Positions 1 through 64,000 of a stretch of 64,000 nt of DNA are shown piece by piece. The DNA is taken from positions 558,001 to 622,000 of the forward strand of contig NZ_CP072359.1 in assembly GCF_018128065.1 (NCBI RefSeq). Direction: 5' to 3'. Made by a program: the position numbers and the translations under genes. Within the stretch, counting starts at the first letter, position 1, and every line of letters begins with the position of its first letter. The notes under the pieces were generated by a model. The model was not told where the DNA came from and did no database searches. It saw nothing but the letters and a program-made list of their open reading frames with translations. The DNA is from Prevotella melaninogenica. Its GTDB lineage: Bacteria; Bacteroidota; Bacteroidia; Bacteroidales; Bacteroidaceae.

Positions 1-561
1 GACCAGCGTCCAGTTATACTTCCGTTTCAAGGCGTTCAGCGATGCCATGAGCGAGCCCGCGTCAGAGCTTTTGTCGAGCGACTGGCTGAGGGCGGTAATA
101 TTGTCGATGAACACCACCTCCGCAAGATTCGCCACGGCTGCTTTTTCTATTCCCTTCAATACATCATCAACGAGATTGTCCCTGTCCATCTCCGCACGGA
201 AGAAAGTAGGAGGGAAGTCCGAAACCTCGTACCGCAGGGCCAGCTGACGCAGCGTCATCTCAAAGTCGGCGTAGAGTACGCGCTTCCCCTGTGCGGCAAT
301 ATCTCTTGCCACCTGCATGGCGAAGATGGTCTTGCCGATACCTGACTGTCCGAAGATGATGCAAAGGTCACCTTCGAGGACAATATTGGGATAGAGTACC
401 ACAAGAGGGGGAAGCGACTTGCCTTTCCTTACACAGTCATTCATGGAAGACACATGAAAGCCACCGGCATCAATGGCTCCCTGTTCCTGCAACTCATGAA
501 AGGAGGACCGGATGTAATCCACGTCTACCGGTTGGCGAAGCGTCTTAATCAGTTCATCCAT
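1..561 (-). CDS. RepA-like AAA/RecA-fold ATPase, partial (3' end outside window)
   Basis: The reading frame is open from an ATG at 561 to the window edge (187 codons), so only the N-terminal part is present. It contains a Walker A motif (FGQSGIGKT, near residue 70), a beta strand ending in DFEM, and a Walker B-like strand VVFIDNITAL. This matches the RecA/DnaB-fold AAA_25 ATPases called RepA, which sit next to small helix-turn-helix proteins in mobilizable and integrative elements of Bacteroidota. The start lies 9 bp after the stop of the HTH gene, so the two are likely co-transcribed. The role (replication helicase loader or primosomal ATPase of a mobile element) is inferred from family and context. 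The rest of the element would lie to the left of the window. Confidence 0.8.
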   Translation of the reverse strand, partial: MDELIKTLRQPVDVDYIRSSFHELQEQGAIDAGGFHVSSMNDCVRKGKSLPPLVVLYPNIVLEGDLCIIFGQSGIGKTIFAMQVARDIAAQGKRVLYADFEMTLRQLALRYEVSDFPPTFFRAEMDRDNLVDDVLKGIEKAAVANLAEVVFIDNITALSQSLDKSSDAGSLMASLNALKRKYNWTLV

Positions 562-570
562 AGCATTACC

Positions 571-867
571 CTATTGATTATTTGCGTTAGTAGGAAGCCC
601 TTTGGAAATCAATGCGTCCACCTCCTGCTTAGAATACAGGTTGTGCCTACCAATCTTATGCACCTGAATGTCCCCACGCTTCTCCATACGCCAGAGCGTG
701 GTATAAGTAATGTGAAGGTGTGCACAAAGCTCGTTACGGGTCAAATACTCGGTGGATGCTGTCGAAACAGGTTCTTTCAGCAGATTCTTGCCCACCATCA
801 TCTCTAATACTTCTGCAATGGCCTCCTTGAGGTCTTCCTTTTGCAGCATAATGAAATTACCTTGCAT
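571..867 (-). CDS. Small helix-turn-helix protein of a mobile element
   Basis: The protein has about 98 residues. Its C-terminal half (YLTRNELCAHLHITYTTLWR, then RGDIQVHKIGRHNLYSKQEVDA) is the MerR/excisionase-type HTH_17 fold, with a recognition helix followed by a wing and the RxxLYS..EVD motif. The frame is open further upstream to 1083, but that extension has no homology-like character. I chose the ATG at 867 because a plausible promoter ends about 25 bp before it; an ATG at 849 is the alternative. It directly precedes the RepA-like ATPase gene, the usual arrangement on Bacteroidota mobilizable elements, where such proteins act as excision factors or regulators. The specific function is not shown by the sequence. 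Confidence 0.75.
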   Translation of the reverse strand: MQGNFIMLQKEDLKEAIAEVLEMMVGKNLLKEPVSTASTEYLTRNELCAHLHITYTTLWRMEKRGDIQVHKIGRHNLYSKQEVDALISKGLPTNANNQ

Positions 868-892
868 AACACGAAATTTAAAAGTTATGCTG

Positions 893-922
893 CAAATATC
901 ACAGGTGGAAAAGTGGCTGCAA
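893..922 (-). promoter_or_regulatory. Putative promoter of the HTH-repA operon
   Basis: On the minus strand, GATATTTG (900-893) resembles the TAnnTTTG -7 box with one mismatch, and a TTG lies 19 bp upstream (922-920). This places the transcript start just before the ATG at 867. Confidence 0.4.
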
Positions 923-1083
923 GTGGCACCTAAAGAAAAATGTAACCTTTGATATTTTTGTGAATAATCCACTGATATACAATAGCTTCCAATGTGCGGT
1001 TTTACTCTGTATTTTGGCCAACGACAGATAAGTGGGGATAAGTGGGCGTGTTTGGGAATCACATGGTATCGTATGAAACGCAC

Positions 1084-1118
1084 AAATAGCGTATTTCCGA
1101 AGTGGAGATACGCTATTT
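1084..1118. repeat. 11-bp inverted repeat (hairpin) between accessory genes
   Basis: AAATAGCGTAT (1084-1094) and ATACGCTATTT (1108-1118) are perfect reverse complements around a 13-nt loop. The repeat lies between the stop of the 142-aa ORF and the HTH promoter, so it could be a terminator, an operator or an element-end site. No other annotation explains it. Confidence 0.6.
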
Positions 1119-1144
1119 GAGTATAGGATAGATATAGAAAATTG

Positions 1145-1573
1145 TCATGTACGACTATATTTCCTGAAAAGATGCCGAATCTGTTCCATCTTTTTACGGT
1201 ACTCTTCTGTCACGCTATCGCTCCCTTTGTACTTCTTGTTAATATTTTCAACTTTATAGCCACATTCTTTGGCTATATCTTCGAACCAAGTGGCACGAAT
1301 ATCCTCGGGCAACAAGAGAGATAAATCATGAAGAATTTTATACATGAGCATTCTTTTCTGTGAGCATTCTGAGAGGTAATCTATATGCGATCTGTGGGTA
1401 ATAATGCTTTTGAATTCTTCTGGTGTGGTTATGTTTTTGAATATTTTTCCGTTAAAACTCTCATAAAGTTCTTCCATCAAGTCATCAGGGAAATGATAAT
1501 CATTTTCTACCTTAGATACAATTGGTGAGAAATTGTTCGTATTATCTTTATGGCCGTCCTGCCCATTTGCCAT
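1145..1573 (-). CDS. Hypothetical protein, 142 aa
   Basis: I do not recognise this protein. It is charged and probably helical, with no signal peptide or membrane segment. The ATG at 1573 follows directly on the TAA of the upstream ORF (TAAATG). It is in the same reading frame as the two ORFs before it (1574-1795 and 1811-2038), each separated only by an in-frame TAA. It may be an independent translationally coupled gene or the last third of a gene broken by nonsense mutations. Base use is AT-rich like the adjoining accessory genes, and it probably belongs to the Schlafen-gene transcript. Confidence 0.5.
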   Translation of the reverse strand: MANGQDGHKDNTNNFSPIVSKVENDYHFPDDLMEELYESFNGKIFKNITTPEEFKSIITHRSHIDYLSECSQKRMLMYKILHDLSLLLPEDIRATWFEDIAKECGYKVENINKKYKGSDSVTEEYRKKMEQIRHLFRKYSRT

Positions 1574-1795
1574 TTATCCACTACAGCTTTCTTTCTCGGC
1601 CACATAAAACAATGTGCCCTCATGCCGACCAAAGTTAATTGTGTATTTGCGGAACATATCAAAGTTCCATTCGTCACGATTGACATTATCAAATGATTTT
1701 AATTTTTCTGCTAATTGCACAAAGTCCGTATGCTCATAGAGACGATCCAGATCGTATCTCCGGCAGTAATTGTATACCAAAGTAAAGCCATTCAC
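1574..1795 (-). CDS. Hypothetical ORF, 73 aa, no good start codon
   Basis: The ORF is open from a GTG at 1795 to a TAA at 1574-1576. Reading upstream in frame gives only five more codons before the TAA that ends the previous ORF (1811-1813). There is no ATG at a sensible position, which makes an independent gene doubtful and favours a segment of a disrupted longer gene. The sequence is rich in aromatic and acidic residues and resembles no family I know. Confidence 0.35.
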   Translation of the reverse strand: MNGFTLVYNYCRRYDLDRLYEHTDFVQLAEKLKSFDNVNRDEWNFDMFRKYTINFGRHEGTLFYVAEKESCSG

Positions 1796-1810
1796 ATACC
1801 AGCGACTTAT

Positions 1811-2038
1811 TTACGAACTTTGCAAATCGCCTTCTCTACTATCCGTGAAGGCAGAATATTTCTCAAAAATGCGTTGTAGTTGAGTCTGTGTATCAAAAGT
1901 AATCATAGCCTGTCTTGGTGACTTATCCCATTGGGCGATAAAAAGTGAATATCCATCAACAGCCTTTGAACTGAAGTTCTGGTAATCACCCTTAAAGAAA
2001 GGGGTAATCTTTTCTTGAAAGAAATCGTGCAATGTCAT
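1811..2038 (-). CDS. Hypothetical protein, 75 aa, after the Schlafen-domain gene
   Basis: The ATG at 2038 lies 11 bp after the stop of the Schlafen-domain gene, so the ORF is probably in the same transcript. It is soluble with no recognisable motif. It is the first of three ORFs lying in one frame and separated by single TAA codons at 1811-1813 and 1574-1576, so it may be the N-terminus of a degraded protein of about 298 residues. It could also be a small standalone partner protein. Confidence 0.45.
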   Translation of the reverse strand: MTLHDFFQEKITPFFKGDYQNFSSKAVDGYSLFIAQWDKSPRQAMITFDTQTQLQRIFEKYSAFTDSREGDLQSS

Positions 2039-2049
2039 ACGCTAAATGA

Positions 2050-3654
2050 TTATTTGGCTTTATAGGTTCGGTTCTTATTACTTCCACAGGCTTCTATTAG
2101 TCCTTGTTCCACTAAGGAACTGAGATAATAACGAGATTGCGATGACTTCAATCCAAATGCTTGCATTATATCAGATGTCTTGACTTCTCCATTCTTCGCA
2201 ATATAATCCAATATCATCTGCATTTTATCGCCGGTTTTATCGCTAATTTCTGCATTTGTCGCCGTTTGGTTATCTTTTTTATTACCAGAATTGTTATTTA
2301 TCGCCGATTTATCGCCAGTCTCTGGATTTATCGCCGATATGTCCATTGTTTTGTCGCCAGTATCTTCAGTAACAGTATCTTTACCGGAAGCCTTCTCAAA
2401 CAACACCTCCGAAAGGTTTTTGCAATGTAGTCTCAAAATGGTTCGGTCAGGGTTGTGCGTGTCTTCCCATGTTGGCTGCTCACCATATGACGATTTCCAG
2501 CCATCAATGATGGTTGGGATGCCACTACCAGCGCGCTCTCCAAGGTCTATTAGTGCGAACATCTTAAAGAGAATCGCGTTGCGTGGATCGGAAACTCCAC
2601 CACTCATGGCCTCCTTCACACCAATTCGGAAATCACCCGGGTTCTCGAAGGTGTAACCATCAGGATATTTCTTGATGACCACCCCACGTCTGCCATAATA
2701 GTCGGCATTAACCAACGTGTTCAATAATGCTTCGCGCACGGCCTTATGAAGTGGGGTATCATCCACTCGCATCATTCCCTCCAACTTGAAAGGACGAGGA
2801 AGGTCGTGGCTAAGTTTGTTAGCAACGGCAAAGAAGAAATCGAATACGTTGCCACTCCATTCGCCCGTTGAAGAAGCCAGTCTGTCCACCCAACGGATGC
2901 TCGGATCTCGATGGTCTTGATAGTCGAGGAAATATTGAGGATATTCTGAGAGAATCTCGTTTTCATACCCAAACATCAATAATCCTGCCGTTGTAGGATA
3001 AAACTTACCTTCATCTGCATCGTAACCAATGGCTCCTATTTTACCAAGAAATTCTTCATCATCCAGTTTCGACCAAACGTGATTGATATGAGAAATATTA
3101 AAAATATTCCGATAGCTATGCACTGTGTCCATGCAGAACACTTTCATATCGCGGTGTTTGAGCAATTTACGGTCTTGGGTCAGTTGATAAGCATCCCGAT
3201 ACATGGCCGATACCTCCTCGTGAGAGCAATGGTAATCGCCTTCACCGTTGCGCCGGTATGAGCCGGACATCGGGTCTTGACCGACATAGACAGGACGAAG
3301 GTATCGGTCGGCACGAGGCACACGAATAGAGATTATTTTCTTGCCTTCGTAGTCCTCTACCGTCACATCCTTTTCAACAAGAAGATTGACATTGATTTTC
3401 TGGCGGTTGTTGACCATATTCCAAAAATCCTTCAGCATTTGGTCAGCATTCTGCACACCCGACACTTCAAAAGAGCCATCTTTCTTTTCGTCAACACCAA
3501 GCAGTATAATACCACCATCGGTATTAGCAAAAGAAGAATATGTCTCCCACATCGAGTTAGGGATACCTCCTTTTGCCTTCTTAGCTTCCAGTCGGTTTCC
3601 CTCCCTGTATGAACTGATTTCTTGCATGTTATAAAGGTTCTCTTCCATCTTCAT
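2050..3654 (-). CDS. Schlafen/AlbA_2-domain ATP-binding protein with C-terminal winged helix
   Basis: The 534-residue protein has three parts. Residues about 15-150 form a Schlafen-type AlbA_2 domain (EAKKAKGGIPNSMWETYSSF, then DGGIILLGVDE). The middle carries a GHKL-like HATPase_c_4 region of the RecG-related regulator type (VREALLNTLVNADYYGR, ERAGSGIPTI). The C-terminal 70 residues look like a winged helix (KTSDIMQAFGLKSSQSRYYL). A linker at about 430-470 repeats the word TGDKSAIN in degenerate form. Relatives are common in Bacteroidota accessory islands as ATP-binding proteins or putative regulators, and some Schlafen-type proteins act in phage defence; no function is proven here. A good promoter precedes the ATG at 3654, and three small ORFs follow closely. 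Confidence 0.8.
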   Translation of the reverse strand: MKMEENLYNMQEISSYREGNRLEAKKAKGGIPNSMWETYSSFANTDGGIILLGVDEKKDGSFEVSGVQNADQMLKDFWNMVNNRQKINVNLLVEKDVTVEDYEGKKIISIRVPRADRYLRPVYVGQDPMSGSYRRNGEGDYHCSHEEVSAMYRDAYQLTQDRKLLKHRDMKVFCMDTVHSYRNIFNISHINHVWSKLDDEEFLGKIGAIGYDADEGKFYPTTAGLLMFGYENEILSEYPQYFLDYQDHRDPSIRWVDRLASSTGEWSGNVFDFFFAVANKLSHDLPRPFKLEGMMRVDDTPLHKAVREALLNTLVNADYYGRRGVVIKKYPDGYTFENPGDFRIGVKEAMSGGVSDPRNAILFKMFALIDLGERAGSGIPTIIDGWKSSYGEQPTWEDTHNPDRTILRLHCKNLSEVLFEKASGKDTVTEDTGDKTMDISAINPETGDKSAINNNSGNKKDNQTATNAEISDKTGDKMQMILDYIAKNGEVKTSDIMQAFGLKSSQSRYYLSSLVEQGLIEACGSNKNRTYKAK

Positions 3655-3669
3655 TCTTGTTAATGACTA

Positions 3670-3701
3670 CAAATATATAGATTATTTATAACTTAAACAA
3701 A
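3670..3701 (-). promoter_or_regulatory. Promoter of the Schlafen-domain gene
   Basis: On the minus strand TATATTTG (3677-3670) fits the Bacteroidota -7 consensus and TTTG (3701-3698) the -33 box, with a 20-bp spacer. It lies 16 bp before the start codon. Confidence 0.65.
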
Positions 3702-3732
3702 TCTTATTCGTTTCTGTTTAGAATAAACTTAT

Positions 3733-3906
3733 TTACAACGAAGCTAATAATTGCTTGCGCTCTTCATCGGTCATCTTCTTGAGTAGAGCGATAAGAGCCT
3801 CTTTGCCATCTTGCGTTTTGTCATTCAGTAAATACCAATTATATTGCAGCATTCTCTCCAAGGGATAGGCACCTATATAATTTTTAGCAATCTCATTCAC
3901 GCTCAT
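3733..3906 (-). CDS. Small ORF, 57 aa, possibly the tail of a lost gene
   Basis: The ORF starts at an ATG at 3906 and ends with TAA at 3733-3735. The product begins MSVNEIAKNYIGAY and ends in a helical, charged stretch MTDEERKQLLASL. An AAGG lies 5 bp before the ATG. The frame stays open 11 codons upstream of the ATG into DNA that looks like a group II intron remnant, so this may be the 3' part of a gene or intron junction rather than a complete small gene. No family is recognised. Confidence 0.4.
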   Translation of the reverse strand: MSVNEIAKNYIGAYPLERMLQYNWYLLNDKTQDGKEALIALLKKMTDEERKQLLASL

Positions 3907-4042
3907 ATGCCTTGTATGAAGTTTCTGTCCGTTAGGTCAGATGTTTGCCACTGGCTTCCTTCAGATTTCACCTCACGACAAACACCCTTGCCTTTGGCTA
4001 TGTAATTCTCGCTATTAGAGCTTACCGGGACTTACGCCCATT
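3907..4042 (-). mobile_element. Probable group II intron 5' fragment (remnant)
   Basis: The minus strand has a run of words typical of domain I of bacterial group II introns: ATTACATAGCCAAAGGC, then CGTGAGGTG, CTGAAGGAAGCCAG, GGCAAAC, TCTGAC, and ACAGAAACTTCATACAAGGC. No reverse transcriptase or maturase reading frame and no domain V-like 3' end follow, so only a fragment remains. The assignment is by remembered resemblance and needs a covariance-model search. Confidence 0.45.
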
Positions 4043-4182
4043 AGACAATACTCATGCCGAGCGTATCAAATTAAAGAGTTGCAAATTTGTTTGATGATGA
4101 TAATCCTTATCCGAGTTAATTTGTTGAGGATTATAGCGTTTTTGAACGATTTGGTTTGTGTAAGCCTTTCTTTCATTACCTA

Positions 4183-4244
4183 AACCAATAGGGGTATCAC
4201 GCTAATCACGCCCCTCCCTATGGGGGAGGGGACGAGGGAGGAAC
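4183..4244 (+). repeat. C-rich hairpin repeat (family R1), copy a
   Basis: AACCAATAGGGGTATCACGC is followed by a CCCCTCCC/GGGAGGGG hairpin. The copy ends 18 bp beyond the stop of the yfhO-like gene and is read in sense as a C-rich hairpin. The other copies are at 16086, 16190, 24587, 26525, 36713 and 61081. Confidence 0.85.
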
Positions 4245-4262
4245 CACTACTTTCTTCTTCTT

Positions 4263-6761
4263 TTACTTCTTCTTCCACTCCATATACCCTGCTCCTGCAA
4301 TCGCCAAGAGGAGAATAAGGATAGAAATGTAAGCAATAGTCTCAGTAGTAGAGATACTTGTTGGGTGGAAGTCGAGGACTACGGTGTGCTTACCCGGCTT
4401 CACGCTCACAGCACGGAGGATGTAGTTCACACGTCCAAGCTCTACTGGCTGACCATCAACGGTTGCTGTCCAACCCGGATAGTAGATCTCAGAAAAGACG
4501 ACAACACCACCATTCTTTGAGTTGACAGTGTATTGCAGGTTGTTAGGCTCATACTTATCGAGCTTCACGATTGCAGTAGAGTCGTTCGCCTTCGCCTGAC
4601 CTAAAGCTGCCTCAAACTTCTTATCGGCTACTGCCTCATGGCGCACGTCAATCTTACCCACCTCAGCATATTCAGCGTTGGCATCGTCGACATAGGTGAG
4701 CTTGTTAACAAACCAGCCGTTGCCCTGTGCATATGGGTTCTGTATTGGTGCCGTTGTGCCACCCTGCAGTGGAAGGATAAAGTACTTCGTGTTCAGCATA
4801 TTCAGTACTGGGAAGGTTTTTACGCCATCTACCGCCTGCATATTACCACCTGCTGCAGCAATCGCCTGCATCGTCTTCTGCATTTCTGGAGCGATGTAAG
4901 CATCAATCATCTCTTGATAACGACGGAGCTTAGCGGGGTGATAACCACCGATACTCTTATGGAAGTAAGAAGTCTCGTTCTCGTTGAACGTGTTAGAAGC
5001 GAAGTTCAATACACGATAGTTGAGGCTCTTGTCCTTGTTAATCTCAAGGTCGGCTGCCGTTGGCTGCTGTGGCATATCGCGCTCACTCTTTGGTACGAAC
5101 ATCTCGTCATTGAGGTAACGCTTGTCGACCTGCCACATATCAACGAGGCTAAGGACTAACAAAGCAGCTATCATATAGTCGGCACGCAGCTTCTTCATCT
5201 TATAAACAAAGAGCAGAGCGAAGCCGATGAGGATGATAATAACCGAACGCCAAGCGTCTGAGCTGACCATTGCAGCACGCATAGCGGAGATATTAGCGAG
5301 GATTGTTCCTGCCGTATTGCCGTCCATGCCCTGAATACTATTAATCATCTGGCGTTCCTGATCGCTGATAAATGGACCCATCATGTCTGGGAATACAGCT
5401 ACTAAGACTGCCACACCCGCTGTCAAGGCAAGGCTGATATAGGCATACTTCATCTTCTGTCCTAAGAGTTCTGGCTCCTCAATAAGGCGCTTTAAGGTCA
5501 GAGCTGCCAAGAGAGGGATGGTGAACTCAGCGATAACAAGGATACTTGCCACCGTTCGGAACTTCGCATACATTGGGATGTAATCGAGGAAGAAGTTGGT
5601 GAAGCCCATGAAGTTATGTCCCCATGATAGGAGAACGGATAATATTGTAGCTGCCAACAATGCCCACTTCGTAGTGCCTTTTACCAAGAAAAGTCCTAAG
5701 ATAAAGAGGAAGAGGACGAATGCTCCTACGTAAACAGGACCGCTCGTACCCGGCTGTGTGCCGAAATACTGTGGGAAAGCATCGTAGAGCTGTGGAATCA
5801 TTGACTGTATCTGTGGGTCAACCTTCGACATAGCCGTACTGCTTTGGCTTAATGGAACACTTGCTCCACCCTTTGCATCAGGGACGAGTAAGGTCATCGT
5901 CTCATCAATGCCATAACTCCACTGAGTGATATAGTCGCGATCAAGTCCTGAACTTGTCTGGTTCGCGCCATCAGCTTTCAGCAACTCGCTCTTGCCACGC
6001 ATACTCTCTTTCTGATACTGCCATGTGTGGTAAAGGCTTGAGAGATTGATGGCAACGCCAATCAATGCCGCTACTGCCAATACACCCGAAGCCTTGAGGA
6101 AGCCTGCAAGTTGCTTCTCACGAACGGCTTGCACGAGATAGCCAATGACCATAAAGAGGATGATAAACAGATAATAATAAGTCATCTGCACGTGATTCGC
6201 CTTTACTTCAAAGGCTGTGAAGATGGCTGTCACGATAAATCCCGACAGATAACGTCCTCGATAAGCCAAGACAACACCGGCAATCATCGGTGGAAGATAA
6301 GCCAAAGCCATAACTTTCCAGAGGTGACCGGCAGCAATGATGATTAGGAAGTAGGACGAGAACGCCCACATGATACTACCCAAGGCTGCCAACGATTGGC
6401 GGAAGTCGAAGGCTCTCAACAGAATATAGAAACCTAAGAGATAGACAAAAAGGAACCATACATTCTCTGGTAACCAGAGGTGATAAGCGTTCATCACCTG
6501 CGAAAGTCCGTCTGTTGACTGATAAGATGGCGACATCTGATAGGTAGGCATACCACCGAAGATGGCGTTTGTCCAGCGTGTTGCCTCACCTGTACGGTTC
6601 TGGAACTCTGTCATTTCCTGTGCCGAACCGACACCTGCTGAGGCATCGTGGCGATAGAGAATCTTACCCTGAGTAACCGGCACGAAGAAGTAAGCGAACG
6701 AGATGACCGCAAACAACACAACTACCACTACGTCGGGTAGAAATCTTTTCCAAGTTTTCAT
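4263..6761 (-). CDS. YfhO family multi-pass membrane protein
   Basis: The 832-residue protein has an N-terminal membrane segment, roughly a dozen further hydrophobic segments through residue 560, a large extracytoplasmic C-terminal domain, and a last membrane helix before a WKKK tail. The N-terminal layout (a periplasmic loop with GKILYRHDASAGVGSAQEM and WTNAIFGGMPTYQM) is characteristic of Bacteroidota YfhO proteins. YfhO belongs to the GT-C-like integral membrane group and in Firmicutes assists glycosylation of lipoteichoic acid. The substrate in Bacteroidota is unknown, though cell-envelope glycosylation is likely. The gene is divergent from mtnN with about 107 bp between start codons, and an R1 repeat follows its stop. 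Confidence 0.9.
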   Translation of the reverse strand: MKTWKRFLPDVVVVVLFAVISFAYFFVPVTQGKILYRHDASAGVGSAQEMTEFQNRTGEATRWTNAIFGGMPTYQMSPSYQSTDGLSQVMNAYHLWLPENVWFLFVYLLGFYILLRAFDFRQSLAALGSIMWAFSSYFLIIIAAGHLWKVMALAYLPPMIAGVVLAYRGRYLSGFIVTAIFTAFEVKANHVQMTYYYLFIILFMVIGYLVQAVREKQLAGFLKASGVLAVAALIGVAINLSSLYHTWQYQKESMRGKSELLKADGANQTSSGLDRDYITQWSYGIDETMTLLVPDAKGGASVPLSQSSTAMSKVDPQIQSMIPQLYDAFPQYFGTQPGTSGPVYVGAFVLFLFILGLFLVKGTTKWALLAATILSVLLSWGHNFMGFTNFFLDYIPMYAKFRTVASILVIAEFTIPLLAALTLKRLIEEPELLGQKMKYAYISLALTAGVAVLVAVFPDMMGPFISDQERQMINSIQGMDGNTAGTILANISAMRAAMVSSDAWRSVIIILIGFALLFVYKMKKLRADYMIAALLVLSLVDMWQVDKRYLNDEMFVPKSERDMPQQPTAADLEINKDKSLNYRVLNFASNTFNENETSYFHKSIGGYHPAKLRRYQEMIDAYIAPEMQKTMQAIAAAGGNMQAVDGVKTFPVLNMLNTKYFILPLQGGTTAPIQNPYAQGNGWFVNKLTYVDDANAEYAEVGKIDVRHEAVADKKFEAALGQAKANDSTAIVKLDKYEPNNLQYTVNSKNGGVVVFSEIYYPGWTATVDGQPVELGRVNYILRAVSVKPGKHTVVLDFHPTSISTTETIAYISILILLLAIAGAGYMEWKKK

Positions 6762-6805
6762 TATTATTTATTTTTGCTTTTGTCTGACTTATGGATTAAT
6801 CTCTG

Positions 6806-6834
6806 CAAAGTTACAAAAAACAAAGCACTTACAA
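6806..6834 (-). promoter_or_regulatory. Promoter of the yfhO-like gene
   Basis: On the minus strand TAACTTTG (6813-6806) is a perfect TAnnTTTG box, with TTG at 6834-6832, a spacer of 18 bp. The ATG at 6761 would have a leader of about 40 nt. Confidence 0.55.
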
Positions 6835-6856
6835 TATCCAACTTGTAACTTTTTCG

Positions 6857-6864
6857 TACCTTTG
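6857..6864 (+). promoter_or_regulatory. -7 box immediately before mtnN
   Basis: TACCTTTG is a perfect -7 box ending 4 bp before the mtnN ATG, so transcription would begin at or next to the start codon, giving a nearly leaderless mRNA. No clear -33 box was found at the usual distance. Confidence 0.5.
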
Positions 6865-6868
6865 CAGT

Positions 6869-7576
6869 ATGAAAATAGGAATCATCGTTGCAATGGACAA
6901 AGAGTTCGAGCAACTTAAAGCAATTCTTTCCAATACCGAGACGGAGCATTTCAACCATAAAGACTTCGTTACGGGACGGTTGGGAGAGAAGGAAATCATT
7001 CTGCAGCAGTGCGGTATTGGTAAGGTTAACTCTACCATCGGTGCGGTGGAGATGATAAACCATTACCATCCCGACCTTGTTATCTCAAGTGGTTGTGCTG
7101 GTGGTGCTGACACTTCATTGGAAGTTACTGATGTGGTGGTGGCAACAGAGTGTGCGTATCATGATGCCTACTGTGGTGATGAGGTGGCTTTCGGTCAGAT
7201 TATCGGTATGCCTGCTCGCTTCAAGGCTCCTGCTGAGCTGATTGAAAAGGCATTGTCGTTGAATAACTTGCCTGATTGTAAGGACCTGCATGTCAAGGCG
7301 GGACTGACAGTTAGTGGCGAATGGTTTGTCAACTCACGTGAGAAGATGCAAGAGATAATGAACCACTTCCCTGAGGCAACAGCTGTTGACATGGAGAGTT
7401 GTTCTATTGCGCAGGTCTGCCATATCTATCAAACACCTTTCGTTTCCTTCCGAGTTATCAGCGATGTTCCGCTCAAAGACAACAAAGCCAGCCAGTACTA
7501 TGACTTCTGGGAGCGTATCGCCAACGGCAGCTTTGAGGTAACGAAACAATTTATTAATTTAATTCAGAATTCATAA
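6869..7576 (+). CDS. mtnN: 5'-methylthioadenosine/S-adenosylhomocysteine nucleosidase
   Basis: This cytosolic enzyme cleaves adenine from S-adenosylhomocysteine and methylthioadenosine, feeding S-ribosylhomocysteine to LuxS. The 235 residues match the PNP/UDP family: MKIGIIVAMDKE with the catalytic Glu12, GIGKVNS, VISSGCAGG, the substrate-binding AVDMES near residue 175, and RVISDVPL with the catalytic Asp near 200. Length is normal for the family. The last codons (LIQNS and stop) lie inside the left arm of a 49-bp inverted repeat whose right arm encodes the LuxS N-terminus. luxS is the next gene, making a methyl-cycle pair, though a 403-bp gap full of repeats separates them. Confidence 0.95.
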   Translation: MKIGIIVAMDKEFEQLKAILSNTETEHFNHKDFVTGRLGEKEIILQQCGIGKVNSTIGAVEMINHYHPDLVISSGCAGGADTSLEVTDVVVATECAYHDAYCGDEVAFGQIIGMPARFKAPAELIEKALSLNNLPDCKDLHVKAGLTVSGEWFVNSREKMQEIMNHFPEATAVDMESCSIAQVCHIYQTPFVSFRVISDVPLKDNKASQYYDFWERIANGSFEVTKQFINLIQNS

Positions 7577-7606
7577 TTCACAATTCATAATTATGATTAC
7601 CGATGT
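7558..7606 (+). repeat. 49-bp perfect inverted repeat, left arm
   Basis: All 49 bases are the exact reverse complement of 7948-7996. The arm covers the last codons and stop of mtnN and ends at ...ACCGATGT. It is made of degenerate GAATTNTG-type units also found at 7812-7900, 12395-12460 and near 59525. Confidence 0.95.
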
Positions 7607-7979
7607 GGGTAGAGTTTATAGGTACAAGCAACTCATTTACTCGTCCACTTAATCCCCACAAATGGTTAGATTTCCTTTTAGCTACCTTTCCCCACGTATA
7701 ATCTAAAGTTCGTGGATAAACTGAAGCTAATATCGATAATCTTAATAGGTAAATAACGAGTTTATAAGTTTACAAGCAACTTGTGGCAATAAACTGAAGC
7801 TAACAGCGGTAATCATAATTATGAATTGTGAATTATGGATTCTGAATTAATAACGGATTCTGAATTTTGAATTATGAATTAAACATGAATTCTGAATTAA
7901 ATATGATTTCTGTTTTAAGTGAGAATAATGAGTTAAAAAAATAGATTACATCGGTAATCATAATTATGAATTGTGAATT
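7577..7979. other. mtnN-luxS intergenic region, repeat-filled
   Basis: No gene was found. Besides the two inverted-repeat arms there is a third, imperfect copy of the AATT-rich unit array at about 7812-7900 and short 8-bp arrays (NNNNNACT type) at about 7622-7652 and 7744-7785. No TAnnTTTG box lies close to luxS, so luxS may depend on read-through from mtnN. Confidence 0.7.
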
Positions 7980-7996
7980 ATGAATTCTGAATTAAA
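7948..7996 (-). repeat. 49-bp perfect inverted repeat, right arm
   Basis: This is the exact reverse complement of 7558-7606. It runs through the luxS start codon and codons 1-5 (MNSEL). The arms enclose 341 bp. Confidence 0.95.
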
Positions 7997-8474
7997 CAAG
8001 ATTCCTTCCTTTACCATTGACCACGAGCGTTTGCTGCGTGGCATTTATGTGAGTCGTAAGGACGAAGTGGGTGGCGAGACCGTTACCACCTTCGACATCC
8101 GTATGAAAGAACCAAATCGTGAGCCAGTGTTGCACGTCGGTGCTATCCACGCTATTGAACATTTGGCTGCCACCTTCCTCCGTAATGATGACGAGTGGAA
8201 AGATCGTGTTATCTATTGGGGTCCAATGGGCTGTCTGACTGGTAACTACCTCATCCTTCGTGGCGACCTTGAGTCGAAAGAGATTGTCGACCTCATGCGC
8301 CGCACCTTCCAATTCGTTGCCGACTTCGAGGGTGAAATCCCTGGTGCTGCTCCACGCGACTGTGGTAACTACCTGCTCCACGACCTGCCTATGGCGAAGT
8401 GGGAGTCACGTAAGTTCCTCACCGAGGTGCTGGACAATATCACCGATGCCAACCTCGTTTATCCGGAGAAGTAG
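7980..8474 (+). CDS. luxS: S-ribosylhomocysteine lyase (autoinducer-2 synthase)
   Basis: LuxS converts S-ribosylhomocysteine to homocysteine and DPD, the autoinducer-2 precursor, completing the activated methyl cycle after MtnN. The 164 residues include the metal-binding HAIEH motif, the catalytic Cys in GPMGCLTGNY, and the third metal ligand in RDCGNY. Homology begins at about residue 7 (KIPSFTIDHERLLRG), while residues 1-5 are encoded by the right arm of the 49-bp inverted repeat. The TAG stop shares its G with the first base of an 8-bp repeat array, so both ends of the gene are set in repeat DNA. Confidence 0.96.
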   Translation: MNSELNKIPSFTIDHERLLRGIYVSRKDEVGGETVTTFDIRMKEPNREPVLHVGAIHAIEHLAATFLRNDDEWKDRVIYWGPMGCLTGNYLILRGDLESKEIVDLMRRTFQFVADFEGEIPGAAPRDCGNYLLHDLPMAKWESRKFLTEVLDNITDANLVYPEK

Positions 8475-8580
8475 ACAAGTAAACGAGTGGACAAGTAAAC
8501 GAGTGGACGAGTAAACAAGTTGCTTGAGTAATAAGACAAAGTAACATGGTGAACGAGTTGACAAGTTAACAAGTTGCTTG
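8474..8580 (+). repeat. Octamer array GACAAGTA/AACGAGTG
   Basis: From the last base of the luxS stop, 8-bp units run without a break: GACAAGTA AACGAGTG occurs twice, then GACGAGTA, AACAAGTT, GCTTGAGT. A second short run occupies 8551-8580. Related arrays are at 16681, 26431, 27345, 36679 and 59276. Confidence 0.85.
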
Positions 8581-8612
8581 GGATAAAGAGAAGAAAGCAG
8601 TGTTAGAGATTT

Positions 8613-8670
8613 AAAAGGGCGTTAATTCCATGTGAATTAACGCCCTTTTGGCTTGCTAAAGATGCCCTTT
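8613..8670 (+). repeat. 22-bp-unit element (family R2), copy 1, with terminator-like hairpin
   Basis: A 15-bp perfect stem AAAAGGGCGTTAATT / AATTAACGCCCTTTT (8613-8649, loop CCATGTG) ends in a T-run and probably terminates luxS transcription in both directions. One further 22-bp unit (ending GATGCCCTTT) follows, and then a heptamer array takes over. Confidence 0.85.
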
Positions 8671-8677
8671 AGCCTTT

Positions 8678-8719
8678 GAACTCTTACCTTTGAACTTTGA
8701 GTTTTGAACATTGAACTTT
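8678..8719 (+). repeat. Heptamer array (GAACTTT-type), 6 units
   Basis: There are six consecutive 7-bp units: GAACTCT, TACCTTT, GAACTTT, GAGTTTT, GAACATT, GAACTTT. The same unit type recurs at 16584, 36464, 39822 (inside a gene) and 59488. Confidence 0.85.
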
Positions 8720-8866
8720 ATGATATGTACCTTTAATGACTACGAAACAATGCGGATATAGCGACAATGAAAAAAAATAACGATTTTTCTTGTTTAAAAA
8801 AAAAACATTTTGTATATTCGCAGCGTGTTAATATAAAGAATACGATTGATAGACAAGTTTTAAATT

Positions 8867-9007
8867 ATGAAATACACCTCTTGTAGAGAATATAATTGCA
8901 GGCAAACGGATAGAAAAGTTCGGTTTATGCCTGTAAAATCCATTCGGTTCTTTTCGTCCAAGAACTCTAATCATTATTGGACAGAGTATGATCAGACAAA
9001 AACGTAG
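8867..9007 (+). CDS. Possible small ORF, 46 aa, in the gap before the barrel gene
   Basis: An ATG at 8867 opens 46 codons to a TAG at 9005-9007, giving a basic peptide with no hydrophobic segment. A weak -7-like box (TATATTCG, about 8813-8820) lies upstream. There is no ribosome-binding or homology evidence. It could be a leader ORF of the downstream outer-membrane gene or chance. The remaining part of the 8720-9171 gap shows nothing else. Confidence 0.2.
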   Translation: MKYTSCREYNCRQTDRKVRFMPVKSIRFFSSKNSNHYWTEYDQTKT

Positions 9008-9171
9008 GATATGGCTAAAATGCTCTACCTTCTTGATATATCTTAGAAAGAATCTTCTGGATTTACAACCTACAAGCAAGCGTTATTTCTTTACCTAAAA
9101 GATAATTTAGAGGAATCTCTATTACACCATACCTATTGTAAACAATACGAATCAAACATTGAGAATAAAAT

Positions 9172-12081
9172 ATGAAAACCTTTTGTACAACTTTAATTTT
9201 GTTATGCCTTACTGTCTGCATATCAGCACAAACTTTAGACAATACTATTACCATTGAAGGTAGAGTGCAAGACTTTGTTACTCATGTAGATGTCCCTGGT
9301 TGCTTAGTTGAAGTGCTAAATGCTAATGACAGCTCAGTCGTTGCTTCAACGAAGGCTCTTGAAGAATATCAGAGTGGCGAACAGAGCTGGAAAACATCTG
9401 AATATAGGATAACGATTCCACGTAAGGAGGGTGATTATATCCTTCGCGTTACCGAAGATGGTTTTATGCCTACCTACGTAAAGCTCCCACTGCATCATTT
9501 TTACAAGCGAGAGATAAGCAGAGAAGTTGGTACCATCTTTCTGAAACGACCGAAAACAGTAGACTTAAATGAGGTGGTTGTTAAGGCTACAAAGGTGAAG
9601 TTCTATCATAAAGGCGACACGATTGTTTATAATGCCGACGCTTTCCAGTTAGGTGAAGGCTCTATGCTCGACGCCCTTATTCGTCAGTTGCCCGGTGCTG
9701 AGCTAAGCAAGGATGGACGCATATATGTTAATGGAAAGTTTGTTGAGAGTTTGCTTCTCAATGGAAAAGATTTTTTCCGTGGAGATAATACTGTTATGTT
9801 AGAGAATCTGCCTACTTATATGGTAAACCAAGTAAAGGTGTATGACCGTCTTGGTGAAAATAGTCGTTTTCTCGGGCAAGAGGTGGCAGGAGACAAGAAA
9901 TACGTGATGGATGTTCAACTGAAAAAGCAATACAACATTGGATGGGTAGGTAATGTGGAAACTGGTGCAGGAACAAAAGAACGCTACTTGGCTCGTCTGT
10001 TTGCTATGCGGTTTACTGATCACTCCCGTTTGGCTGTCTATGGAAATATTAACAATCTAAACGACGACCGTAAGCCCGGTGAGAATGACAATTGGTCGCC
10101 TTCTGATCTTTTTGGTGGGTTGACGCAGCAACAGTTAGGAGGTCTTGACTATAATATAGATGCACGCAGTGGTAAGTATAAACTTAGTGGAAATGCACAG
10201 GTTAGGCATGCTGACAACACGATAGTGAATAACACTAATCGTACAAATTTCCTTGCTAACGGAGATACATACGACCGTATGGTAGCTAATAATAGAAATC
10301 ACAATTTTACTTTCTCCACCGATCATCAGTTCTATTTTGAGTTTAAGAATGCCAACTTGAATATCAAGCCACGTTTTAACTACCAATATTATAACAATAA
10401 AAGCGGATATTCTTCGCTGACGCTTAATCGTAGTTTTACGTCTTTCTCAAAGGCACAGTTGGATAGTTTGTACACACCAATGATAGGTAGGGAGTTGATT
10501 CGTACAGCTATTAACAGAAATCTTCGCAATGGATTATCAATTGGACATTCTTTAGAAGGTTCGGTTTCGATGGAGTCGTTAATTAAGTTCAAGCACTCTC
10601 CCGACCATATCACCCTTTATGCTGATGCTTCTTTGAGGCATGCTACAGAGGATAGCTTTGACCGTAACCGAATTGATTATTATACCAACGGTCAGCAAAG
10701 TAATACAGACTTCCGCAATCGATATTTCAACAACCGTCCTGACCACGGCTACAGCATGACAGGTAAAGTGACTTACAGCTATTTAGTAAAGCGGGGCTTG
10801 TTCTTCGACTTTAGTTATAAATACAATCGGACTACCTCAAACCGATATTCTTCACTCTATCGTCTTGACCAGTTAGCAGATTGGGGAATTAATTCAGCGC
10901 GCGAGCTTGGAACACTTCCTTCTGTGGATGCTTATAACAGAGTAATGGATATTCATAATAGCTATGACAGCAGACAGACGGATAATACCCATACCCTCGG
11001 TGCCTTTCTTGTATGGAATAAGAAAACGACGAAGTCGGAGTGGTGGGCACAGCTTGTACCTAATTTATCGCTGCTTTCACGGACGATGCATTATCATAGT
11101 GGAAATGTAGATACGACTTTTACGAAACGTTCTATACTTTACAATATGTATAGTACGTTCATCAAATGGCGTAGTACTGATCACAAATATGAATTCATGC
11201 TTCAATATCATGTGGACGGGCAAGCTCCAGACATGAACCTGTTTGTAAACATCCTCAATACCACTGATCCATTAAACGTAACAATGGGTAATACCAACTT
11301 GAAACCATCCTATAAGCACGAACTTATATCACACTTCCTACGTATATATCCGAAAAAAGGTATGATGTGGTTAATAGAGGCTCAATATATCCCCACTGTT
11401 AACGCTATTGCTATGGGCTATACCTACGACAAGGCTACAGGACAGCGAACATTCAGACCAGACAATGTGAATGGTAATTGGCGAGGTCAGCTTGCTTTAG
11501 GTGGCGCTGGACCATTGACCAAAAATCGCAAGTTAGATTTTAAAGCTATGGCTGGATTAAGATATGAGAAGAGTGTCGACCTTATTGGTTTGGCAGGCAC
11601 GTCTGCATCTAATAGGAGCATAGTAGAATCGGTAAACTACATTGGTGATTTACAGCTGAACTATAGGCTCGGGCAATCTTCCATTGGTTTCATTAGTAAA
11701 GGAAACTGGGCACATATCGATGGCACTCGTGAAGACTTTGAGGCATTTAATGTGAGTGATTTCAATTACGGTTTAACAGCACAATTACAGTTGCCATGGG
11801 ATTTCCGACTTGGGACTGACCTGACAATGTACAATCGCCGAGGTTATTTAGATAAGTCGATGAATAGTGATGATTTGGTGTGGAACGCCCGTCTGTCACG
11901 ATCATTCTTCAAAGGACAACTTACCTTATTGCTTGATGGCTTCGACATTCTTGGTCAACTGAATAATGTCACACGGACGATGAATGCACAAGGAATCACA
12001 GAAACTTACAGTAATGTTATTCCCCGCTACGTGATGCTACATGCCGTCTATCACTTCAATATTATTCCTAAGAAAAAATGA
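9172..12081 (+). CDS. Outer-membrane beta-barrel protein with carboxypeptidase-like N-terminal domain
   Basis: The 969-residue protein starts with a signal peptide (cleaved after ISAQ) and a CarboxypepD_reg-like beta-sandwich (residues about 28-120). A short plug-like region follows (DLNEVVVKATKVKFY, then SMLDALIRQLPGAEL and VNGKFVESLLLNGKDFF), and then a long barrel rich in alternating aromatics, as in the OMP_b-brl_3 family. This is the TonB-receptor-like architecture common in Bacteroidota, but it lacks a clear TonB box and a partner lipoprotein. It probably has a transport or surface role; the substrate is unknown. It is monocistronic, with repeats on both sides. Confidence 0.85.
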   Translation: MKTFCTTLILLCLTVCISAQTLDNTITIEGRVQDFVTHVDVPGCLVEVLNANDSSVVASTKALEEYQSGEQSWKTSEYRITIPRKEGDYILRVTEDGFMPTYVKLPLHHFYKREISREVGTIFLKRPKTVDLNEVVVKATKVKFYHKGDTIVYNADAFQLGEGSMLDALIRQLPGAELSKDGRIYVNGKFVESLLLNGKDFFRGDNTVMLENLPTYMVNQVKVYDRLGENSRFLGQEVAGDKKYVMDVQLKKQYNIGWVGNVETGAGTKERYLARLFAMRFTDHSRLAVYGNINNLNDDRKPGENDNWSPSDLFGGLTQQQLGGLDYNIDARSGKYKLSGNAQVRHADNTIVNNTNRTNFLANGDTYDRMVANNRNHNFTFSTDHQFYFEFKNANLNIKPRFNYQYYNNKSGYSSLTLNRSFTSFSKAQLDSLYTPMIGRELIRTAINRNLRNGLSIGHSLEGSVSMESLIKFKHSPDHITLYADASLRHATEDSFDRNRIDYYTNGQQSNTDFRNRYFNNRPDHGYSMTGKVTYSYLVKRGLFFDFSYKYNRTTSNRYSSLYRLDQLADWGINSARELGTLPSVDAYNRVMDIHNSYDSRQTDNTHTLGAFLVWNKKTTKSEWWAQLVPNLSLLSRTMHYHSGNVDTTFTKRSILYNMYSTFIKWRSTDHKYEFMLQYHVDGQAPDMNLFVNILNTTDPLNVTMGNTNLKPSYKHELISHFLRIYPKKGMMWLIEAQYIPTVNAIAMGYTYDKATGQRTFRPDNVNGNWRGQLALGGAGPLTKNRKLDFKAMAGLRYEKSVDLIGLAGTSASNRSIVESVNYIGDLQLNYRLGQSSIGFISKGNWAHIDGTREDFEAFNVSDFNYGLTAQLQLPWDFRLGTDLTMYNRRGYLDKSMNSDDLVWNARLSRSFFKGQLTLLLDGFDILGQLNNVTRTMNAQGITETYSNVIPRYVMLHAVYHFNIIPKKK

Positions 12082-12495
12082 AAAGTATAAGACTCTTCCA
12101 AAGTTTGAAGTGATGCACCTTTTACCTTTGAACTTAACTTCTAAGACTACGAATTACACGAATTACGCAAATCCTTATCCCTTATTCGCGACATTCGTGT
12201 AGTTCCTTTGTTACTTTGTCTTCCATTCCCCTGTCTTCCGTCTCCTGTTCCTTTGTTACTTTGTCTTTTATTATTTCTGTCTATTCTACTCTCTTCGCTC
12301 CTCAACTTACTATATGTGAAGAACTTGAATACTTTCCTTTTACCCTTTTCCTTTTCGGTAATCATAGTTATGACGTACTGCTGAGAACTCCGTTCGAATA
12401 ATTATGAATTCTGAATTATAAATTAATACAGTAATCATAATTGTGAATTCTGAATTAAAATATTTATCTTTGCACTCGTTAAATTTTATACATTG
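12082..12495. other. Intergenic region with several short-unit repeats
   Basis: No gene is supported. It holds two heptamers (12121-12135), an ACGAATTACACGAAT / ATTCGTGTAGTTC inverted pair (about 12150-12205), a stretch of TTACTTTGTCTT-type units (about 12208-12270), and AATT-unit copies (about 12395-12460) that run into the promoter of the next gene. Confidence 0.6.
12441..12472 (+). promoter_or_regulatory. Promoter of the TonB receptor gene, partly repeat-derived
   Basis: TATCTTTG (12465-12472) fits the -7 consensus and TTG (12441-12443) lies 21 bp upstream. The TTG belongs to a copy of the AATT-unit repeat (CATAATTGTGAATTCTGAAT), so the repeat supplies the -33 box. Confidence 0.6.
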
Positions 12496-14997
12496 ATGAA
12501 TAAACATTTCTTAATGGCTATCTTATGGCTCTGCCCTTTGGGTTTGTATGCACATAAGACTACTGATACTGAGGCTACTACTTTGAAAAGTAATGCGCCT
12601 GTACAAAGAATAATTCGGGGTATTGATGAGGACAAAACACGACAGCGTTTTACACTCAGTGGATATGTGAAAGACCGTAATGGTGAACCACTTATCAATG
12701 CAACAATCTACGACCTCACCACACGGCAGGGTACGATGACCAATGCCTACGGACATTTCTCGCTCACATTAGGCGAAGGATGGCACGAAATCAGATGTAG
12801 CTACGTAGGCTATAAGACCCTTGTCGAAACCATAGAACTTACTGCCAATCAGAACCATGACATCATTCTTCAGAACGAAGCACAGTTAGATGAAGTGGTG
12901 GTGACAACCGACCTTAACTCGCCTTTGCTGAAAACGCAGACTGGTAAGATTTCTCTTTCACCGAAAGATATTAAGACAGAATACGCATTGTTAAGTAGTC
13001 CAGACGTTATCAAGACTTTGCAGCGTACGAGCGGTGTGTCAGACGGATTGGAACTTGCCAGCGGACTCTACGTACACGGTGGAAACAGCGACGAAAACCT
13101 CTTCCTCCTCGATGGTACACCACTCTATCATACCAATCACACCTTAGGTCTTTTCTCTTCGTTCAATGCGGATGTAGTGAAGAATGTCGACTTCTATAAG
13201 AGTGGATTCCCTGCACGCTATGGCGGTCGTTTGTCGAGTGTCATCGACGTGCGTACGGCCGATGGCGACCTCTATCACACCCACGGCAGCTATCGTATCG
13301 GTCTGCTCGATGGCGCTTTCCACATAGAAGGACCAATCAGAAAGGGCAAGACATCCTATAACTTCGGCTTGCGCCGTAGCTGGTTAGACCTCTTGACTCG
13401 CCCTGCTTTTGCGATTATGAACAGCAAGAGAGACAGCGAGGACAAGATAAATATGTCTTATTTCTTCCACGACTTAAACTTTAAGCTGACCAATATCTTC
13501 AACGACCGCTCACGTATGTCGCTGAGTGTCTATTCGGGTGAAGACCGATTGGATGCAAAAGACGAGTCGTATTACAAAAATGGTTATGGTTATGAAGATA
13601 TAGATATTTATGATAATCGCTTCCACTGGGGCAACTTCAATGCTGCACTCGACTGGAATTACCAGTTCTCACCGAAGCTCTTTGCTAACTTCACAGCCGT
13701 CTACACGCACAATCGTTCAACGGTAACGAGTTCGGACGAATGGAAAGTGATTAGAAATGAGCAGGTAGACCAGCTGACGACAAGCTCACATGGCTATCGT
13801 TCCTCTATTGATGACATCGGCTATCGTGCTGCTTTCGACTTCCGTCCGAATCCACGTCATCACATTCGTTTCGGTCATGACTATACTTATCACCGCTTCC
13901 AGCCACAGACCAACAACCGCTTTGACAGCTATAAGACCGATGGTACTGCAAAGGGTGACACCATTGCCAGCCACAGTTATAACAAGAATGTGGCGCATCA
14001 GTTGACCTTCTATGCCGAAGACGAGATGATACTCAACGAGCAATGGAGCCTCAACGGTGGTGTGAATGCAGATGTCTTCCATATCAGCGGTAAGACCTTC
14101 TCAACATTGAGTCCACGTCTGGCGATGAAATTCCAGCCAAACGACCGTCTTTCTTTCAAGGCAAGCTACACAATGATGAGTCAGTTTGTGCATAAGATTG
14201 CCAACTCTTTCCTCGACCTACCAACCGACTACTGGGTGCCAACGACTGCACGTCTACACCCAATGCGCTCTTGGCAGGTGGCTGCAGGAGCCTATATGAA
14301 ACCTAACAAGCACTGGTTGCTCTCGTTGGAAGCTTATTACAAGCGTTCAAGTCATATCCTGCAGTATTCAAGTTGGGCAGGATTAGAGCCACCAGCTGCC
14401 AACTGGGACTACATGGTAATGGAGGGTGACGGTCGCTCTTACGGTGTTGAATTGGATGCTGATTACAACATTGCCAACCTCAATCTGCACGGTTCTTATA
14501 CCCTCTCATGGACTGAAAAGAAGTTTAATGACTTCTACGATGGTTGGTACTATGATAAGTTTGACAACCGTCATAAGCTCACGCTCACTGGACGATGGAA
14601 CATAACAAAGAAGATTGCAGCCTTTGCCGCATGGACTTTCCGCACCGGTAACCGCATGACTATCCCTACACAGTATATTCCACTGCCTAACGTTCCAGCC
14701 CAGACGGAGGGAGGATTGAACTTTACTTCGCCCGACGACAACCGTTTGAACTTTGCTTACGAACAGCCTAATAACGTTATCCTGCCGGCTTATCACCGTC
14801 TTGACATAGGCTTCGACTTCCGTCATACGACCAAGAAGGGCAATGAGCGCATTTGGAACCTCAGCTTCTATAATGCCTATTGCCATCTGAACTCTATGTG
14901 GGTGCGTGTGAAAATCAACAGCAATAACCAAATGAAGATTAAGAACATGGCGTTTATCCCTGTTATCCCATCGTTCAGTTATACATTTAAATTCTAA
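12496..14997 (+). CDS. TonB-dependent outer-membrane receptor (DUF4249-paired type)
   Basis: The ATG at 12496 gives 833 residues; a TTG one codon earlier is not needed. In order the protein has a signal peptide (MNKHFLMAILWLCPLGLYA), a CarboxypepD_reg-like domain (about 50-135), a plug (DEVVVTTDLNSPLL, SPDVIKTLQRTSGVSDG, YVHGGNSDENLFLLDGTPLY, FPARYGGRLSSVIDVRT), and a C-terminal barrel ending SFSYTFKF. The terminal Phe is normal for barrel insertion. The DUF4249 lipoprotein gene follows 9 bp later, a receptor-lipoprotein pair seen widely in Bacteroidota. The substrate is not known, and the pair is not SusC/SusD. Confidence 0.92.
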   Translation: MNKHFLMAILWLCPLGLYAHKTTDTEATTLKSNAPVQRIIRGIDEDKTRQRFTLSGYVKDRNGEPLINATIYDLTTRQGTMTNAYGHFSLTLGEGWHEIRCSYVGYKTLVETIELTANQNHDIILQNEAQLDEVVVTTDLNSPLLKTQTGKISLSPKDIKTEYALLSSPDVIKTLQRTSGVSDGLELASGLYVHGGNSDENLFLLDGTPLYHTNHTLGLFSSFNADVVKNVDFYKSGFPARYGGRLSSVIDVRTADGDLYHTHGSYRIGLLDGAFHIEGPIRKGKTSYNFGLRRSWLDLLTRPAFAIMNSKRDSEDKINMSYFFHDLNFKLTNIFNDRSRMSLSVYSGEDRLDAKDESYYKNGYGYEDIDIYDNRFHWGNFNAALDWNYQFSPKLFANFTAVYTHNRSTVTSSDEWKVIRNEQVDQLTTSSHGYRSSIDDIGYRAAFDFRPNPRHHIRFGHDYTYHRFQPQTNNRFDSYKTDGTAKGDTIASHSYNKNVAHQLTFYAEDEMILNEQWSLNGGVNADVFHISGKTFSTLSPRLAMKFQPNDRLSFKASYTMMSQFVHKIANSFLDLPTDYWVPTTARLHPMRSWQVAAGAYMKPNKHWLLSLEAYYKRSSHILQYSSWAGLEPPAANWDYMVMEGDGRSYGVELDADYNIANLNLHGSYTLSWTEKKFNDFYDGWYYDKFDNRHKLTLTGRWNITKKIAAFAAWTFRTGNRMTIPTQYIPLPNVPAQTEGGLNFTSPDDNRLNFAYEQPNNVILPAYHRLDIGFDFRHTTKKGNERIWNLSFYNAYCHLNSMWVRVKINSNNQMKIKNMAFIPVIPSFSYTFKF

Positions 14998-15006
14998 GTT
15001 CCGAGC

Positions 15007-16077
15007 ATGAAAAAGATATTATTTCTCCTCTTCCTTGCCCTGTCAGTAATGAGTTGCAAGGATGATTTCAGTGTCAGCAATCTGCCTGATGCAAAGCCAA
15101 AGTTGGTGGTTTATTGTATGCCTTCTACTGCTGACACCACTTATATCACCGTGTCACGCAGTATTCCGTTAAAGCAATATAACGCAACACAGCAGAATGC
15201 GCTGATTGACAATGCCGTTATCAGCTATCAGTTGAACGGACAAGCGATGCCAGTGACAGCCTTGGGCAATGGTCGCTACCGTGTTGTGGGACTGCAGAAA
15301 GCGGGCGATAAGGTGCAGTTACGTGTTGAAGCACAGGGCTTAGAGGCTGTTGAGACATCCACAGAGATTCCACAACCAATCGGTATAAGCCACCTCGCAA
15401 CGCGTATGGTGCGAATGAAGGAAGACCCTTCCTCAAATGTAAAAGACTTCCTGCAGCTACAAGCAACCTTCACCGACCCTGCCGAGACACACGATTATTA
15501 CGCTGTACGTGCGAAAACCAATAGGCTGTCCTACCTTTATGTGACATGCTTCCGTAATTTTGGCGGTTATATGCAAGAGGTGATAAACTTCTATTCTTAC
15601 GATGAGTTTATGGCTGCACGAAAGACCGAACATTGGGATAGCGTGGCTGTAAAGTATCAATTACAGCAACTCTATGTGCCGATTTCTACGGCAAGTGAAC
15701 CGCTGTTGAATCCATTATCTGATATAGACGATGACTTCGACTTTAGTAGTGACTTCTATCAGAACTTCTATATCTTTGATGATGCTACTATCAACGGCAA
15801 AACTTATACCCTTCATCTGAACATTCAGCCGTTTGTGCGTGCCACAAATATGTCTGATGAGGCGGCGAAGGAGCTGAAGAGATTGTATAATATCGAGGAG
15901 GGTGTGGAATTGGAATTCTATCATATCACCCCTGCCTACTACCGTTTCTTGCAGGCGTTGAACGATGTTTCAAACAACTCTCTTGCCCAAGCTGGTCTCT
16001 CCAACATCCGTACTACTTACAGCAATGTGCAGAATGGTATGGGAATTTGCGCTGGGTTTAATGTGCAAAGGAGATAA
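15007..16077 (+). CDS. DUF4249 surface lipoprotein
   Basis: The 356 residues begin with a lipoprotein signal (FLALSVMSC, acylated Cys at about 17). The DUF4249 pattern follows: KPKLVVYCMPS, then YQLNGQAMPVTALGNGRYRV with the beta-rich first domain, and a conserved C-terminal half ending near GICAGFNV. It lies 9 bp after the TonB receptor stop and is surely co-transcribed. DUF4249 proteins are thought to be the lipoprotein partners of such receptors at the outer membrane, but no ligand is known. An R1 hairpin repeat begins 8 bp after its stop. Confidence 0.9.
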   Translation: MKKILFLLFLALSVMSCKDDFSVSNLPDAKPKLVVYCMPSTADTTYITVSRSIPLKQYNATQQNALIDNAVISYQLNGQAMPVTALGNGRYRVVGLQKAGDKVQLRVEAQGLEAVETSTEIPQPIGISHLATRMVRMKEDPSSNVKDFLQLQATFTDPAETHDYYAVRAKTNRLSYLYVTCFRNFGGYMQEVINFYSYDEFMAARKTEHWDSVAVKYQLQQLYVPISTASEPLLNPLSDIDDDFDFSSDFYQNFYIFDDATINGKTYTLHLNIQPFVRATNMSDEAAKELKRLYNIEEGVELEFYHITPAYYRFLQALNDVSNNSLAQAGLSNIRTTYSNVQNGMGICAGFNVQRR

Positions 16078-16085
16078 TAAAAAAA

Positions 16086-16150
16086 GCCTCACCCCCAGCC
16101 CCTCTCCGATTGGAGAGGGGAGTAGAATGCGTGTTACCCCTATTGATTAG
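16086..16150 (-). repeat. R1 hairpin repeat, copy b
   Basis: It is in reverse orientation on the + strand, that is, in sense with the DUF4249 gene that ends 8 bp before: CCTCACCCCCAGCCCCTCTC, hairpin partner GGAGAGGGG, then TACCCCTATTG. Confidence 0.85.
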
Positions 16151-16189
16151 GGAAAGTCTTTTAGAAGTTTCTAAGCGAATTGTTTCCTG

Positions 16190-16230
16190 CACTCCCCCTC
16201 TCCCATTGGAGAGGGGGTTGGGGGGTGAGG
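16190..16230 (+). repeat. R1 hairpin repeat, copy c (facing copy b)
   Basis: CACTCCCCCTCTCCC / GGAGAGGGGG with TTGGGGGGTGAGG. It faces copy b, and a broken inverted fragment (GAGTGAAATGCGAGGG) follows to about 16252. Confidence 0.8.
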
Positions 16231-16365
16231 TCTCAGGGAGTGAAATGCGAGGGTCCCCCCCCTTATGAGTAGTTGATGAGCTGCGTGTATATTCGCTTGT
16301 TCATTTTGTTTCTCCTATCGCATCCGCTACTCCGTTTTGTAAAGAAAAATCAAAGACTGAAAAAT

Positions 16366-16560
16366 AAAAGGGCGTTAATTGGCTTTCAATTAACGCCCTT
16401 TTCGATTGCAAAAGATGCCCTTTAAGCCTCTTACTAACGCCCTTTTGAAGTCTTATTAAGCACCTTTTCGAAACTACCTTTGCAACTATTTGATAACAAG
16501 CGGCTTACAACGATACTAAAAATACTCGTTTTTAGCTCTTTTCCTCGCCTTTTTGTTAGG
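16366..16560 (+). repeat. 22-bp-unit element (family R2), copy 2, most complete
   Basis: The element has a perfect hairpin (16366-16402, stem AAAAGGGCGTTAATTG, loop about GCTTT). GCCC words then recur at 16395, 16417 and 16439 and GCACC at 16460, a spacing of 21-22 bp. A tail follows (CCTTTGCAACTATTTGATAA, then CTTACAACGATACTAAAAAT and a T-run) that also occurs in copy 3. Confidence 0.9.
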
Positions 16561-16583
16561 CAGAATGTAATAATATTTCAAAA

Positions 16584-16719
16584 GTCAAACATCAAGAATC
16601 AAAGGTTAAACGTCAAAGGGCAAAAGGCGTTCTTCTGTTACTTTGTCTTCTAATACTCTGTCTCAGTTCCCCCTATCGCTATTAACTCGTTAACTTGTCC
16701 ACTCGTTAACTCGTCAACA
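16584..16719 (+). repeat. Heptamer array followed by octamer array
   Basis: Six heptamers (GTCAAAC, ATCAAGA, ATCAAAG, GTTAAAC, GTCAAAG, GGCAAAA) occupy 16584-16625. A TTACTTTGTCTT-type stretch follows, then ACTCGTTA/ACTTGTCC-type octamers at 16681-16719. Confidence 0.75.
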
Positions 16720-16721
16720 CG

Positions 16722-16755
16722 AAAAAAGGATACTGCCGAAGCAATATCCTTTTTG
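16722..16755. terminator. Bidirectional terminator after the OmpA-like gene
   Basis: AAAAAGGATA (16723-16732) pairs with TATCCTTTTT (16745-16754) over a 12-nt loop, giving A- and T-runs on both sides. It lies 66 bp past the stop of the minus-strand ompA-like gene. Confidence 0.8.
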
Positions 16756-16821
16756 TGAGAATTTATTTAGCAAAGTTTGTGGGACACACGAGACACGTAT
16801 GTCCCAATGTTTTCAATTTGA

Positions 16822-17499
16822 TTACAATGAACCGTTGTTTGCCTGACGAACCATCTCTGATGAAGCATAGAGGTAAACCTCTACACGGCGGTTAGCCTGA
16901 CTAATAGTCTTATTCTCGATAGGGTTTGCACTACCAAAACCCTGTACTGAACGAATCTGACGGCTGCTTACACCACGACCCTTGAGGTAAGATGATACAG
17001 CATCAGCACGACGCTGGGACAATGGGAGGTTGATGTTGTCGTTACCAGAAGCATCGGTGTAACCCTGAATAGCAACGTCACAGTTAGAGTTGCGCTGCAT
17101 CAAAGAAGCGAACTTTGTGAGGTCGTTCTTAGCCGCAGCACTGAGGTTTGAACCATTCAATGGGAAGAGGATACCAGAGTCGAAGGTAACCTTCACACAG
17201 TCTAAACCATTAGCATCTGTCACCTTGTCAACACGTGCGTTTGGCAACTGCTGTGCTGCCTCGCGTGCTACCTTGTCCATGTGACGACCGATGAGGGCAC
17301 CAGCACCAGCACCTACAGCACCACCGATAGCAGCACCAATGGCTGTGCTCTTACCGTTACGACCTATAATCTGACCAACGATGCCACCCAATGCTGCACC
17401 AGCACCGCCACCGATTAATGCACCTGAACCTTGTTTTGTCTGACAACTTACGACAGTGAGGAAACACATACCTACTGCCATCATTTTCATATTCTTCAT
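16822..17499 (-). CDS. OmpA-family lipoprotein with glycine-zipper region
   Basis: I take the ATG at 17499 (225 aa); two extra upstream codons would need a TTG start. A lipoprotein signal (CFLTVVSC) is followed by a Gly/Ala-rich double glycine zipper (residues about 28-72, GALIGGGAGAALGGIVG), a linker, and a C-terminal OmpA/MotB peptidoglycan-binding domain (about 105-215). The latter contains IQGYTDASGNDNINLPLSQR, RADAVSSYL and NRRVEVYL, with the Asp and Arg that bind diaminopimelate. It probably anchors the outer membrane to peptidoglycan, as in the Pal/YiaD group. A -7 box lies about 80 bp upstream and a strong terminator follows. It is a single-gene unit. Confidence 0.92.
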   Translation of the reverse strand: MKNMKMMAVGMCFLTVVSCQTKQGSGALIGGGAGAALGGIVGQIIGRNGKSTAIGAAIGGAVGAGAGALIGRHMDKVAREAAQQLPNARVDKVTDANGLDCVKVTFDSGILFPLNGSNLSAAAKNDLTKFASLMQRNSNCDVAIQGYTDASGNDNINLPLSQRRADAVSSYLKGRGVSSRQIRSVQGFGSANPIENKTISQANRRVEVYLYASSEMVRQANNGSL

Positions 17500-17579
17500 A
17501 ATCAAACGTACTTATTGATTAATATCTTTTACCTTCTGGCTTGGCTTTACAGCCGCACCTTAATTCATTTTAATTCGTG

Positions 17580-17587
17580 CAAAGTTA
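17580..17587 (-). promoter_or_regulatory. -7 box of the OmpA-like lipoprotein gene
   Basis: On the minus strand TAACTTTG is a perfect -7 box. No good TTG was seen at 19-21 bp upstream. Confidence 0.45.
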
Positions 17588-17875
17588 AACAAATATGTGC
17601 TGTATAGCATTCATTGCCAACATTTTTTTGTATTTTTGCAAAAATAAAGCTAACTCGGCAAAGTGAAGCAAGTTTCGTTTGCACTCATTTGCATTATTTT
17701 CACAAAGGATAGGCTGGTATTAGCAAGTGGGAACGGGGTTCCCTTTGTTCTTGACTTTCTCAGCCGTATCTGTGTGCAAAGTTAGTGTTTCAAGGCATAC
17801 TCGCAAAAGGGAAATGCCTATAATAGCATGGGAAATCCCCTAAAGGTGCAAAATAAAAAATAGAATAATATATTT

Positions 17876-19357
17876 ATGGCAAAAGAACTGAAAGAAATGA
17901 CCAAGAGAGCAGATAACTACTCTCAATGGTACAATGACTTGGTAATAAAGGCAGACTTGATTGAGCAGTCTGCTGTTCGTGGTTGTATGGTTATCAAGCC
18001 ATACGGCTATGCTATCTGGGAGAAGATTCAAGCACAGCTTGACAAGATGTTTAAGGAGACAGGTGTACAGAATGCTTACTTCCCAATGTTGATTCCTAAG
18101 AGCTTCCTCTCTCGTGAGGCTGAGCACGTAAAGGGATTTGCCAAGGAGTGTGCCGTGGTTACTCACTACCGCTTAAAGGCTACAGAAGATGGTAATGCTG
18201 TTGAGGTTGACCCTAACGCAAAGTTAGAGGAGGAATTGATTATCCGCCCTACCAGTGAGACAATCATCTGGAACACTTATAAGAACTGGATTCACTCTTG
18301 GCGCGATCTGCCATTGATGTGCAACCAGTGGTGTAATGTTATGCGTTGGGAGATGCGTACGCGTCCGTTCCTCCGCACATCTGAGTTCCTCTGGCAGGAG
18401 GGTCACACCGCTCACGCTACACGTGAGGAGGCTGAGAAGGAGGCACAGACCATGTTGCGTGTTTACGCTGATTTCGCTGAGAAGTGGCTCGCTGTTCCTG
18501 TTGTACAGGGTGTGAAAAGTGAGACAGAACGTTTCGCTGGTGCGTTAGATACTTATACTATCGAGGCAATGATGCAGGACGGTAAGGCTCTCCAGAGTGG
18601 TACTTCTCACTTCTTAGGTCAGAACTTCGCAAAGTCATTCGACGTTACCTTCCTTAACAAGGAGAACAAACCAGAGTATGTATGGGCTACCTCTTGGGGT
18701 GTTAGTACTCGTCTTATCGGTGCGCTCATCATGACCCACTCTGACGATAACGGTCTCGTTCTTCCTCCAAAGATTGCCCCTATTCAGGTGGTTATCGTAC
18801 CTATCTTCAAGGGTGAGGAGCAGTTGAAGGAGCTCACAGACAAGTTGCAACCAGTTATTGATCAGCTCCGTGCGTTGGGAATCACAGTCAAGTATGACGA
18901 TGCCGACAACAAGCGTCCGGGCTTTAAATTCGCTGACTACGAATTGAAGGGTGTGCCTGTACGTCTCGCTATGGGTGGTCGTGACTTGGAGAACAACACT
19001 ATTGAGGTGATGCGTCGTGACACCTTGGAGAAAGAGAGCGTAAGTTTCGACGGTATTGTTGAGCGTATCAAGAACCTTCTCGACGAGATTCAGGACAACA
19101 TCTTCAAGAAGGCTAAGGACTTCCGTGATGCTCATATCTACGAGTGCGAGAACTATGAGGAGTTCAAAGAGAAGGTGAAGGACGGTGGTTTCTTCCTCTG
19201 CCACTGGGATGGTACTGAGGAGACTGAGGCTAAGATTAAGGAAGACACGCAGGCAACCATCCGTTGTGTCCCTTATATGTTCGAGCAGACACCGGGCGTT
19301 GACATGGTAAGCGGCAAGCCTGCTAAGTATCGTGTCATCATCGCAAGATCATATTAA
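17876..19357 (+). CDS. proS: Prolyl-tRNA synthetase (archaeal/eukaryal type)
   Basis: The enzyme charges tRNA-Pro with proline in the cytosol. At 493 residues and without an editing (INS) domain it is the ProS type 3 form typical of Bacteroidota. Visible class II motifs are the tetramer-like [15 protein letters not shown], motif 2 [16 protein letters not shown] followed by [10 protein letters not shown], and motif 3 [17 protein letters not shown]. An anticodon-binding domain ([10 protein letters not shown] to about 390) and a C-terminal extension with cysteines follow. Its start is at the ATG at 17876. A long stable hairpin terminator follows the stop. Confidence 0.97.
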
Positions 19358-19374
19358 TAGTTAATAATACTCAC

Positions 19375-19453
19375 AGATTTAACGGCTTCAGGATATTTAT
19401 AAATGCAGGACTAACAACGAATGCTTATAAATTCTGGAGCCGTTAATCTTTTT
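19375..19453 (+). terminator. Terminator after proS
   Basis: GATTTAACGGCTTCAG pairs with CTGGAGCCGTTAATC (one mismatch), with an inner ATTTATAA/TTATAAAT stem and a TTTTTAT run after it. Confidence 0.8.
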
Positions 19454-19493
19454 ATCCTAAAGTATAAAATACTAATTAAATAACATTTGCCTT

Positions 19494-20429
19494 ATGAAAA
19501 AATCATTTCTTACTTTCGTTTTACTCCTCGCTGTAACAGCGTTGAACGCCCAGACCTTAATCAAGGCTAACTTCCAAAAGGGCGACCAAGCTACCTATGA
19601 GAGCGTAGCTGATATTAAACTCAGTGTTCCGATGGCTGGAAACTCCGAAAGCATAAAGACAAACAGCAAAACAAAGATTATTGTAAAAGATGCTACTGCA
19701 GATGGTTATGTCATCGAAATGACGACAACCAACATGAAGATGGAAGGCAATCAGGAGGTTGTTCAGCAGACAGGAAACATGCTGAACCAATACCTCAGCA
19801 ATGTACCAATGCTCTTAAAGACGGATGCCAACGGAAAGGTGAAGGACCTCTTGAACTACACTGAAGTCCAAACAAAGGTAAGTAAGTTTGCAATGGCATT
19901 CATTGACTCGCTCTATAAGGCCAAACCTGAAATGGAGAAGACACTGCCTAAGTATAAGATGGCTATGTCTACCAACAGCCTACTCACCAAAGAATCTTTC
20001 ATCGAGTCTGCTGAAAACAATTCTTTCTTTATCCTTTTTGGTAAGACACTCAAGACGGGTGACAAAGAAGATATGAATAAGCAAGGCATCAAAACCTCTG
20101 TAACCTATGAGGTAAACAAGGAACCAAACGCACTCAATATCATTGGTAAGATTAAGGGCAATATGACAGAAGATGATGTCAAAGCCTTCTTTATTGACAA
20201 GATGAAGCAGATGGGTGCTGACGAAGCTATGGTTTCAAAACTCGATGCTAACTGGGGACAGCTGCAGAAGATGGGTATGGCAAAAATGGATCTCGACGGT
20301 ACTTCTACTACCAAACTCCTCAACACTGGTTGGGCTACTGAATACAGTACGGACGTGAAAACAAAGATGATGGGAATGGAAATGACCATCAACACTGTTA
20401 CTAAATTGGTGGAGAAGAGCTGGAAGTAA
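19494..20429 (+). CDS. Secreted protein of unknown function (DUF6263-like)
   Basis: The 311 residues start with a signal peptide ending ALNAQ. The mature part is rich in beta strands and Met/Lys, with the pattern [19 protein letters not shown], a central stretch [20 protein letters not shown], and a C-terminal [19 protein letters not shown]. This resembles the DUF6263 group of Bacteroidota exported proteins, an assignment I am not sure of. It has no lipobox, so it is periplasmic or surface-exposed by another route. Its 3' end is overlapped on the other strand by the extended reading frame of the cytosine methyltransferase. Confidence 0.7.
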
Positions 20430-21500
20430 TCTTAGCGTGTTTATAAGATATAAAGGTGGTGTAGGCAATCCTAACACCACCTTATTTATTTCAATCCGTA
20501 AAATTAATACTATTCCTTTTAATGTTTCTATTATACTCATTGCCACATAATAAGCAAGGTTTACAGGCACTGCATTACCAATCATCTTGTACCCATAGTT
20601 AACATCGTCGTATAGGAAACAATAGTCATCAGGAAAACTCTGTACACGTGCAACTTCTCGAACAGTCATCCTTCGATAAAGATGCTCTTTACCAGGAACA
20701 AAGCGTTGAAGATTTTTTCCTATTTTTTCCATTTTAGGGGCTTGTGGATGCAGTTGACATTGACGACCACTTGCTTGAACAGTAAAGCCAGGTTCATCCC
20801 AAGAACGTACGCGATTTCGTGACATAAAGATAGGGGAATATGCTCCTATAAAATATTCATTATTAGGAACTATACAAACATCTCCATTCGTGTGATTCTT
20901 CTCGCGTGCTGGGATTGCAGTCTCTTGTAAATCCCAAATTGCTTCTCGAAGTGTTAGCTTATGCTTTTGTGGGAGAGGAAATTCATAATCATTGATATGT
21001 AAATCCTTTCGAAAACCAATATAGAACACACGGTTTCGGTCCTCAGGAACGTCAAAGTCATTCGCATTAAGCATCTTTAAATTCACATCATAGCCAGCTT
21101 GATCAAATAGGTTCATGAATCCTCTTACTGCATCAGCATGTCGTTTTGCAAGCATACCAGGAACATTCTCTGCTACAAAAAACAATGGTTGAGTATCACG
21201 TAGAATACGGATATACTCATAAAATAATTGTCCTCGAGCATCTTCGATACCTTTCAAAGTCCCAGCCTCACTCCATGATTGACAAGGAGGACCGCCAATA
21301 ATACCTACTGGATTCATAGGAAAAGCGTCAGAAGAAATATTACGTATATCACCTTCTATAAGTTTCGTACCTGGAAAGTTTGCTCTGAATGTGGGGCAAA
21401 TTTTTTTATCAAACTCGTTAGCAACTATAGTACGGAAGCCAGCATTATGGAAGCCTTTATCAAGCCCTCCTGCGCCAGAAAAAAGACTTATCAATCTCAT
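20235..21500 (-). CDS. HaeIII-type DNA (cytosine-5) methyltransferase with abnormal C-terminal read-through
   Basis: It methylates cytosine, predicted in GGCC by its partner nuclease. The C5-MTase motifs are in order: [23 protein letters not shown] with catalytic Cys73, [50 protein letters not shown]. The family normally ends soon after motif X, at about 330 residues. Here no stop occurs and the frame continues about 85 residues, crossing 195 bp of antisense DNA of the neighbouring secreted-protein gene. The tail ([20 protein letters not shown]) has no family character and suggests the original stop was lost at the island junction. The gene starts 7 bp after the restriction enzyme stop. The tail may be tolerated or the enzyme unstable. 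Confidence 0.92.
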
Positions 21501-21507
21501 TTATATT

Positions 21508-22461
21508 TTACCATTTACAATTATACTTTATATTTACATCTACTGGCATCCCTAAAATTTGAATATCAAACTTCAAGGAAGGTTCTACCAAATCCTTTGC
21601 GTTATGAATACGGAAAGAGAATTGCCAACCTTCGTCAAAACTCATTATAACAGTTGTTTTACTGTTTGGCTTTAAGCCAATATACAGTAACGAGTTTGGA
21701 AGCTCTATCATAGGCACTTTAAGTGCGGGGGCAGTTTCCTTACTTGAAAGATTTAAGGTGCCATACATATTAAAGGATTGTATAGTTGTTAGTCGCTTAT
21801 TATCAATGCTTATAACTTTGTAGAAATCATATTTACTTAACAGGTATGCTACTAACTTACGAGGAATAGTATTATCCTTTTCAATCTGTTTCTTAATTTC
21901 TGCCATAAAAGCTTTGAGTAAGGGAATATAAACATCTTCCTCTTTTGAATTCAACTCACAAAAGTATGTCCCCTTTTTCTTTTCAGCTTCCAGAAAGGTA
22001 AAAATAGGTTCAATATCATCCCAATAAGTTTTAGAACATTTCTTTCCATACCATTTCTCTCCAAAATCAAGTTTACGTGAAAGACGACTGTGTTTAACAG
22101 CCATGTGATTGTGTTTGATGCTCAAACCTATTTCCCATATAATATTATTACGTTGTATGATGATATCACGAACATCCGCTACTTTACCATGCTGATCACT
22201 CTGTATGAATAAATCTACACTATTATTATCAACTTCTACAATGTTTGGCTCTAATGCAAATATAGTTTCAATGGTAGATTTAGCACTAAGCATATAGATT
22301 ATTTGTTGAGCATCACTCAATGTGTCCCATGCCACCGCAGCTGCCTTATAACTACTATTTTGTATTATCTGTGCAGGACGAATAGCCTCAATAGCTTCAT
22401 GTAATGAATGCAAACATATAAACTCATAAGCCCGACCGTGATTATTACTTTTATTACTCAT
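21508..22461 (-). CDS. HaeIII family type II restriction endonuclease
   Basis: The 317-residue protein opens MSNKSNNHGRAYEFICL, the hallmark of the RE_HaeIII family, and continues with IIQNSSYKAAAVAWDTLSD, SAKSTIETIFALEPNI, and the candidate catalytic region DVRDIIIQRNNIIWEIGLSI followed by KHNHMAVKHSRLSRKLDFG. HaeIII enzymes cut GGCC; specificity here is inferred. It is first in a two-gene operon with the methyltransferase. The gene is markedly AT-rich compared with proS and rpoD, as expected for a horizontally acquired restriction module. Confidence 0.93.
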   Translation of the reverse strand: MSNKSNNHGRAYEFICLHSLHEAIEAIRPAQIIQNSSYKAAAVAWDTLSDAQQIIYMLSAKSTIETIFALEPNIVEVDNNSVDLFIQSDQHGKVADVRDIIIQRNNIIWEIGLSIKHNHMAVKHSRLSRKLDFGEKWYGKKCSKTYWDDIEPIFTFLEAEKKKGTYFCELNSKEEDVYIPLLKAFMAEIKKQIEKDNTIPRKLVAYLLSKYDFYKVISIDNKRLTTIQSFNMYGTLNLSSKETAPALKVPMIELPNSLLYIGLKPNSKTTVIMSFDEGWQFSFRIHNAKDLVEPSLKFDIQILGMPVDVNIKYNCKW

Positions 22462-22990
22462 ATATCAATAATAGTTTATTTAATTAACATATATATCTAT
22501 AATCTTAGAGATTCATCATAAATACAAAGTTTAAAGAGGTAATATGATAGATAAAAGCTATGAAGCCATGGCAATTATTATCACAGCTTTTAGACACAAC
22601 TAATCTTTCAGCCAACCACAACCCTTTATAAAACAAATAGAGTGTAAAGATACTATTTTTATTTTAAAATCATTCTTTGTATTAAAAAAATACTAAAGAT
22701 TTCTCATTCTTCTATATAATTATCAACCTTACAACATAATCTCTATTCTATACGTTATATTTTAGTTATAAGGATTTGGGACTAAACATCTCATTGTCAA
22801 AATATCTTTCATATTATGTCAAGATGTATTATGTGACAGAATTATCACTTTCTAAGTATAAAAAATGTAATTAAAGGTTTCCCTATATGTCTTAATATGA
22901 AGAATACTTACTTTATCACTCCATCTTTTATCAGCATCTTTATTATTACTGACAAGTATTGACAAAACAGAACACACCTATATTAACTTC

Positions 22991-23052
22991 GTGCGGATGC
23001 TTAGCACCACCTGTGCAAGGCATCCGCACCACATGTGCGGAGCGTCCGCACA
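22991..23052. repeat. GC-rich palindromic island upstream of rpoD
   Basis: GTGCGGATGC (22991-23000) pairs with GCATCCGCAC (23020-23029), and TGTGCGGA (23034-23041) with TCCGCACA (23045-23052). The 17-mer GTGCTAAGCATCCGCAC on the minus strand (23007-22991) recurs with one change at 45237-45253. Confidence 0.75.
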
Positions 23053-23234
23053 TCAATTAAAGAGAGGAAAAAAGAGTCTTTCTTTTATGTCATAATTCAT
23101 TACAAGGCATTGTTTATTTACCCACAAGAGGACAGGTTTAACGCACAACACATTGATTTTATCTACTACAACAGCCTATTGCAGCGTCTAATCGTATAAA
23201 AAAACATAAAAAGACACAACCAAACGTATCTAAA

Positions 23235-23266
23235 TTTGGTTATTCACATAATTATATGTACCTTTG
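23235..23266 (+). promoter_or_regulatory. rpoD promoter
   Basis: TTTG (23235-23238), a 20-bp spacer, and TACCTTTG (23259-23266) make a textbook Bacteroidota promoter. The leader to the ATG is about 60 nt and contains an AGGAGGA sequence 15 bp before the start, rare among the genes here. Confidence 0.75.
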
Positions 23267-23331
23267 CACGCCGTATCAATTTTGGATAACGGAAAACTGC
23301 TATATTTTAAGGAGGAAATAGTAAACAATTC

Positions 23332-24204
23332 ATGAGACAACTTAAGATTTCAAAAAGTATCACCAACCGATCAAGTGAGGCACTGGATAAGTATCTCGTT
23401 GAGATTGGTCGTGAACCGATGATTACCGTTGACGAAGAGATTGAGCTGGCACAGGAAATCCATAAGGGCGGGCGCAAGGGCGAGCGCGCTAAGGAGAAAC
23501 TGATTAAGGCTAACCTCCGTTTCGTCGTTTCTGTGGCTAAACAGTATCAGCACCAAGGACTCTCTCTCACCGACCTTATCGATGAGGGAAACATTGGTTT
23601 GGTAAAAGCTGCTGAGAAATTTGATGAGACCCGTGGTTTTAAGTTTATCTCATACGCCGTTTGGTGGATTCGTCAGAGTATTTTGCAGGCTATCGCTGAA
23701 CAGAGTCGCATCGTGCGTCTTCCGCTGAATCAGGTGGGTGCTATCTCAAAGATTAATCAGGTAACGAACGAGTTTGTGCAGCAGCACAACCGTCGTCCTT
23801 CTATCCATGAGTTGGCAGAGTTGACAGGTATCGACGAGGCACGCATCCGCCAAAGTCAGAGTGCAGACAATCACCACATGAGTATCGACGCACCGTTCAG
23901 CGATGACGATGACAACTCAATGAGCGACATGTTGTCTTCTGGTGACGACTCACGTACCGACCGTGGTGTAGACTTTGAATCAATGTCAGACGATCTTCGT
24001 GCTGTTCTTCAGAACACATTGAAAGATCGTGAGATAAAGATTGTCACCGAATGTTTTGGTATCGGCTGCCAAGAGAAAGGTTTGGAAGAGATTGGAACAG
24101 AGATGGGACTTACCCGTGAACGTGTTCGCCAGATTCGTGAGAAGGCTATCGAGAAAATTCGTGAGAGTGGCAATGCACGTGTACTCATGAAGTACTTAGG
24201 CTAA
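23332..24204 (+). CDS. rpoD: Primary RNA polymerase sigma factor (sigma70/RpoD)
   Basis: At 290 residues it is the short Bacteroidota primary sigma factor that lacks region 1.1. Regions visible are 1.2 ([16 protein letters not shown]), 2 with the core-binding and -10 recognition helices ([51 protein letters not shown]), 3 ([15 protein letters not shown]), and 4.2 with the helix-turn-helix ([20 protein letters not shown]). It directs housekeeping transcription from the TAnnTTTG promoters seen through this window. It is a single-gene unit with its own strong promoter and terminator. Confidence 0.97.
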
Positions 24205-24428
24205 AAAAGAAAAGATTAAGGTGGGTTTTATCAATTAGCTTTGTCATATTTCGAGACTATCTTCGAGGGTAAATTGACGGTAAATGAAGAGAGTTATGCA
24301 GGCATAACGACTGAATGAACTGGATTTTTGAGTCGAAGAGAGTTCAAAAGACGACAAAACGTAACCCATAATTTTATGAGTTAATTTCGGTGGTAATTAA
24401 TAGAATCCGCCTGAAGATAATGATTTTG

Positions 24429-24461
24429 AAAGAGGATGTCCAAAGATGACACATCCTCTTT
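24429..24461 (+). terminator. Hairpin terminator 225 bp after rpoD
   Basis: AAAGAGGATGT (24429-24439) and ACATCCTCTTT (24451-24461) form a perfect 11-bp stem followed by TCTCTAT. The DNA between the rpoD stop and this hairpin shows no gene. Confidence 0.7.
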
Positions 24462-24586
24462 TCTCTATATAAAGTCTTGCAATCTTTTATTGCAGGGCTT
24501 TATTCAATAATAATATATCCACCATCAGTAATCACTCCTTATTCGCTCATAGACCATTAGTCCAAAGAGAACTTGGAGGTGATACA

Positions 24587-24640
24587 GGGGTATCTCGGTA
24601 ATCACTCCCCTCCCTATGGGGGGAGGGGTCGGGGGAGGGG
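24587..24640 (+). repeat. R1 hairpin repeat, copy d
   Basis: GGGGTATCTCGGTAATCACT then CCCCTCCC/GGGAGGGG and TCGGGGGAGGGG. It ends 27 bp from the ettA stop, in sense orientation for ettA. Confidence 0.85.
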
Positions 24641-24667
24641 CCAGTTGGTTGGCTGATTGGTGGGGTT

Positions 24668-26365
24668 TTACTCCTCCATCAACTTTCTATATCTACCCTT
24701 CTTAATCTCCTCATTGCCAAGACGGCGTGCCTTGTTGATTTCGTAATCAGAGAAGCCACCTTCGAAGTAGACAACTTCACCGTTAGCCTCAAAGGCGAGG
24801 ATGTGGGTACAGATACGGTCGAGGAACCAACGGTCGTGGCTGATGACAACCGCACAACCTGCGAATGCCTCAAGACCTTCCTCCAATGCACGGAGTGTGT
24901 TCACGTCGATGTCATTGGTAGGCTCATCGAGGAGGAGGACATTACCTTCCTGCTTCAATGCCATAGCCAACTGAAGACGGTTACGCTCACCACCTGAGAG
25001 TACTGAACAGAGCTTGCTCTGGTCGGTACCTGAGAAGTTGAAACGTGAGAGATAAGCACGTGAATTGATATCACGACCACCCATGCGGATTGTCTCGTTG
25101 CCCTGTGACACTACATCATATACTGTCTTGTTAAGGTCGATATCCTTATGCTGCTGGTCAACGTAAGCGAGCTTAACGGTCTCACCCACTGCAAACGTAC
25201 CACCATCTGCCTGCTCCAAGCCCATGATAAGGCGGAAGAGCGTTGTCTTACCAGCACCGTTAGGACCGATAACACCGACGATGCCGTTAGGTGGCAACAT
25301 GAAGTTGAGGTCGTTGAAGAGTACCTTCTCACCGAAAGCCTTCTGCACGTGCTGCGCTTCGATAACCTTATTACCCAAACGTGGACCATTTGGAATGAAG
25401 ATTTCGAGCTTCTCCTCACGCTGCTTCTGCTCCTCGTTGAGCATCTGCTCGTAAGAGTTCAGACGAGCCTTACCCTTTGCCTGACGAGCCTTCGGAGCCA
25501 TACGCACCCACTCCAACTCACGCTGCAAAGTCTTGCGACGCTTAGAAGCCGACTTCTCTTCCTGCTCCATGCGTTTTGTCTTCTGATCGAGCCATGAAGA
25601 GTAGTTACCCTTCCATGGAATACCCTCACCACGGTCGAGTTCAAGAATCCACTCGCTCACATCATCCAAGAAGTAACGGTCGTGGGTAACAGCGATAACA
25701 GTACCCTCATACTGCTGCAAGTGCTGCTCCAACCAGTCGATACTCTCAGCATCAAGGTGGTTGGTAGGCTCATCGAGCAACAACACATCTGGCTTCTGAA
25801 GGAGCAGACGGCAGAGGGCAACACGACGACGCTCACCTCCAGAGAGGTTAGTCACTGGCAAATCGCCCTTAGGACAACGCAGTGCATCCATCGCCCTTTC
25901 GAGTCGTGAATCAATGTTCCAAGCGTCTGTTGCATCAATGATATCCTGCAACTCAGCTTGACGCTGCATCAACTTATCCATCTTGTCAGCATCAGAGTAA
26001 TACTCCTCCAATCCGAACTTAACGTTGATATCGTCGTATTCCTTCAGTGCATCATAGATATGCTGCACACCCTCCATAACATTCTCCTTCACGGTCTTAG
26101 CCTCATCGAGCGGTGGATCCTGTGGCAGATAGCCCACAGAGTAGCCCGGACTCCATACCACTTCGCCCTGTGTTGGTTCCACAAGACCAGCGATAATCTT
26201 CATCAGCGTAGACTTACCTGCGCCGTTGAGACCAATAATACCTATCTTTGCACCATAGAAGAACGAGAGGTAAATGTTCTTCAGAATCTGTTTCTGGTTC
26301 TGTGGGATAATCTTCGATACACCCACCATTGAGAAGATAATCTTCTTGTCGTCTACTGTTGCCAT
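24668..26365 (-). CDS. ettA: Energy-dependent translational throttle protein EttA (ABC-F ATPase)
   Basis: The 565-residue soluble ABC-F protein has two ATP-binding cassettes: Walker A GLNGAGKST and GPNGAGKTT, signature motifs LSGGERRRVALCR and LSGGERNRLQLA, and Walker B LLLDEPTNHLD and LLLDEPTNDID. The P-site tRNA interaction linker with a KQRE-rich helix lies between them (about 255-325). EttA binds the ribosomal E site and gates initiation according to ATP:ADP level. Length and the N-terminal KKIIFSMVGVSK match EttA rather than the resistance ABC-F proteins. It has its own promoter, and an R1 repeat follows the stop. Confidence 0.95.
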   Translation of the reverse strand: MATVDDKKIIFSMVGVSKIIPQNQKQILKNIYLSFFYGAKIGIIGLNGAGKSTLMKIIAGLVEPTQGEVVWSPGYSVGYLPQDPPLDEAKTVKENVMEGVQHIYDALKEYDDINVKFGLEEYYSDADKMDKLMQRQAELQDIIDATDAWNIDSRLERAMDALRCPKGDLPVTNLSGGERRRVALCRLLLQKPDVLLLDEPTNHLDAESIDWLEQHLQQYEGTVIAVTHDRYFLDDVSEWILELDRGEGIPWKGNYSSWLDQKTKRMEQEEKSASKRRKTLQRELEWVRMAPKARQAKGKARLNSYEQMLNEEQKQREEKLEIFIPNGPRLGNKVIEAQHVQKAFGEKVLFNDLNFMLPPNGIVGVIGPNGAGKTTLFRLIMGLEQADGGTFAVGETVKLAYVDQQHKDIDLNKTVYDVVSQGNETIRMGGRDINSRAYLSRFNFSGTDQSKLCSVLSGGERNRLQLAMALKQEGNVLLLDEPTNDIDVNTLRALEEGLEAFAGCAVVISHDRWFLDRICTHILAFEANGEVVYFEGGFSDYEINKARRLGNEEIKKGRYRKLMEE

Positions 26366-26389
26366 TTATTCTTTCGTTTGTTTTGTACG

Positions 26390-26421
26390 CAAAGATAACG
26401 AAAATAATTCATACTAACAAA
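26390..26421 (-). promoter_or_regulatory. ettA promoter
   Basis: On the minus strand TATCTTTG (26397-26390) and TTTG (26421-26418) are separated by 20 bp, 24 bp before the start codon. Confidence 0.7.
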
Positions 26422-26430
26422 TCAAAGATT

Positions 26431-26601
26431 GAGTTGACGAGTAGATGAGTTAACGAGTGGACAAGGTAATTACAGACAGGATAAATTAAGACAAAGTAAC
26501 AGAAGAACGTTTTACTCATCAACGAACCAATAGGTGTATCTCGCATTTCACCCCCCTATAAGGGAGGGGTTGGGGGTGAGGCTTTCCCCTATGGGGGAGG
26601 G
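26431..26601 (+). repeat. Octamer array and R1 hairpin repeat copy e
   Basis: Octamers GAGTTGAC, GAGTAGAT, GAGTTAAC, GAGTGGAC lie at 26431-26462. An R1 copy starts AACCAATAGGTGTATCTCGC at 26525 and carries a second half hairpin (CCCCTAT/GGGGGAGGG) to 26601. This is the only R1 copy not close behind a stop codon. The gap 26602-26881 shows nothing else. Confidence 0.75.
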
Positions 26602-26881
26602 ACTGATTCCATTTTACAGTTCTATCCATAAACTTCATTTCCTGTCATTCCCGTCATTCGTAGTAGACATTTAACTTGTTATATTACAGTAAGATACAAG
26701 AAATGTTAAAAATGACAGCAAACTAAAACAAAACTATCCTTGGGTTTTATATGATAATATCTTCTTATTTGGAAATACTCATTATTCCAAAAGTTTGGAA
26801 TGACTTTTTTAGAATTAGTTTTTTATGTACCTGTTTTCCTACCATTTTCCTACTGAGTCAATAAAAAACTTGTAGGCTTCA

Positions 26882-26910
26882 TTGATATTTCAGAATAATG
26901 TTTATCTTTG
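26882..26910 (+). promoter_or_regulatory. Promoter of the small membrane protein gene
   Basis: TTG (26882-26884) and TATCTTTG (26903-26910), spacer 18 bp. The leader to the ATG at 27062 is about 145 nt. Confidence 0.5.
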
Positions 26911-27061
26911 CAGAGAAATCATGAACTGAGAATTTACGTAGTATATTGTCACACTGCAATAAAAACACGGAACATTCTTATGTTTACCTATTTTCAAACA
27001 CCCATAGACAGGGATGTTTATCCTCTAACTTAGGTAAGTGTAATCCTAAAAACAAGTGATT

Positions 27062-27343
27062 ATGAAGGAAAAACTCAGACCATATAGATGGCTTGCTTAC
27101 GTGTTAGTTTGGTATATCTTTCAGATGTATCCTGCCTACCTCAAAATGACTTCTACGTCAGAAGAATATCTCATAACGCTTTTCCTAATATCAGTAGTGG
27201 TAATTATCTTTTGTTCTTACAAATTTGGTTCAGAGAAAGGAAAGGTTCTTGGCATACTGATGTTTTTAGTTGGTGTGCTTATCGACGTATTTGTTGCACT
27301 CTTCACGTTTGTAATGTTACTGGGAATGAGCTGGCGCAATTAG
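27062..27343 (+). CDS. Small membrane protein of unknown function, 93 aa
   Basis: The ATG at 27062 gives 93 residues; a GTG two codons upstream is also possible. Hydrophobic profiling by eye gives three membrane spans (about 9-27, 37-54 and 63-88) with short charged loops (KFGSEKGK) and a WRN tail. There is no known motif, signal peptide or lipobox. It has its own promoter-like sequence and is not in an operon. Octamer repeats start straight after its stop (27345-27387). I do not recognise a family. Confidence 0.6.
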   Translation: MKEKLRPYRWLAYVLVWYIFQMYPAYLKMTSTSEEYLITLFLISVVVIIFCSYKFGSEKGKVLGILMFLVGVLIDVFVALFTFVMLLGMSWRN

Positions 27344-27669
27344 CGTTTAGTGGACGGTTTAACGAGTTAACAAGGTGCTTGCGATAAAGAAAGAATTTGA
27401 TGAAAAGTTAACTATTGTATCTGACTATGTAGAAAAAAGAAGATGTCGAAACACACAAATTCTACTTCCAACCCAAAAAGTCACGATATATACTTACACA
27501 CAATGACGTTCAACAGACTTGACTTGGAGACACTTTGTTGAACTTTGCAAAAAGTATGACATTACCATAGAACGAATTGGAGATAGATACTAATATGGGT
27601 AATTAAGAAAGGAGGCTGTAATTTTTAGAACCAGCCATAAGAAATAACAACCTTATTCTTTACAATCTT
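27344..27669. other. Intergenic region with an octamer array and a possible gene remnant
   Basis: An octamer array (AACGAGTT, AACAAGGT, GCTTGCGA) lies near 27360-27387. At about 27519-27593 a short open stretch ends WRHFVELCKKYDITIERIGDRY before a TAA. It reads like the C-terminus of a lost protein but has no start, and the identity is unknown. Confidence 0.35.
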
Positions 27670-27701
27670 TTTGTGCAATATAGAATAAAGTGTTATATTT
27701 G
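27670..27701 (+). promoter_or_regulatory. Sulfatase gene promoter
   Basis: TTTG (27670-27673), a 20-bp spacer, TATATTTG (27694-27701). The leader is about 95 nt. Confidence 0.7.
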
Positions 27702-27802
27702 CACGCGTAAACCTAAATCAATGTAATTATGTCTAAATCTACTACTGTCTTCTTGATTGTAAGAATGGAACTAATTGATTGATATAAACCAATTTATCAT
27801 AT

Positions 27803-29371
27803 ATGCAAACAAAAGTTTTATACGGCTTGACAGGAGCACTTGCAATGGGTGCAGTCGTTCCTGCTCAGGCACAGAAGAAACCGATGAACATCGTCTTCAT
27901 CATGAGCGATGACCATTCGTATCAGACAATTAGTGCTTACGACAAGCGTTTCATCAGCACACCAAACATCGACTGGTTAGCTGACAATGGTGTAAAGTTC
28001 CAAGAGAGCTTCGTTGCCAACTCCCTCAGCGGTCCGTCACGTGCTTGTATGCTTACGGGTAAGCATAGCCATGCTAATGGCTTTACGGACAATTCTAAGA
28101 CCTTTGATGGTGGTCAACAAACCTTCCCTAAGTTGCTCCAAAAGCAGGGATATCAGACCGCTATGATTGGTAAGTGGCACCTCACGTCTCTACCAACAGG
28201 CTTCAACTACTGGGATATCCTTATCGGACAGGGCGACTACTATAACCCTGACTTCCTCAACAATGGTAAGAAGTTGCGTCGTCCAGGCTATGTGACGAAC
28301 ATCATTGCTGACTTGGCAATAGACTGGATGGAGAACAAACGCGACAAGAACAAGCCGTTCTGTCTGCTGATGCACAACAAGGCTCCTCACCGTGTGTGGA
28401 ACCCTGATACCTGCGACCTTCGTCTCTACGATGACGTGACCTATCCGTTGCCAAAGACTTTCTATGACGACTATGCTGGTCGTCTTGCGGCACAGAAGCA
28501 GAAGATGAGTATCATAAAGGATATGGACCTCGTCTATGACAACAAGATGGCTGATAAGGAGAATGAGATTCATACCACGACTGGTCTTGAAGAATGGGGG
28601 CGAGCTAACTACAAACGAATGTCGCCTTCACAGCGTGCACAGTGGGATAGCTACTATGACCCTATCATCAAGAAGTTTAAGGAGGACAAACTATCTGGTA
28701 AGACACTCGCTGAATGGAAGTATCAACGTTATATGCACGACTATATGCGTGTGATTCATTCTGTTGACCGCAACGTGGGTCGTGTCATTGAGTATCTGCG
28801 CCAGCACGGACTCTTGGAGAACACGATGATTGTCTACACCTCTGACCAAGGTTTCTATATGGGCGAACATGGATGGTTCGACAAGCGTTTTATGTATGAG
28901 GAGTCATTCCGCACACCGCTCTTGATTTACTATCCAGGTGGCAAGCATGGCGTTATCAATCAGATGGTGCAGAATATAGACTATGCCCCAACCTTCCTCG
29001 ATGTAGCCGGTGCAAAGATTCCTTCCGACATTCAGGGTCGTTCTTTCCTGCCACTCTTGCAGGGTAAGAAACCAGCTGATTGGCGTCAGTCGCTCTACTA
29101 TCACTACTACGAATACCCAGCCGAGCACTCTGTTTGCCGTCACTATGGTATCCGTACAAAGCGTTATTCACTCATGCACTTCTACAATGATATTGACGCT
29201 TGGGAGCTTTACGACTTAAAGAAAGACCCAGAACAGATGCACAACATCTATGGAAAACCAGGCACGGAGAAGCTCACAAAGAACCTAAAGAAGCAACTCC
29301 TCCAGCTACAAGTGCAGTATGATGACCCTATCCGCAAGAAGGAAAACAACTTTGGGAATGGTAAAAAGTAA
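27803..29371 (+). CDS. Secreted S1-family sulfatase (mucin/GAG type, probably GlcNAc-6-sulfatase-like)
   Basis: The 522 residues begin with a signal peptide (PAQAQ at about 20-24). The alkaline-phosphatase-fold core carries metal-binding MSDDHS (Asp36-Asp37), the formylglycine site SGPSR with Ser76 in place of Cys (serine type, matured by an anaerobic radical-SAM anSME), GKWH, HKAPHR, and VYTSDQGFYMGEHGWFDKR. The layout resembles S1_11 sulfatases that remove 6-O-sulfate from GlcNAc; the substrate is inferred. No anSME gene is in the window. It has its own promoter and a perfect hairpin follows. It would help the fucosidase, sialidase and galactosidase cluster downstream to strip sulfated mucin. 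Confidence 0.9.
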   Translation: MQTKVLYGLTGALAMGAVVPAQAQKKPMNIVFIMSDDHSYQTISAYDKRFISTPNIDWLADNGVKFQESFVANSLSGPSRACMLTGKHSHANGFTDNSKTFDGGQQTFPKLLQKQGYQTAMIGKWHLTSLPTGFNYWDILIGQGDYYNPDFLNNGKKLRRPGYVTNIIADLAIDWMENKRDKNKPFCLLMHNKAPHRVWNPDTCDLRLYDDVTYPLPKTFYDDYAGRLAAQKQKMSIIKDMDLVYDNKMADKENEIHTTTGLEEWGRANYKRMSPSQRAQWDSYYDPIIKKFKEDKLSGKTLAEWKYQRYMHDYMRVIHSVDRNVGRVIEYLRQHGLLENTMIVYTSDQGFYMGEHGWFDKRFMYEESFRTPLLIYYPGGKHGVINQMVQNIDYAPTFLDVAGAKIPSDIQGRSFLPLLQGKKPADWRQSLYYHYYEYPAEHSVCRHYGIRTKRYSLMHFYNDIDAWELYDLKKDPEQMHNIYGKPGTEKLTKNLKKQLLQLQVQYDDPIRKKENNFGNGKK

Positions 29372-29381
29372 AAGAGTGAAA

Positions 29382-29416
29382 AGTCTTAAACCATCGAAAA
29401 CTGATGGTTTAAGACT
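29382..29416 (+). terminator. Perfect 14-bp hairpin after the sulfatase
   Basis: AGTCTTAAACCATC and GATGGTTTAAGACT pair perfectly over a 7-nt loop, 10 bp after the stop. There is no T-run, so termination strength is uncertain. Confidence 0.65.
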
Positions 29417-29444
29417 CTGAAATATATTTACAAAAAACTTACTC

Positions 29445-29639
29445 AAAGACTTGAAAGAACTCAAAAAACAAGCATTTTTAGCGTCTTTGTAAGTTACTTG
29501 TAATCAGGCAATTGCAAAGGCGCATTTTAAAAGGTGCTTAGTAAGGGTTCAAAAGAGCGTTAGTAAGGGGCTTAAAGGGCATCTTTTGCAAGCCTATTGG
29601 GCGTTAATTGAAAGGCAAAAGAGCATCAATTAATTTTCG
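29445..29639 (-). repeat. 22-bp-unit element (family R2), copy 3
   Basis: Read on the minus strand it has GCTCTTTT, GCCCAATA, GCCCTTTA, GCTCTTTT and GCACCTTTT words at 22, 22, 22 and 21 bp. The tail then contains CCTTTGCAATTGCCTGATTA and CTTACAAAGACGCTAAAAAT, clearly homologous to copy 2. Confidence 0.85.
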
Positions 29640-29743
29640 CTTGTGATTTTATTCGTACAAAACGCAAGAACAAGACATAGAAAACTTGTCATTATTTTTT
29701 CTACTAAGAAATAATGATTTTGCAATTTCACTAAATATAGGTA

Positions 29744-29774
29744 TTGGAGATTATGCTGATTTTATTTACTTTTG
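29744..29774 (+). promoter_or_regulatory. Promoter of the TonB receptor-lipoprotein operon
   Basis: TTG (29744-29746), a 20-bp spacer, TACTTTTG (29767-29774). Confidence 0.65.
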
Positions 29775-29789
29775 CAGTCGTAAATCGTA

Positions 29790-29935
29790 AAAAATGAAAA
29801 TGGAAGACCGAGTTTAATCTGCAGAAACCTGCAACTTGGTCTGATAATCTGGGTAAGTTCCATAGGTTCACTTCTCTCGCTGTGAAAGTAGGGGGTGGTG
29901 TGCCTATGAGCTAACTAACCATTTGTAATCTGAGT
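29790..29935 (+). ncRNA. Structured 5' leader of the TonB receptor operon (candidate cis-regulatory RNA)
   Basis: The leader is about 160 nt. One hairpin pairs AGACCGAGTT with AACTTGGTCT (one G-U), enclosing TGCAG/CTGCA. A second pairs CATAGG with CCTATG and encloses TTCAC/GTGAA and a G-rich AGGGGGTGGTGTG segment. It did not fit the TPP, cobalamin or SAM riboswitch consensus when compared by eye. It could be a ligand-sensing leader or just stable structure. Confidence 0.4.
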
Positions 29936-29939
29936 ATAT

Positions 29940-32363
29940 ATGAACAAATCAAATTTGAACAATGGAAGGCGTGTCAGATATTACCTGTCCGCCACTCTCT
30001 TAAGTTCTTTGTTCTTGTTCTCGCCCACCTACGTCCATGCTGTGTCTATGCATGAGCAGGAAGTTATAGCGGATGAGGACAAAGATGCCAAATTATCTGT
30101 AACAATTCGGGTAGTTTCCGAAGTGTCACAAGAACCGCTTATCGGTGCTGTAGTACGTTGCGAAGGGGTTTCAAATCCCTCTGTTACGGACATAGACGGT
30201 AGGTGTGTCATTAATCTCAAGCATGCTGTCGATCGCTTGAAACTCACGGTTTCGTACGTAGGCTATAAGGCTGTGACGAGAGTTATAAGCATTCCCGACA
30301 GCCATATGATAATCGTACAGCTGAAAGACGATTCTAAACAATTAGACAATGTTACTGTTACCGCACAGAAACGCCATACGAGTGTGTTGCAACAGTCGTC
30401 AGCCATCAGTCAGGAAGCTTTGGAGAAAGGCGGTGCAACGTCCTTGGCAAAACTGCTTGAAACCATCCCCGGCGTTAGTTCTATTAGTACGGGAAACACG
30501 ATTGCAAAGCCTGTTATACAAGGTATGCACAGTAGTCGTATTCTCTTGATGAACAATGGCGTACGATTGGAAAGCCAGAGCTGGGGTGCCGACCACGCAC
30601 CAGAGCTCGACTATACAGGTTCAAGCATGGTAGAAGTGGTGAAGGGTGCCGAGTGTATTCGCTATGGTTTCGGTGCAATGGGCGGTGTGGTACTCTTGAA
30701 TGATGCGCCCCTACCCTACGAAAACAAGAAGATTAAGCTGAATGGAAACGTCAACATGGGTTACGATACCAATGCGCGAGGCTTCAGTGGGTCGGGTACT
30801 ATTGAGACGGGTTATAAGCAGTTTGGTCTGCGCCTACACGGAATGTACACCAAAGGAGGCGACTATCATACAGCCGACTACGTACTGAACAACACAGGAT
30901 ATAACACCATAAGTTTCTCAGCCTTAGCTGGTTGGCAAGGAAAGAAACTGACGGCAACCCTCTTCTCAAGTATCTACTATCAGCGAAGCGGAATCTATTA
31001 TGCCAGTAAGATATCCGACCTATCACAGCTAATCAAGCGATTTGAGTACGGACGACCTGATCCAGAGACCGTTAAACCCTTCTCTTACGAAATCAAACCG
31101 CCGTTCCAGCAGTCGCAACACGTGACGTTAAAAGGTGAATTGAAATGGGAACTTAATCCTAACCATCACCTCAATTTCACGCTATCTTTCCAAGAGAATC
31201 TCCGTCAAGAGTTCGAAAACCGAAAGAAGACACAATGGAGCTGGATTCCTATGCAGGACTTGATGCTGAAAACCTATAAGTTCGACGTACTTTGGCAAGC
31301 GAAATGGAAACTATGGAAGATGACGACTGACGCTGGTCTTTCAAACACTTACCAAACGAACTTCAACTATCCGGGTACTAAACAGCCTGCTTTCGTTCCT
31401 AACTTTGCAGCCCTGTCGATGGGTGGTTATTTCCTTCATAAGGCAGAGTTTGGCAGGTTGCAGTGCGCCCTCGGTATGCGTTACGACTTCCGTGTGTTGT
31501 CGGTTAATGGCTATAGCAGCCTCAGCAACTATACCTACTACGACGACTTCAAACTCTATAGTAACTTCACCATGAGCCTTGCCACCCACTATCAGTTCAG
31601 TGACAAGTGGGATGCACGTGCGAATATCGGTTGGTCATGGCGTCCACCAGATATCAACGAGCTCTATGCCATTGGCTTGCAAGACGGTTCCTATTGGGTA
31701 GTAGGCAACAAGAATCTTGCCAGCGAGCGTGGTTATAAACTCGTGTTAGGTACGAAGTATAGGAACACATGGTTCTCTGTAGAGCCAAGTGTCTTCTTCC
31801 AGCGTATCAACAGTTATATCTACGACCACATCGGAACAGGTAAAGACCGCTTCCACAACCATCCGAGTGGTAAGTATCCGAAGTTTATCTACGACCAAGA
31901 CGATGTGAAACTCTATGGTGGTGATATCGAAGCAACCGTGAAGCCACTGCAAGGACTGACCTTTGTCGGCAAGGGAGAATGGATGTTTGCACGCAACCTG
32001 ACCCATAACGACTGGCTACCTTTCATGCCATCAGACCGTTATGGACTATCAGCTACCTACGACCTACCGCTGACAAAGAATCATAAGTATCGTTCGTCGC
32101 TGTCGCTCTCAGGTATCTATGTGACAAAGCAGACCCGCTTTGATCCCGATAAAGACCTCGTACCCGACTCGCCACCAGCCTATTTCCTACTGAATGGTAC
32201 GGCTGAGTTCCGCATCGCGTTACCACAGAATAGAGAGTTGAAGTTTATGATTGTCGGTGATAACATCCTCAACGCACTCTATAAGGAGTACACCGACCGC
32301 TTCAGATACTACGCCCATGAGCGCGGATCAAACTTCTCTTTACGCACATTGTTTAAGTTCTAA
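29940..32363 (+). CDS. TonB-dependent receptor, possible metal or metallophore importer
   Basis: The 807-residue protein has a signal peptide (to about 34, PTYVHA), a CarboxypepD_reg-like domain (about 52-130), and a plug (QLDNVTVTAQKRHTSV; ATSLAKLLETIPGVSSISTG; KPVIQGMHSSRILLMNNGVR; ESQSWGADHAPELDYTGSSM; VVKGAECIRYGFGAMGGVV). A barrel ends NFSLRTLFKF. The WGADHAPELD loop recalls the DH-containing plug of ZnuD-type zinc receptors, from memory. It is first in an operon with three or four lipoprotein ORFs and has a structured leader. The domain order is not SusC. Metal transport is an inference. Confidence 0.85.
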   Translation: MNKSNLNNGRRVRYYLSATLLSSLFLFSPTYVHAVSMHEQEVIADEDKDAKLSVTIRVVSEVSQEPLIGAVVRCEGVSNPSVTDIDGRCVINLKHAVDRLKLTVSYVGYKAVTRVISIPDSHMIIVQLKDDSKQLDNVTVTAQKRHTSVLQQSSAISQEALEKGGATSLAKLLETIPGVSSISTGNTIAKPVIQGMHSSRILLMNNGVRLESQSWGADHAPELDYTGSSMVEVVKGAECIRYGFGAMGGVVLLNDAPLPYENKKIKLNGNVNMGYDTNARGFSGSGTIETGYKQFGLRLHGMYTKGGDYHTADYVLNNTGYNTISFSALAGWQGKKLTATLFSSIYYQRSGIYYASKISDLSQLIKRFEYGRPDPETVKPFSYEIKPPFQQSQHVTLKGELKWELNPNHHLNFTLSFQENLRQEFENRKKTQWSWIPMQDLMLKTYKFDVLWQAKWKLWKMTTDAGLSNTYQTNFNYPGTKQPAFVPNFAALSMGGYFLHKAEFGRLQCALGMRYDFRVLSVNGYSSLSNYTYYDDFKLYSNFTMSLATHYQFSDKWDARANIGWSWRPPDINELYAIGLQDGSYWVVGNKNLASERGYKLVLGTKYRNTWFSVEPSVFFQRINSYIYDHIGTGKDRFHNHPSGKYPKFIYDQDDVKLYGGDIEATVKPLQGLTFVGKGEWMFARNLTHNDWLPFMPSDRYGLSATYDLPLTKNHKYRSSLSLSGIYVTKQTRFDPDKDLVPDSPPAYFLLNGTAEFRIALPQNRELKFMIVGDNILNALYKEYTDRFRYYAHERGSNFSLRTLFKF

Positions 32364-32379
32364 TTAGCTGAAAAAGAAT

Positions 32380-33837
32380 ATGAAACTATATAAAGACATA
32401 CGCCTCATACTTGCCACGGCAGCAGTGGGACTTCTCTTCGGAAGTTGCTCTAACGACCAAGTTGACGATTTCTTCAAGAAGATTATACAAGCTCCTCCTT
32501 CCTCTATTGAGCGAGATGTGAAGGGACATGAGCAGATTTATGCGGTTCATGCCATCTTGAGAATGGGCTATAAGGGGGGAATGATTGGTGTTGGACCAGA
32601 CGGAAACGACTCTATTCAAGCCTATAACACCTATCATCTCGTCAGTGGCTCGACCTCTATCCCTGTCATGCAGGAGATTGATATCGCTAAGGATGACGAC
32701 GGACAGATGACGATTACGACCGAACGCGACTGCTTTGATGTGATTGCTTCAGACGATATCTACTATGGATTGGAGCTGAAATACTACGATCAAAACGGTA
32801 TGCTCATCAACCATCAGTTCTCAGGTTATCCCTTCATGAAGGATAAAGACGGTTATAACGTTCCTGATGAAGACAACGCAACCCTCCTTGTTCACCAACA
32901 CTTCTTCGGTATTGGTAACGCATCTTTGAACAAAGCAGTGGCAGATAGTAGCTCTGCAGGACACGGACAGGAGGTGCGTGGATTGCAAATGGCATACCCA
33001 CGTTCGTTGGCTTCACTACCTACTTATTATGACCGATACACCTTTAAAGAGAAAGGTGGAGCACTGGAAGCTGCCACAAAATTCTCAACTTCTAACATCT
33101 ATGTCCCTGATGGCTACACATTGGGACAAAATTTGGTGCCATTCGATAGTGAGTTGGCATGGAAGTCGATTGAAGTATCGGGAAAACCAGAGGCTTTGCA
33201 GCCTTATAACTTCGGTGGAAAGACCTATCATCTCTACAAAACTATTGATCCAATGGAGCTAAATAAGATTACTCCAGAGGTCTTTACCTATGAGTATCGT
33301 GACACAGATCCAGTGGAAGAAGAACTCGGAAAACTTTTTACAGAAGCTTATAACGATGACTTCACCGACCCAGACACAGAGTCACCACGCCAGCGTTATG
33401 GTCATACCGTGGGTTTACTGCATCAGAAACGCAGCTTAGACGTCGGCTCAGACTTAGACCGCTTGGGCTTTAAGGGCATCATGCAGTTCCACAAATCAGA
33501 CATTGCTTTCCAGCTACAGGTACGCATCTGCCATATTCTCAACAAGGGACAGCAGCACGTAGGAGAGTCAGAAAAGCCTGCAAAGTATTGCAATACGAAC
33601 AATAGTGAGCACAGTTTCCTATGGGATTTCAACCAGTTACAACCCGGTTGGGATAGCTTTGATATTGATTATCCGCTGTCTGTTCGTGTCATAGCCAACA
33701 CCAAGGACGGTGAAGACAAGTGTTTTGAAGATGTCAAGCGATTCTATCCAGCTGCCGACAAGGCACAATTATGGCGTATGCTGACACAACCACGAGACTT
33801 CTTCACACAGTACAGACAGAACGTAGTATTGATGTAA
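32380..33837 (+). CDS. Surface lipoprotein, paralogue of the next gene
   Basis: The 485 residues have a lipobox (GLLFGSC, Cys about 24). I do not recognise a named domain. Landmarks are GHEQIYAVHAILRMGYKGG, LLVHQHFFGIG, ITPEVFTYEYRDT, and DRLGFKGIMQFHKSDIAFQL. The last two match LTPKIFEYTYRDT and DRVGLKGHFNFD in the following lipoprotein, so the pair arose by duplication. It starts 16 bp after the receptor stop. It probably binds the receptor's ligand at the cell surface. Histidine content is high around residues 50-65 and 175-180. Confidence 0.75.
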   Translation: MKLYKDIRLILATAAVGLLFGSCSNDQVDDFFKKIIQAPPSSIERDVKGHEQIYAVHAILRMGYKGGMIGVGPDGNDSIQAYNTYHLVSGSTSIPVMQEIDIAKDDDGQMTITTERDCFDVIASDDIYYGLELKYYDQNGMLINHQFSGYPFMKDKDGYNVPDEDNATLLVHQHFFGIGNASLNKAVADSSSAGHGQEVRGLQMAYPRSLASLPTYYDRYTFKEKGGALEAATKFSTSNIYVPDGYTLGQNLVPFDSELAWKSIEVSGKPEALQPYNFGGKTYHLYKTIDPMELNKITPEVFTYEYRDTDPVEEELGKLFTEAYNDDFTDPDTESPRQRYGHTVGLLHQKRSLDVGSDLDRLGFKGIMQFHKSDIAFQLQVRICHILNKGQQHVGESEKPAKYCNTNNSEHSFLWDFNQLQPGWDSFDIDYPLSVRVIANTKDGEDKCFEDVKRFYPAADKAQLWRMLTQPRDFFTQYRQNVVLM

Positions 33838-33852
33838 AAACGAATTGGGAAG

Positions 33853-34935
33853 ATGAATAAGATATTCAAGAGCATTCTTTTATTATCATGCGTTGCCACA
33901 CTCTTCGCCTCATGTGACGACTTCGTGTTTGGCAATGTACATGTAGATTATAATGAAAACCCCTTAGAAAGCAAGGGATTGGCACGTAGTGGCGCAGACC
34001 GTTATGTAGATAGTCTGTCGAAGGTTAAGGTCTCTGAGCAGGTGAATAACCCCGACCCAGACGGAGCTTTCAATGGTTGGGCAACCTGTTTGGCTATGTT
34101 TAAGGAGGGACACTCCCACGGTGACGGTATGATGCACGGTAACTTCGTCTATCATAACGCCCCTTGGAAGCAGGAGGAGTTTGTCATTATCCGCAACAAT
34201 ACGGCAAAATGGCCTACGGTTGAGGTGCAACGCCAAAGTACGGTGACGTATCTTGAACAGAGCAATGGTAAGATAGGACCTGATTATATCCGTATCATTG
34301 GTGGAAAACTCAAACGTTGGGGACTCTGTCTCTACTTCTTTGACAAAGAGGGTAAGCTGATGAACGACAATATTCTCGACCACTCTGATGAGTATCAGAT
34401 ATTCTTCACGGTGAGCGAGGTCGACGATAAGGGTAATCCATACGAAGTAATGGACTGTCGTGGTACGTGGAAACCAAACAAGAATAAGTTTGGTGACTGG
34501 AAAAAAGGCGGTACAGTTGATACGACACCAGTTCCTTCTCCAACCTTTGCGAATAAGACCACGTGGAAAGAACGTGCCGAATTGACCCCAAAGATATTTG
34601 AATATACCTATCGAGATACGTGGATTCATAACGCAATGGCTGATGGTGCACGTGAGTTATTCAACCAACGTCTTCTCCCACCATTGACACGTGAGGATGC
34701 AGACTGGGCTGTTGCGCCTTACGACCAAGACCGTGTAGGACTGAAGGGGCATTTCAACTTTGACATTGAAGCCGATGAGAACGATGCACTTCATCAAGAG
34801 TGGCCATTAGAGATTACACGCCGTTTAGACCCTGCAACGGGTGAAGCGGGGCGTTATACACGTCCGTCATATCTCTTGCCAAAGTTCTATCTGTCAATAA
34901 GAGTGATGAAATGCCCGAAAGGAAAAAGGCATTGA
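33853..34935 (+). CDS. Surface lipoprotein with HxHxDxxxH motif, 5' part of a frameshifted gene
   Basis: The 360-residue ORF has a lipobox (ATLFASC) and a His-rich motif EGHSHGDGMMHGNFVYH near residue 92, a candidate metal site. Its sequence after residue 240 (LTPKIFEYTYRDT, DRVGLKGHFNFD) parallels the preceding lipoprotein. It ends prematurely at SIRVMKCPKGKRH, where the overlapping ORF at 34911 continues the expected protein in another frame. One extra A in the AAA run at 34908-34910 would join them as SIRVMKMPERKKAL. Sequencing error, real frameshift, phase-variable run or programmed slippage are all possible. Confidence 0.7.
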   Translation: MNKIFKSILLLSCVATLFASCDDFVFGNVHVDYNENPLESKGLARSGADRYVDSLSKVKVSEQVNNPDPDGAFNGWATCLAMFKEGHSHGDGMMHGNFVYHNAPWKQEEFVIIRNNTAKWPTVEVQRQSTVTYLEQSNGKIGPDYIRIIGGKLKRWGLCLYFFDKEGKLMNDNILDHSDEYQIFFTVSEVDDKGNPYEVMDCRGTWKPNKNKFGDWKKGGTVDTTPVPSPTFANKTTWKERAELTPKIFEYTYRDTWIHNAMADGARELFNQRLLPPLTREDADWAVAPYDQDRVGLKGHFNFDIEADENDALHQEWPLEITRRLDPATGEAGRYTRPSYLLPKFYLSIRVMKCPKGKRH

Positions 34936-35258
34936 TACCGAAAGATGAGTATCTCAATCGCCATTCAACCTACGTCTTCCGCAGTCCGTTCATCTGTTCA
35001 GAGGCTTATAACCCTGACGAGCCAAAGGAGTATGGTGCTGATTCAGAATGGAAGGAGCTTTTCCGCTTTAATATCCCTATCAAGGTATTTTGCAGTAGCT
35101 TTGACACTGACCCAACGACCATCGACCCGAACGACCCACTTTATTTCTACTTAGGTCATGAAATAGGCTTGTCTTCATTAGATGCGTTGGAGGCTTCACA
35201 GAATGTCCAGACCCACGGCATCGGTGGAGGTTCTGGTTTCGGTAACTGGTTCTTGTAA
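34911..35258 (+). pseudogene. 3' part of the frameshifted lipoprotein gene
   Basis: The 115-codon ORF overlaps the previous one by 25 bp in another frame. It has no signal sequence and starts in mid-domain (MPERKKALIPKDEYLN), ending GGGSGFGNWFL. Together with 33853-34935 it would make a protein of about 470 residues, close to the 485 of its paralogue. It is best annotated as the C-terminal part of one gene. Confidence 0.65.
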
Positions 35259-35390
35259 CATGGGCAGAGGGAGAGGACGGAGTCAGCGCTAAGGAATCAT
35301 CAATACGTCTGTAACTCACAATCAATTCCATCGTGAAAACTGTCCCTCCCACTGCACAGCAATTATATAAACATAAAAAGAAGAAAACAA

Positions 35391-36470
35391 ATGATACAAA
35401 AGAAGATAGCTGCATGCGTGCTTTTTAGCCTAATCCTTTTAGGTTTGAATAGTTGCACGCGTAATGAAATGCCCGTGAAGCAATCTACTTCCAAGACGAA
35501 GTTAGACCACTTGATTATCAAGGAGGTATTCTATGTTGGTCATTATTGGTATCGTGATGTACGTGCTTGGGGTATGAAGAATTTGAACCAGATGTACAAT
35601 GACGATCAGTATATCACCATCTTTAACCCTACGGACGAGGTGAAATATCTTGACGGATTGGCTTTGTGTGTCAATGCCATTGAACCAAGCAAAGCCATCC
35701 AGTTCGCACCGAAAGACGATTTTGTTAATCGTTATTATGGTGCATCAGGCATCTCTTACTTCCCCGGCAAGGGCAATGACTATCCTGTGAAACCGGGGCA
35801 AACCATCATCGTTGCAAAATATGCCATCGACCATAAGGCTAAGTTTGAGGCTGAATTGGAGGGCGAGGACCTGAGTATGTATGGTGGACTGAATGCCTTT
35901 TTGGACCTAAGTAAGGCTGATTTCGAGTGGACAAACAGTAACTATGATCCCGGACGGAAAAACAATCCTAACGTTCCAGACATGAATGCTATCCTGACAT
36001 CAACCGATGCCAGTGGCAATATTGGTCCTTCTTACGAGTTCTCTCATGTGTCTGAAAGTAATGGTATCGCACTGATAAAACTGCCTTGGACACCAGAGGA
36101 ATTTAAGAAGAACTATGCCGACACAAAGGATGGCAAAGGTTATCTGCATTACATCACCGTTACCAGCAGTGCCTTCGGCGACTTCTATGCCATCGAAGTA
36201 CCCTTTGAGTGCGTAATCGACTGCATTACCATCTGTCCTCGTCGTATGTTCCAAATGCGCCCAAGTAAGTTAGACAGAGGCTACAACGCTGTTACAGACG
36301 TCTCTTTCTCCAGCCTGAAACAAAGCGATTATCCCATCTCTTCTGGTCTTGCACTGATGAGAAAGTGGGACGGAAAGAAGTTCGTGGATGACAACAACAC
36401 AACTGCCGACTTTGAAGTAAAAGTCGCTTCGCTATCGAGAAAAGACGAAAAGGGGAACGCAATAAAGTAA
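35391..36470 (+). CDS. DUF4876 surface lipoprotein
   Basis: The 359 residues begin with a lipobox (LLGLNSC, Cys about 22). A DUF4876-type body contains IIKEVFYVGHYWYRD, DDQYITIFNPTDEVKYLDGL, VKPGQTIIVAKYAIDHK and DLSKADFEW. The first domain looks like a lamin-tail/beta-sandwich fold (ITIFNPTDE). It is the last gene of the TonB receptor operon, 132 bp after the frameshifted lipoprotein, and a heptamer stretch plus a strong terminator follow. DUF4876 proteins accompany TonB receptors in Bacteroidota; the ligand is unknown. Confidence 0.85.
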   Translation: MIQKKIAACVLFSLILLGLNSCTRNEMPVKQSTSKTKLDHLIIKEVFYVGHYWYRDVRAWGMKNLNQMYNDDQYITIFNPTDEVKYLDGLALCVNAIEPSKAIQFAPKDDFVNRYYGASGISYFPGKGNDYPVKPGQTIIVAKYAIDHKAKFEAELEGEDLSMYGGLNAFLDLSKADFEWTNSNYDPGRKNNPNVPDMNAILTSTDASGNIGPSYEFSHVSESNGIALIKLPWTPEEFKKNYADTKDGKGYLHYITVTSSAFGDFYAIEVPFECVIDCITICPRRMFQMRPSKLDRGYNAVTDVSFSSLKQSDYPISSGLALMRKWDGKKFVDDNNTTADFEVKVASLSRKDEKGNAIK

Positions 36471-36520
36471 AGGTAAAAAGTAAAAGGGTAAAATTGTAAA
36501 AAACAAAAAGGTAAAAGAAA
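36464..36520 (+). repeat. Degenerate heptamer-like array (TAAAAGG type) at the operon end
   Basis: Units like GTAAAGG, TAAAAAG, TAAAAGGG and AAAAAGG follow, beginning in the last codons of the DUF4876 gene. They are less regular (7-8 bp) than the other heptamer arrays. Confidence 0.5.
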
Positions 36521-36525
36521 AAAGT

Positions 36526-36575
36526 AATAAGGCTGTATTAAAATAGGAGTAACCCTATTTTGACACAGCCTTATT
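36526..36575. terminator. Two-tier hairpin terminator after the lipoprotein operon
   Basis: AATAAGGCTGT (36526-36536) pairs with ACAGCCTTATT (36565-36575) and AAAATAGG (36540-36547) with CCTATTTT (36554-36561). Confidence 0.8.
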
Positions 36576-36678
36576 CGTTGTATTGTGGAAGACAGAAAGT
36601 ACAAAAACACACAAACGATGTAATGTACAGGACTACGAATTACACGAATTGTACGAATGCCCTGCATACATGCAACAG

Positions 36679-36797
36679 GACAAGCAACTTGTCAACTAAG
36701 AATTCGTCAACCAACCAATAGGGGTATCTCGCATTTCACTCCTCTCTCCAATCGGAGAGGGGTTGGGGGTGAGACTTTCTCCCTTTGGGGGAGAGGC
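36679..36797 (+). repeat. Octamer stretch and R1 hairpin repeat copy f
   Basis: GACAAGCAACTTGTCAAC-type units lie at 36679-36712. R1 starts AACCAATAGGGGTATCTCGC at 36713, with the CTCTCC/GGAGAGG hairpin and GGTTGGGGGTGAG, plus a second half hairpin to 36797. It lies 26 bp from the sialidase stop, in sense with it. Confidence 0.85.
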
Positions 36798-36823
36798 TGG
36801 TTGACTGATGCTGGTTTCTGCTC

Positions 36824-39800
36824 TTACCTCACCACCTTCTTTCCATTTACGATATACACTCCACCCTTCTGCTGTGAGAGGTTAGAGATGCGCTGACCAT
36901 TGAGGTTATAGACCTCCTGTGTTGCTACCTTAGCAGGGGTAAGGGATTTGATACCGTTTGTATCTTCGGAGTAGTCAACAGGTTCGACAAACCACTGTGA
37001 GGCATCAGAGGTGATGGTCCATGCCACAATCTTACCGTTGTTATCAGCGTGGAGAGCAGGCTGAGCAGGACGTGTAGGGTTTAGACACTGCAAATAACTG
37101 AGTCCCTCAATCGTTGAAACAACATTATACTTTCCTGCTTCTTCCCGATTGGCAGTCACCGACACCGATGTATTCGTTATAGGCGTTACCTTTGCAAAGA
37201 CCTTATTCTTTGCGTTCTTTAGCGTCCAACTGTCCTCATCAGTACGACAGAACTGGAAGAGCAAGGCTGGATCAACAGTCGTCTCATTGACAGGTGCTGG
37301 TCTAAGAATATTACCATCAGATGACAACATCACATTGGTCTTAAACTTGTTCTTCAAACGATACCACTTACCATCCTCTATCTTCACACGCTCAACACCA
37401 TTGAAAAGCACGTCATAAGCATTCGCTAACTTCTCCTGCGCTGCATAGACAGCCACCGCATTAGGTGTTGCCTCAGCTGATGCAACAGCAGCCTCAGCAC
37501 CGTTCAGTGCTGTTTCTACAGCCGATAAGCTCTCTGCTTTGAGCATACCAACATACTTCCCATTAGCATCTTTATAGCTCTGCACACGTGTGCGAAGCGC
37601 CTCAGCCGCCTGCTTCACGTATGGTGTACGGTCGGCAGTGCGGTCAAGTTCATACATTCCGTTGGTCAAATCCTCCAAAGCAATCTGCTTGAACATAATG
37701 TTATAACCACCGATACCACCCGGTGCATCCTCCTCATAGATATAACCAATCTTGCCATTGTTGAGCAGTTCCATACCTGTATAGCAAGAACCCATCAAGC
37801 TCACCTGCATACCCTTCTGCCAATCAGCTGCCAATGCCTCTGCTGAAGCATAGCTGTTATAGTCTGTGAGTTCCTTAAAGTACACACCCACCTTCTCACG
37901 TGCCTTAGAGAGTGTGATACTCTGAAGGGCAACAAAGAGTTGCTTACCATCTGCCTTGCGACGTGCTGGAACAATGAGAATCTCACCATTCACGGCATTC
38001 ACGGCGTTATTCATAGCTGTGGCGTTGGTCTGGAATTCCCATTTTCCCTCGCCCTTAGCAATATCGGTATAGGTGAAAAGACTATATCCACGTGTGTTAG
38101 AACCGCGGTTACGCACACTTACCAACACACTACCGTCTGGCATTTCTTCCACCTTTGACTCGTCAGCTCCCGAACTTGGCAACTGCATATCACCACCAAG
38201 CAACTTCCATGTAGCACCGAAGTCGTCAGAATAAATCACAAAAGTAGCGTTCTGCTTTGTGTTGTTCGTAGGATAAGCGATATACAAACGGTTATAAGTT
38301 CCCTGCTTGATATAACGGCTCTGCATAATCTTTCCGCTGGTGAGGAATAGACCGTAAGTCTGTCCACCCACGCTGTTCTTTGTCAGATTATATATCTGAT
38401 AGGTCAGCGAATCCTTTGACCAAGTTTGTCCGCCATCGGTACTTAGCAATCGAACCACGTGCTGTGGCTCCTCATACTTACTTGCAAAGAAGCTTGTATG
38501 ACCACCCACACACATCACGAGGACATTCTGTGGATTGTTGCGATCAACAACGATTGAAGGATCGCCGAAGCTGTAAGTCCACTGCTTAGAACTATGATTT
38601 TGTGTCTGGTCGCCTGCTGCAATGGTTGTATAGTTCGCATCCCACGTTGCTCCGTGGTCGTTGCTGGTCTTCATCACGATGTCGTTATGACCATTACCCA
38701 TACCAATATCCGCACCCGTACGACGAAGGTCTACTGCTACGAAAAGCTTGCCATTGGTGTCCTGCCCCAATGCTGGAATACGATAGCCATAGCGCGACTT
38801 GGTGTTATCGAAGACAACAGCGGTCTGATACTTTGCGTTATCTGCAAGTTGTTGTTTCAATATTTCGACAGAAGCAGGTGCGATATTAACAGTGAGGTTC
38901 TGTACATGTGCAAAGTCGGTTAGGACTTGGAAAGGTACAGACTGGTGGGTCAAACCTGTCACAGAGAAGGTCTTCATCGTTACAGCATCTGCTGTCTCTG
39001 TCTTAGAAGTAGTGACATCCTTCACCGTTGTATTACCAGAACCGCCCTTGAACGTGAAGGAATAACCCGTAATGATATAACCCTTCTCCACAGAAAGCGT
39101 ATAGTTTTGGCTGTTCACACTGGCTATAACAACCGTCTTTGGACTTGTTGTATTGTTGAAACCGATATTATTCTTACCATCAGCATTTGCCAACGTAACG
39201 ACTGGATCAGTGTAGTTTGAAATCAGATAGGTATTCCACTTCTGTCCCATTGTCTTCTTGTCTTGCCGATAGAACGTAGCGTTGTCAGGGTAGAGAGTAC
39301 AAGGCTTGAGAACGGTCGAATAAGCTGGCTCGATAAGGACTGTTGAACCATTATCTTTACCACCCCTCCAAAAACATATCTGACCCGTCTGTCCGCTGAG
39401 ATTCAAAGCGTAACCATCAGCATTCTTTAGCTGCATATAGACAGGGTCAGTGTAGGGAGATGTAAGATTAGTTGAGGGTGAGAACCACCACTTAGCACAC
39501 TTCTGATTGTCTTCCAAAGTCTCCATAGTAGGCTCTACTGTATTCATTGCAGGGTCAGTAGCCACAAGTGCCTTCGACGTTCCGAGTGCCTTGTTGTACA
39601 CCCTATAACCCTCTGTCTCATTTCCTATGAAGCACCACAGCTGGTTATCGGGTTGTGCAGGCATCGTGCGGTCGGCTCGTCCTGCCATTACTGCCACCTC
39701 GCTAATCGTACCGTCAGCGGCTGCTGCAGCCAAGGTAGTGTTCTTAAACTTCAAGGTGTACCAGCGTGTTCCTTCTGCAAACTGACCACTAACGATGGTT

Positions 39801-40006
39801 GTTGCTACAAAAGGATGAAGGGAACTTTGAGCATTGAACATTGAGGTTTGAGCTTTTACCTTTGAGGTTTTACCCTTGACCTTTACTTTTGTCACAACAG
39901 GATGCTGTGCATTAGGACTACCAGCAATTGGCAACGATGATGTCTTTGAAGCCCACGAAATAGTTGTGAGGCTCCACAAAACAACTAAAATAGAACGTTT
40001 ATTCAT
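36824..40006 (-). CDS. Secreted exo-alpha-sialidase, GH33
   Basis: I start at the ATG at 40006 (1060 aa), which begins the signal peptide MNKRSILVVLWSLTTISWAS; the frame is open 23 codons further upstream. Residues about 45-65 are encoded by a 7-bp repeat array. An N-terminal accessory region (about 70-380) precedes the sialidase domain: YRIPALG (408, the FRIP motif with the first Arg), Asp boxes SNDHGATW (448), STDGGQTW and SDDFGATW, and VRNRGSNTRGYSL. A beta-trefoil-like domain and a T9SS-like tail (VYNLNGQRISNL, GGVYIVNGKKVVR) close it. It releases terminal sialic acid from host glycans. Confidence 0.95.
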   Translation of the reverse strand: MNKRSILVVLWSLTTISWASKTSSLPIAGSPNAQHPVVTKVKVKGKTSKVKAQTSMFNAQSSLHPFVATTIVSGQFAEGTRWYTLKFKNTTLAAAAADGTISEVAVMAGRADRTMPAQPDNQLWCFIGNETEGYRVYNKALGTSKALVATDPAMNTVEPTMETLEDNQKCAKWWFSPSTNLTSPYTDPVYMQLKNADGYALNLSGQTGQICFWRGGKDNGSTVLIEPAYSTVLKPCTLYPDNATFYRQDKKTMGQKWNTYLISNYTDPVVTLANADGKNNIGFNNTTSPKTVVIASVNSQNYTLSVEKGYIITGYSFTFKGGSGNTTVKDVTTSKTETADAVTMKTFSVTGLTHQSVPFQVLTDFAHVQNLTVNIAPASVEILKQQLADNAKYQTAVVFDNTKSRYGYRIPALGQDTNGKLFVAVDLRRTGADIGMGNGHNDIVMKTSNDHGATWDANYTTIAAGDQTQNHSSKQWTYSFGDPSIVVDRNNPQNVLVMCVGGHTSFFASKYEEPQHVVRLLSTDGGQTWSKDSLTYQIYNLTKNSVGGQTYGLFLTSGKIMQSRYIKQGTYNRLYIAYPTNNTKQNATFVIYSDDFGATWKLLGGDMQLPSSGADESKVEEMPDGSVLVSVRNRGSNTRGYSLFTYTDIAKGEGKWEFQTNATAMNNAVNAVNGEILIVPARRKADGKQLFVALQSITLSKAREKVGVYFKELTDYNSYASAEALAADWQKGMQVSLMGSCYTGMELLNNGKIGYIYEEDAPGGIGGYNIMFKQIALEDLTNGMYELDRTADRTPYVKQAAEALRTRVQSYKDANGKYVGMLKAESLSAVETALNGAEAAVASAEATPNAVAVYAAQEKLANAYDVLFNGVERVKIEDGKWYRLKNKFKTNVMLSSDGNILRPAPVNETTVDPALLFQFCRTDEDSWTLKNAKNKVFAKVTPITNTSVSVTANREEAGKYNVVSTIEGLSYLQCLNPTRPAQPALHADNNGKIVAWTITSDASQWFVEPVDYSEDTNGIKSLTPAKVATQEVYNLNGQRISNLSQQKGGVYIVNGKKVVR
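39822..39891 (+). repeat. Heptamer array inside the sialidase coding sequence
   Basis: Nine perfect 7-bp units occur in a row (GAACTTT, GAGCATT, GAACATT, GAGGTTT, GAGCTTT, TACCTTT, GAGGTTT, TACCCTT, GACCTTT), then ACTTTTG. Sixty-three bases are 21 codons in frame, encoding a basic linker just after the signal peptide. Confidence 0.9.
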
Positions 40007-40160
40007 AAGGTTTTTAATTATATTTTTGTTTAATGTCACTTTTAACATTTGCAGGAATAAACTCTTTCTCAGCATATTACAACCACCTGAAGTATGACAG
40101 CAGTGACAGCAACTTCAAAAACAAGTCGGTTAGAGCCTATCCCTGCAAGAACCAATTTAG

Positions 40161-40397
40161 CTAAAACACTTTATCCAAGAACTCTCCCATTGTGCCATCT
40201 TTAGCAACTGGCAGACTATCAGCTTGACGCAAATGATGGTCAGCCTCTGCGATATGAATGTCTTCGCCGAAACCAAGGATATAACGTAATGCGATACGAT
40301 AGATACACTCCGTTGGAGCCAATCCATACACTTAATGCTTAAAGATGTGGCGGATACGTTCCTCTGAGTTAGGATAAGCTTGCTTCAACCTCTCGCT
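40161..40397 (-). pseudogene. Pseudogene fragment, possibly of a DNA methyltransferase
   Basis: The minus strand reads ERLKQAYPNSEERIRHIFKH, then a TAA, then in the same frame VYGLAPTECIYRIALRYILG, then ...HHLRQADSLPVAKDGTMGEF and a TAG at 40161. The TAA stands where a CAA (Gln) would fit the sense, so a C-to-T nonsense change is likely. The YGLAPTE..YRIALRYILGFG pattern reminds me of C-terminal parts of large N6-adenine methyltransferases, but this is uncertain. No start codon or catalytic motif remains, and IS elements abut it. The stretch 40007-40160 holds nothing else. Confidence 0.5.
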
Positions 40398-40537
40398 ATT
40401 ATTTCTTCTAACATATATTTCCACTTAACCTATTACCAACTATTCAAATATATAAAACGGAATCAACTACAGCGTAAGCATCCAAAATTAGCCGTCTTTT
40501 GTGGATACCGCATTGTTGCTACCTTTGCACAAAAAAG

Positions 40538-40882
40538 ATGTTTGCACTGAATGAAACAAATGTTTATCGGGTTTGTTGTTCTCCTGTGGATATGCGCCAG
40601 GGGATGCTTCGATTATGTCAATTCGTCCGTGGTAACGATTTTAATCCATCTGATGGTTGTGTCTATGTGTTTTATAATCGTTCTCGCAATCGTATCAAGC
40701 TGCTTCATTGGGGACGATGTGGTTTTGTCGTATACCACAAGCAGATGGCACAGGGTTGTTTAAGTGGTAAAATCATGCAGCAAACCAAGGGATTTTATGA
40801 ACTTCGATGGGATGAATTGGTCCTTTATATAGAAGGTATAAATCCTCATTGTTATCGAAGGAAACGTTACAATAAACCTTAG
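40538..40882 (+). CDS. tnpB: IS66 Orf2-like accessory protein TnpB
   Basis: The ATG at 40538 gives 114 residues matching the IS66 Orf2 family: NVYRVCCSPVDMRQGMLRLC, then VYVFYNRSRNRIKLLHW, and QTKGFYELRWDELVLYIEG. A promoter-like TACCTTTG (40520-40527) precedes it. TnpB is needed for transposition with TnpC, which is truncated here, so the copy is inactive on its own. Confidence 0.9.
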   Translation: MFALNETNVYRVCCSPVDMRQGMLRLCQFVRGNDFNPSDGCVYVFYNRSRNRIKLLHWGRCGFVVYHKQMAQGCLSGKIMQQTKGFYELRWDELVLYIEGINPHCYRRKRYNKP

Positions 40883-40945
40883 AAATATCTTGCAAAATCC
40901 ATATATTTTTCGTACCTTTGTATCATATAAATAACTGGTTTTCTG

Positions 40946-41080
40946 ATGAATACATCCAACAATAAGACTGCGTCTAACTATCATTTTTTAACTCGAGAAG
41001 ATGTTATAAATCTTCTTGAGCAGAAAGACATGGAGCTTAACCCAAGTTTAACCCCCACTTTCGCCTATTTCTTGCAGTGA
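40946..41080 (+). pseudogene. Truncated IS66 transposase (tnpC) start
   Basis: The ATG at 40946 opens 44 codons, beginning MNTSNNKTASNYHFLTREDV and continuing INLLEQKDMEL, as in the N-terminal leader of IS66 transposases. After about residue 30 the likeness stops and a TGA ends the frame at 41080. All catalytic parts are missing. Confidence 0.65.
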
Positions 41081-41243
41081 CCGTACTTTCCTCGTTTTTC
41101 TTATGGGCTCTGTGTCCTACAAATTTTATTCTAAAGTTTCCCACCCTCAAAAAGTTGGCTTAAAATAACAGTTTCTCAATAATTATTGGTAACTTTTTGG
41201 TGCTTTATTACATTGATTATCAATAAATTAAAGAGTAACTGTT

Positions 41244-42701
41244 ATGGATGCAAAATTAGACAATTTCAGTGAGATATCCAAGCTTTTAAGTGTTAAAAGT
41301 AAGATGAGTAGCGATATTCTCTCACTTTTCTCAAAATTTGGTCTTGGACGTCTACTCTGTAGGCTTTCTTTGGAGAAACACGATGGTATCTCCGCTGTTC
41401 AACTGATTCTTTCCCTTTGTCTTTTCCGTATTAATGGTGAGACGATACACTCCATATACAAGAAGAATTTCTACCATCTTCTCACCACTGGAAAGAACTG
41501 CTATTATCGTATGATGGTCAGGCAGACAATGAATTGGCATCGTTTGCTTAGCTATACTGTTCTTCGTTTTGAATGCATTCTCCGGAAGAATGGCATTCAG
41601 ACAGAGAGCGAGAACTCCTGTGTTATATTTGACGATACAACCTTGGAAAAGACTGGTAGGAAGCTTGAGCATATTACCAAGGTTTTCGACCATGTGCGAA
41701 TGAACTATGTTCTGGGCTACAAGCTTCTTTTGTGCCTGTTCTTCGATGGTAAGTCCTCTCTGCCGTTCGACTTCTCCATCCATGAGGAACTAGGAAAGAA
41801 AGGGGACGGCGGACTTGGCAAGAGGGCACTCCGCAGTAGATTCTCCAAGAGACGCATGAAAGAGAGCCCAGCGTATGAGCGGAATCAAGAGTGCGGTATG
41901 AGCAAGAGGGACTCAGCCATAAGGATGCTCCAGCGCATGTGGAAGAGTGGTATTCATCCCTATTATGCCTTGGCGGATAGTTGGTTTGCCTGCGAGAAGT
42001 TCATTGAGGAAATCAGGAGAGTAGGCAACGGAGCTATACACTACATCGGTCTTGCAAAGATGGGAAAGACAAAGTACTTTGTGGAGAATAAGCGACACAA
42101 TGCCGCTGAGCTCGTAGCAATGTATGCAAGACGTACCAAATGCTGCCGGAAGTACAAGTGTCAGTACATTGAGTTGAGGGGCTGTCTGGGGAATATACCA
42201 GTCAGGATATACCTGATTAGATATGGACGTCGACAGACTTGGAATATCATGCTTAGTACGGATCTATCGATGAGCTTTGTGCGTGCCTTCGAGTTATACC
42301 AGATACGATGGAACATTGAAGTGGTCAACAAGGAGACAAAGGGACATCTCGGACTCGGCTCATACATGGGGAGAGACTTTGATGGTCAGATTGCTGATGC
42401 AACGCTCTGCTACATTACATATATCGTGATGTCGTTAGAAAAACGGATGTCAGAGTATGAGACCATGGGTGAATTGTTTGCTGACATGGAAGAAGATGTC
42501 ATGGCACTTACGTTATGGCATCGTGTGCTGAAGTGCATAGAGAGGTTGCTTGCTACTCTTTGTGACGTTCTTGGGTTCTCTGTTAGTGAGATAGGGCAGT
42601 TAATAGTCACCGACTCAGAAATGCGGAACAACTTTGAGATTATGGTCAAAGCATTGGAAGACAGGCAACAAGAAAAGCTCACAACCGTAAACATATTTTA
42701 G
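41244..42701 (+). CDS. IS4-family DDE transposase
   Basis: The 485-residue protein carries the DDE/RNase H-fold landmarks of Bacteroidota IS4-type transposases: first Asp in SCVIFDDTTLEKTG, second in YYALADSWFACEKF, and the C-terminal YQIRWNIEVVNKETKGHLGL with the Y-(2)-R-(3)-E-(6)-K signature. It is full length between the terminal inverted repeats and shows no frameshift, so the element may still be mobile. It starts at an ATG at 41244, about 110 bp inside the left end. Confidence 0.93.
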   Translation: MDAKLDNFSEISKLLSVKSKMSSDILSLFSKFGLGRLLCRLSLEKHDGISAVQLILSLCLFRINGETIHSIYKKNFYHLLTTGKNCYYRMMVRQTMNWHRLLSYTVLRFECILRKNGIQTESENSCVIFDDTTLEKTGRKLEHITKVFDHVRMNYVLGYKLLLCLFFDGKSSLPFDFSIHEELGKKGDGGLGKRALRSRFSKRRMKESPAYERNQECGMSKRDSAIRMLQRMWKSGIHPYYALADSWFACEKFIEEIRRVGNGAIHYIGLAKMGKTKYFVENKRHNAAELVAMYARRTKCCRKYKCQYIELRGCLGNIPVRIYLIRYGRRQTWNIMLSTDLSMSFVRAFELYQIRWNIEVVNKETKGHLGLGSYMGRDFDGQIADATLCYITYIVMSLEKRMSEYETMGELFADMEEDVMALTLWHRVLKCIERLLATLCDVLGFSVSEIGQLIVTDSEMRNNFEIMVKALEDRQQEKLTTVNIF

Positions 42702-42721
42702 ACAAGTGTTAACGACTCACG

Positions 42722-42763
42722 TTCATGGGTATTCGCAAAGCAGTTTGGTTGAAATACCCATGA
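42722..42763 (+). terminator. Hairpin after the transposase gene
   Basis: TTCATGGGTATT (42722-42733) pairs with AATACCCATGAA (42752-42763), inside the IS right end. It may terminate transposase mRNA or block read-through into the IS. Confidence 0.6.
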
Positions 42764-42786
42764 AACAGAGGGGTAGGAAACTTTAG

Positions 42787-43460
42787 TTATAAATAAATAT
42801 AATTTTAAAGGATGAAATATAATTATTATAGACTTAAATAAAAAAGAATGAGTCTTCAGCAATTTGGAGTGATACTCTTTGAGATTAAAAACTTCGAAGA
42901 AACGTCACACAGAGAAATGGAGAACACAGAGGCACCGTTGGTGCGTGAAGCAACAGAGGATATTTGCAAGTTTTATTAATCCTTTGGTGTATTTCATTCT
43001 AAAACAATGGTTTGCAAGGTTTATTATCAAAGCTATCAGCAATACGGACACTACGCCTCTGTCACTTTTTGTGCCTTCGGCACCTCCGTGTTCTCTCCCT
43101 CTCTGTGTGCCTTTTATATGTAGTAGGCTTACTTTACCACTCCATATTTCGGAAGAATCAAAAGAATTACCCAATAGAAAACCATGTTCTTCAATTAAAT
43201 GCAGGGCTCACTTTGTTTCGCTTTAACGAGAAAGGTAAAGTTATTTCCAAAAATAGTCAAGATTGTCAACTGTCTTTTTTATCCTCCTACACAGTAAACC
43301 TTTTCATCTTAATACTTCGAAAAAATCGCAGATAAGACATTGAATAATTATTACACAAATTTGAATTAAACTCCTAAAATAAAGGGTAAAAATACGTGTA
43401 AGAAAACAAAAATACAACTACCTATAAATCAACCAATTATAAAGTCGTGTGAGAACAGGG
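42787..43460. other. Intergenic region with a large inverted repeat
   Basis: No gene is supported; open frames here are short and low-complexity. About 42904-42960 (CACACAGAGAAATGGAGAAC, ACAGAGGCACC) and 43048-43113 (GGCACCTCCGTGTTCTCTCC, CTCTCTGTGTG) are inverted copies of an ACAGAGG-type 8-bp-unit repeat that could fold into one large stem-loop. Confidence 0.6.
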
Positions 43461-43557
43461 GCTTAATAGGTCTTCAAAAGGGCGTTAGTAAGGGCGCAAA
43501 AGGGCATCTTTTAGAAGCGAAAAGAGCATGAATTGAAAGCCAATTCATGCTCTTTTA
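43461..43557 (-). repeat. 22-bp-unit element (family R2), copy 4, with covarying hairpin
   Basis: Read on the minus strand, the hairpin stem is AAAAGAGCATGAATTG / CAATTCATGCTCTTTT (43520-43556) with the same GCTTT loop as copy 2. It differs from copy 2 at three base pairs, each changed on both sides. GCTCTTTT, GCCCTTTT, GCCCTTTT and GCCC then follow at 22, 22 and 21 bp. It lies 138 bp downstream of the permease stop. Confidence 0.9.
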
Positions 43558-43694
43558 TTTTTAAGACTTGATTTTTATTTACAATATGGAGGTAGTGAAA
43601 GGGGAAAAGCAGAATATTATATTAGGCAAAGAAGCAAGTGTAAACGCTGTTGTCTTAACTCCTCTAACTCCCTTTCTCTCCTTAACTCCTCCTC

Positions 43695-44915
43695 TTATTC
43701 CTTCTTCGTACGAATCTTGTAGCCTGCGAGTCCGTAGTAAAGGATGAAGAGGAAACAAGGAACGCTCACCCAGTAAGAGGTCTGGAAAGAGGTAGCATCC
43801 TGTACCAAACCACGCAACCAAGGCATAACAGCACCACCTGCCATCGCCATTGTCAGCAAGGAAGCACCCGACTTTGTAAACTTGCCAAGGTCTGCCATTG
43901 CCAAAGGCCACAACGCAGGCCACATCAAAGAACAGCCTAAAGCCATCAAGAAGATGCAATAAACGGAGATAACTGGGTCTGGCACAACTGCTACAGCCAC
44001 ACTACCAACGAGGGCAATGATAGCACAGATACGCATTGCAGCAGCCTGAGAGAGGTAACGTGGAATGAAGATTACACCACAGATATAACCCACAATCATA
44101 CCCACAGAAGGGATAAATCCGTAGTTATCACCCTCCAAACCTAACGACTGTGCATAACCTGTTGCCGTAGCGAGGGAGATGGTCTCTACACCAACATAGA
44201 GGAAGAGTGCCAAACAGCCCAACAACAAATGTGGGAACTGCAGAATACTTGTCTTACCGTCAGCGTATGAACTGACTGCTGCCTCATCGCCACGCTCACT
44301 CTCGTCCTCACCTGCAGCCTTCACATCTGGCAGTGGAGCCATCAATGCGATAACACCCAAGAGCAAGAAGATACCGATGATGATAGTGAATGGCACGTAA
44401 AGATCGCTGAGTTGCGTATCGCCAATACCCTTACCAATCACCAAAGTAATGAAGAGTGTCGTCACTGGCCAAGCCAACTTATTGCTGATACCCATGCAAG
44501 AGATACGACGTGCTGCCGAATCCATCGGACCCAGAATTGTCACATATGGATTGACAGATGCCTGTAAAACAGCATTGGCTGCACCACTGACGAAACTCGC
44601 AATGAGGAACCATGTCAGTGAGTTCTGCTTCGCTGCGAGGATGAAAAGTCCAAAGGCTGCTGCGAAGATAGCGAACGACAAAGCCATCGTACGCTTATAA
44701 CCGATTGCCTTAATACAATGGGTTGCAGGAATACCGAACAAGAGGAACGGTATGAAAGTCGCTGCAAGCAACAGACTTGAAGCTGCACCAGAGATGTGCA
44801 TTGACTTCTCTAATACTGGCATCAGATAAGAGTTGATACCCAAGGCAAAGCCAAGAGAGAAGAAGAATAAGCCGATAATGGCTAAAGGAAATAGATAGTT
44901 AGTTTTTTGTTTCAT
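43695..44915 (-). CDS. FHS-family sugar/H+ symporter (FucP-like MFS permease)
   Basis: The 406 residues make about 12 membrane helices. The FucP/GluP subgroup is shown by the first helix FFFSLGFALGINSYLMPVLE, the SGAANAVLQASVNPYVTILG segment of helices 4-5, an extended acidic central loop (AAGEDESERGDEAA), and ALWPLAMADLGKFTKSGASL. It imports a monosaccharide across the inner membrane. Fucose, galactose or an amino sugar fit the fucosidases, galactosidase and sialidase around it, but the sequence does not decide. It is the only transporter in this glycan region. Confidence 0.88.
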   Translation of the reverse strand: MKQKTNYLFPLAIIGLFFFSLGFALGINSYLMPVLEKSMHISGAASSLLLAATFIPFLLFGIPATHCIKAIGYKRTMALSFAIFAAAFGLFILAAKQNSLTWFLIASFVSGAANAVLQASVNPYVTILGPMDSAARRISCMGISNKLAWPVTTLFITLVIGKGIGDTQLSDLYVPFTIIIGIFLLLGVIALMAPLPDVKAAGEDESERGDEAAVSSYADGKTSILQFPHLLLGCLALFLYVGVETISLATATGYAQSLGLEGDNYGFIPSVGMIVGYICGVIFIPRYLSQAAAMRICAIIALVGSVAVAVVPDPVISVYCIFLMALGCSLMWPALWPLAMADLGKFTKSGASLLTMAMAGGAVMPWLRGLVQDATSFQTSYWVSVPCFLFILYYGLAGYKIRTKKE

Positions 44916-45464
44916 AATAAAGATATTTTTTATTTACTACTTCATAACAAGGGTTTAATCCCAATCGGTCATTAGACCACAATATGTATAATTCTTATTA
45001 TTATGCTATTGTTTCCTAACATCTTTTATTTGCTTATCGGCATCTTGTCCGTCTTTGTCACTTGACGTAGCCCGCTACGCCTGCGTTACAAAGCCAAACA
45101 ATCTGTTCGATAATAAAACAAAATATGTTTAGGCTCTAATGAACGATTTGGGTTTAACCGTTTCTCCCCCCTCAGAGAGGACTTCAGTGAGCTTACTAAG
45201 GCTCCGCACCAATGGTGTTTACCATCAACACGCCATGTGCTAAGCCTCCGCACACGCTTTGAAAACGGAAAGAAGTGCACATTATTATAGCTTTGGCTTA
45301 CTTTATTATCGCTCCATACATGGGGGGAAGGATATTTTTAGTCAACCATTGTAATTGCCATTTTGAAATATAAAGGCGTACAAGGCACCCATTCCTTAGA
45401 ATGAAGAATACCACGTGCGCCCCTACCCTACAGTCAAATCATAAGCACTGAAGACTGCAAGGCG
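44916..45464. other. Intergenic region with palindromes
   Basis: No gene is supported. It holds CGTAGC-CC-GCTACG (45066-45079), ATGGT/ACCAT near 45212, and the 17-mer GTGCTAAGCCTCCGCAC (45237-45253), which matches the island upstream of rpoD; a shorter copy (CTAAGGCTCCGCACC) lies at about 45196. Confidence 0.5.
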
Positions 45465-49301
<3,837 letters not shown>

Positions 49302-49365
49302 TTATGCTGAGTTGAACCCACACCTCAGCCTAAGCCGAAGTGTGGGTAAGATGTATAACTTGTGA

Positions 49366-52300
49366 TTAGTTGATTACTTTCGTTGTGCTTGTTGTACCGT
49401 TGCTGTACTTCATCTGCTTGATATATACGCCATGTCCTTGTGCCTGATTGGCCTTTGTACCATTAAGACTGTAATAGCTTACGGAAGCAATGTTGCCATA
49501 TTGTTTATCCTTTACGGCTGCAATAGCGTCTGGAGTATTAGAAACAATGACATATACGCCGTCCTTCACTGTTGGGAAGCTGATTTCGTCATCATTGATA
49601 CGCTTTGCCTTAACCGCCTTTCCGTCAGCAGTAGTCACCTTATAATCCTTTGCTACGTTAGTATATTTCACAATACAGGTTGTACCCATGTTTGAAACAA
49701 TCTGTACCTTCGTAGCCTTCGCAGCAGCCCAATCAATGTCAACGGTGAAGTTGCCCACTGCCTTCAAGCCCTTTACAGAACCCTTCTGCCAGAATGTTGT
49801 TGGCAAGGCAGGGAGAATCACGAGTTTATCATTATGACTCTGCAGGAGCATCTCGGCTACACCGGCTGTATAACCGAAGTTACCATCAATCTGATAAGGT
49901 GCATGAGCATCCCATAGATTTTCATAGATACCACCTGCAGCCTCGTTTGTTCCGGTGTCCCAAGTCTGCTGTAAAGCACGCTTGATAAGGTTATGACAGT
50001 GGAGACCTTCGTAGGCGCGGGCATTGAGATTAATCTTATGACCGAGCGACCAACCCGTTCCATGACCATCGCCACGAGCTATCAGCGACTGACGTGCTGC
50101 CTGGAAGACGGTATTATCGGCATCTTCACTGATCTGCGTACAAGGATAAAGTCCCATCAAATGAGAGATATGGCGGTGTGCCTTATACTCGTTTACACCG
50201 ATTTTGCTTGGGTTATTAAACTGTGAAGAGTATTTCCATTCACGGAGATAAGTCTGTCCGTCGGCAGGGTTCACCTCTGTATGGCAACCATCGTCGAGCT
50301 TAGCAAAATAGCTTGCAAGCGAATCACGGAAAGTCTTTGACACCACATCGTCGCCAAGAATATCAATAGCCTTGCGTGTGTTATTGAACAAGTCCCAAAC
50401 CAACTGCTGGCTGTGTGCGGTAGCATTCTCTGTTGGTCCGTGCTCTGGCGACCACTCATTAGGACACTCGTAGGTGCCATCAGCAGCCTTCACGAGCTTC
50501 TTAAACCAATAGTCAACAGCCGATTTCATGGCTGGGAAAGCCTTTGTACGCAGGAAGTCCTTATCCATTGTGTAGGTGTAGTGCTGCCACAAGTGCTGGC
50601 AATACCACGCATTAGCAACGGTATAGGTATTGGCAAAGGTAGTACCAGAGCCATAGATATTGTTCTCTGTTGGTAAGGTCCAACCTGTATTCACGTGACC
50701 CATGTCCTGTGCAAAGCGACGCCATGTAGGCTTCACACACGCCTCACGATAGATATAATCGAGGAATGGACGGTGAAGTTCAGAGAGGTTGGTTGGCTCT
50801 GCAGGCCAGTAGTTCATCTGTACATTGATATTCGCATGGATATCAGAGTGCCATGCTGGTGTATTGTTGTCATTCCAAATACCCTGTAAGTTAGCTGGGA
50901 GCGATACGCCACGGCTCGAACTGATAAGGAGGTAACGACCATAATTGAAGTAGAGTTCCTCTAAGAAGAGGTTGTCATGCTGGTTGTCACGATAGCTGCT
51001 GATGAGCTGTGGGGTTGGAATATTGTTCTTAATGTCACCGAGGGTCAGCTGACAACGATCGAAGAGCGACTTATAATCGGTCTTATGTGCTGCAAACAAA
51101 GCATCGTAACCCTTGTTCTGTGCACCATTCACTGTCGCTGTTGCACGACCTGCAAGGAGGTTAGCTCCAGACACATATGTTGGTGCATCGGGGTCGAAGT
51201 CGGTCAAACCACGGAGATAAACAGTCATGCTATTGGCACCATTTACCTCAATAATGCCCTTTGCATTCTTAGTAATCGTACCGCCATCTGTCACGATGCG
51301 CGCTGCACAATAATAGCTCTCTGGTGTTGTTGCACCATAATCATTCTGACGACCTACCTGACCATCGAAGGTGATTGTTGCCTGATTATTGTTATCTACG
51401 GTATAGCTTACGTTTCTTCCATTCTGATTCTTCAGTGTAAGCGTTGTATTAATCTTACCACCCTGTGAGGCTGTATAACGAACTACCACACAACTGTCAG
51501 GATTGCTTGCGAAGTAAGTACGACTGTATGCTACGCCATCCATCGTATATTTCACACCTGCTACGGCATCGTTGATATCGAGGTAACGCACATAGTCAGT
51601 CACCTTTGACATTCCACGACTGCGGATATAAAGGTTGCCAAAGTTAAGGTAATAGCCATAAGCAGCAGTGCTTGTCAGACCACCGAGCTTACCGCTCCAA
51701 AGGGTCTTATCGTTAAACTGTACGTCATCAATGGAAACATCGCCCATCAAAGTGGCACCAAACTGACCATTACCGATTGGCAAACAAGAGGTCATCCAGT
51801 TAGTTGCGGGCTTTGTGTACCAAAGCGTATATTTATTGGCTGGGTTGAATGTATCAATACCTGTTACAGGAACCAATTCTTCTGCTGGTACAAAGCACAC
51901 TACATTGCCCCCATCGCCCAAGTCCCAGAAGCTGATATATTTGCCTTCACCAGCACCTTGGAACATATTAAAAAAGTTACGACCATAGGTTGACTTACCA
52001 ATCTCGAAGCCACCCAATGCGTTCTTTGATTCAACCATCGTGAAGAGCGTATCTTTAGAAATGCGCTCCTTTGATGCGTTGAGATATGAGGCGTTGATAT
52101 AAAGTATCTTTCCACTCTTGCTTACAAAAGAGTATTTGCCGTCTTTCTCTGATACACGCCATAGCATGTCATCAAGATTACCATTATGCAATGATGCTGT
52201 CTGGCAGGTTGCCTTATCGCCCTTGGCACTCAAAAGCCAGTTACCAGTCTGAAACTGAATGTAATAATAAACAGGATTTGCAGCTGTTGAGATGACTGGC

Positions 52301-52866
52301 ATATAGTATGGGAACTCCATCTCATCCTTGCTAACAAAGGTCAAGACGTTGTTGATGTCTCCCTTATCCCATAATCCGATTTCCTGTCCTACCTTGATTT
52401 CACCCACTTGGTTCATCGCATAGCTGCCAGTAGAGTCTGGTGCCAACTCAAACGAACCCACACCAAAGCTATTGTTCATGCTCTGGAAGATATGGAACGA
52501 AGTAATATCTGTAATATCTGTAGGCGATGTAGCCGCCTTAAAGCGTGAGCTTGAGGGATTAGTCCCCTTGATATAAAGAGTACGCCCACTCTTACTCACC
52601 AACTTATACTTCCTATTGGTAGCGAAGCCTTCAGCAGCAACAACCTTCCACAACTGTTTGTCACCATTCATGACCTGTGGAACAGCAGTACGACAATTAG
52701 CCTGATTGCCTTTCTCTTCTAACACATTATTAGAACGAAGATACTTGACATAATACCAATATTCATTCTCATTGGTACTGATACGAGGAAGACTCTGCGC
52801 AAAACCTTGCCCGATACTAACGACCGACAAAAGTAAGGAAGCGCAAATACTCTTACAGATATTCAT
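49366..52866 (-). CDS. Secreted alpha-L-fucosidase, GH95, with two accessory domains and T9SS-like tail
   Basis: The 1166-residue protein has a signal peptide (ending GFAQ), two tandem beta-trefoil-like repeats (about 35-185 and 198-330, both with YYxxY...LWxV...SKSGxxLYI), then the GH95 domain: CLPIGNGQFGATLMG with LWSG, HANINVQMNYWPAEP with the catalytic Asn pair, NEWSPEHGPTENATAHSQQL with the acid Glu, and YQIDGNFGYTAGVAEML with the Asp. The C-terminus (VSYYSLNGTKANQAQGHGVY) is a secretion tail. GH95 enzymes remove alpha-1,2-fucose from H-type ends of mucin and milk glycans. It is followed 82 bp later by the GH2 gene on the same strand. Confidence 0.94.
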   Translation of the reverse strand: MNICKSICASLLLSVVSIGQGFAQSLPRISTNENEYWYYVKYLRSNNVLEEKGNQANCRTAVPQVMNGDKQLWKVVAAEGFATNRKYKLVSKSGRTLYIKGTNPSSSRFKAATSPTDITDITSFHIFQSMNNSFGVGSFELAPDSTGSYAMNQVGEIKVGQEIGLWDKGDINNVLTFVSKDEMEFPYYMPVISTAANPVYYYIQFQTGNWLLSAKGDKATCQTASLHNGNLDDMLWRVSEKDGKYSFVSKSGKILYINASYLNASKERISKDTLFTMVESKNALGGFEIGKSTYGRNFFNMFQGAGEGKYISFWDLGDGGNVVCFVPAEELVPVTGIDTFNPANKYTLWYTKPATNWMTSCLPIGNGQFGATLMGDVSIDDVQFNDKTLWSGKLGGLTSTAAYGYYLNFGNLYIRSRGMSKVTDYVRYLDINDAVAGVKYTMDGVAYSRTYFASNPDSCVVVRYTASQGGKINTTLTLKNQNGRNVSYTVDNNNQATITFDGQVGRQNDYGATTPESYYCAARIVTDGGTITKNAKGIIEVNGANSMTVYLRGLTDFDPDAPTYVSGANLLAGRATATVNGAQNKGYDALFAAHKTDYKSLFDRCQLTLGDIKNNIPTPQLISSYRDNQHDNLFLEELYFNYGRYLLISSSRGVSLPANLQGIWNDNNTPAWHSDIHANINVQMNYWPAEPTNLSELHRPFLDYIYREACVKPTWRRFAQDMGHVNTGWTLPTENNIYGSGTTFANTYTVANAWYCQHLWQHYTYTMDKDFLRTKAFPAMKSAVDYWFKKLVKAADGTYECPNEWSPEHGPTENATAHSQQLVWDLFNNTRKAIDILGDDVVSKTFRDSLASYFAKLDDGCHTEVNPADGQTYLREWKYSSQFNNPSKIGVNEYKAHRHISHLMGLYPCTQISEDADNTVFQAARQSLIARGDGHGTGWSLGHKINLNARAYEGLHCHNLIKRALQQTWDTGTNEAAGGIYENLWDAHAPYQIDGNFGYTAGVAEMLLQSHNDKLVILPALPTTFWQKGSVKGLKAVGNFTVDIDWAAAKATKVQIVSNMGTTCIVKYTNVAKDYKVTTADGKAVKAKRINDDEISFPTVKDGVYVIVSNTPDAIAAVKDKQYGNIASVSYYSLNGTKANQAQGHGVYIKQMKYSNGTTSTTKVIN

Positions 52867-52917
52867 GGGATATAAAGAATAGATTAATCGAAAAAAAGAT
52901 GTTTGATTATAAGCTGA

Positions 52918-53036
52918 AAAGGGGTTGCATCAAAATTGTGTCAGTGGAAAGTTATTGCATGACACTTGTCGTGCATCTATCTTAGCCTGCTGGCAGGCGC
53001 ACACGTGTGCGCCTTTCTTTTGATACAGCCCCCTTA
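52918..53036. repeat. Nested palindromes between GH95 and the trefoil protein gene
   Basis: A perfect 20-bp palindrome AGGCGCACACGTGTGCGCCT (52995-53014) overlaps a GCCTGC/GCAGGC hairpin (52985-52998). Outer arms GGGGTTGCATCAAAA and TTTTGATACAGCCCC can pair with few mismatches. The T-rich run lies on the + strand side, although both neighbouring genes read on the minus strand. Confidence 0.7.
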
Positions 53037-53052
53037 AGTTATTTATTGCGAA

Positions 53053-54354
53053 TTACTTCACAACAACCTTCTTACCATTTACAATGTACAAGCCTTTAGC
53101 AAGACCATTGAGACTCTTAGCTACCAAGCGACCATCAAGGGTATAAACATAACCGTCAGCCTGCTTCTCCTGTACCTTAACGTTAGAGATGCCAGTAGCC
53201 TTATCCATCTCCTTAATCTGCTCATCGCTCAAAATCTCAGTGATTGGAATGAACTTGAGGGCGTTGTTAGGATCGTTAACCTCCCACTTACCCATAAAGT
53301 GGTGCCATCCTACGTTACCCCATGCGTTGAGGAAGTTTCTTGAAGTTCTATCACTGCTATCACCGATAGAGTAAACCTCGCTACCCTTGTTGCTATCGAA
53401 GATGTAGAGAGTCTTTGGCTCTGTAGTAGCCATGAAGCCACCCTTCATAACACCGCCACCGCTCTTGCCGTTGCGTACCCACTCGCCAGCCTCATTCTTT
53501 ACGTAGAGAGCATTTGAACCACCAGCAAGCTCAGTATCGAACTCCTTATATGTAATGTACTGACCAGCCTCATTAACAAGAACAATCTCGTTTGTACCAG
53601 CATCGAAACTTGTTACGTGCCATACCTTATAGCGGAAGTTTACGTCACCCTCAACAAGAGAGTCAGCAATCAATGTATCGTTATCTACAGAGAGGATTAA
53701 CTTCTCACCAGTAAGACCATTCAAACCAGTAGGACCATTCTGTGGGAAGTTTGATGCTACAGTATTGAACTGGATGAAGTAACGAGAATCGTTGTTACCC
53801 TTTTCGAAGGTAGTGAAATCATAGTTCCAATGTGGAATCTCAACCTCAGAAGCCTCCATAAAGTAAACCTTAGAGCCATTGTCACCATCAGCCCAAGGAC
53901 CATACTCTCTGCCCAAATACTGACCACCATAGATATTTACGTAAGAGTTTGCATCCTCACCATCAAGCATCTTAATAGCACCATAAGCTGCAGTAGGATC
54001 ATCATCGTGATTGAGAACAGTGTAAGCCTTGAGATTTTCACCTGGGTCTGTACCTGCTGCAAGACGCTTATCTGCATTGGTAAACATTGTCCAAGTCTGA
54101 CCTTCTACCGTAAGCGTGAATGTCCACTTGTCATCAGCACCCTTTGTACAAGTCCAAGCCTGCTTTTCAATATCACCCTGAGAAGCTACCTTAGAAGTCA
54201 ACTTCTCGCCATCGCCATTGGCAGTAACGTAACCCACCTTGTTGGAACCAACACTGATGTAATACTTCTTACCACTCTCAGGAGCAGAAACCCACTGAGC
54301 GAAAGTTGTCATTGCGACCATGCACAATGAAAGTAGAGTAAAAATTTTCTTCAT
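53053..54354 (-). CDS. Secreted trefoil-domain protein without a catalytic domain, T9SS-like tail
   Basis: The 433 residues start with a signal peptide (ending TFAQ). Two beta-trefoil-like regions follow (GKKYYISVGSNKVGYVTANG to about 170, and SRYFIQFNTVASNFPQ to about 375), of the same style as the accessory parts of the GH95 and GH2 enzymes. The tail reads VYTLDGRLVAKSLNGLAKGL then YIVNGKKVVVK. There is no hydrolase motif. It may be a surface glycan-binding protein working with the enzymes beside it. I cannot name the family beyond the trefoil-like pattern, which is judged by eye. A TATATTTG box lies about 120 bp upstream. Confidence 0.65.
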   Translation of the reverse strand: MKKIFTLLSLCMVAMTTFAQWVSAPESGKKYYISVGSNKVGYVTANGDGEKLTSKVASQGDIEKQAWTCTKGADDKWTFTLTVEGQTWTMFTNADKRLAAGTDPGENLKAYTVLNHDDDPTAAYGAIKMLDGEDANSYVNIYGGQYLGREYGPWADGDNGSKVYFMEASEVEIPHWNYDFTTFEKGNNDSRYFIQFNTVASNFPQNGPTGLNGLTGEKLILSVDNDTLIADSLVEGDVNFRYKVWHVTSFDAGTNEIVLVNEAGQYITYKEFDTELAGGSNALYVKNEAGEWVRNGKSGGGVMKGGFMATTEPKTLYIFDSNKGSEVYSIGDSSDRTSRNFLNAWGNVGWHHFMGKWEVNDPNNALKFIPITEILSDEQIKEMDKATGISNVKVQEKQADGYVYTLDGRLVAKSLNGLAKGLYIVNGKKVVVK

Positions 54355-54471
54355 AATCTGTAATAAATAATTGGTTTTTGTTTTATTTTATAAATAGATG
54401 TTAGTTTATACTTTTAGGTCTTCCTATTAGGTTATATTAATAAGGAGTCGTTTACCTCTTAAAGTCGATGG

Positions 54472-54479
54472 CAAATATA
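54472..54479 (-). promoter_or_regulatory. -7 box upstream of the trefoil protein gene
   Basis: TATATTTG on the minus strand. A TTTG further upstream is 28 bp away, longer than usual. The leader would be about 110 nt. Confidence 0.4.
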
Positions 54480-54921
54480 AACATATTCTTTTAAATATTC
54501 ATTGTTCCAAATACAATATTTAATATTTTTAACACTTTTGCGTATCATTACCGTCTTAAATCATCTTCCCTATCGTTATGAAATCCCCATCCCTACCCTC
54601 TTCTCCTACGCCTAAAATGGTTCTTTCGTTAAATGCATAGATTGGAACATTGCATAAAAGCTTCTATACTTGCATGATATGACCATTCAAAATTAGATAG
54701 TCTTACAAAGGGGCATAAACTGCAAGATAAAATACAGAAAAGGCAAGTAAGTACGATTCATCAGGAATAAGGAGTGATATTATTCGCCATATTTCATAGA
54801 AAAAATTTGTTTGACCATAAATATTATGTCTATTCATTAGCATGCCTTTACGTCTTCTACAAGTAATTTATCCCCAACAACACGATGTTTGTAAACTATT
54901 TTCATACACTTCAAAACCAAT
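54480..54921. other. AT-rich divergent intergenic region, left part
   Basis: No gene, RNA or repeat is recognised here. The region separates the divergent trefoil protein and GH29 genes. Confidence 0.5.
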
Positions 54922-55110
54922 ACATGCTCTTTTAGCTTCTAAAAGATGCCTAATTAACTTGCAATAGATGTCCTTTTAGCCTGTTACTAACGCCCTTTTG
55001 AAGTCGAAGTAAGCACCTTTTCTTACACGGTCACACAATCACCTGACACACTGTTAGTTACAAAGGGCACTGAAAAGACGATTTTTCGTTCTTTTTAGAC
55101 ATAGAAACAA
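54922..55110 (+). repeat. 22-bp-unit element (family R2), copy 5
   Basis: Five units are seen: GCTCTTTT, GCCTAATT, GTCCTTTT, GCCCTTTT and GCACCTTTT at 22, 22, 22 and 21 bp. A tail (TTACAAAGGGCACTGAAAAG, then TTTTTCGTTCTTTTT) is related to copy 3. The opening half of the hairpin is missing. Confidence 0.85.
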
Positions 55111-55264
55111 AGAAATAATGTAAAGAAAAATCAGCACAACAGGGCAATAAAAAGTAATCGGGAAAACAAGAAATAACACACCTAATCAACTAATAAGTAG
55201 GCAGAAACTTATGCTCACAAAAATAAATTATAGTCCTAATTACACGTATTTCCAAATTAATTCG

Positions 55265-55272
55265 TATATTTG
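55265..55272 (+). promoter_or_regulatory. -7 box of the GH29 gene
   Basis: TATATTTG, with no clear TTG at 19-21 bp upstream. The leader to the ATG at 55423 is about 145 nt. Confidence 0.45.
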
Positions 55273-55422
55273 TGACCAACTTCTGAGTTCTTGGTGCCTT
55301 GATATTGCAGCACAGGGGCATTCGAGTGGCTCGTGATGACAATAAAACCTAAACTATACATTGTCAATCAAATACTTATAAACAGTTACGTCTAAAAGTG
55401 CTGCTAAACTAAAAAACCTAAT

Positions 55423-56949
55423 ATGAATAACCGATTTCTACACGGTGTGCTTACTGCACTTGCCTTAACGGCATCGGCTACGAGCTTTGCTCAGACCAAT
55501 ACCGTTATGACTCTTCAGACGCAAATCGCTCCTAACCCAGAGAACGAGCCGCGCCCAGTGTTCCCTATTCCCACTGACCGTCAGTGGAAATGGCAACAAA
55601 CAGAGTTCTATGCCTTCTTCCATTATGGCATGAATACCTATACCAATAAGGAATGGGGTAATGGTGATGAAGATGTAAATACCTTTGCGCCAACAGCAAA
55701 GCCTGACCCACGACAGTGGTTAGAGGCTGTGAAAGAGGCGGGTATGAAGGGCGGTATTGCTGTTGTGAAGCATCACGATGGCTTCTGCCTGTGGCCAACA
55801 GAAACAACAAATCATAAAAGCATGAACTCATCAAGCCCTAATGCGCAGGTGAATATTGCTGATCTCTTTGCGAAAGCAGCACAGGAGTTGAATATGAAAT
55901 ATGGCTTCTACGTGTCTCCTTGGGACCGCAACAGTGGTCTTTACGGTACGGACAGTTACGTGAAGGACGTCTTCTTGAAGCAGTGTGCCGAGCTTGCAAA
56001 ATATGGTTCTGACCAGTTTGAGATGTGGTTTGATGGGGCAAATGGTGGTAATGGCTACTATGGTGGTCAGAATAAGACAATCAATATTGACCGTGCAACC
56101 TACTACGACGTACCTAACCTCCGTGATTCCATCCATAAGCTTAGCCCTAATATCATCCTTTGGGGTGTCGGTGGTGAGGCACGTTGGATTGGTAACGAAG
56201 ACGGATGGGCAGGCGAAACCAACTGGTGTAATGAGAACCGTGGCTATGCTCCTGAACGTAATGGCATGTATGGAACGGAGAACGGCTGGTTCTGGCTCCC
56301 CGGTGAGAGCGATGCTAAGTTCACCGACAAAGGCTGGTTCTGGCATCCGGGTTGTGAGCCAATGTCGGCAGAACGCACCTTCCAGATGTATTTAGAGACG
56401 GTTGGTCGCAATGCAACCCTCATTCTGAACTGTCCTCCAGACAGAAGTGGACGAATACCACAGAACCAAGTGAACCGTCTGAAGGAGTTCGGAACAATGT
56501 TGAAGGAGCGCTTCAAGACCAATCTTGCTAAGACAGCCACTGTTGAAGCTACCAGCACACGCAGCAATGGAGCAACACGTACCTATGTTGTTAACAACCT
56601 CATTGACGAAAACCCAGACACTTACTGGGCAGCAGAGGACAACGTAAAGGATGTTACCCTCACCTTCAAATGGAACAACATTCAGAAGGTTCGCTACGTG
56701 ACTTTGCAAGAGTACGTTAGACTCGGACAGCGCGTAAAGGGTTTCTCAATCGAATATACCACTGATGGCAGCACATGGAAGCCGCTTGCTAACAAGGTAA
56801 AGCAGACCACTATCGGCTATAAGCGTATCATTCCGCTCAACGGAAGCACCGTGAGCAGCTATGGTTCAGGCTTTGAGGCTAAGGCTATACGCGTTCATAT
56901 CAAGGATGCTAAGGCTTGTCCTGTAATGAGTGAGATTGCAATTTATTAA
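55423..56949 (+). CDS. Secreted alpha-L-fucosidase, GH29, with C-terminal F5/8-type domain
   Basis: The 508 residues begin with a signal peptide (ending TSFAQ). The GH29 barrel shows TEFYAFFHYGMNTYTNKEWG, AGMKGGIAVVKHHDGFCLWP, MKYGFYVSPWDRNS, the nucleophile Asp in FEMWFDGANGG, and NATLILNCPPDRSG. A coagulation factor 5/8 type C (CBM32-like) domain occupies about 375-508 (YVVNNLIDENPDTYWAAED) and ends the protein without a secretion tail, unlike its neighbours. The WFDGANGG style resembles the alpha-1,3/1,4-fucosidase subgroup (GH29-B); specificity is inferred. It probably removes Lewis-type fucose. It is co-transcribed with the next gene, 21 bp downstream. Confidence 0.93.
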   Translation: MNNRFLHGVLTALALTASATSFAQTNTVMTLQTQIAPNPENEPRPVFPIPTDRQWKWQQTEFYAFFHYGMNTYTNKEWGNGDEDVNTFAPTAKPDPRQWLEAVKEAGMKGGIAVVKHHDGFCLWPTETTNHKSMNSSSPNAQVNIADLFAKAAQELNMKYGFYVSPWDRNSGLYGTDSYVKDVFLKQCAELAKYGSDQFEMWFDGANGGNGYYGGQNKTINIDRATYYDVPNLRDSIHKLSPNIILWGVGGEARWIGNEDGWAGETNWCNENRGYAPERNGMYGTENGWFWLPGESDAKFTDKGWFWHPGCEPMSAERTFQMYLETVGRNATLILNCPPDRSGRIPQNQVNRLKEFGTMLKERFKTNLAKTATVEATSTRSNGATRTYVVNNLIDENPDTYWAAEDNVKDVTLTFKWNNIQKVRYVTLQEYVRLGQRVKGFSIEYTTDGSTWKPLANKVKQTTIGYKRIIPLNGSTVSSYGSGFEAKAIRVHIKDAKACPVMSEIAIY

Positions 56950-56970
56950 TCGTTTGACTTGAGAAACAAT

Positions 56971-59271
56971 ATGAAAAAGAATATATTAGCTACCTGTGGT
57001 TTGTTGTTCTGCACCACTTTGCTCCATGCACAGACCACACAAGAGGTTAGAATAGATTTTGAAAATCAGGATTATAAGTCGGTTGGTGTCTACGACTCTT
57101 GGCAGAAATCGCCTTTCCGCAGCCAAAACAAGCAGGTGCCTGTACTGAAAGGAAACGTGCAGGTGGTAAGCAACATTGACAAGAAGTATGACGAGATACT
57201 GAAGAGCATCCCAAATAATTCAGAGAATGTGTTGGGCTTCCAGCGTTCACGCTTTGGTTCAAACACCTTCGGTGCACGCATCGACCTTAAACAGCCATTC
57301 GCTTTGACCAAAGAGACAAAGTACGTACACGTGATGATTCACAAGCCAAAGGCAGGTCGTACGATGCTCATCGGACTTGGAAAGCGTACGGATCGTGCTG
57401 GTCAGAGCGCAGAGACAGAGCAGTTTTGGGAGCTTTCGACGAGAGAGGTTGAGCCAAACAAGTGGGTAGATGCTGTTTTCCCTGTTAAGGGAGCTGGTGG
57501 TATCGAAATCCATAGCCTTGTGGTTGTTGTCGACTGCGAAGACACTAACGGCATGACCGATGATTTCCTTGCTTATATCGACAATATCGTAGTAAACAAC
57601 GAGGCCTTCACAACGACCAATCGTGAGGACTATCCGATGAACTATAACAAGGATCAGAAGTGCACACGTACCGACCGTGGACTCAAGGGTATCAGCCTTG
57701 GAGACCAATCTTTCAATGTCTATGGTGACATTACCACTTCTACCCCAGCCTACACCTACCTCAGCAAACAGGCGTTCTTGGCTAAACCGGGCGAGACGCT
57801 AAGCCCAGCTGTTCAGTACAAAGGTATCTGGATGCATAGCTATGTTTATCTTGACTTGAACAACAATGGTCGCTTTGAGCCAAAGGTAGAAGGTGGTAAG
57901 ATTGTTCAAAATGCTGGTAATGAGTTGTTAGCTTACTCTTTCCTCGGTGGAGAGGATGAGAATTCTGGCTTCAACAGTGCTGGAACAGAGATTTCTGGCA
58001 ATGGTCGCAACACACTTGTTATGCCTGAATTTACCCTTCCAAGCGACCTTCAGCACGGTTTCTACCGTATGCGTTACAAGGTGGATTGGAACTCTGCTGA
58101 TGCAGGAGGTTGCATCGACAACAACAACAATATCATCAACAATGGTGGTGGTGCCATCGATGTCCGCCTCAACGTACATGGTGACAATGTTAAGATTAAC
58201 CAAGGTGCACTCAATGGTAAGGTCGTTGCAGAAGATGGTACAGAACTGAACGATATCAGCATCCCATTCGGTAAGCCTTATACTATCAAGATGAAGCCTG
58301 AACATGGCTTTAACTTCAGCGGTCTGAAGGTGCGCCACGGCTACAACCTCAATGGTGACAGCCTCAGCCATGGTACCTATCAGTATGTTGACGAGCTCAT
58401 CCCACGTGAGCGTTTCAATGCTGACGGCACCTTTACTCTCCCTGCAGAGATGGTGGATGGCGACGTATCACTTGAGGGTATCTTCATTGATGCGAAGACA
58501 ACTTTGACCTACGAGGTTTACTTTAACAACGAGTTTGTTCATTCAACCGTTGTCAATGGTGCCAAGATTGGTGCCGTGACAATTCCAGAAAGTCTTAACA
58601 GAGACTTTGTTGAACTGACAGCTGACAAACAGACCATCACAGAACTCCCTGCTACCGTACGTGTTAATGCCGTATGGATAGCACCGATGAAGGTGGTAAA
58701 CCCTACTGACACCACTTGGTACAGTCTGAAAGTGAGCAGTCAGGAGAGATGGGTATCATCAAGAACCTATACTCCTAACGTTTACTTCGCAACCTCGTTA
58801 GACGAAAACGACGATGCTGCACTTTGGGCATTGACAGGTAATCCTTACGGCGGTTTCCACCTTATTAATAAGGCAATGGGTCCAAAGCAGGTTCTCGCTT
58901 CGCCATCTCCGAAAGGCTCAGCCAATGCTGGTGGTAATACCTACGCTACCCTTCAGCCTGTTGACAACCTCCCAGCAGGTTACACAAGCGACTGGACAAT
59001 AACGATAAGTCCTAATGACGATAACGGTTTTTATATCTGTAATCCTGAAGGCTTCGGCTTGAACTATCGTTCCGATTATAACCTCGCTTATTGGACGGGT
59101 GGTAAGGATGGCGGTTCAACCTTCGTTCCTAAGATGGTTAGTACCACAGGTATCAACAGCTTGACACTGCAACGCAATACCGACACCACCTACGATCTCT
59201 CTGGCAAGATGGTTAGCAAGAACCATAAGGGTCTCGTTATCCGTGGTGGCAAGAAATTGCTCGTGAAGTGA
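56971..59271 (+). CDS. Large secreted surface protein with GEVED-like and trefoil-like parts, T9SS-like tail
   Basis: I take the ATG at 56971 (766 aa; a TTG four codons upstream is unnecessary). After a signal peptide (ending LLHAQ) come a beta-sandwich region (about 25-215, EVRIDFENQDYKSVGVYDSW, AYIDNIVVNNEAF), a GEVED-like segment (VYLDLNNNGRFEPKVEGG), an Ig-like segment, a trefoil-like region (about 585-725, TTWYSLKVSSQERWVSS), and the tail TYDLSGKMVSKNHKGLVIRG. There is no catalytic motif. Co-transcription with the GH29 fucosidase suggests a glycan-binding or scaffold role. The first domain could itself bind carbohydrate. Confidence 0.65.
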   Translation: MKKNILATCGLLFCTTLLHAQTTQEVRIDFENQDYKSVGVYDSWQKSPFRSQNKQVPVLKGNVQVVSNIDKKYDEILKSIPNNSENVLGFQRSRFGSNTFGARIDLKQPFALTKETKYVHVMIHKPKAGRTMLIGLGKRTDRAGQSAETEQFWELSTREVEPNKWVDAVFPVKGAGGIEIHSLVVVVDCEDTNGMTDDFLAYIDNIVVNNEAFTTTNREDYPMNYNKDQKCTRTDRGLKGISLGDQSFNVYGDITTSTPAYTYLSKQAFLAKPGETLSPAVQYKGIWMHSYVYLDLNNNGRFEPKVEGGKIVQNAGNELLAYSFLGGEDENSGFNSAGTEISGNGRNTLVMPEFTLPSDLQHGFYRMRYKVDWNSADAGGCIDNNNNIINNGGGAIDVRLNVHGDNVKINQGALNGKVVAEDGTELNDISIPFGKPYTIKMKPEHGFNFSGLKVRHGYNLNGDSLSHGTYQYVDELIPRERFNADGTFTLPAEMVDGDVSLEGIFIDAKTTLTYEVYFNNEFVHSTVVNGAKIGAVTIPESLNRDFVELTADKQTITELPATVRVNAVWIAPMKVVNPTDTTWYSLKVSSQERWVSSRTYTPNVYFATSLDENDDAALWALTGNPYGGFHLINKAMGPKQVLASPSPKGSANAGGNTYATLQPVDNLPAGYTSDWTITISPNDDNGFYICNPEGFGLNYRSDYNLAYWTGGKDGGSTFVPKMVSTTGINSLTLQRNTDTTYDLSGKMVSKNHKGLVIRGGKKLLVK

Positions 59272-59275
59272 TTGA

Positions 59276-59360
59276 GAGTTTATAAGTTGATGAGTTGCTT
59301 GTAAAATAAGACATAGTAACATAAGAACATGTTTTGGCGACCGAGTTAACAAGTCGCTTG
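59276..59360 (+). repeat. Octamer arrays after the surface protein gene
   Basis: GAGTTTAT, AAGTTGAT, GAGTTGCT start 5 bp after the stop (59276-59300). A second run (CGAGTTAA, CAAGTCGC) follows at 59342-59360, with GACATAGTAACA-type units between. Confidence 0.7.
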
Positions 59361-59377
59361 ATAAGGCAAAGTAACAC

Positions 59378-59423
59378 AAAAAAGGACAGAGTAACAGGGG
59401 AAACTTGCTACTCTGTCTTTTTT
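59378..59423. terminator. Terminator built from AGACAGAGTAACA units
   Basis: AAAAAAGGACAGAGTA pairs with TACTCTGTCTTTTTT, with A- and T-runs on both sides. It serves the convergent GH29 operon and PAP2 gene. A near-identical hairpin lies at 61033-61074. Confidence 0.8.
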
Positions 59424-59487
59424 ATATTTTATATTTTATATTTTCTGATCATCCAGTCTCTACGTTCTTTTGGCTACTACGTGTGAT

Positions 59488-59515
59488 GAACATTGAGCTT
59501 TATCTTTTTACTTTT
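59488..59515 (+). repeat. Heptamer array, four units
   Basis: GAACATT, GAGCTTT, ATCTTTT, TACTTTT, then an AATT-unit fragment (CTAATCATAATTATGAG) just before the PAP2 stop. Confidence 0.7.
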
Positions 59516-59551
59516 CCTTATCGCTAATCATAATTATGAGTTCTCTTTTTC

Positions 59552-60853
59552 CTAAAAACTAATGCCAAAGGAAGAGCCTACCCCCAAGGAGTGGAAATGA
59601 GTGCGCATGAGTGATGTACGATAAGGCTGGAGGTTGTAATCAATAAGGAAGCGAACACTATAATGCTGACGAGCTCTGAATGTTAGCGAAAGACCTGTAC
59701 CAAAACCTATTCTATGGTGCGAATTAATTAAATCGCCTGTTAACTTTATGTTCGGAAAAAATACAGATGATGCCAAAAGTTTACTCCCGATAAGCCAACG
59801 CTCTGATAGCGGATAAGAGAAAAAAGGACCACCACCCAACTTCCATGTATCGAAGACATAATCTTCAGCCTTGACATCTTCCACGATAACCGAAGTGCGC
59901 GTTACCGAGAATCGGCCACCGATACCGATATAGGGATTAAAGAAGTAGGCACCCTCAACAGCAGAGGTACAGCCACGTGATACCTTAATGGGTGCGTCTT
60001 TCTCATTGCGAAATGATCCTAACGGTTCATTGATAAGGAAATTAATACCCAAGAACGATGGTTTATGCTTCTTGTCAAAAGTTTCTTCTACGTTCGATGT
60101 TCTCAACCCATGTTTCTTAAAGATCAAATCAGTAAAATAGTAGCCTAATTCCGTTGATACAATACCGATTCCTGCCCCTGTTAGTACGTCACTCAGCCAG
60201 TGTTTATTATTTGCCATGCGCATAAAACCTGTTGCAGAGGCTATGGTATAAGCACCAATGCCAATCCAAGGACTCCTATAACCATACTCTTTCGTCAACA
60301 TTGTTGCCGTCATAAAAGCCGTTGCTGTATGACCTGATGGGAAAGAGCGTAGATCAGTACCATCAGGGCGTTCGACTTGGGCAGAATACTTCAACGAGTT
60401 GACAATACCCGCCATCAGTGCCACTGACATGGCGTCAGAGGCAAGCATACGCCCCCAACTACTTCTACCCTTCACGCCCCCTATCTTCAATCCTAACATA
60501 ACGGCTGCAGGAAGATACTGCGTATAGTTATCTAAACTTTTATCAAACCTTGGTATATAATCATTTCTTAACCCACGAAAACTCCTGCTCTGCCCTTTCA
60601 TGATAAGACCGTTTATAATAAGTGGTGCACAAGTATATGCCATCACATCAAAACGAGTTTTGTTAACACTGCCCGACCGTTCCCCTACTCGCTTTAGAAC
60701 GGTACTGGTATCGGCAACGACACCTAAACTATCAATAAATTTTATTGAACGTGTATGCTGTATGGTATCTTCCAATGCAACAGCTGCCTTTGCTTGATGG
60801 CAAAGACATACGAATGGCATCAATATAAAAAGGAATTCCTTAAAACAATTCAT
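59552..60853 (-). CDS. PAP2-family phosphatase with C-terminal beta-barrel-like domain (LpxE/LpxF-like candidate)
   Basis: The 433 residues have a signal-like N-terminus (ending HQAKA) and a PAP2 domain (about 90-245) with the catalytic triad of motifs KYSAQVERPDG, SFPSGHTATAF and MRMANNKHWLSDVLTGAGIG. A further 180 residues read like outer-membrane barrel strands (YIGIGGRFSVTRTSV, GFGTGLSLTFRARQHYSVRF) and end in SFGISF. The enzyme would dephosphorylate a lipid, perhaps lipid A or undecaprenyl pyrophosphate, on the periplasmic side. Lipid A 1- or 4'-phosphatases of Bacteroidota belong to this family. Removing lipid A phosphate gives polymyxin and defensin resistance in gut Bacteroidota. The role here is inferred. 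Confidence 0.8.
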   Translation of the reverse strand: MNCFKEFLFILMPFVCLCHQAKAAVALEDTIQHTRSIKFIDSLGVVADTSTVLKRVGERSGSVNKTRFDVMAYTCAPLIINGLIMKGQSRSFRGLRNDYIPRFDKSLDNYTQYLPAAVMLGLKIGGVKGRSSWGRMLASDAMSVALMAGIVNSLKYSAQVERPDGTDLRSFPSGHTATAFMTATMLTKEYGYRSPWIGIGAYTIASATGFMRMANNKHWLSDVLTGAGIGIVSTELGYYFTDLIFKKHGLRTSNVEETFDKKHKPSFLGINFLINEPLGSFRNEKDAPIKVSRGCTSAVEGAYFFNPYIGIGGRFSVTRTSVIVEDVKAEDYVFDTWKLGGGPFFSYPLSERWLIGSKLLASSVFFPNIKLTGDLINSHHRIGFGTGLSLTFRARQHYSVRFLIDYNLQPYRTSLMRTHFHSLGVGSSFGISF

Positions 60854-61032
60854 CTTTCCTCAATGGGCTTTGTAAAAGAAATCATCTGAAAATTAGTCGC
60901 TACAAAATTACTACTTTTTCTACAAATATGAGGAAAGGAATTATTAGAAAAAAGCTTGGTGTTGGAATTCTTATAAGAAAATAAGAACTACTAATTAGGC
61001 TAATGGGCTAATTGGGGCTAATAATCATTCTA

Positions 61033-61136
61033 AAAAAAACAGAGTAACAAGTTCTCCTGCTACTCTGTCTTTTAAACTTTTAGGGGTATCCCGCATTTCT
61101 CTCCCCTCCCTATGGGGGAGGCGCTGGGGGTGGGGC
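61033..61136 (+). repeat. Terminator hairpin and R1 hairpin repeat copy g
   Basis: ACAGAGTA (61039-61046) pairs with TACTCTGT (61061-61068), flanked by A- and T-runs, as at 59378. R1 copy g starts GGGGTATCCCGCATTTCTCT at 61082 and ends 12 bp from the M60 stop, in sense with that gene. Confidence 0.8.
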
Positions 61137-61148
61137 TGCTTGGGCTGC

Positions 61149-64000
61149 TTATTTCCCTACAACCACCTTCTTACCACCAACAACATAAACGCCGTTAGGT
61201 AAGCCGTTGAGGGCTGTATCTGCATTCACCTTGCTGCGAACGAGGACACCATAGATGCTATAAACGTCTACCTTGCCATCGTGTGGCTGAGCAGTGAAGG
61301 TCTTGATACCTGTTGGAACAACGCCCGGGTCAACCTCAGAACCGTCAGAACCACAAACCTTAACAACGATGTTGTTACCTGCATCCTCCATCACCTTCTT
61401 AGGGATAGTGAAAGTCTTGGTGTTAGCGAAGTAGATAAGCTGGTTCTTGCTGTTATAAATCTTGAAACCAACAACATGGTTGTTCTTAGCCTCCATAGTA
61501 TAGGTGCGCTTACCATTGATATCTTTCTGTGTCTTGATAATTGCATAACCCTGACCGAGGCTGTCTGTCTTGAACTGATCCCATGAACCGAAGTCACCCA
61601 TAGTACCTACACGTACAGCATCGTTGAAGTCTGTACGTTTTGCATCAGGAGCAGCACCTGGATAGATAGCTTGAGTAGGACGGATATGATCGTCGATGAA
61701 AATCATATTGTTAGCAGGACCCTTAGGGAACTGTTGCATAAATTTCTTTGCTTTCATCCACTGTGCCTGTGTAGTATACATGGTTGTATTGCTGTAGTCA
61801 CCGATTACAGAACCATTCACGTTATAGAAGTGACCCCACGCTTCGAAGAAGCTTGAGAGGTCCTGCTTAGCTGCATAAGAACATGCCATAGCAAAGAGCA
61901 AGTAGTCCTTATCACCCTGACAGTTTGCTGTACCCTGACCTTCGAGACGGTGGGTGCGGAGATAATCAAGACACTTGTGCCAGAACTGATTGTCAAGACC
62001 TGTTGCATGGAACATCAAATAGAGCTTGTAGTACATCTGGGTTGTTCCCCATGTACCATATTCAAACCACTTTTGCTTGTTAGCGAAGCGGTCAGCGTAT
62101 GTTGATACAGCACTCTCGCAAACACCGTCATATCTCTTACCGTCAACATCGTTGTAAGAGCATCTCTCAGAACGACTGGTTACACGACCACAGGTAAACA
62201 TAATCATGTTAGAGTACATATTCACAGAAATCTCAGTCATACCTGCAGTGTTAAAAAGCTGCTGGTGGTTATGACCGAACTCGTGTGCAGGTCCCCAGAG
62301 TGTACCGTTACCCCACTTCATCTTGTCGTAGTTGAGTACGTCGCCCAAAGTGTTGTAATTATAATAGGTACCACCTGTTGTAGCATACATATAACCATGG
62401 TCGACGGCAGTAGCATTGAGAACATTGTTGCACTTATCACGCTTAGCGGAACGGAAGCCCATGAGGTCGTCCTCGCGCTGTACGATGCTGTTCCAAATTT
62501 CAACAAGTTCCTTCATGTGAACAGGAGTGTACTGCTTGCAAGCATCGCTTGGCATGTGCATAACAATCAACTCGCCCTTCATGTTGAAAGCCTTTGCCCA
62601 AACAAGACCATCAGACTGCATCTTCTGCCAATCCTCGTTAGTATCGCCCTTCGTGAGGTCGAAGTAACCATTCACCTTACCACCTTCGATGTGGATGTTA
62701 ATTGGCTGATAACTCTTAAGCGTCTTACCATTGTTAAAGGTACGACCAATATAGTTTACAAAGACATTGTTCTCACCTTGGTTAAGAATGATGTTCAAAC
62801 CCTTCTTTAAGTTATAGTACTTACCTGCACTACGTGTACCTAATGGTACCAATTCAATCTGCACAGTTGCCTTATCAGGAATTTCATCACCAAGGAAGAC
62901 GAAGAGGTCCTCACCATCAGAAACAGTGATACCTGTTGGATTAGTCATACTACCATAGTTGTAGCCGATACCCATAGATTTTGCCCACGCACCATACTCA
63001 TTCTCGCTATAAGCCTTGTAGTTAGCAATACGGAACTTTTGCTCCCAATTGCGACCACTTGGATAACTCTTCCAACTCTGGTTCTTAATCTTTAAAACAA
63101 CATCTTGCAAGCCTTGTGGAACGCCATCAGTAGTCATCTTAGCCTTCAAAGCCTCATCAGTCATAGCCTTCACCTCTGCTGTTACTTCAGTAGCTGCGCT
63201 ATTGGTGAAGTAAGTTGCAACAGCTGTTGCATACTTGTCTATATTCTTAGTCAAGTCAACACGTGCCTTATAAGCATCCTGCTGCTCCTTGAGCTTTGCC
63301 TGATCAATGGTAGCCTCTTTGAAAAGCCACTTGTTAGCCTCATTACTGGTGTACCATCCTACAGGACGATAACCCTGACTCTCTGCACAGTGGATACCAA
63401 CATTGTTACCATCAATCATCTCGAAAGCCAACACGTAAGCATCATCTTGGTTACGCTGGAAATCGAAGCCATTACCCTTAGCCTCTGAAGTGGTATAGGT
63501 ACAACTTGTAGCACCATTCTGTGGAACGATATACTTACCCGTAACAGCGTTCTGGAATGCATAACGACTATTGTCTAACTTCACTAACTTCCAACAATAA
63601 CTATAGTCATTATCGCTAAAGCTACGTGTTGAGAGTGAACCTTCAATATAGTCCTCACGCATAGCTCTGCCATAAGGTTCAGAGACAATCTCATAATACT
63701 TTGTCAAGTCCTTTGTTGGGTCAACTATCTTTGTTAACTCAGCAAGTCTCGAATGAACCTGCTCATCGCTAAGGTTTGTTACAGGAACTAAACGGAACTC
63801 ACTTGGTCCGAGCGCTGTTTTGCCATTGTCCCTCAATGGATGCCAGCGTACGACAACTTTCTGCCCATCAAGATGCCAACACCAATCGTCTTTCACACGA
63901 TCATTATAGATGTTGAAATAAGACTTGCCAGTACCAGCCGACTCTGTCTGATAAACAACCTGGAACTTATAAGCACCTGCGCCTGTTTCGTAGGCTTGAT
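61149..64000 (-). CDS. Secreted M60-family (mucinase-type) metallopeptidase, partial (5' end outside window)
   Basis: The frame is open without a break to 64000 (950 codons), so the true start lies beyond the window. The visible N-terminal part has trefoil-like segments (AYKFQVVYQTESAG..., SYCWKLVKLDNSRYAFQNA). The M60 domain carries the zinc motif WGPAHEFGHNHQQLF with the downstream Glu in GMTEISVN, the gluzincin pattern HExGH(x)8-28E. The tail VDVYSIYGVLVRSK...PNGVYVVGGKKVVVGK is T9SS-like. M60-like enzymes cut mucins and other O-glycosylated proteins, so it would follow the exoglycosidases encoded beside it. An R1 repeat follows its stop. Confidence 0.93.
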   Translation of the reverse strand, partial: QAYETGAGAYKFQVVYQTESAGTGKSYFNIYNDRVKDDWCWHLDGQKVVVRWHPLRDNGKTALGPSEFRLVPVTNLSDEQVHSRLAELTKIVDPTKDLTKYYEIVSEPYGRAMREDYIEGSLSTRSFSDNDYSYCWKLVKLDNSRYAFQNAVTGKYIVPQNGATSCTYTTSEAKGNGFDFQRNQDDAYVLAFEMIDGNNVGIHCAESQGYRPVGWYTSNEANKWLFKEATIDQAKLKEQQDAYKARVDLTKNIDKYATAVATYFTNSAATEVTAEVKAMTDEALKAKMTTDGVPQGLQDVVLKIKNQSWKSYPSGRNWEQKFRIANYKAYSENEYGAWAKSMGIGYNYGSMTNPTGITVSDGEDLFVFLGDEIPDKATVQIELVPLGTRSAGKYYNLKKGLNIILNQGENNVFVNYIGRTFNNGKTLKSYQPINIHIEGGKVNGYFDLTKGDTNEDWQKMQSDGLVWAKAFNMKGELIVMHMPSDACKQYTPVHMKELVEIWNSIVQREDDLMGFRSAKRDKCNNVLNATAVDHGYMYATTGGTYYNYNTLGDVLNYDKMKWGNGTLWGPAHEFGHNHQQLFNTAGMTEISVNMYSNMIMFTCGRVTSRSERCSYNDVDGKRYDGVCESAVSTYADRFANKQKWFEYGTWGTTQMYYKLYLMFHATGLDNQFWHKCLDYLRTHRLEGQGTANCQGDKDYLLFAMACSYAAKQDLSSFFEAWGHFYNVNGSVIGDYSNTTMYTTQAQWMKAKKFMQQFPKGPANNMIFIDDHIRPTQAIYPGAAPDAKRTDFNDAVRVGTMGDFGSWDQFKTDSLGQGYAIIKTQKDINGKRTYTMEAKNNHVVGFKIYNSKNQLIYFANTKTFTIPKKVMEDAGNNIVVKVCGSDGSEVDPGVVPTGIKTFTAQPHDGKVDVYSIYGVLVRSKVNADTALNGLPNGVYVVGGKKVVVGK

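Follow-up and report, generated by a model that had tools for sequence, protein, structure and literature searches.

A dispersed 247-bp intergenic repeat of Prevotella built from 22-bp phased units and placed mostly just past gene ends

Introduction

REP/BIME elements of enterobacteria are palindromic tandem units located at gene ends, with a species-specific sequence and hundreds of copies. Topoisomerase or nucleoid proteins bind to them, and they have an effect on the ends of transcripts.

In the related bacterium Porphyromonas gingivalis, the accessible part of PMC4596501 describes the BrickBuilt MITE, an intergenic element with a leader, tandem 23-nt repeats and a tail, present in 19 copies of 1 to 22.8 repeats and bounded by IS5-like end repeats such as GAGACCTTTGCA. 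For Prevotella, the PINSR report (Naito et al. 2015, PMC4755523) gives a 188-bp intergenic non-coding repeat confined to this genus, which numbers 177 copies in one P. intermedia strain and 184 in another and has no terminal inverted repeats. P. nigrescens, P. falsenii and P. disiens were also PCR-positive in that account and the other species tested were not; neither P. veroralis nor P. denticola, both included in the test, is among the positives. The 2015 report, as far as its accessible part goes, left function and source open, and the literature searched held no later account. Further literature relevant to such repeats includes PMC5771137, and a review of MITEs exists as well (PMC10969869).

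Here, we analysed a window of 64,000 nucleotides (C1:558001-622000) in a 3.34-Mb Prevotella genome of two contigs. The LuxS of the window was closest, among the matches listed (80 loci kept, a set that may lack close records of the own genome), to those of P. jejuni, a rumen MAG, P. veroralis, P. multiformis and P. histicola. The original prediction for this DNA was a nameless element of ~190 bp, dispersed over five intergenic loci. All five loci proved genuine and homologous, and they belong to a family that is larger and better defined than first described.

Results

A fixed-length family of about 100 intergenic copies

The unit word ACTAACGCCCTTTTGAA (up to three mismatches) occurred 127 times in the genome, compared with 12 times for the backward-read pattern; the element is present far beyond chance. 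A search with a whole copy gave 40 non-overlapping matches out of 127 first-look candidates, with E values from 1e-106 (copy 2 itself) to 1e-18. HMM/nhmmer searches of this genome, with a model built from 100 of the 127 unit-word places plus earlier loci, recovered at least 98 distinct copies, 93 of them full length. An ORF of at least 80 aa overlapped 5/93 copies. The identity of the element as a dispersed, non-coding, fixed-length family of about 100 intergenic copies is well supported.

Alignment of the 93 copies defined a frame of about 247 bp with sharp ends, longer than the ~190 bp first proposed. From left to right it consists of TTTGTAAAatAtTTTCA, units with GCYC cores, an inverted repeat, an AT-rich stretch and TaTGTAAtgATtTTTCA. 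In the consensus, the left motif reads TTTGTAAA..TTTCA, about five partly palindromic 22-bp units follow with a GCYC-core spacing of 22, 22, 22 and 21 bp, the inverted repeat after them is TTTGTAAC..TTGAT..GTTACAAA, and the right part carries a second TTTGTAA motif. The predicted spacing is thus a property of the family consensus; copy 2 has its first unit inverted, which leaves direct spacings of 22, 22 and 21 bp. The conserved tail, noted at first for copies 2, 3 and 5, is found in copy 4 as well, and copy 1 is a truncated fragment (Table 1).

Distances between motif centres, read from the consensus, were 33, 22, 22, 22, 21, 33.5 and 77 bp, all near multiples of 11, and the length was 242-249 bp in 83/93 copies (223-239 bp in six, 252-253 bp in four), in line with the proposed two-helical-turn phasing. 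Growth of the array by slippage, also suggested at first, does not fit this nearly constant length within the 247-bp family. Median pairwise identity was 61.5% between copies and 76% in the unit region. The alignment had almost no internal gaps (1.16 indel events per copy, a count that may be low because the gap penalty was raised; the length distribution is independent of that penalty). Since the length stays constant at ~61% identity, spacing and geometry appear to be under constraint. A nearest neighbour at 90% identity or more was found for 2/93 copies, with a median nearest neighbour at 75%; this genome holds few young copies.

Table 1 Features of the repeat family in the window
Feature	Position	Strand	Description
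Copy 1, truncated	8606..8687	+	Holds a hairpin plus a further unit; lies downstream of luxS
Copy 2, full length, 247 bp	16336..16582	+	nhmmer, HMM 2-249, 202 bits
Copy 2, left terminal motif TTTGTAAAGAAAAATCA	16336..16352	+	Sharp conservation boundary in copy alignments
Copy 2, perfect hairpin	16366..16402	+	Inverted first unit and second unit
Copy 2, direct units	16395..16469	+	GCCC at 16395, 16417 and 16439; GCACC at 16460
Copy 2, imperfect inverted repeat TTTGCAACTATTTGATAACAAGCGGCTTACAA	16479..16510	+	Consensus TTTGTAAC..TTGAT..GTTACAAA
Copy 2, right terminal motif AATGTAATAATATTTCAAAA	16564..16583	+	Sharp boundary
Copy 3, full length	29416..29652	-	Without inverted first unit
Copy 4, full length	43340..43584	-	Perfect hairpin from ATGCTC-type unit
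Copy 5, full length	54888..55133	+	
GGTTCTTTCGTTAAA	54619..54633	+	One mismatch from end repeat of longer MITE-like unit

Other features were seen in the same window. The copy-1 fragment forms a strong hairpin and is perhaps a domesticated luxS terminator. An IS4 family transposase (41244-42701, plus strand; NF049925, 381.5 bits, cut-off 250) adjoins copy 4. Another dispersed intergenic repeat, AGGGGTATCTCGCATTTCACTCCCCTCCC.., whose arms are rich in G/C, lies at 4181-4241, 24577-24637, 26516-26597, 36704-36790 and 61066-61133, and a third (TTTAATTCAGAATTCATAATTCACAATTC..) has direct and inverted copies at 7558-7606, 7798-7850, 7943-7996 and 12420-12472 and recurs many times in genomes G156 and G170.

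Copies lie mostly just past gene ends

When the copies were mapped relative to genes, as had been proposed, most were found just past gene ends. With simple ORF calls, which were used for all gap analyses, 36 copies lay between convergent, 42 between tandem and 14 between divergent gene pairs, and one of the 93 had no called right neighbour. This distribution differed from that of the gaps of G026, G003 and G108 (p 0.0065). Between tandem genes the copy was closer to the upstream stop in 35/42 cases (p 1.5e-5). In 400 kb of G108, whose elements are described below, 12/25 convergent, 16/69 tandem and 4/23 divergent gaps contained an element (10/42 elements fell outside called gaps), and all 16 tandem-gap elements were closer to the upstream stop. 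Such placement can also arise through loss of insertions near promoters.

Hairpin arms, covariation and fold potential

The hairpin arms of copies 2 and 4 had been taken as a fold kept by selection or by copying, as their differences compensate each other. The difference is present in the sequence, and the selective reading fared poorly, with 15-16 of 16 hairpin pairs in 4/92 full copies (the hairpin of the copy-1 fragment lies outside this count). The palindromes of copies 2 and 4 are built from different unit types, ACGCCC and ATGCTC; both types are present in ordinary copies, and these palindromes therefore resemble inverted unit duplications. The copy-2 palindrome is missing from the G170 element that shares the right half of copy 2, and the copy-1 palindrome is identical in the own genome, G156 and G170. 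With the four near-perfect copies left out, arm pairing was 8.48 of 16 within copies versus 7.72 between copies (0/500 shuffles). In the covariation check the hairpin centre gave the highest z (6.3), while arbitrary centres ran down to -6.4 (sd 1.9). Relatedness alone can give such values, so the hairpin covariation is not clear of background, an outcome that the original prediction had itself named as counting against it, and we do not use it as proof of a selected RNA fold.

RNA folding of the unit region gave z values of -2.3 and -3.0 on the two strands (93 copies, this genome) and of -4.4 and -5.1 in G108 (34 copies), compared with -0.56 for the own flanks and -0.9 and -0.7 for the tail. 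Both strands of the unit region have real fold potential. Copy 5, one of two window copies folded, had no significant structure (z +0.8 and -1.8). No Rfam family matched the copies above its gathering score; the only such match in the window was a group II intron domain at 3864-3982 on the minus strand (RF02001, 56.9 bits, gathering 32).

Part of the family sits inside a longer end-repeat unit

The end repeat GGTTCTTCCGTTAAA (up to one mismatch) was found at 28 genome sites versus 0 for the control. By coordinates, 21/28 sites were near recovered copies, many at recurrent offsets. A longer MITE-like unit with these end repeats encloses about a third of the copies; its left end repeat is 109 to 290 bp from the copy (up to three mismatches), and the core is still near 247 bp. 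Shared flanks were present beside 34 (right) and 33 (left) of the 93 copies, some via other repeats, and a core-less 145-bp form of the unit lies at C2:391908-392052. The core travels, or travelled, inside the end-repeat unit in part of the copies. No transposase was noticed from ORF starts at the six GGTTCTTCCGTTAAA-ended loci without a recovered copy that were inspected.

The end motifs of the core are direct and quasi-palindromic. Their likeness was 0.656 within a copy and 0.661 between copies; no target duplication was detectable in this comparison, and the motifs were rejected as att sites or target duplications. The 12 bp preceding the left and right motifs were slightly more alike within copies (0.342 vs 0.302), which we read as probable subfamily structure. 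For copy C1_258650, the flanking gene pair has no element between it in G026. Phage and plasmid collections (blastn) gave no element match, and viral contigs no exact match to one 20-bp unit word.

The copy at L155 360-2170 (within G000:C1:288869-290653) is split by a two-ORF insertion sequence, IS3-like by reading, and four more copies have a left flank beginning with seemingly the same end. The only Y1-type transposase found in the genome, a broken one, is at G000:C1:838488-838854, near copy C1_840367.

Arrays with a 22-bp period occur widely in Prevotella

A tandem self-similarity scan of 80 LuxS loci (1.51 Mb) detected 67 arrays at lag 22; lag 14 gave 14, and the other lags from 15 to 40 gave 0-5, except 21 (8) and 23 (6). 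G026 (397 kb) had 28 arrays at lag 22, with 15 at lag 23, 6 at lag 21, 23 at the harmonic 44 and otherwise 0-2; G003 (388 kb) had 12, with 7 at 44 and otherwise 0-1. In smaller samples (N runs excluded), G010 had 5 in 259 kb, G017 6 in 40 kb and G016 1 in 40 kb, and G024 and G069 had none in 20 kb each. No lag-22 array was found, N runs aside, in 318 kb of other families of the order; one genome from such a family (G053) carries 23-bp tandem units CTCACAAGTTTGTCAGTTTTTAC at L298 8230 and 9646. The scan, with a threshold of 0.62, misses the own family (0/5 window copies, three scoring 0.59-0.61); as the units of this family are too diverged for it, the scan under-counts.

The G026 arrays fall, by reading, into at least eight unrelated unit families, with a within-array self-match of up to 98-100%. 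The mean dyad score was 6.0 versus 4.96 in shuffled sequence (107 arrays), and the dyad was significant (p <= 0.05) in 37/107 arrays and not in the other 70/107, compared with 8/59 control-lag arrays. In called gaps of at least 150 bp, outside which 33/116 arrays lay, arrays occupied 34/138 convergent, 37/319 tandem and 11/150 divergent gaps (convergent versus divergent, p 7e-5; control-lag arrays 3/138 versus 1/150, p 0.35). The bias was strong in G026 (17/31 convergent, 10/56 tandem and 0/24 divergent), absent in G003 (1/22, 7/64 and 2/27) and short of significance when the 80 loci were taken by themselves (p 0.08).

Near 119 arrays of other genomes the end motifs of the window element were found 6 times (left) and 11 times (right), and most arrays do not carry them; descent of all arrays from one ancestor is therefore not established. 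The TTGAT..GTTAC motif was dropped as a companion of all arrays and kept as a marker of a subset: its strict form accompanied 2/67 arrays and a looser one 11/119, versus 0.8% of control windows. The link of the 247-bp family to bare 22-bp arrays elsewhere would thus be one of layout. Across species, 13/56 mapped flank points had a lag-22 array versus 2.5 expected for random positions (maximum 9 in 1000 draws). We do not claim orthologous array positions, as a shared gap preference can account for this result (17/31 convergent gaps in G026).

Near relatives and a rearrangement at copy 2

Further copies, which the original prediction had called for in the genome and in related Prevotella, were numerous in the genome and present in relatives too, so this condition does not refute it. 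Searched with another copy, the 247-bp form matched in 8/150 genus genomes including this one. First-look candidates numbered 130 here, 232 in G156, 203 in G170 and 104 in G148, of which five per genome were scored. The copy-1 fragment downstream of luxS is common to G156 and G170.

Compared with G170, copy 2 showed 88% identity in the right flank, 77% in the element and 48% in the left flank, which is the level of unrelated sequence. In G156 the corresponding OmpA junction is free of the element, and the block left of copy 2 is inverted elsewhere, beside an element aligning to copy 2 at 66%. Copy 2 is therefore best read as a recombination junction between two copies. This agrees with the rearrangements between PINSRs reported in the accessible part of PMC4755523.

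A P. falsenii element of similar layout

P. falsenii locus L061 (17 kb) contains one element and G017 (40 kb) seven, with units such as GCAAAACCTACGGTTTTGGAAT. The L061 copy occurs at 100% identity in G017, which is therefore probably P. falsenii. This element is ~198 bp long, and its layout matches the window element by eye, with left motif, 22-bp units and a GTAAC..TGAT..GTTAC repeat. Its form was found in two of the 150 genus genomes (E <= 1e-10), G017 and G108, and not in this genome. G108 (two contigs of 1.97 and 0.71 Mb) has 42 elements in 400 kb, 34 of them near full length, and the 33 most complete are 190-198 bp and free of gaps.

Against G017, the window-family HMM produced six hits, each sub-threshold (E 0.06-0.99), all of them on five of the seven elements and in the right strand and module. 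In the reverse direction, the P. falsenii HMM gave three hits in the own loci (E 0.018-0.14) versus four in reversed sequence, that is, nothing. In the G108 consensus (34 copies, L369-L388), the right end GTGAAAAATATTTACAC, by eye, approximately inverts the left end TTTTGTAAAGATAATTC, and the two may form an imperfect terminal inverted repeat; PINSR is said to have none in the accessible part of PMC4755523.

Discussion

The fixed 22-bp geometry, and not covariation, is the evidence that matters here. The explanation that we rank first, and that seems to us about as likely to be right as wrong, is a helically phased gene-end element of REP/BIME type. Palindromic units on one helical face would form a docking row for a chromosome protein that recognises structure and phase and not a particular sequence, with a topoisomerase or a nucleoid protein as the candidate, and the same unit hairpins, as RNA, might end or insulate transcription from either side. 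If structure and phase are what is read, this would account for unit sequences being replaced from species to species even though period, palindromes and placement at gene ends are kept. Several points count against this gene-end explanation: a terminator has no need of fixed spacing out to 77 bp, the roughly eight unrelated unit families of G026 are a misfit with a sequence-specific protein, the arrays of G003 show no convergent bias, 70/107 arrays have no significant dyad of their own, copy 5 has no significant fold, and gene-end placement may come from loss of insertions near promoters.

Ranked next, and in our judgement somewhat unlikely, is a purely selfish, non-autonomous MITE-like element whose TTTGTAA ends and 22-bp units would be bound by a transposase or recombinase acting in trans, with gene ends as merely tolerated insertion sites. 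Phased transposase sites occur in the ends of Tn7 or Mu. The high, lineage-specific copy number suits such an origin (127 unit hits here; by HMM, 397 kb of G026 held a single clear copy, and 388 kb of G003 had no hit below E 0.004), as do the element-free gene pair of copy C1_258650 in G026 and the GGTTCTTCCGTTAAA-ended unit around about a third of the copies. It is opposed by the lack of a detected target duplication, by terminal motifs no more alike within a copy than between copies, by the rarity of neighbours at 90% identity or more (2/93 copies), and by the fact that no autonomous partner was seen and that neither the phage and plasmid searches nor one exact 20-bp unit word in viral contigs gave a match. 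Two further readings carry little weight with us. Palindrome-prone slippage or inverted duplication could leave functionless 22-bp arrays as a mutational by-product, and the self-match of 98-100% in G026 and the duplication-like perfect palindromes of the window family are what it would produce; the same period of 22 across unrelated units and many genomes, the fixed 247-bp frame around the array and the gene-end bias make it improbable. A conserved structured RNA gene, its hairpin maintained by compensatory change, has a slim chance: the unit region folds better than shuffles and arms pair slightly better within copies even without the four near-perfect ones, but folding is seen on both strands and is lacking in the tail, arbitrary centres equal the hairpin z in size, and Rfam has no match at the copies.

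Beyond this genome, we tentatively propose, as a possibility that we hold at less than even, a geometry-defined class of Prevotella gene-end elements in which palindromes recur at exactly two helical turns and units are replaced wholesale between species, with period, palindromy and position kept. If true, this class would imply either a chromosome protein responding to structure and phase or a way of copying units with a 22-bp ruler, neither known today. The anatomy of the element would tie PINSR to a genus-wide class of arrays, and it makes the function question testable, through an array binder and through transcription end or supercoiling relief between convergent genes. The element also points to candidate natural recombination junctions in two-chromosome Prevotella genomes.

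Compared with known systems, the window element is most like REP/BIME in its combination of phase, palindromic units, placement at gene ends and replacement of unit sequence, and differs in its exact 22-bp phasing, its fixed TTTGTAA-ended frame and the absence of a Y1 transposase from G003 and G017. That it is a true REP/BIME system, mobilised by a REP-associated Y1 transposase (RAYT), is hardly credible and was largely refuted by a PF01797 search. Dispersed, palindromic, species-specific gene-end units are as expected of such a system, and 23/30 genomes searched (G026 outside this set) had some Y1_Tnp match; however, there was none in G003 (99% complete; 12 arrays in 388 kb) or in G017 (94% complete; seven elements in 40 kb), and this genome has a single broken copy. 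BrickBuilt, as the accessible part of its report presents it, is likewise an intergenic tandem-repeat element in a related bacterium, but the window family has another copy number, a constant length and other ends: here a frame of fixed length holds 22-bp units in place of 23-nt repeats of variable number, and IS5-like terminal repeats were not visible on inspection of the consensus ends.

The closest likeness is to PINSR as described in the accessible part of PMC4755523. Both are intergenic, non-coding, of similar size, present in more than 100 copies per genome (here 98 recovered copies and 127 unit hits) and points of rearrangement, and the PCR-positive P. falsenii carries an element whose layout, by eye, matches that of the window element. 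Differences lie in length (188 bp vs 247 bp), in unit sequence, in the 22-bp phasing and palindromic units, which that part of the report does not describe, and in the host, which by the LuxS matches listed is near P. jejuni, P. veroralis and P. histicola, outside the PCR-positive group. Because the 247-bp form occurs outside the intermedia/nigrescens group (8/150 genus genomes including this one), we class it as a PINSR-type relative and not as PINSR itself. The original statement that the element has no name holds only in part, since the element resembles PINSR in layout, size and taxon; on these three grounds, it is most likely a PINSR-type element of another Prevotella clade.
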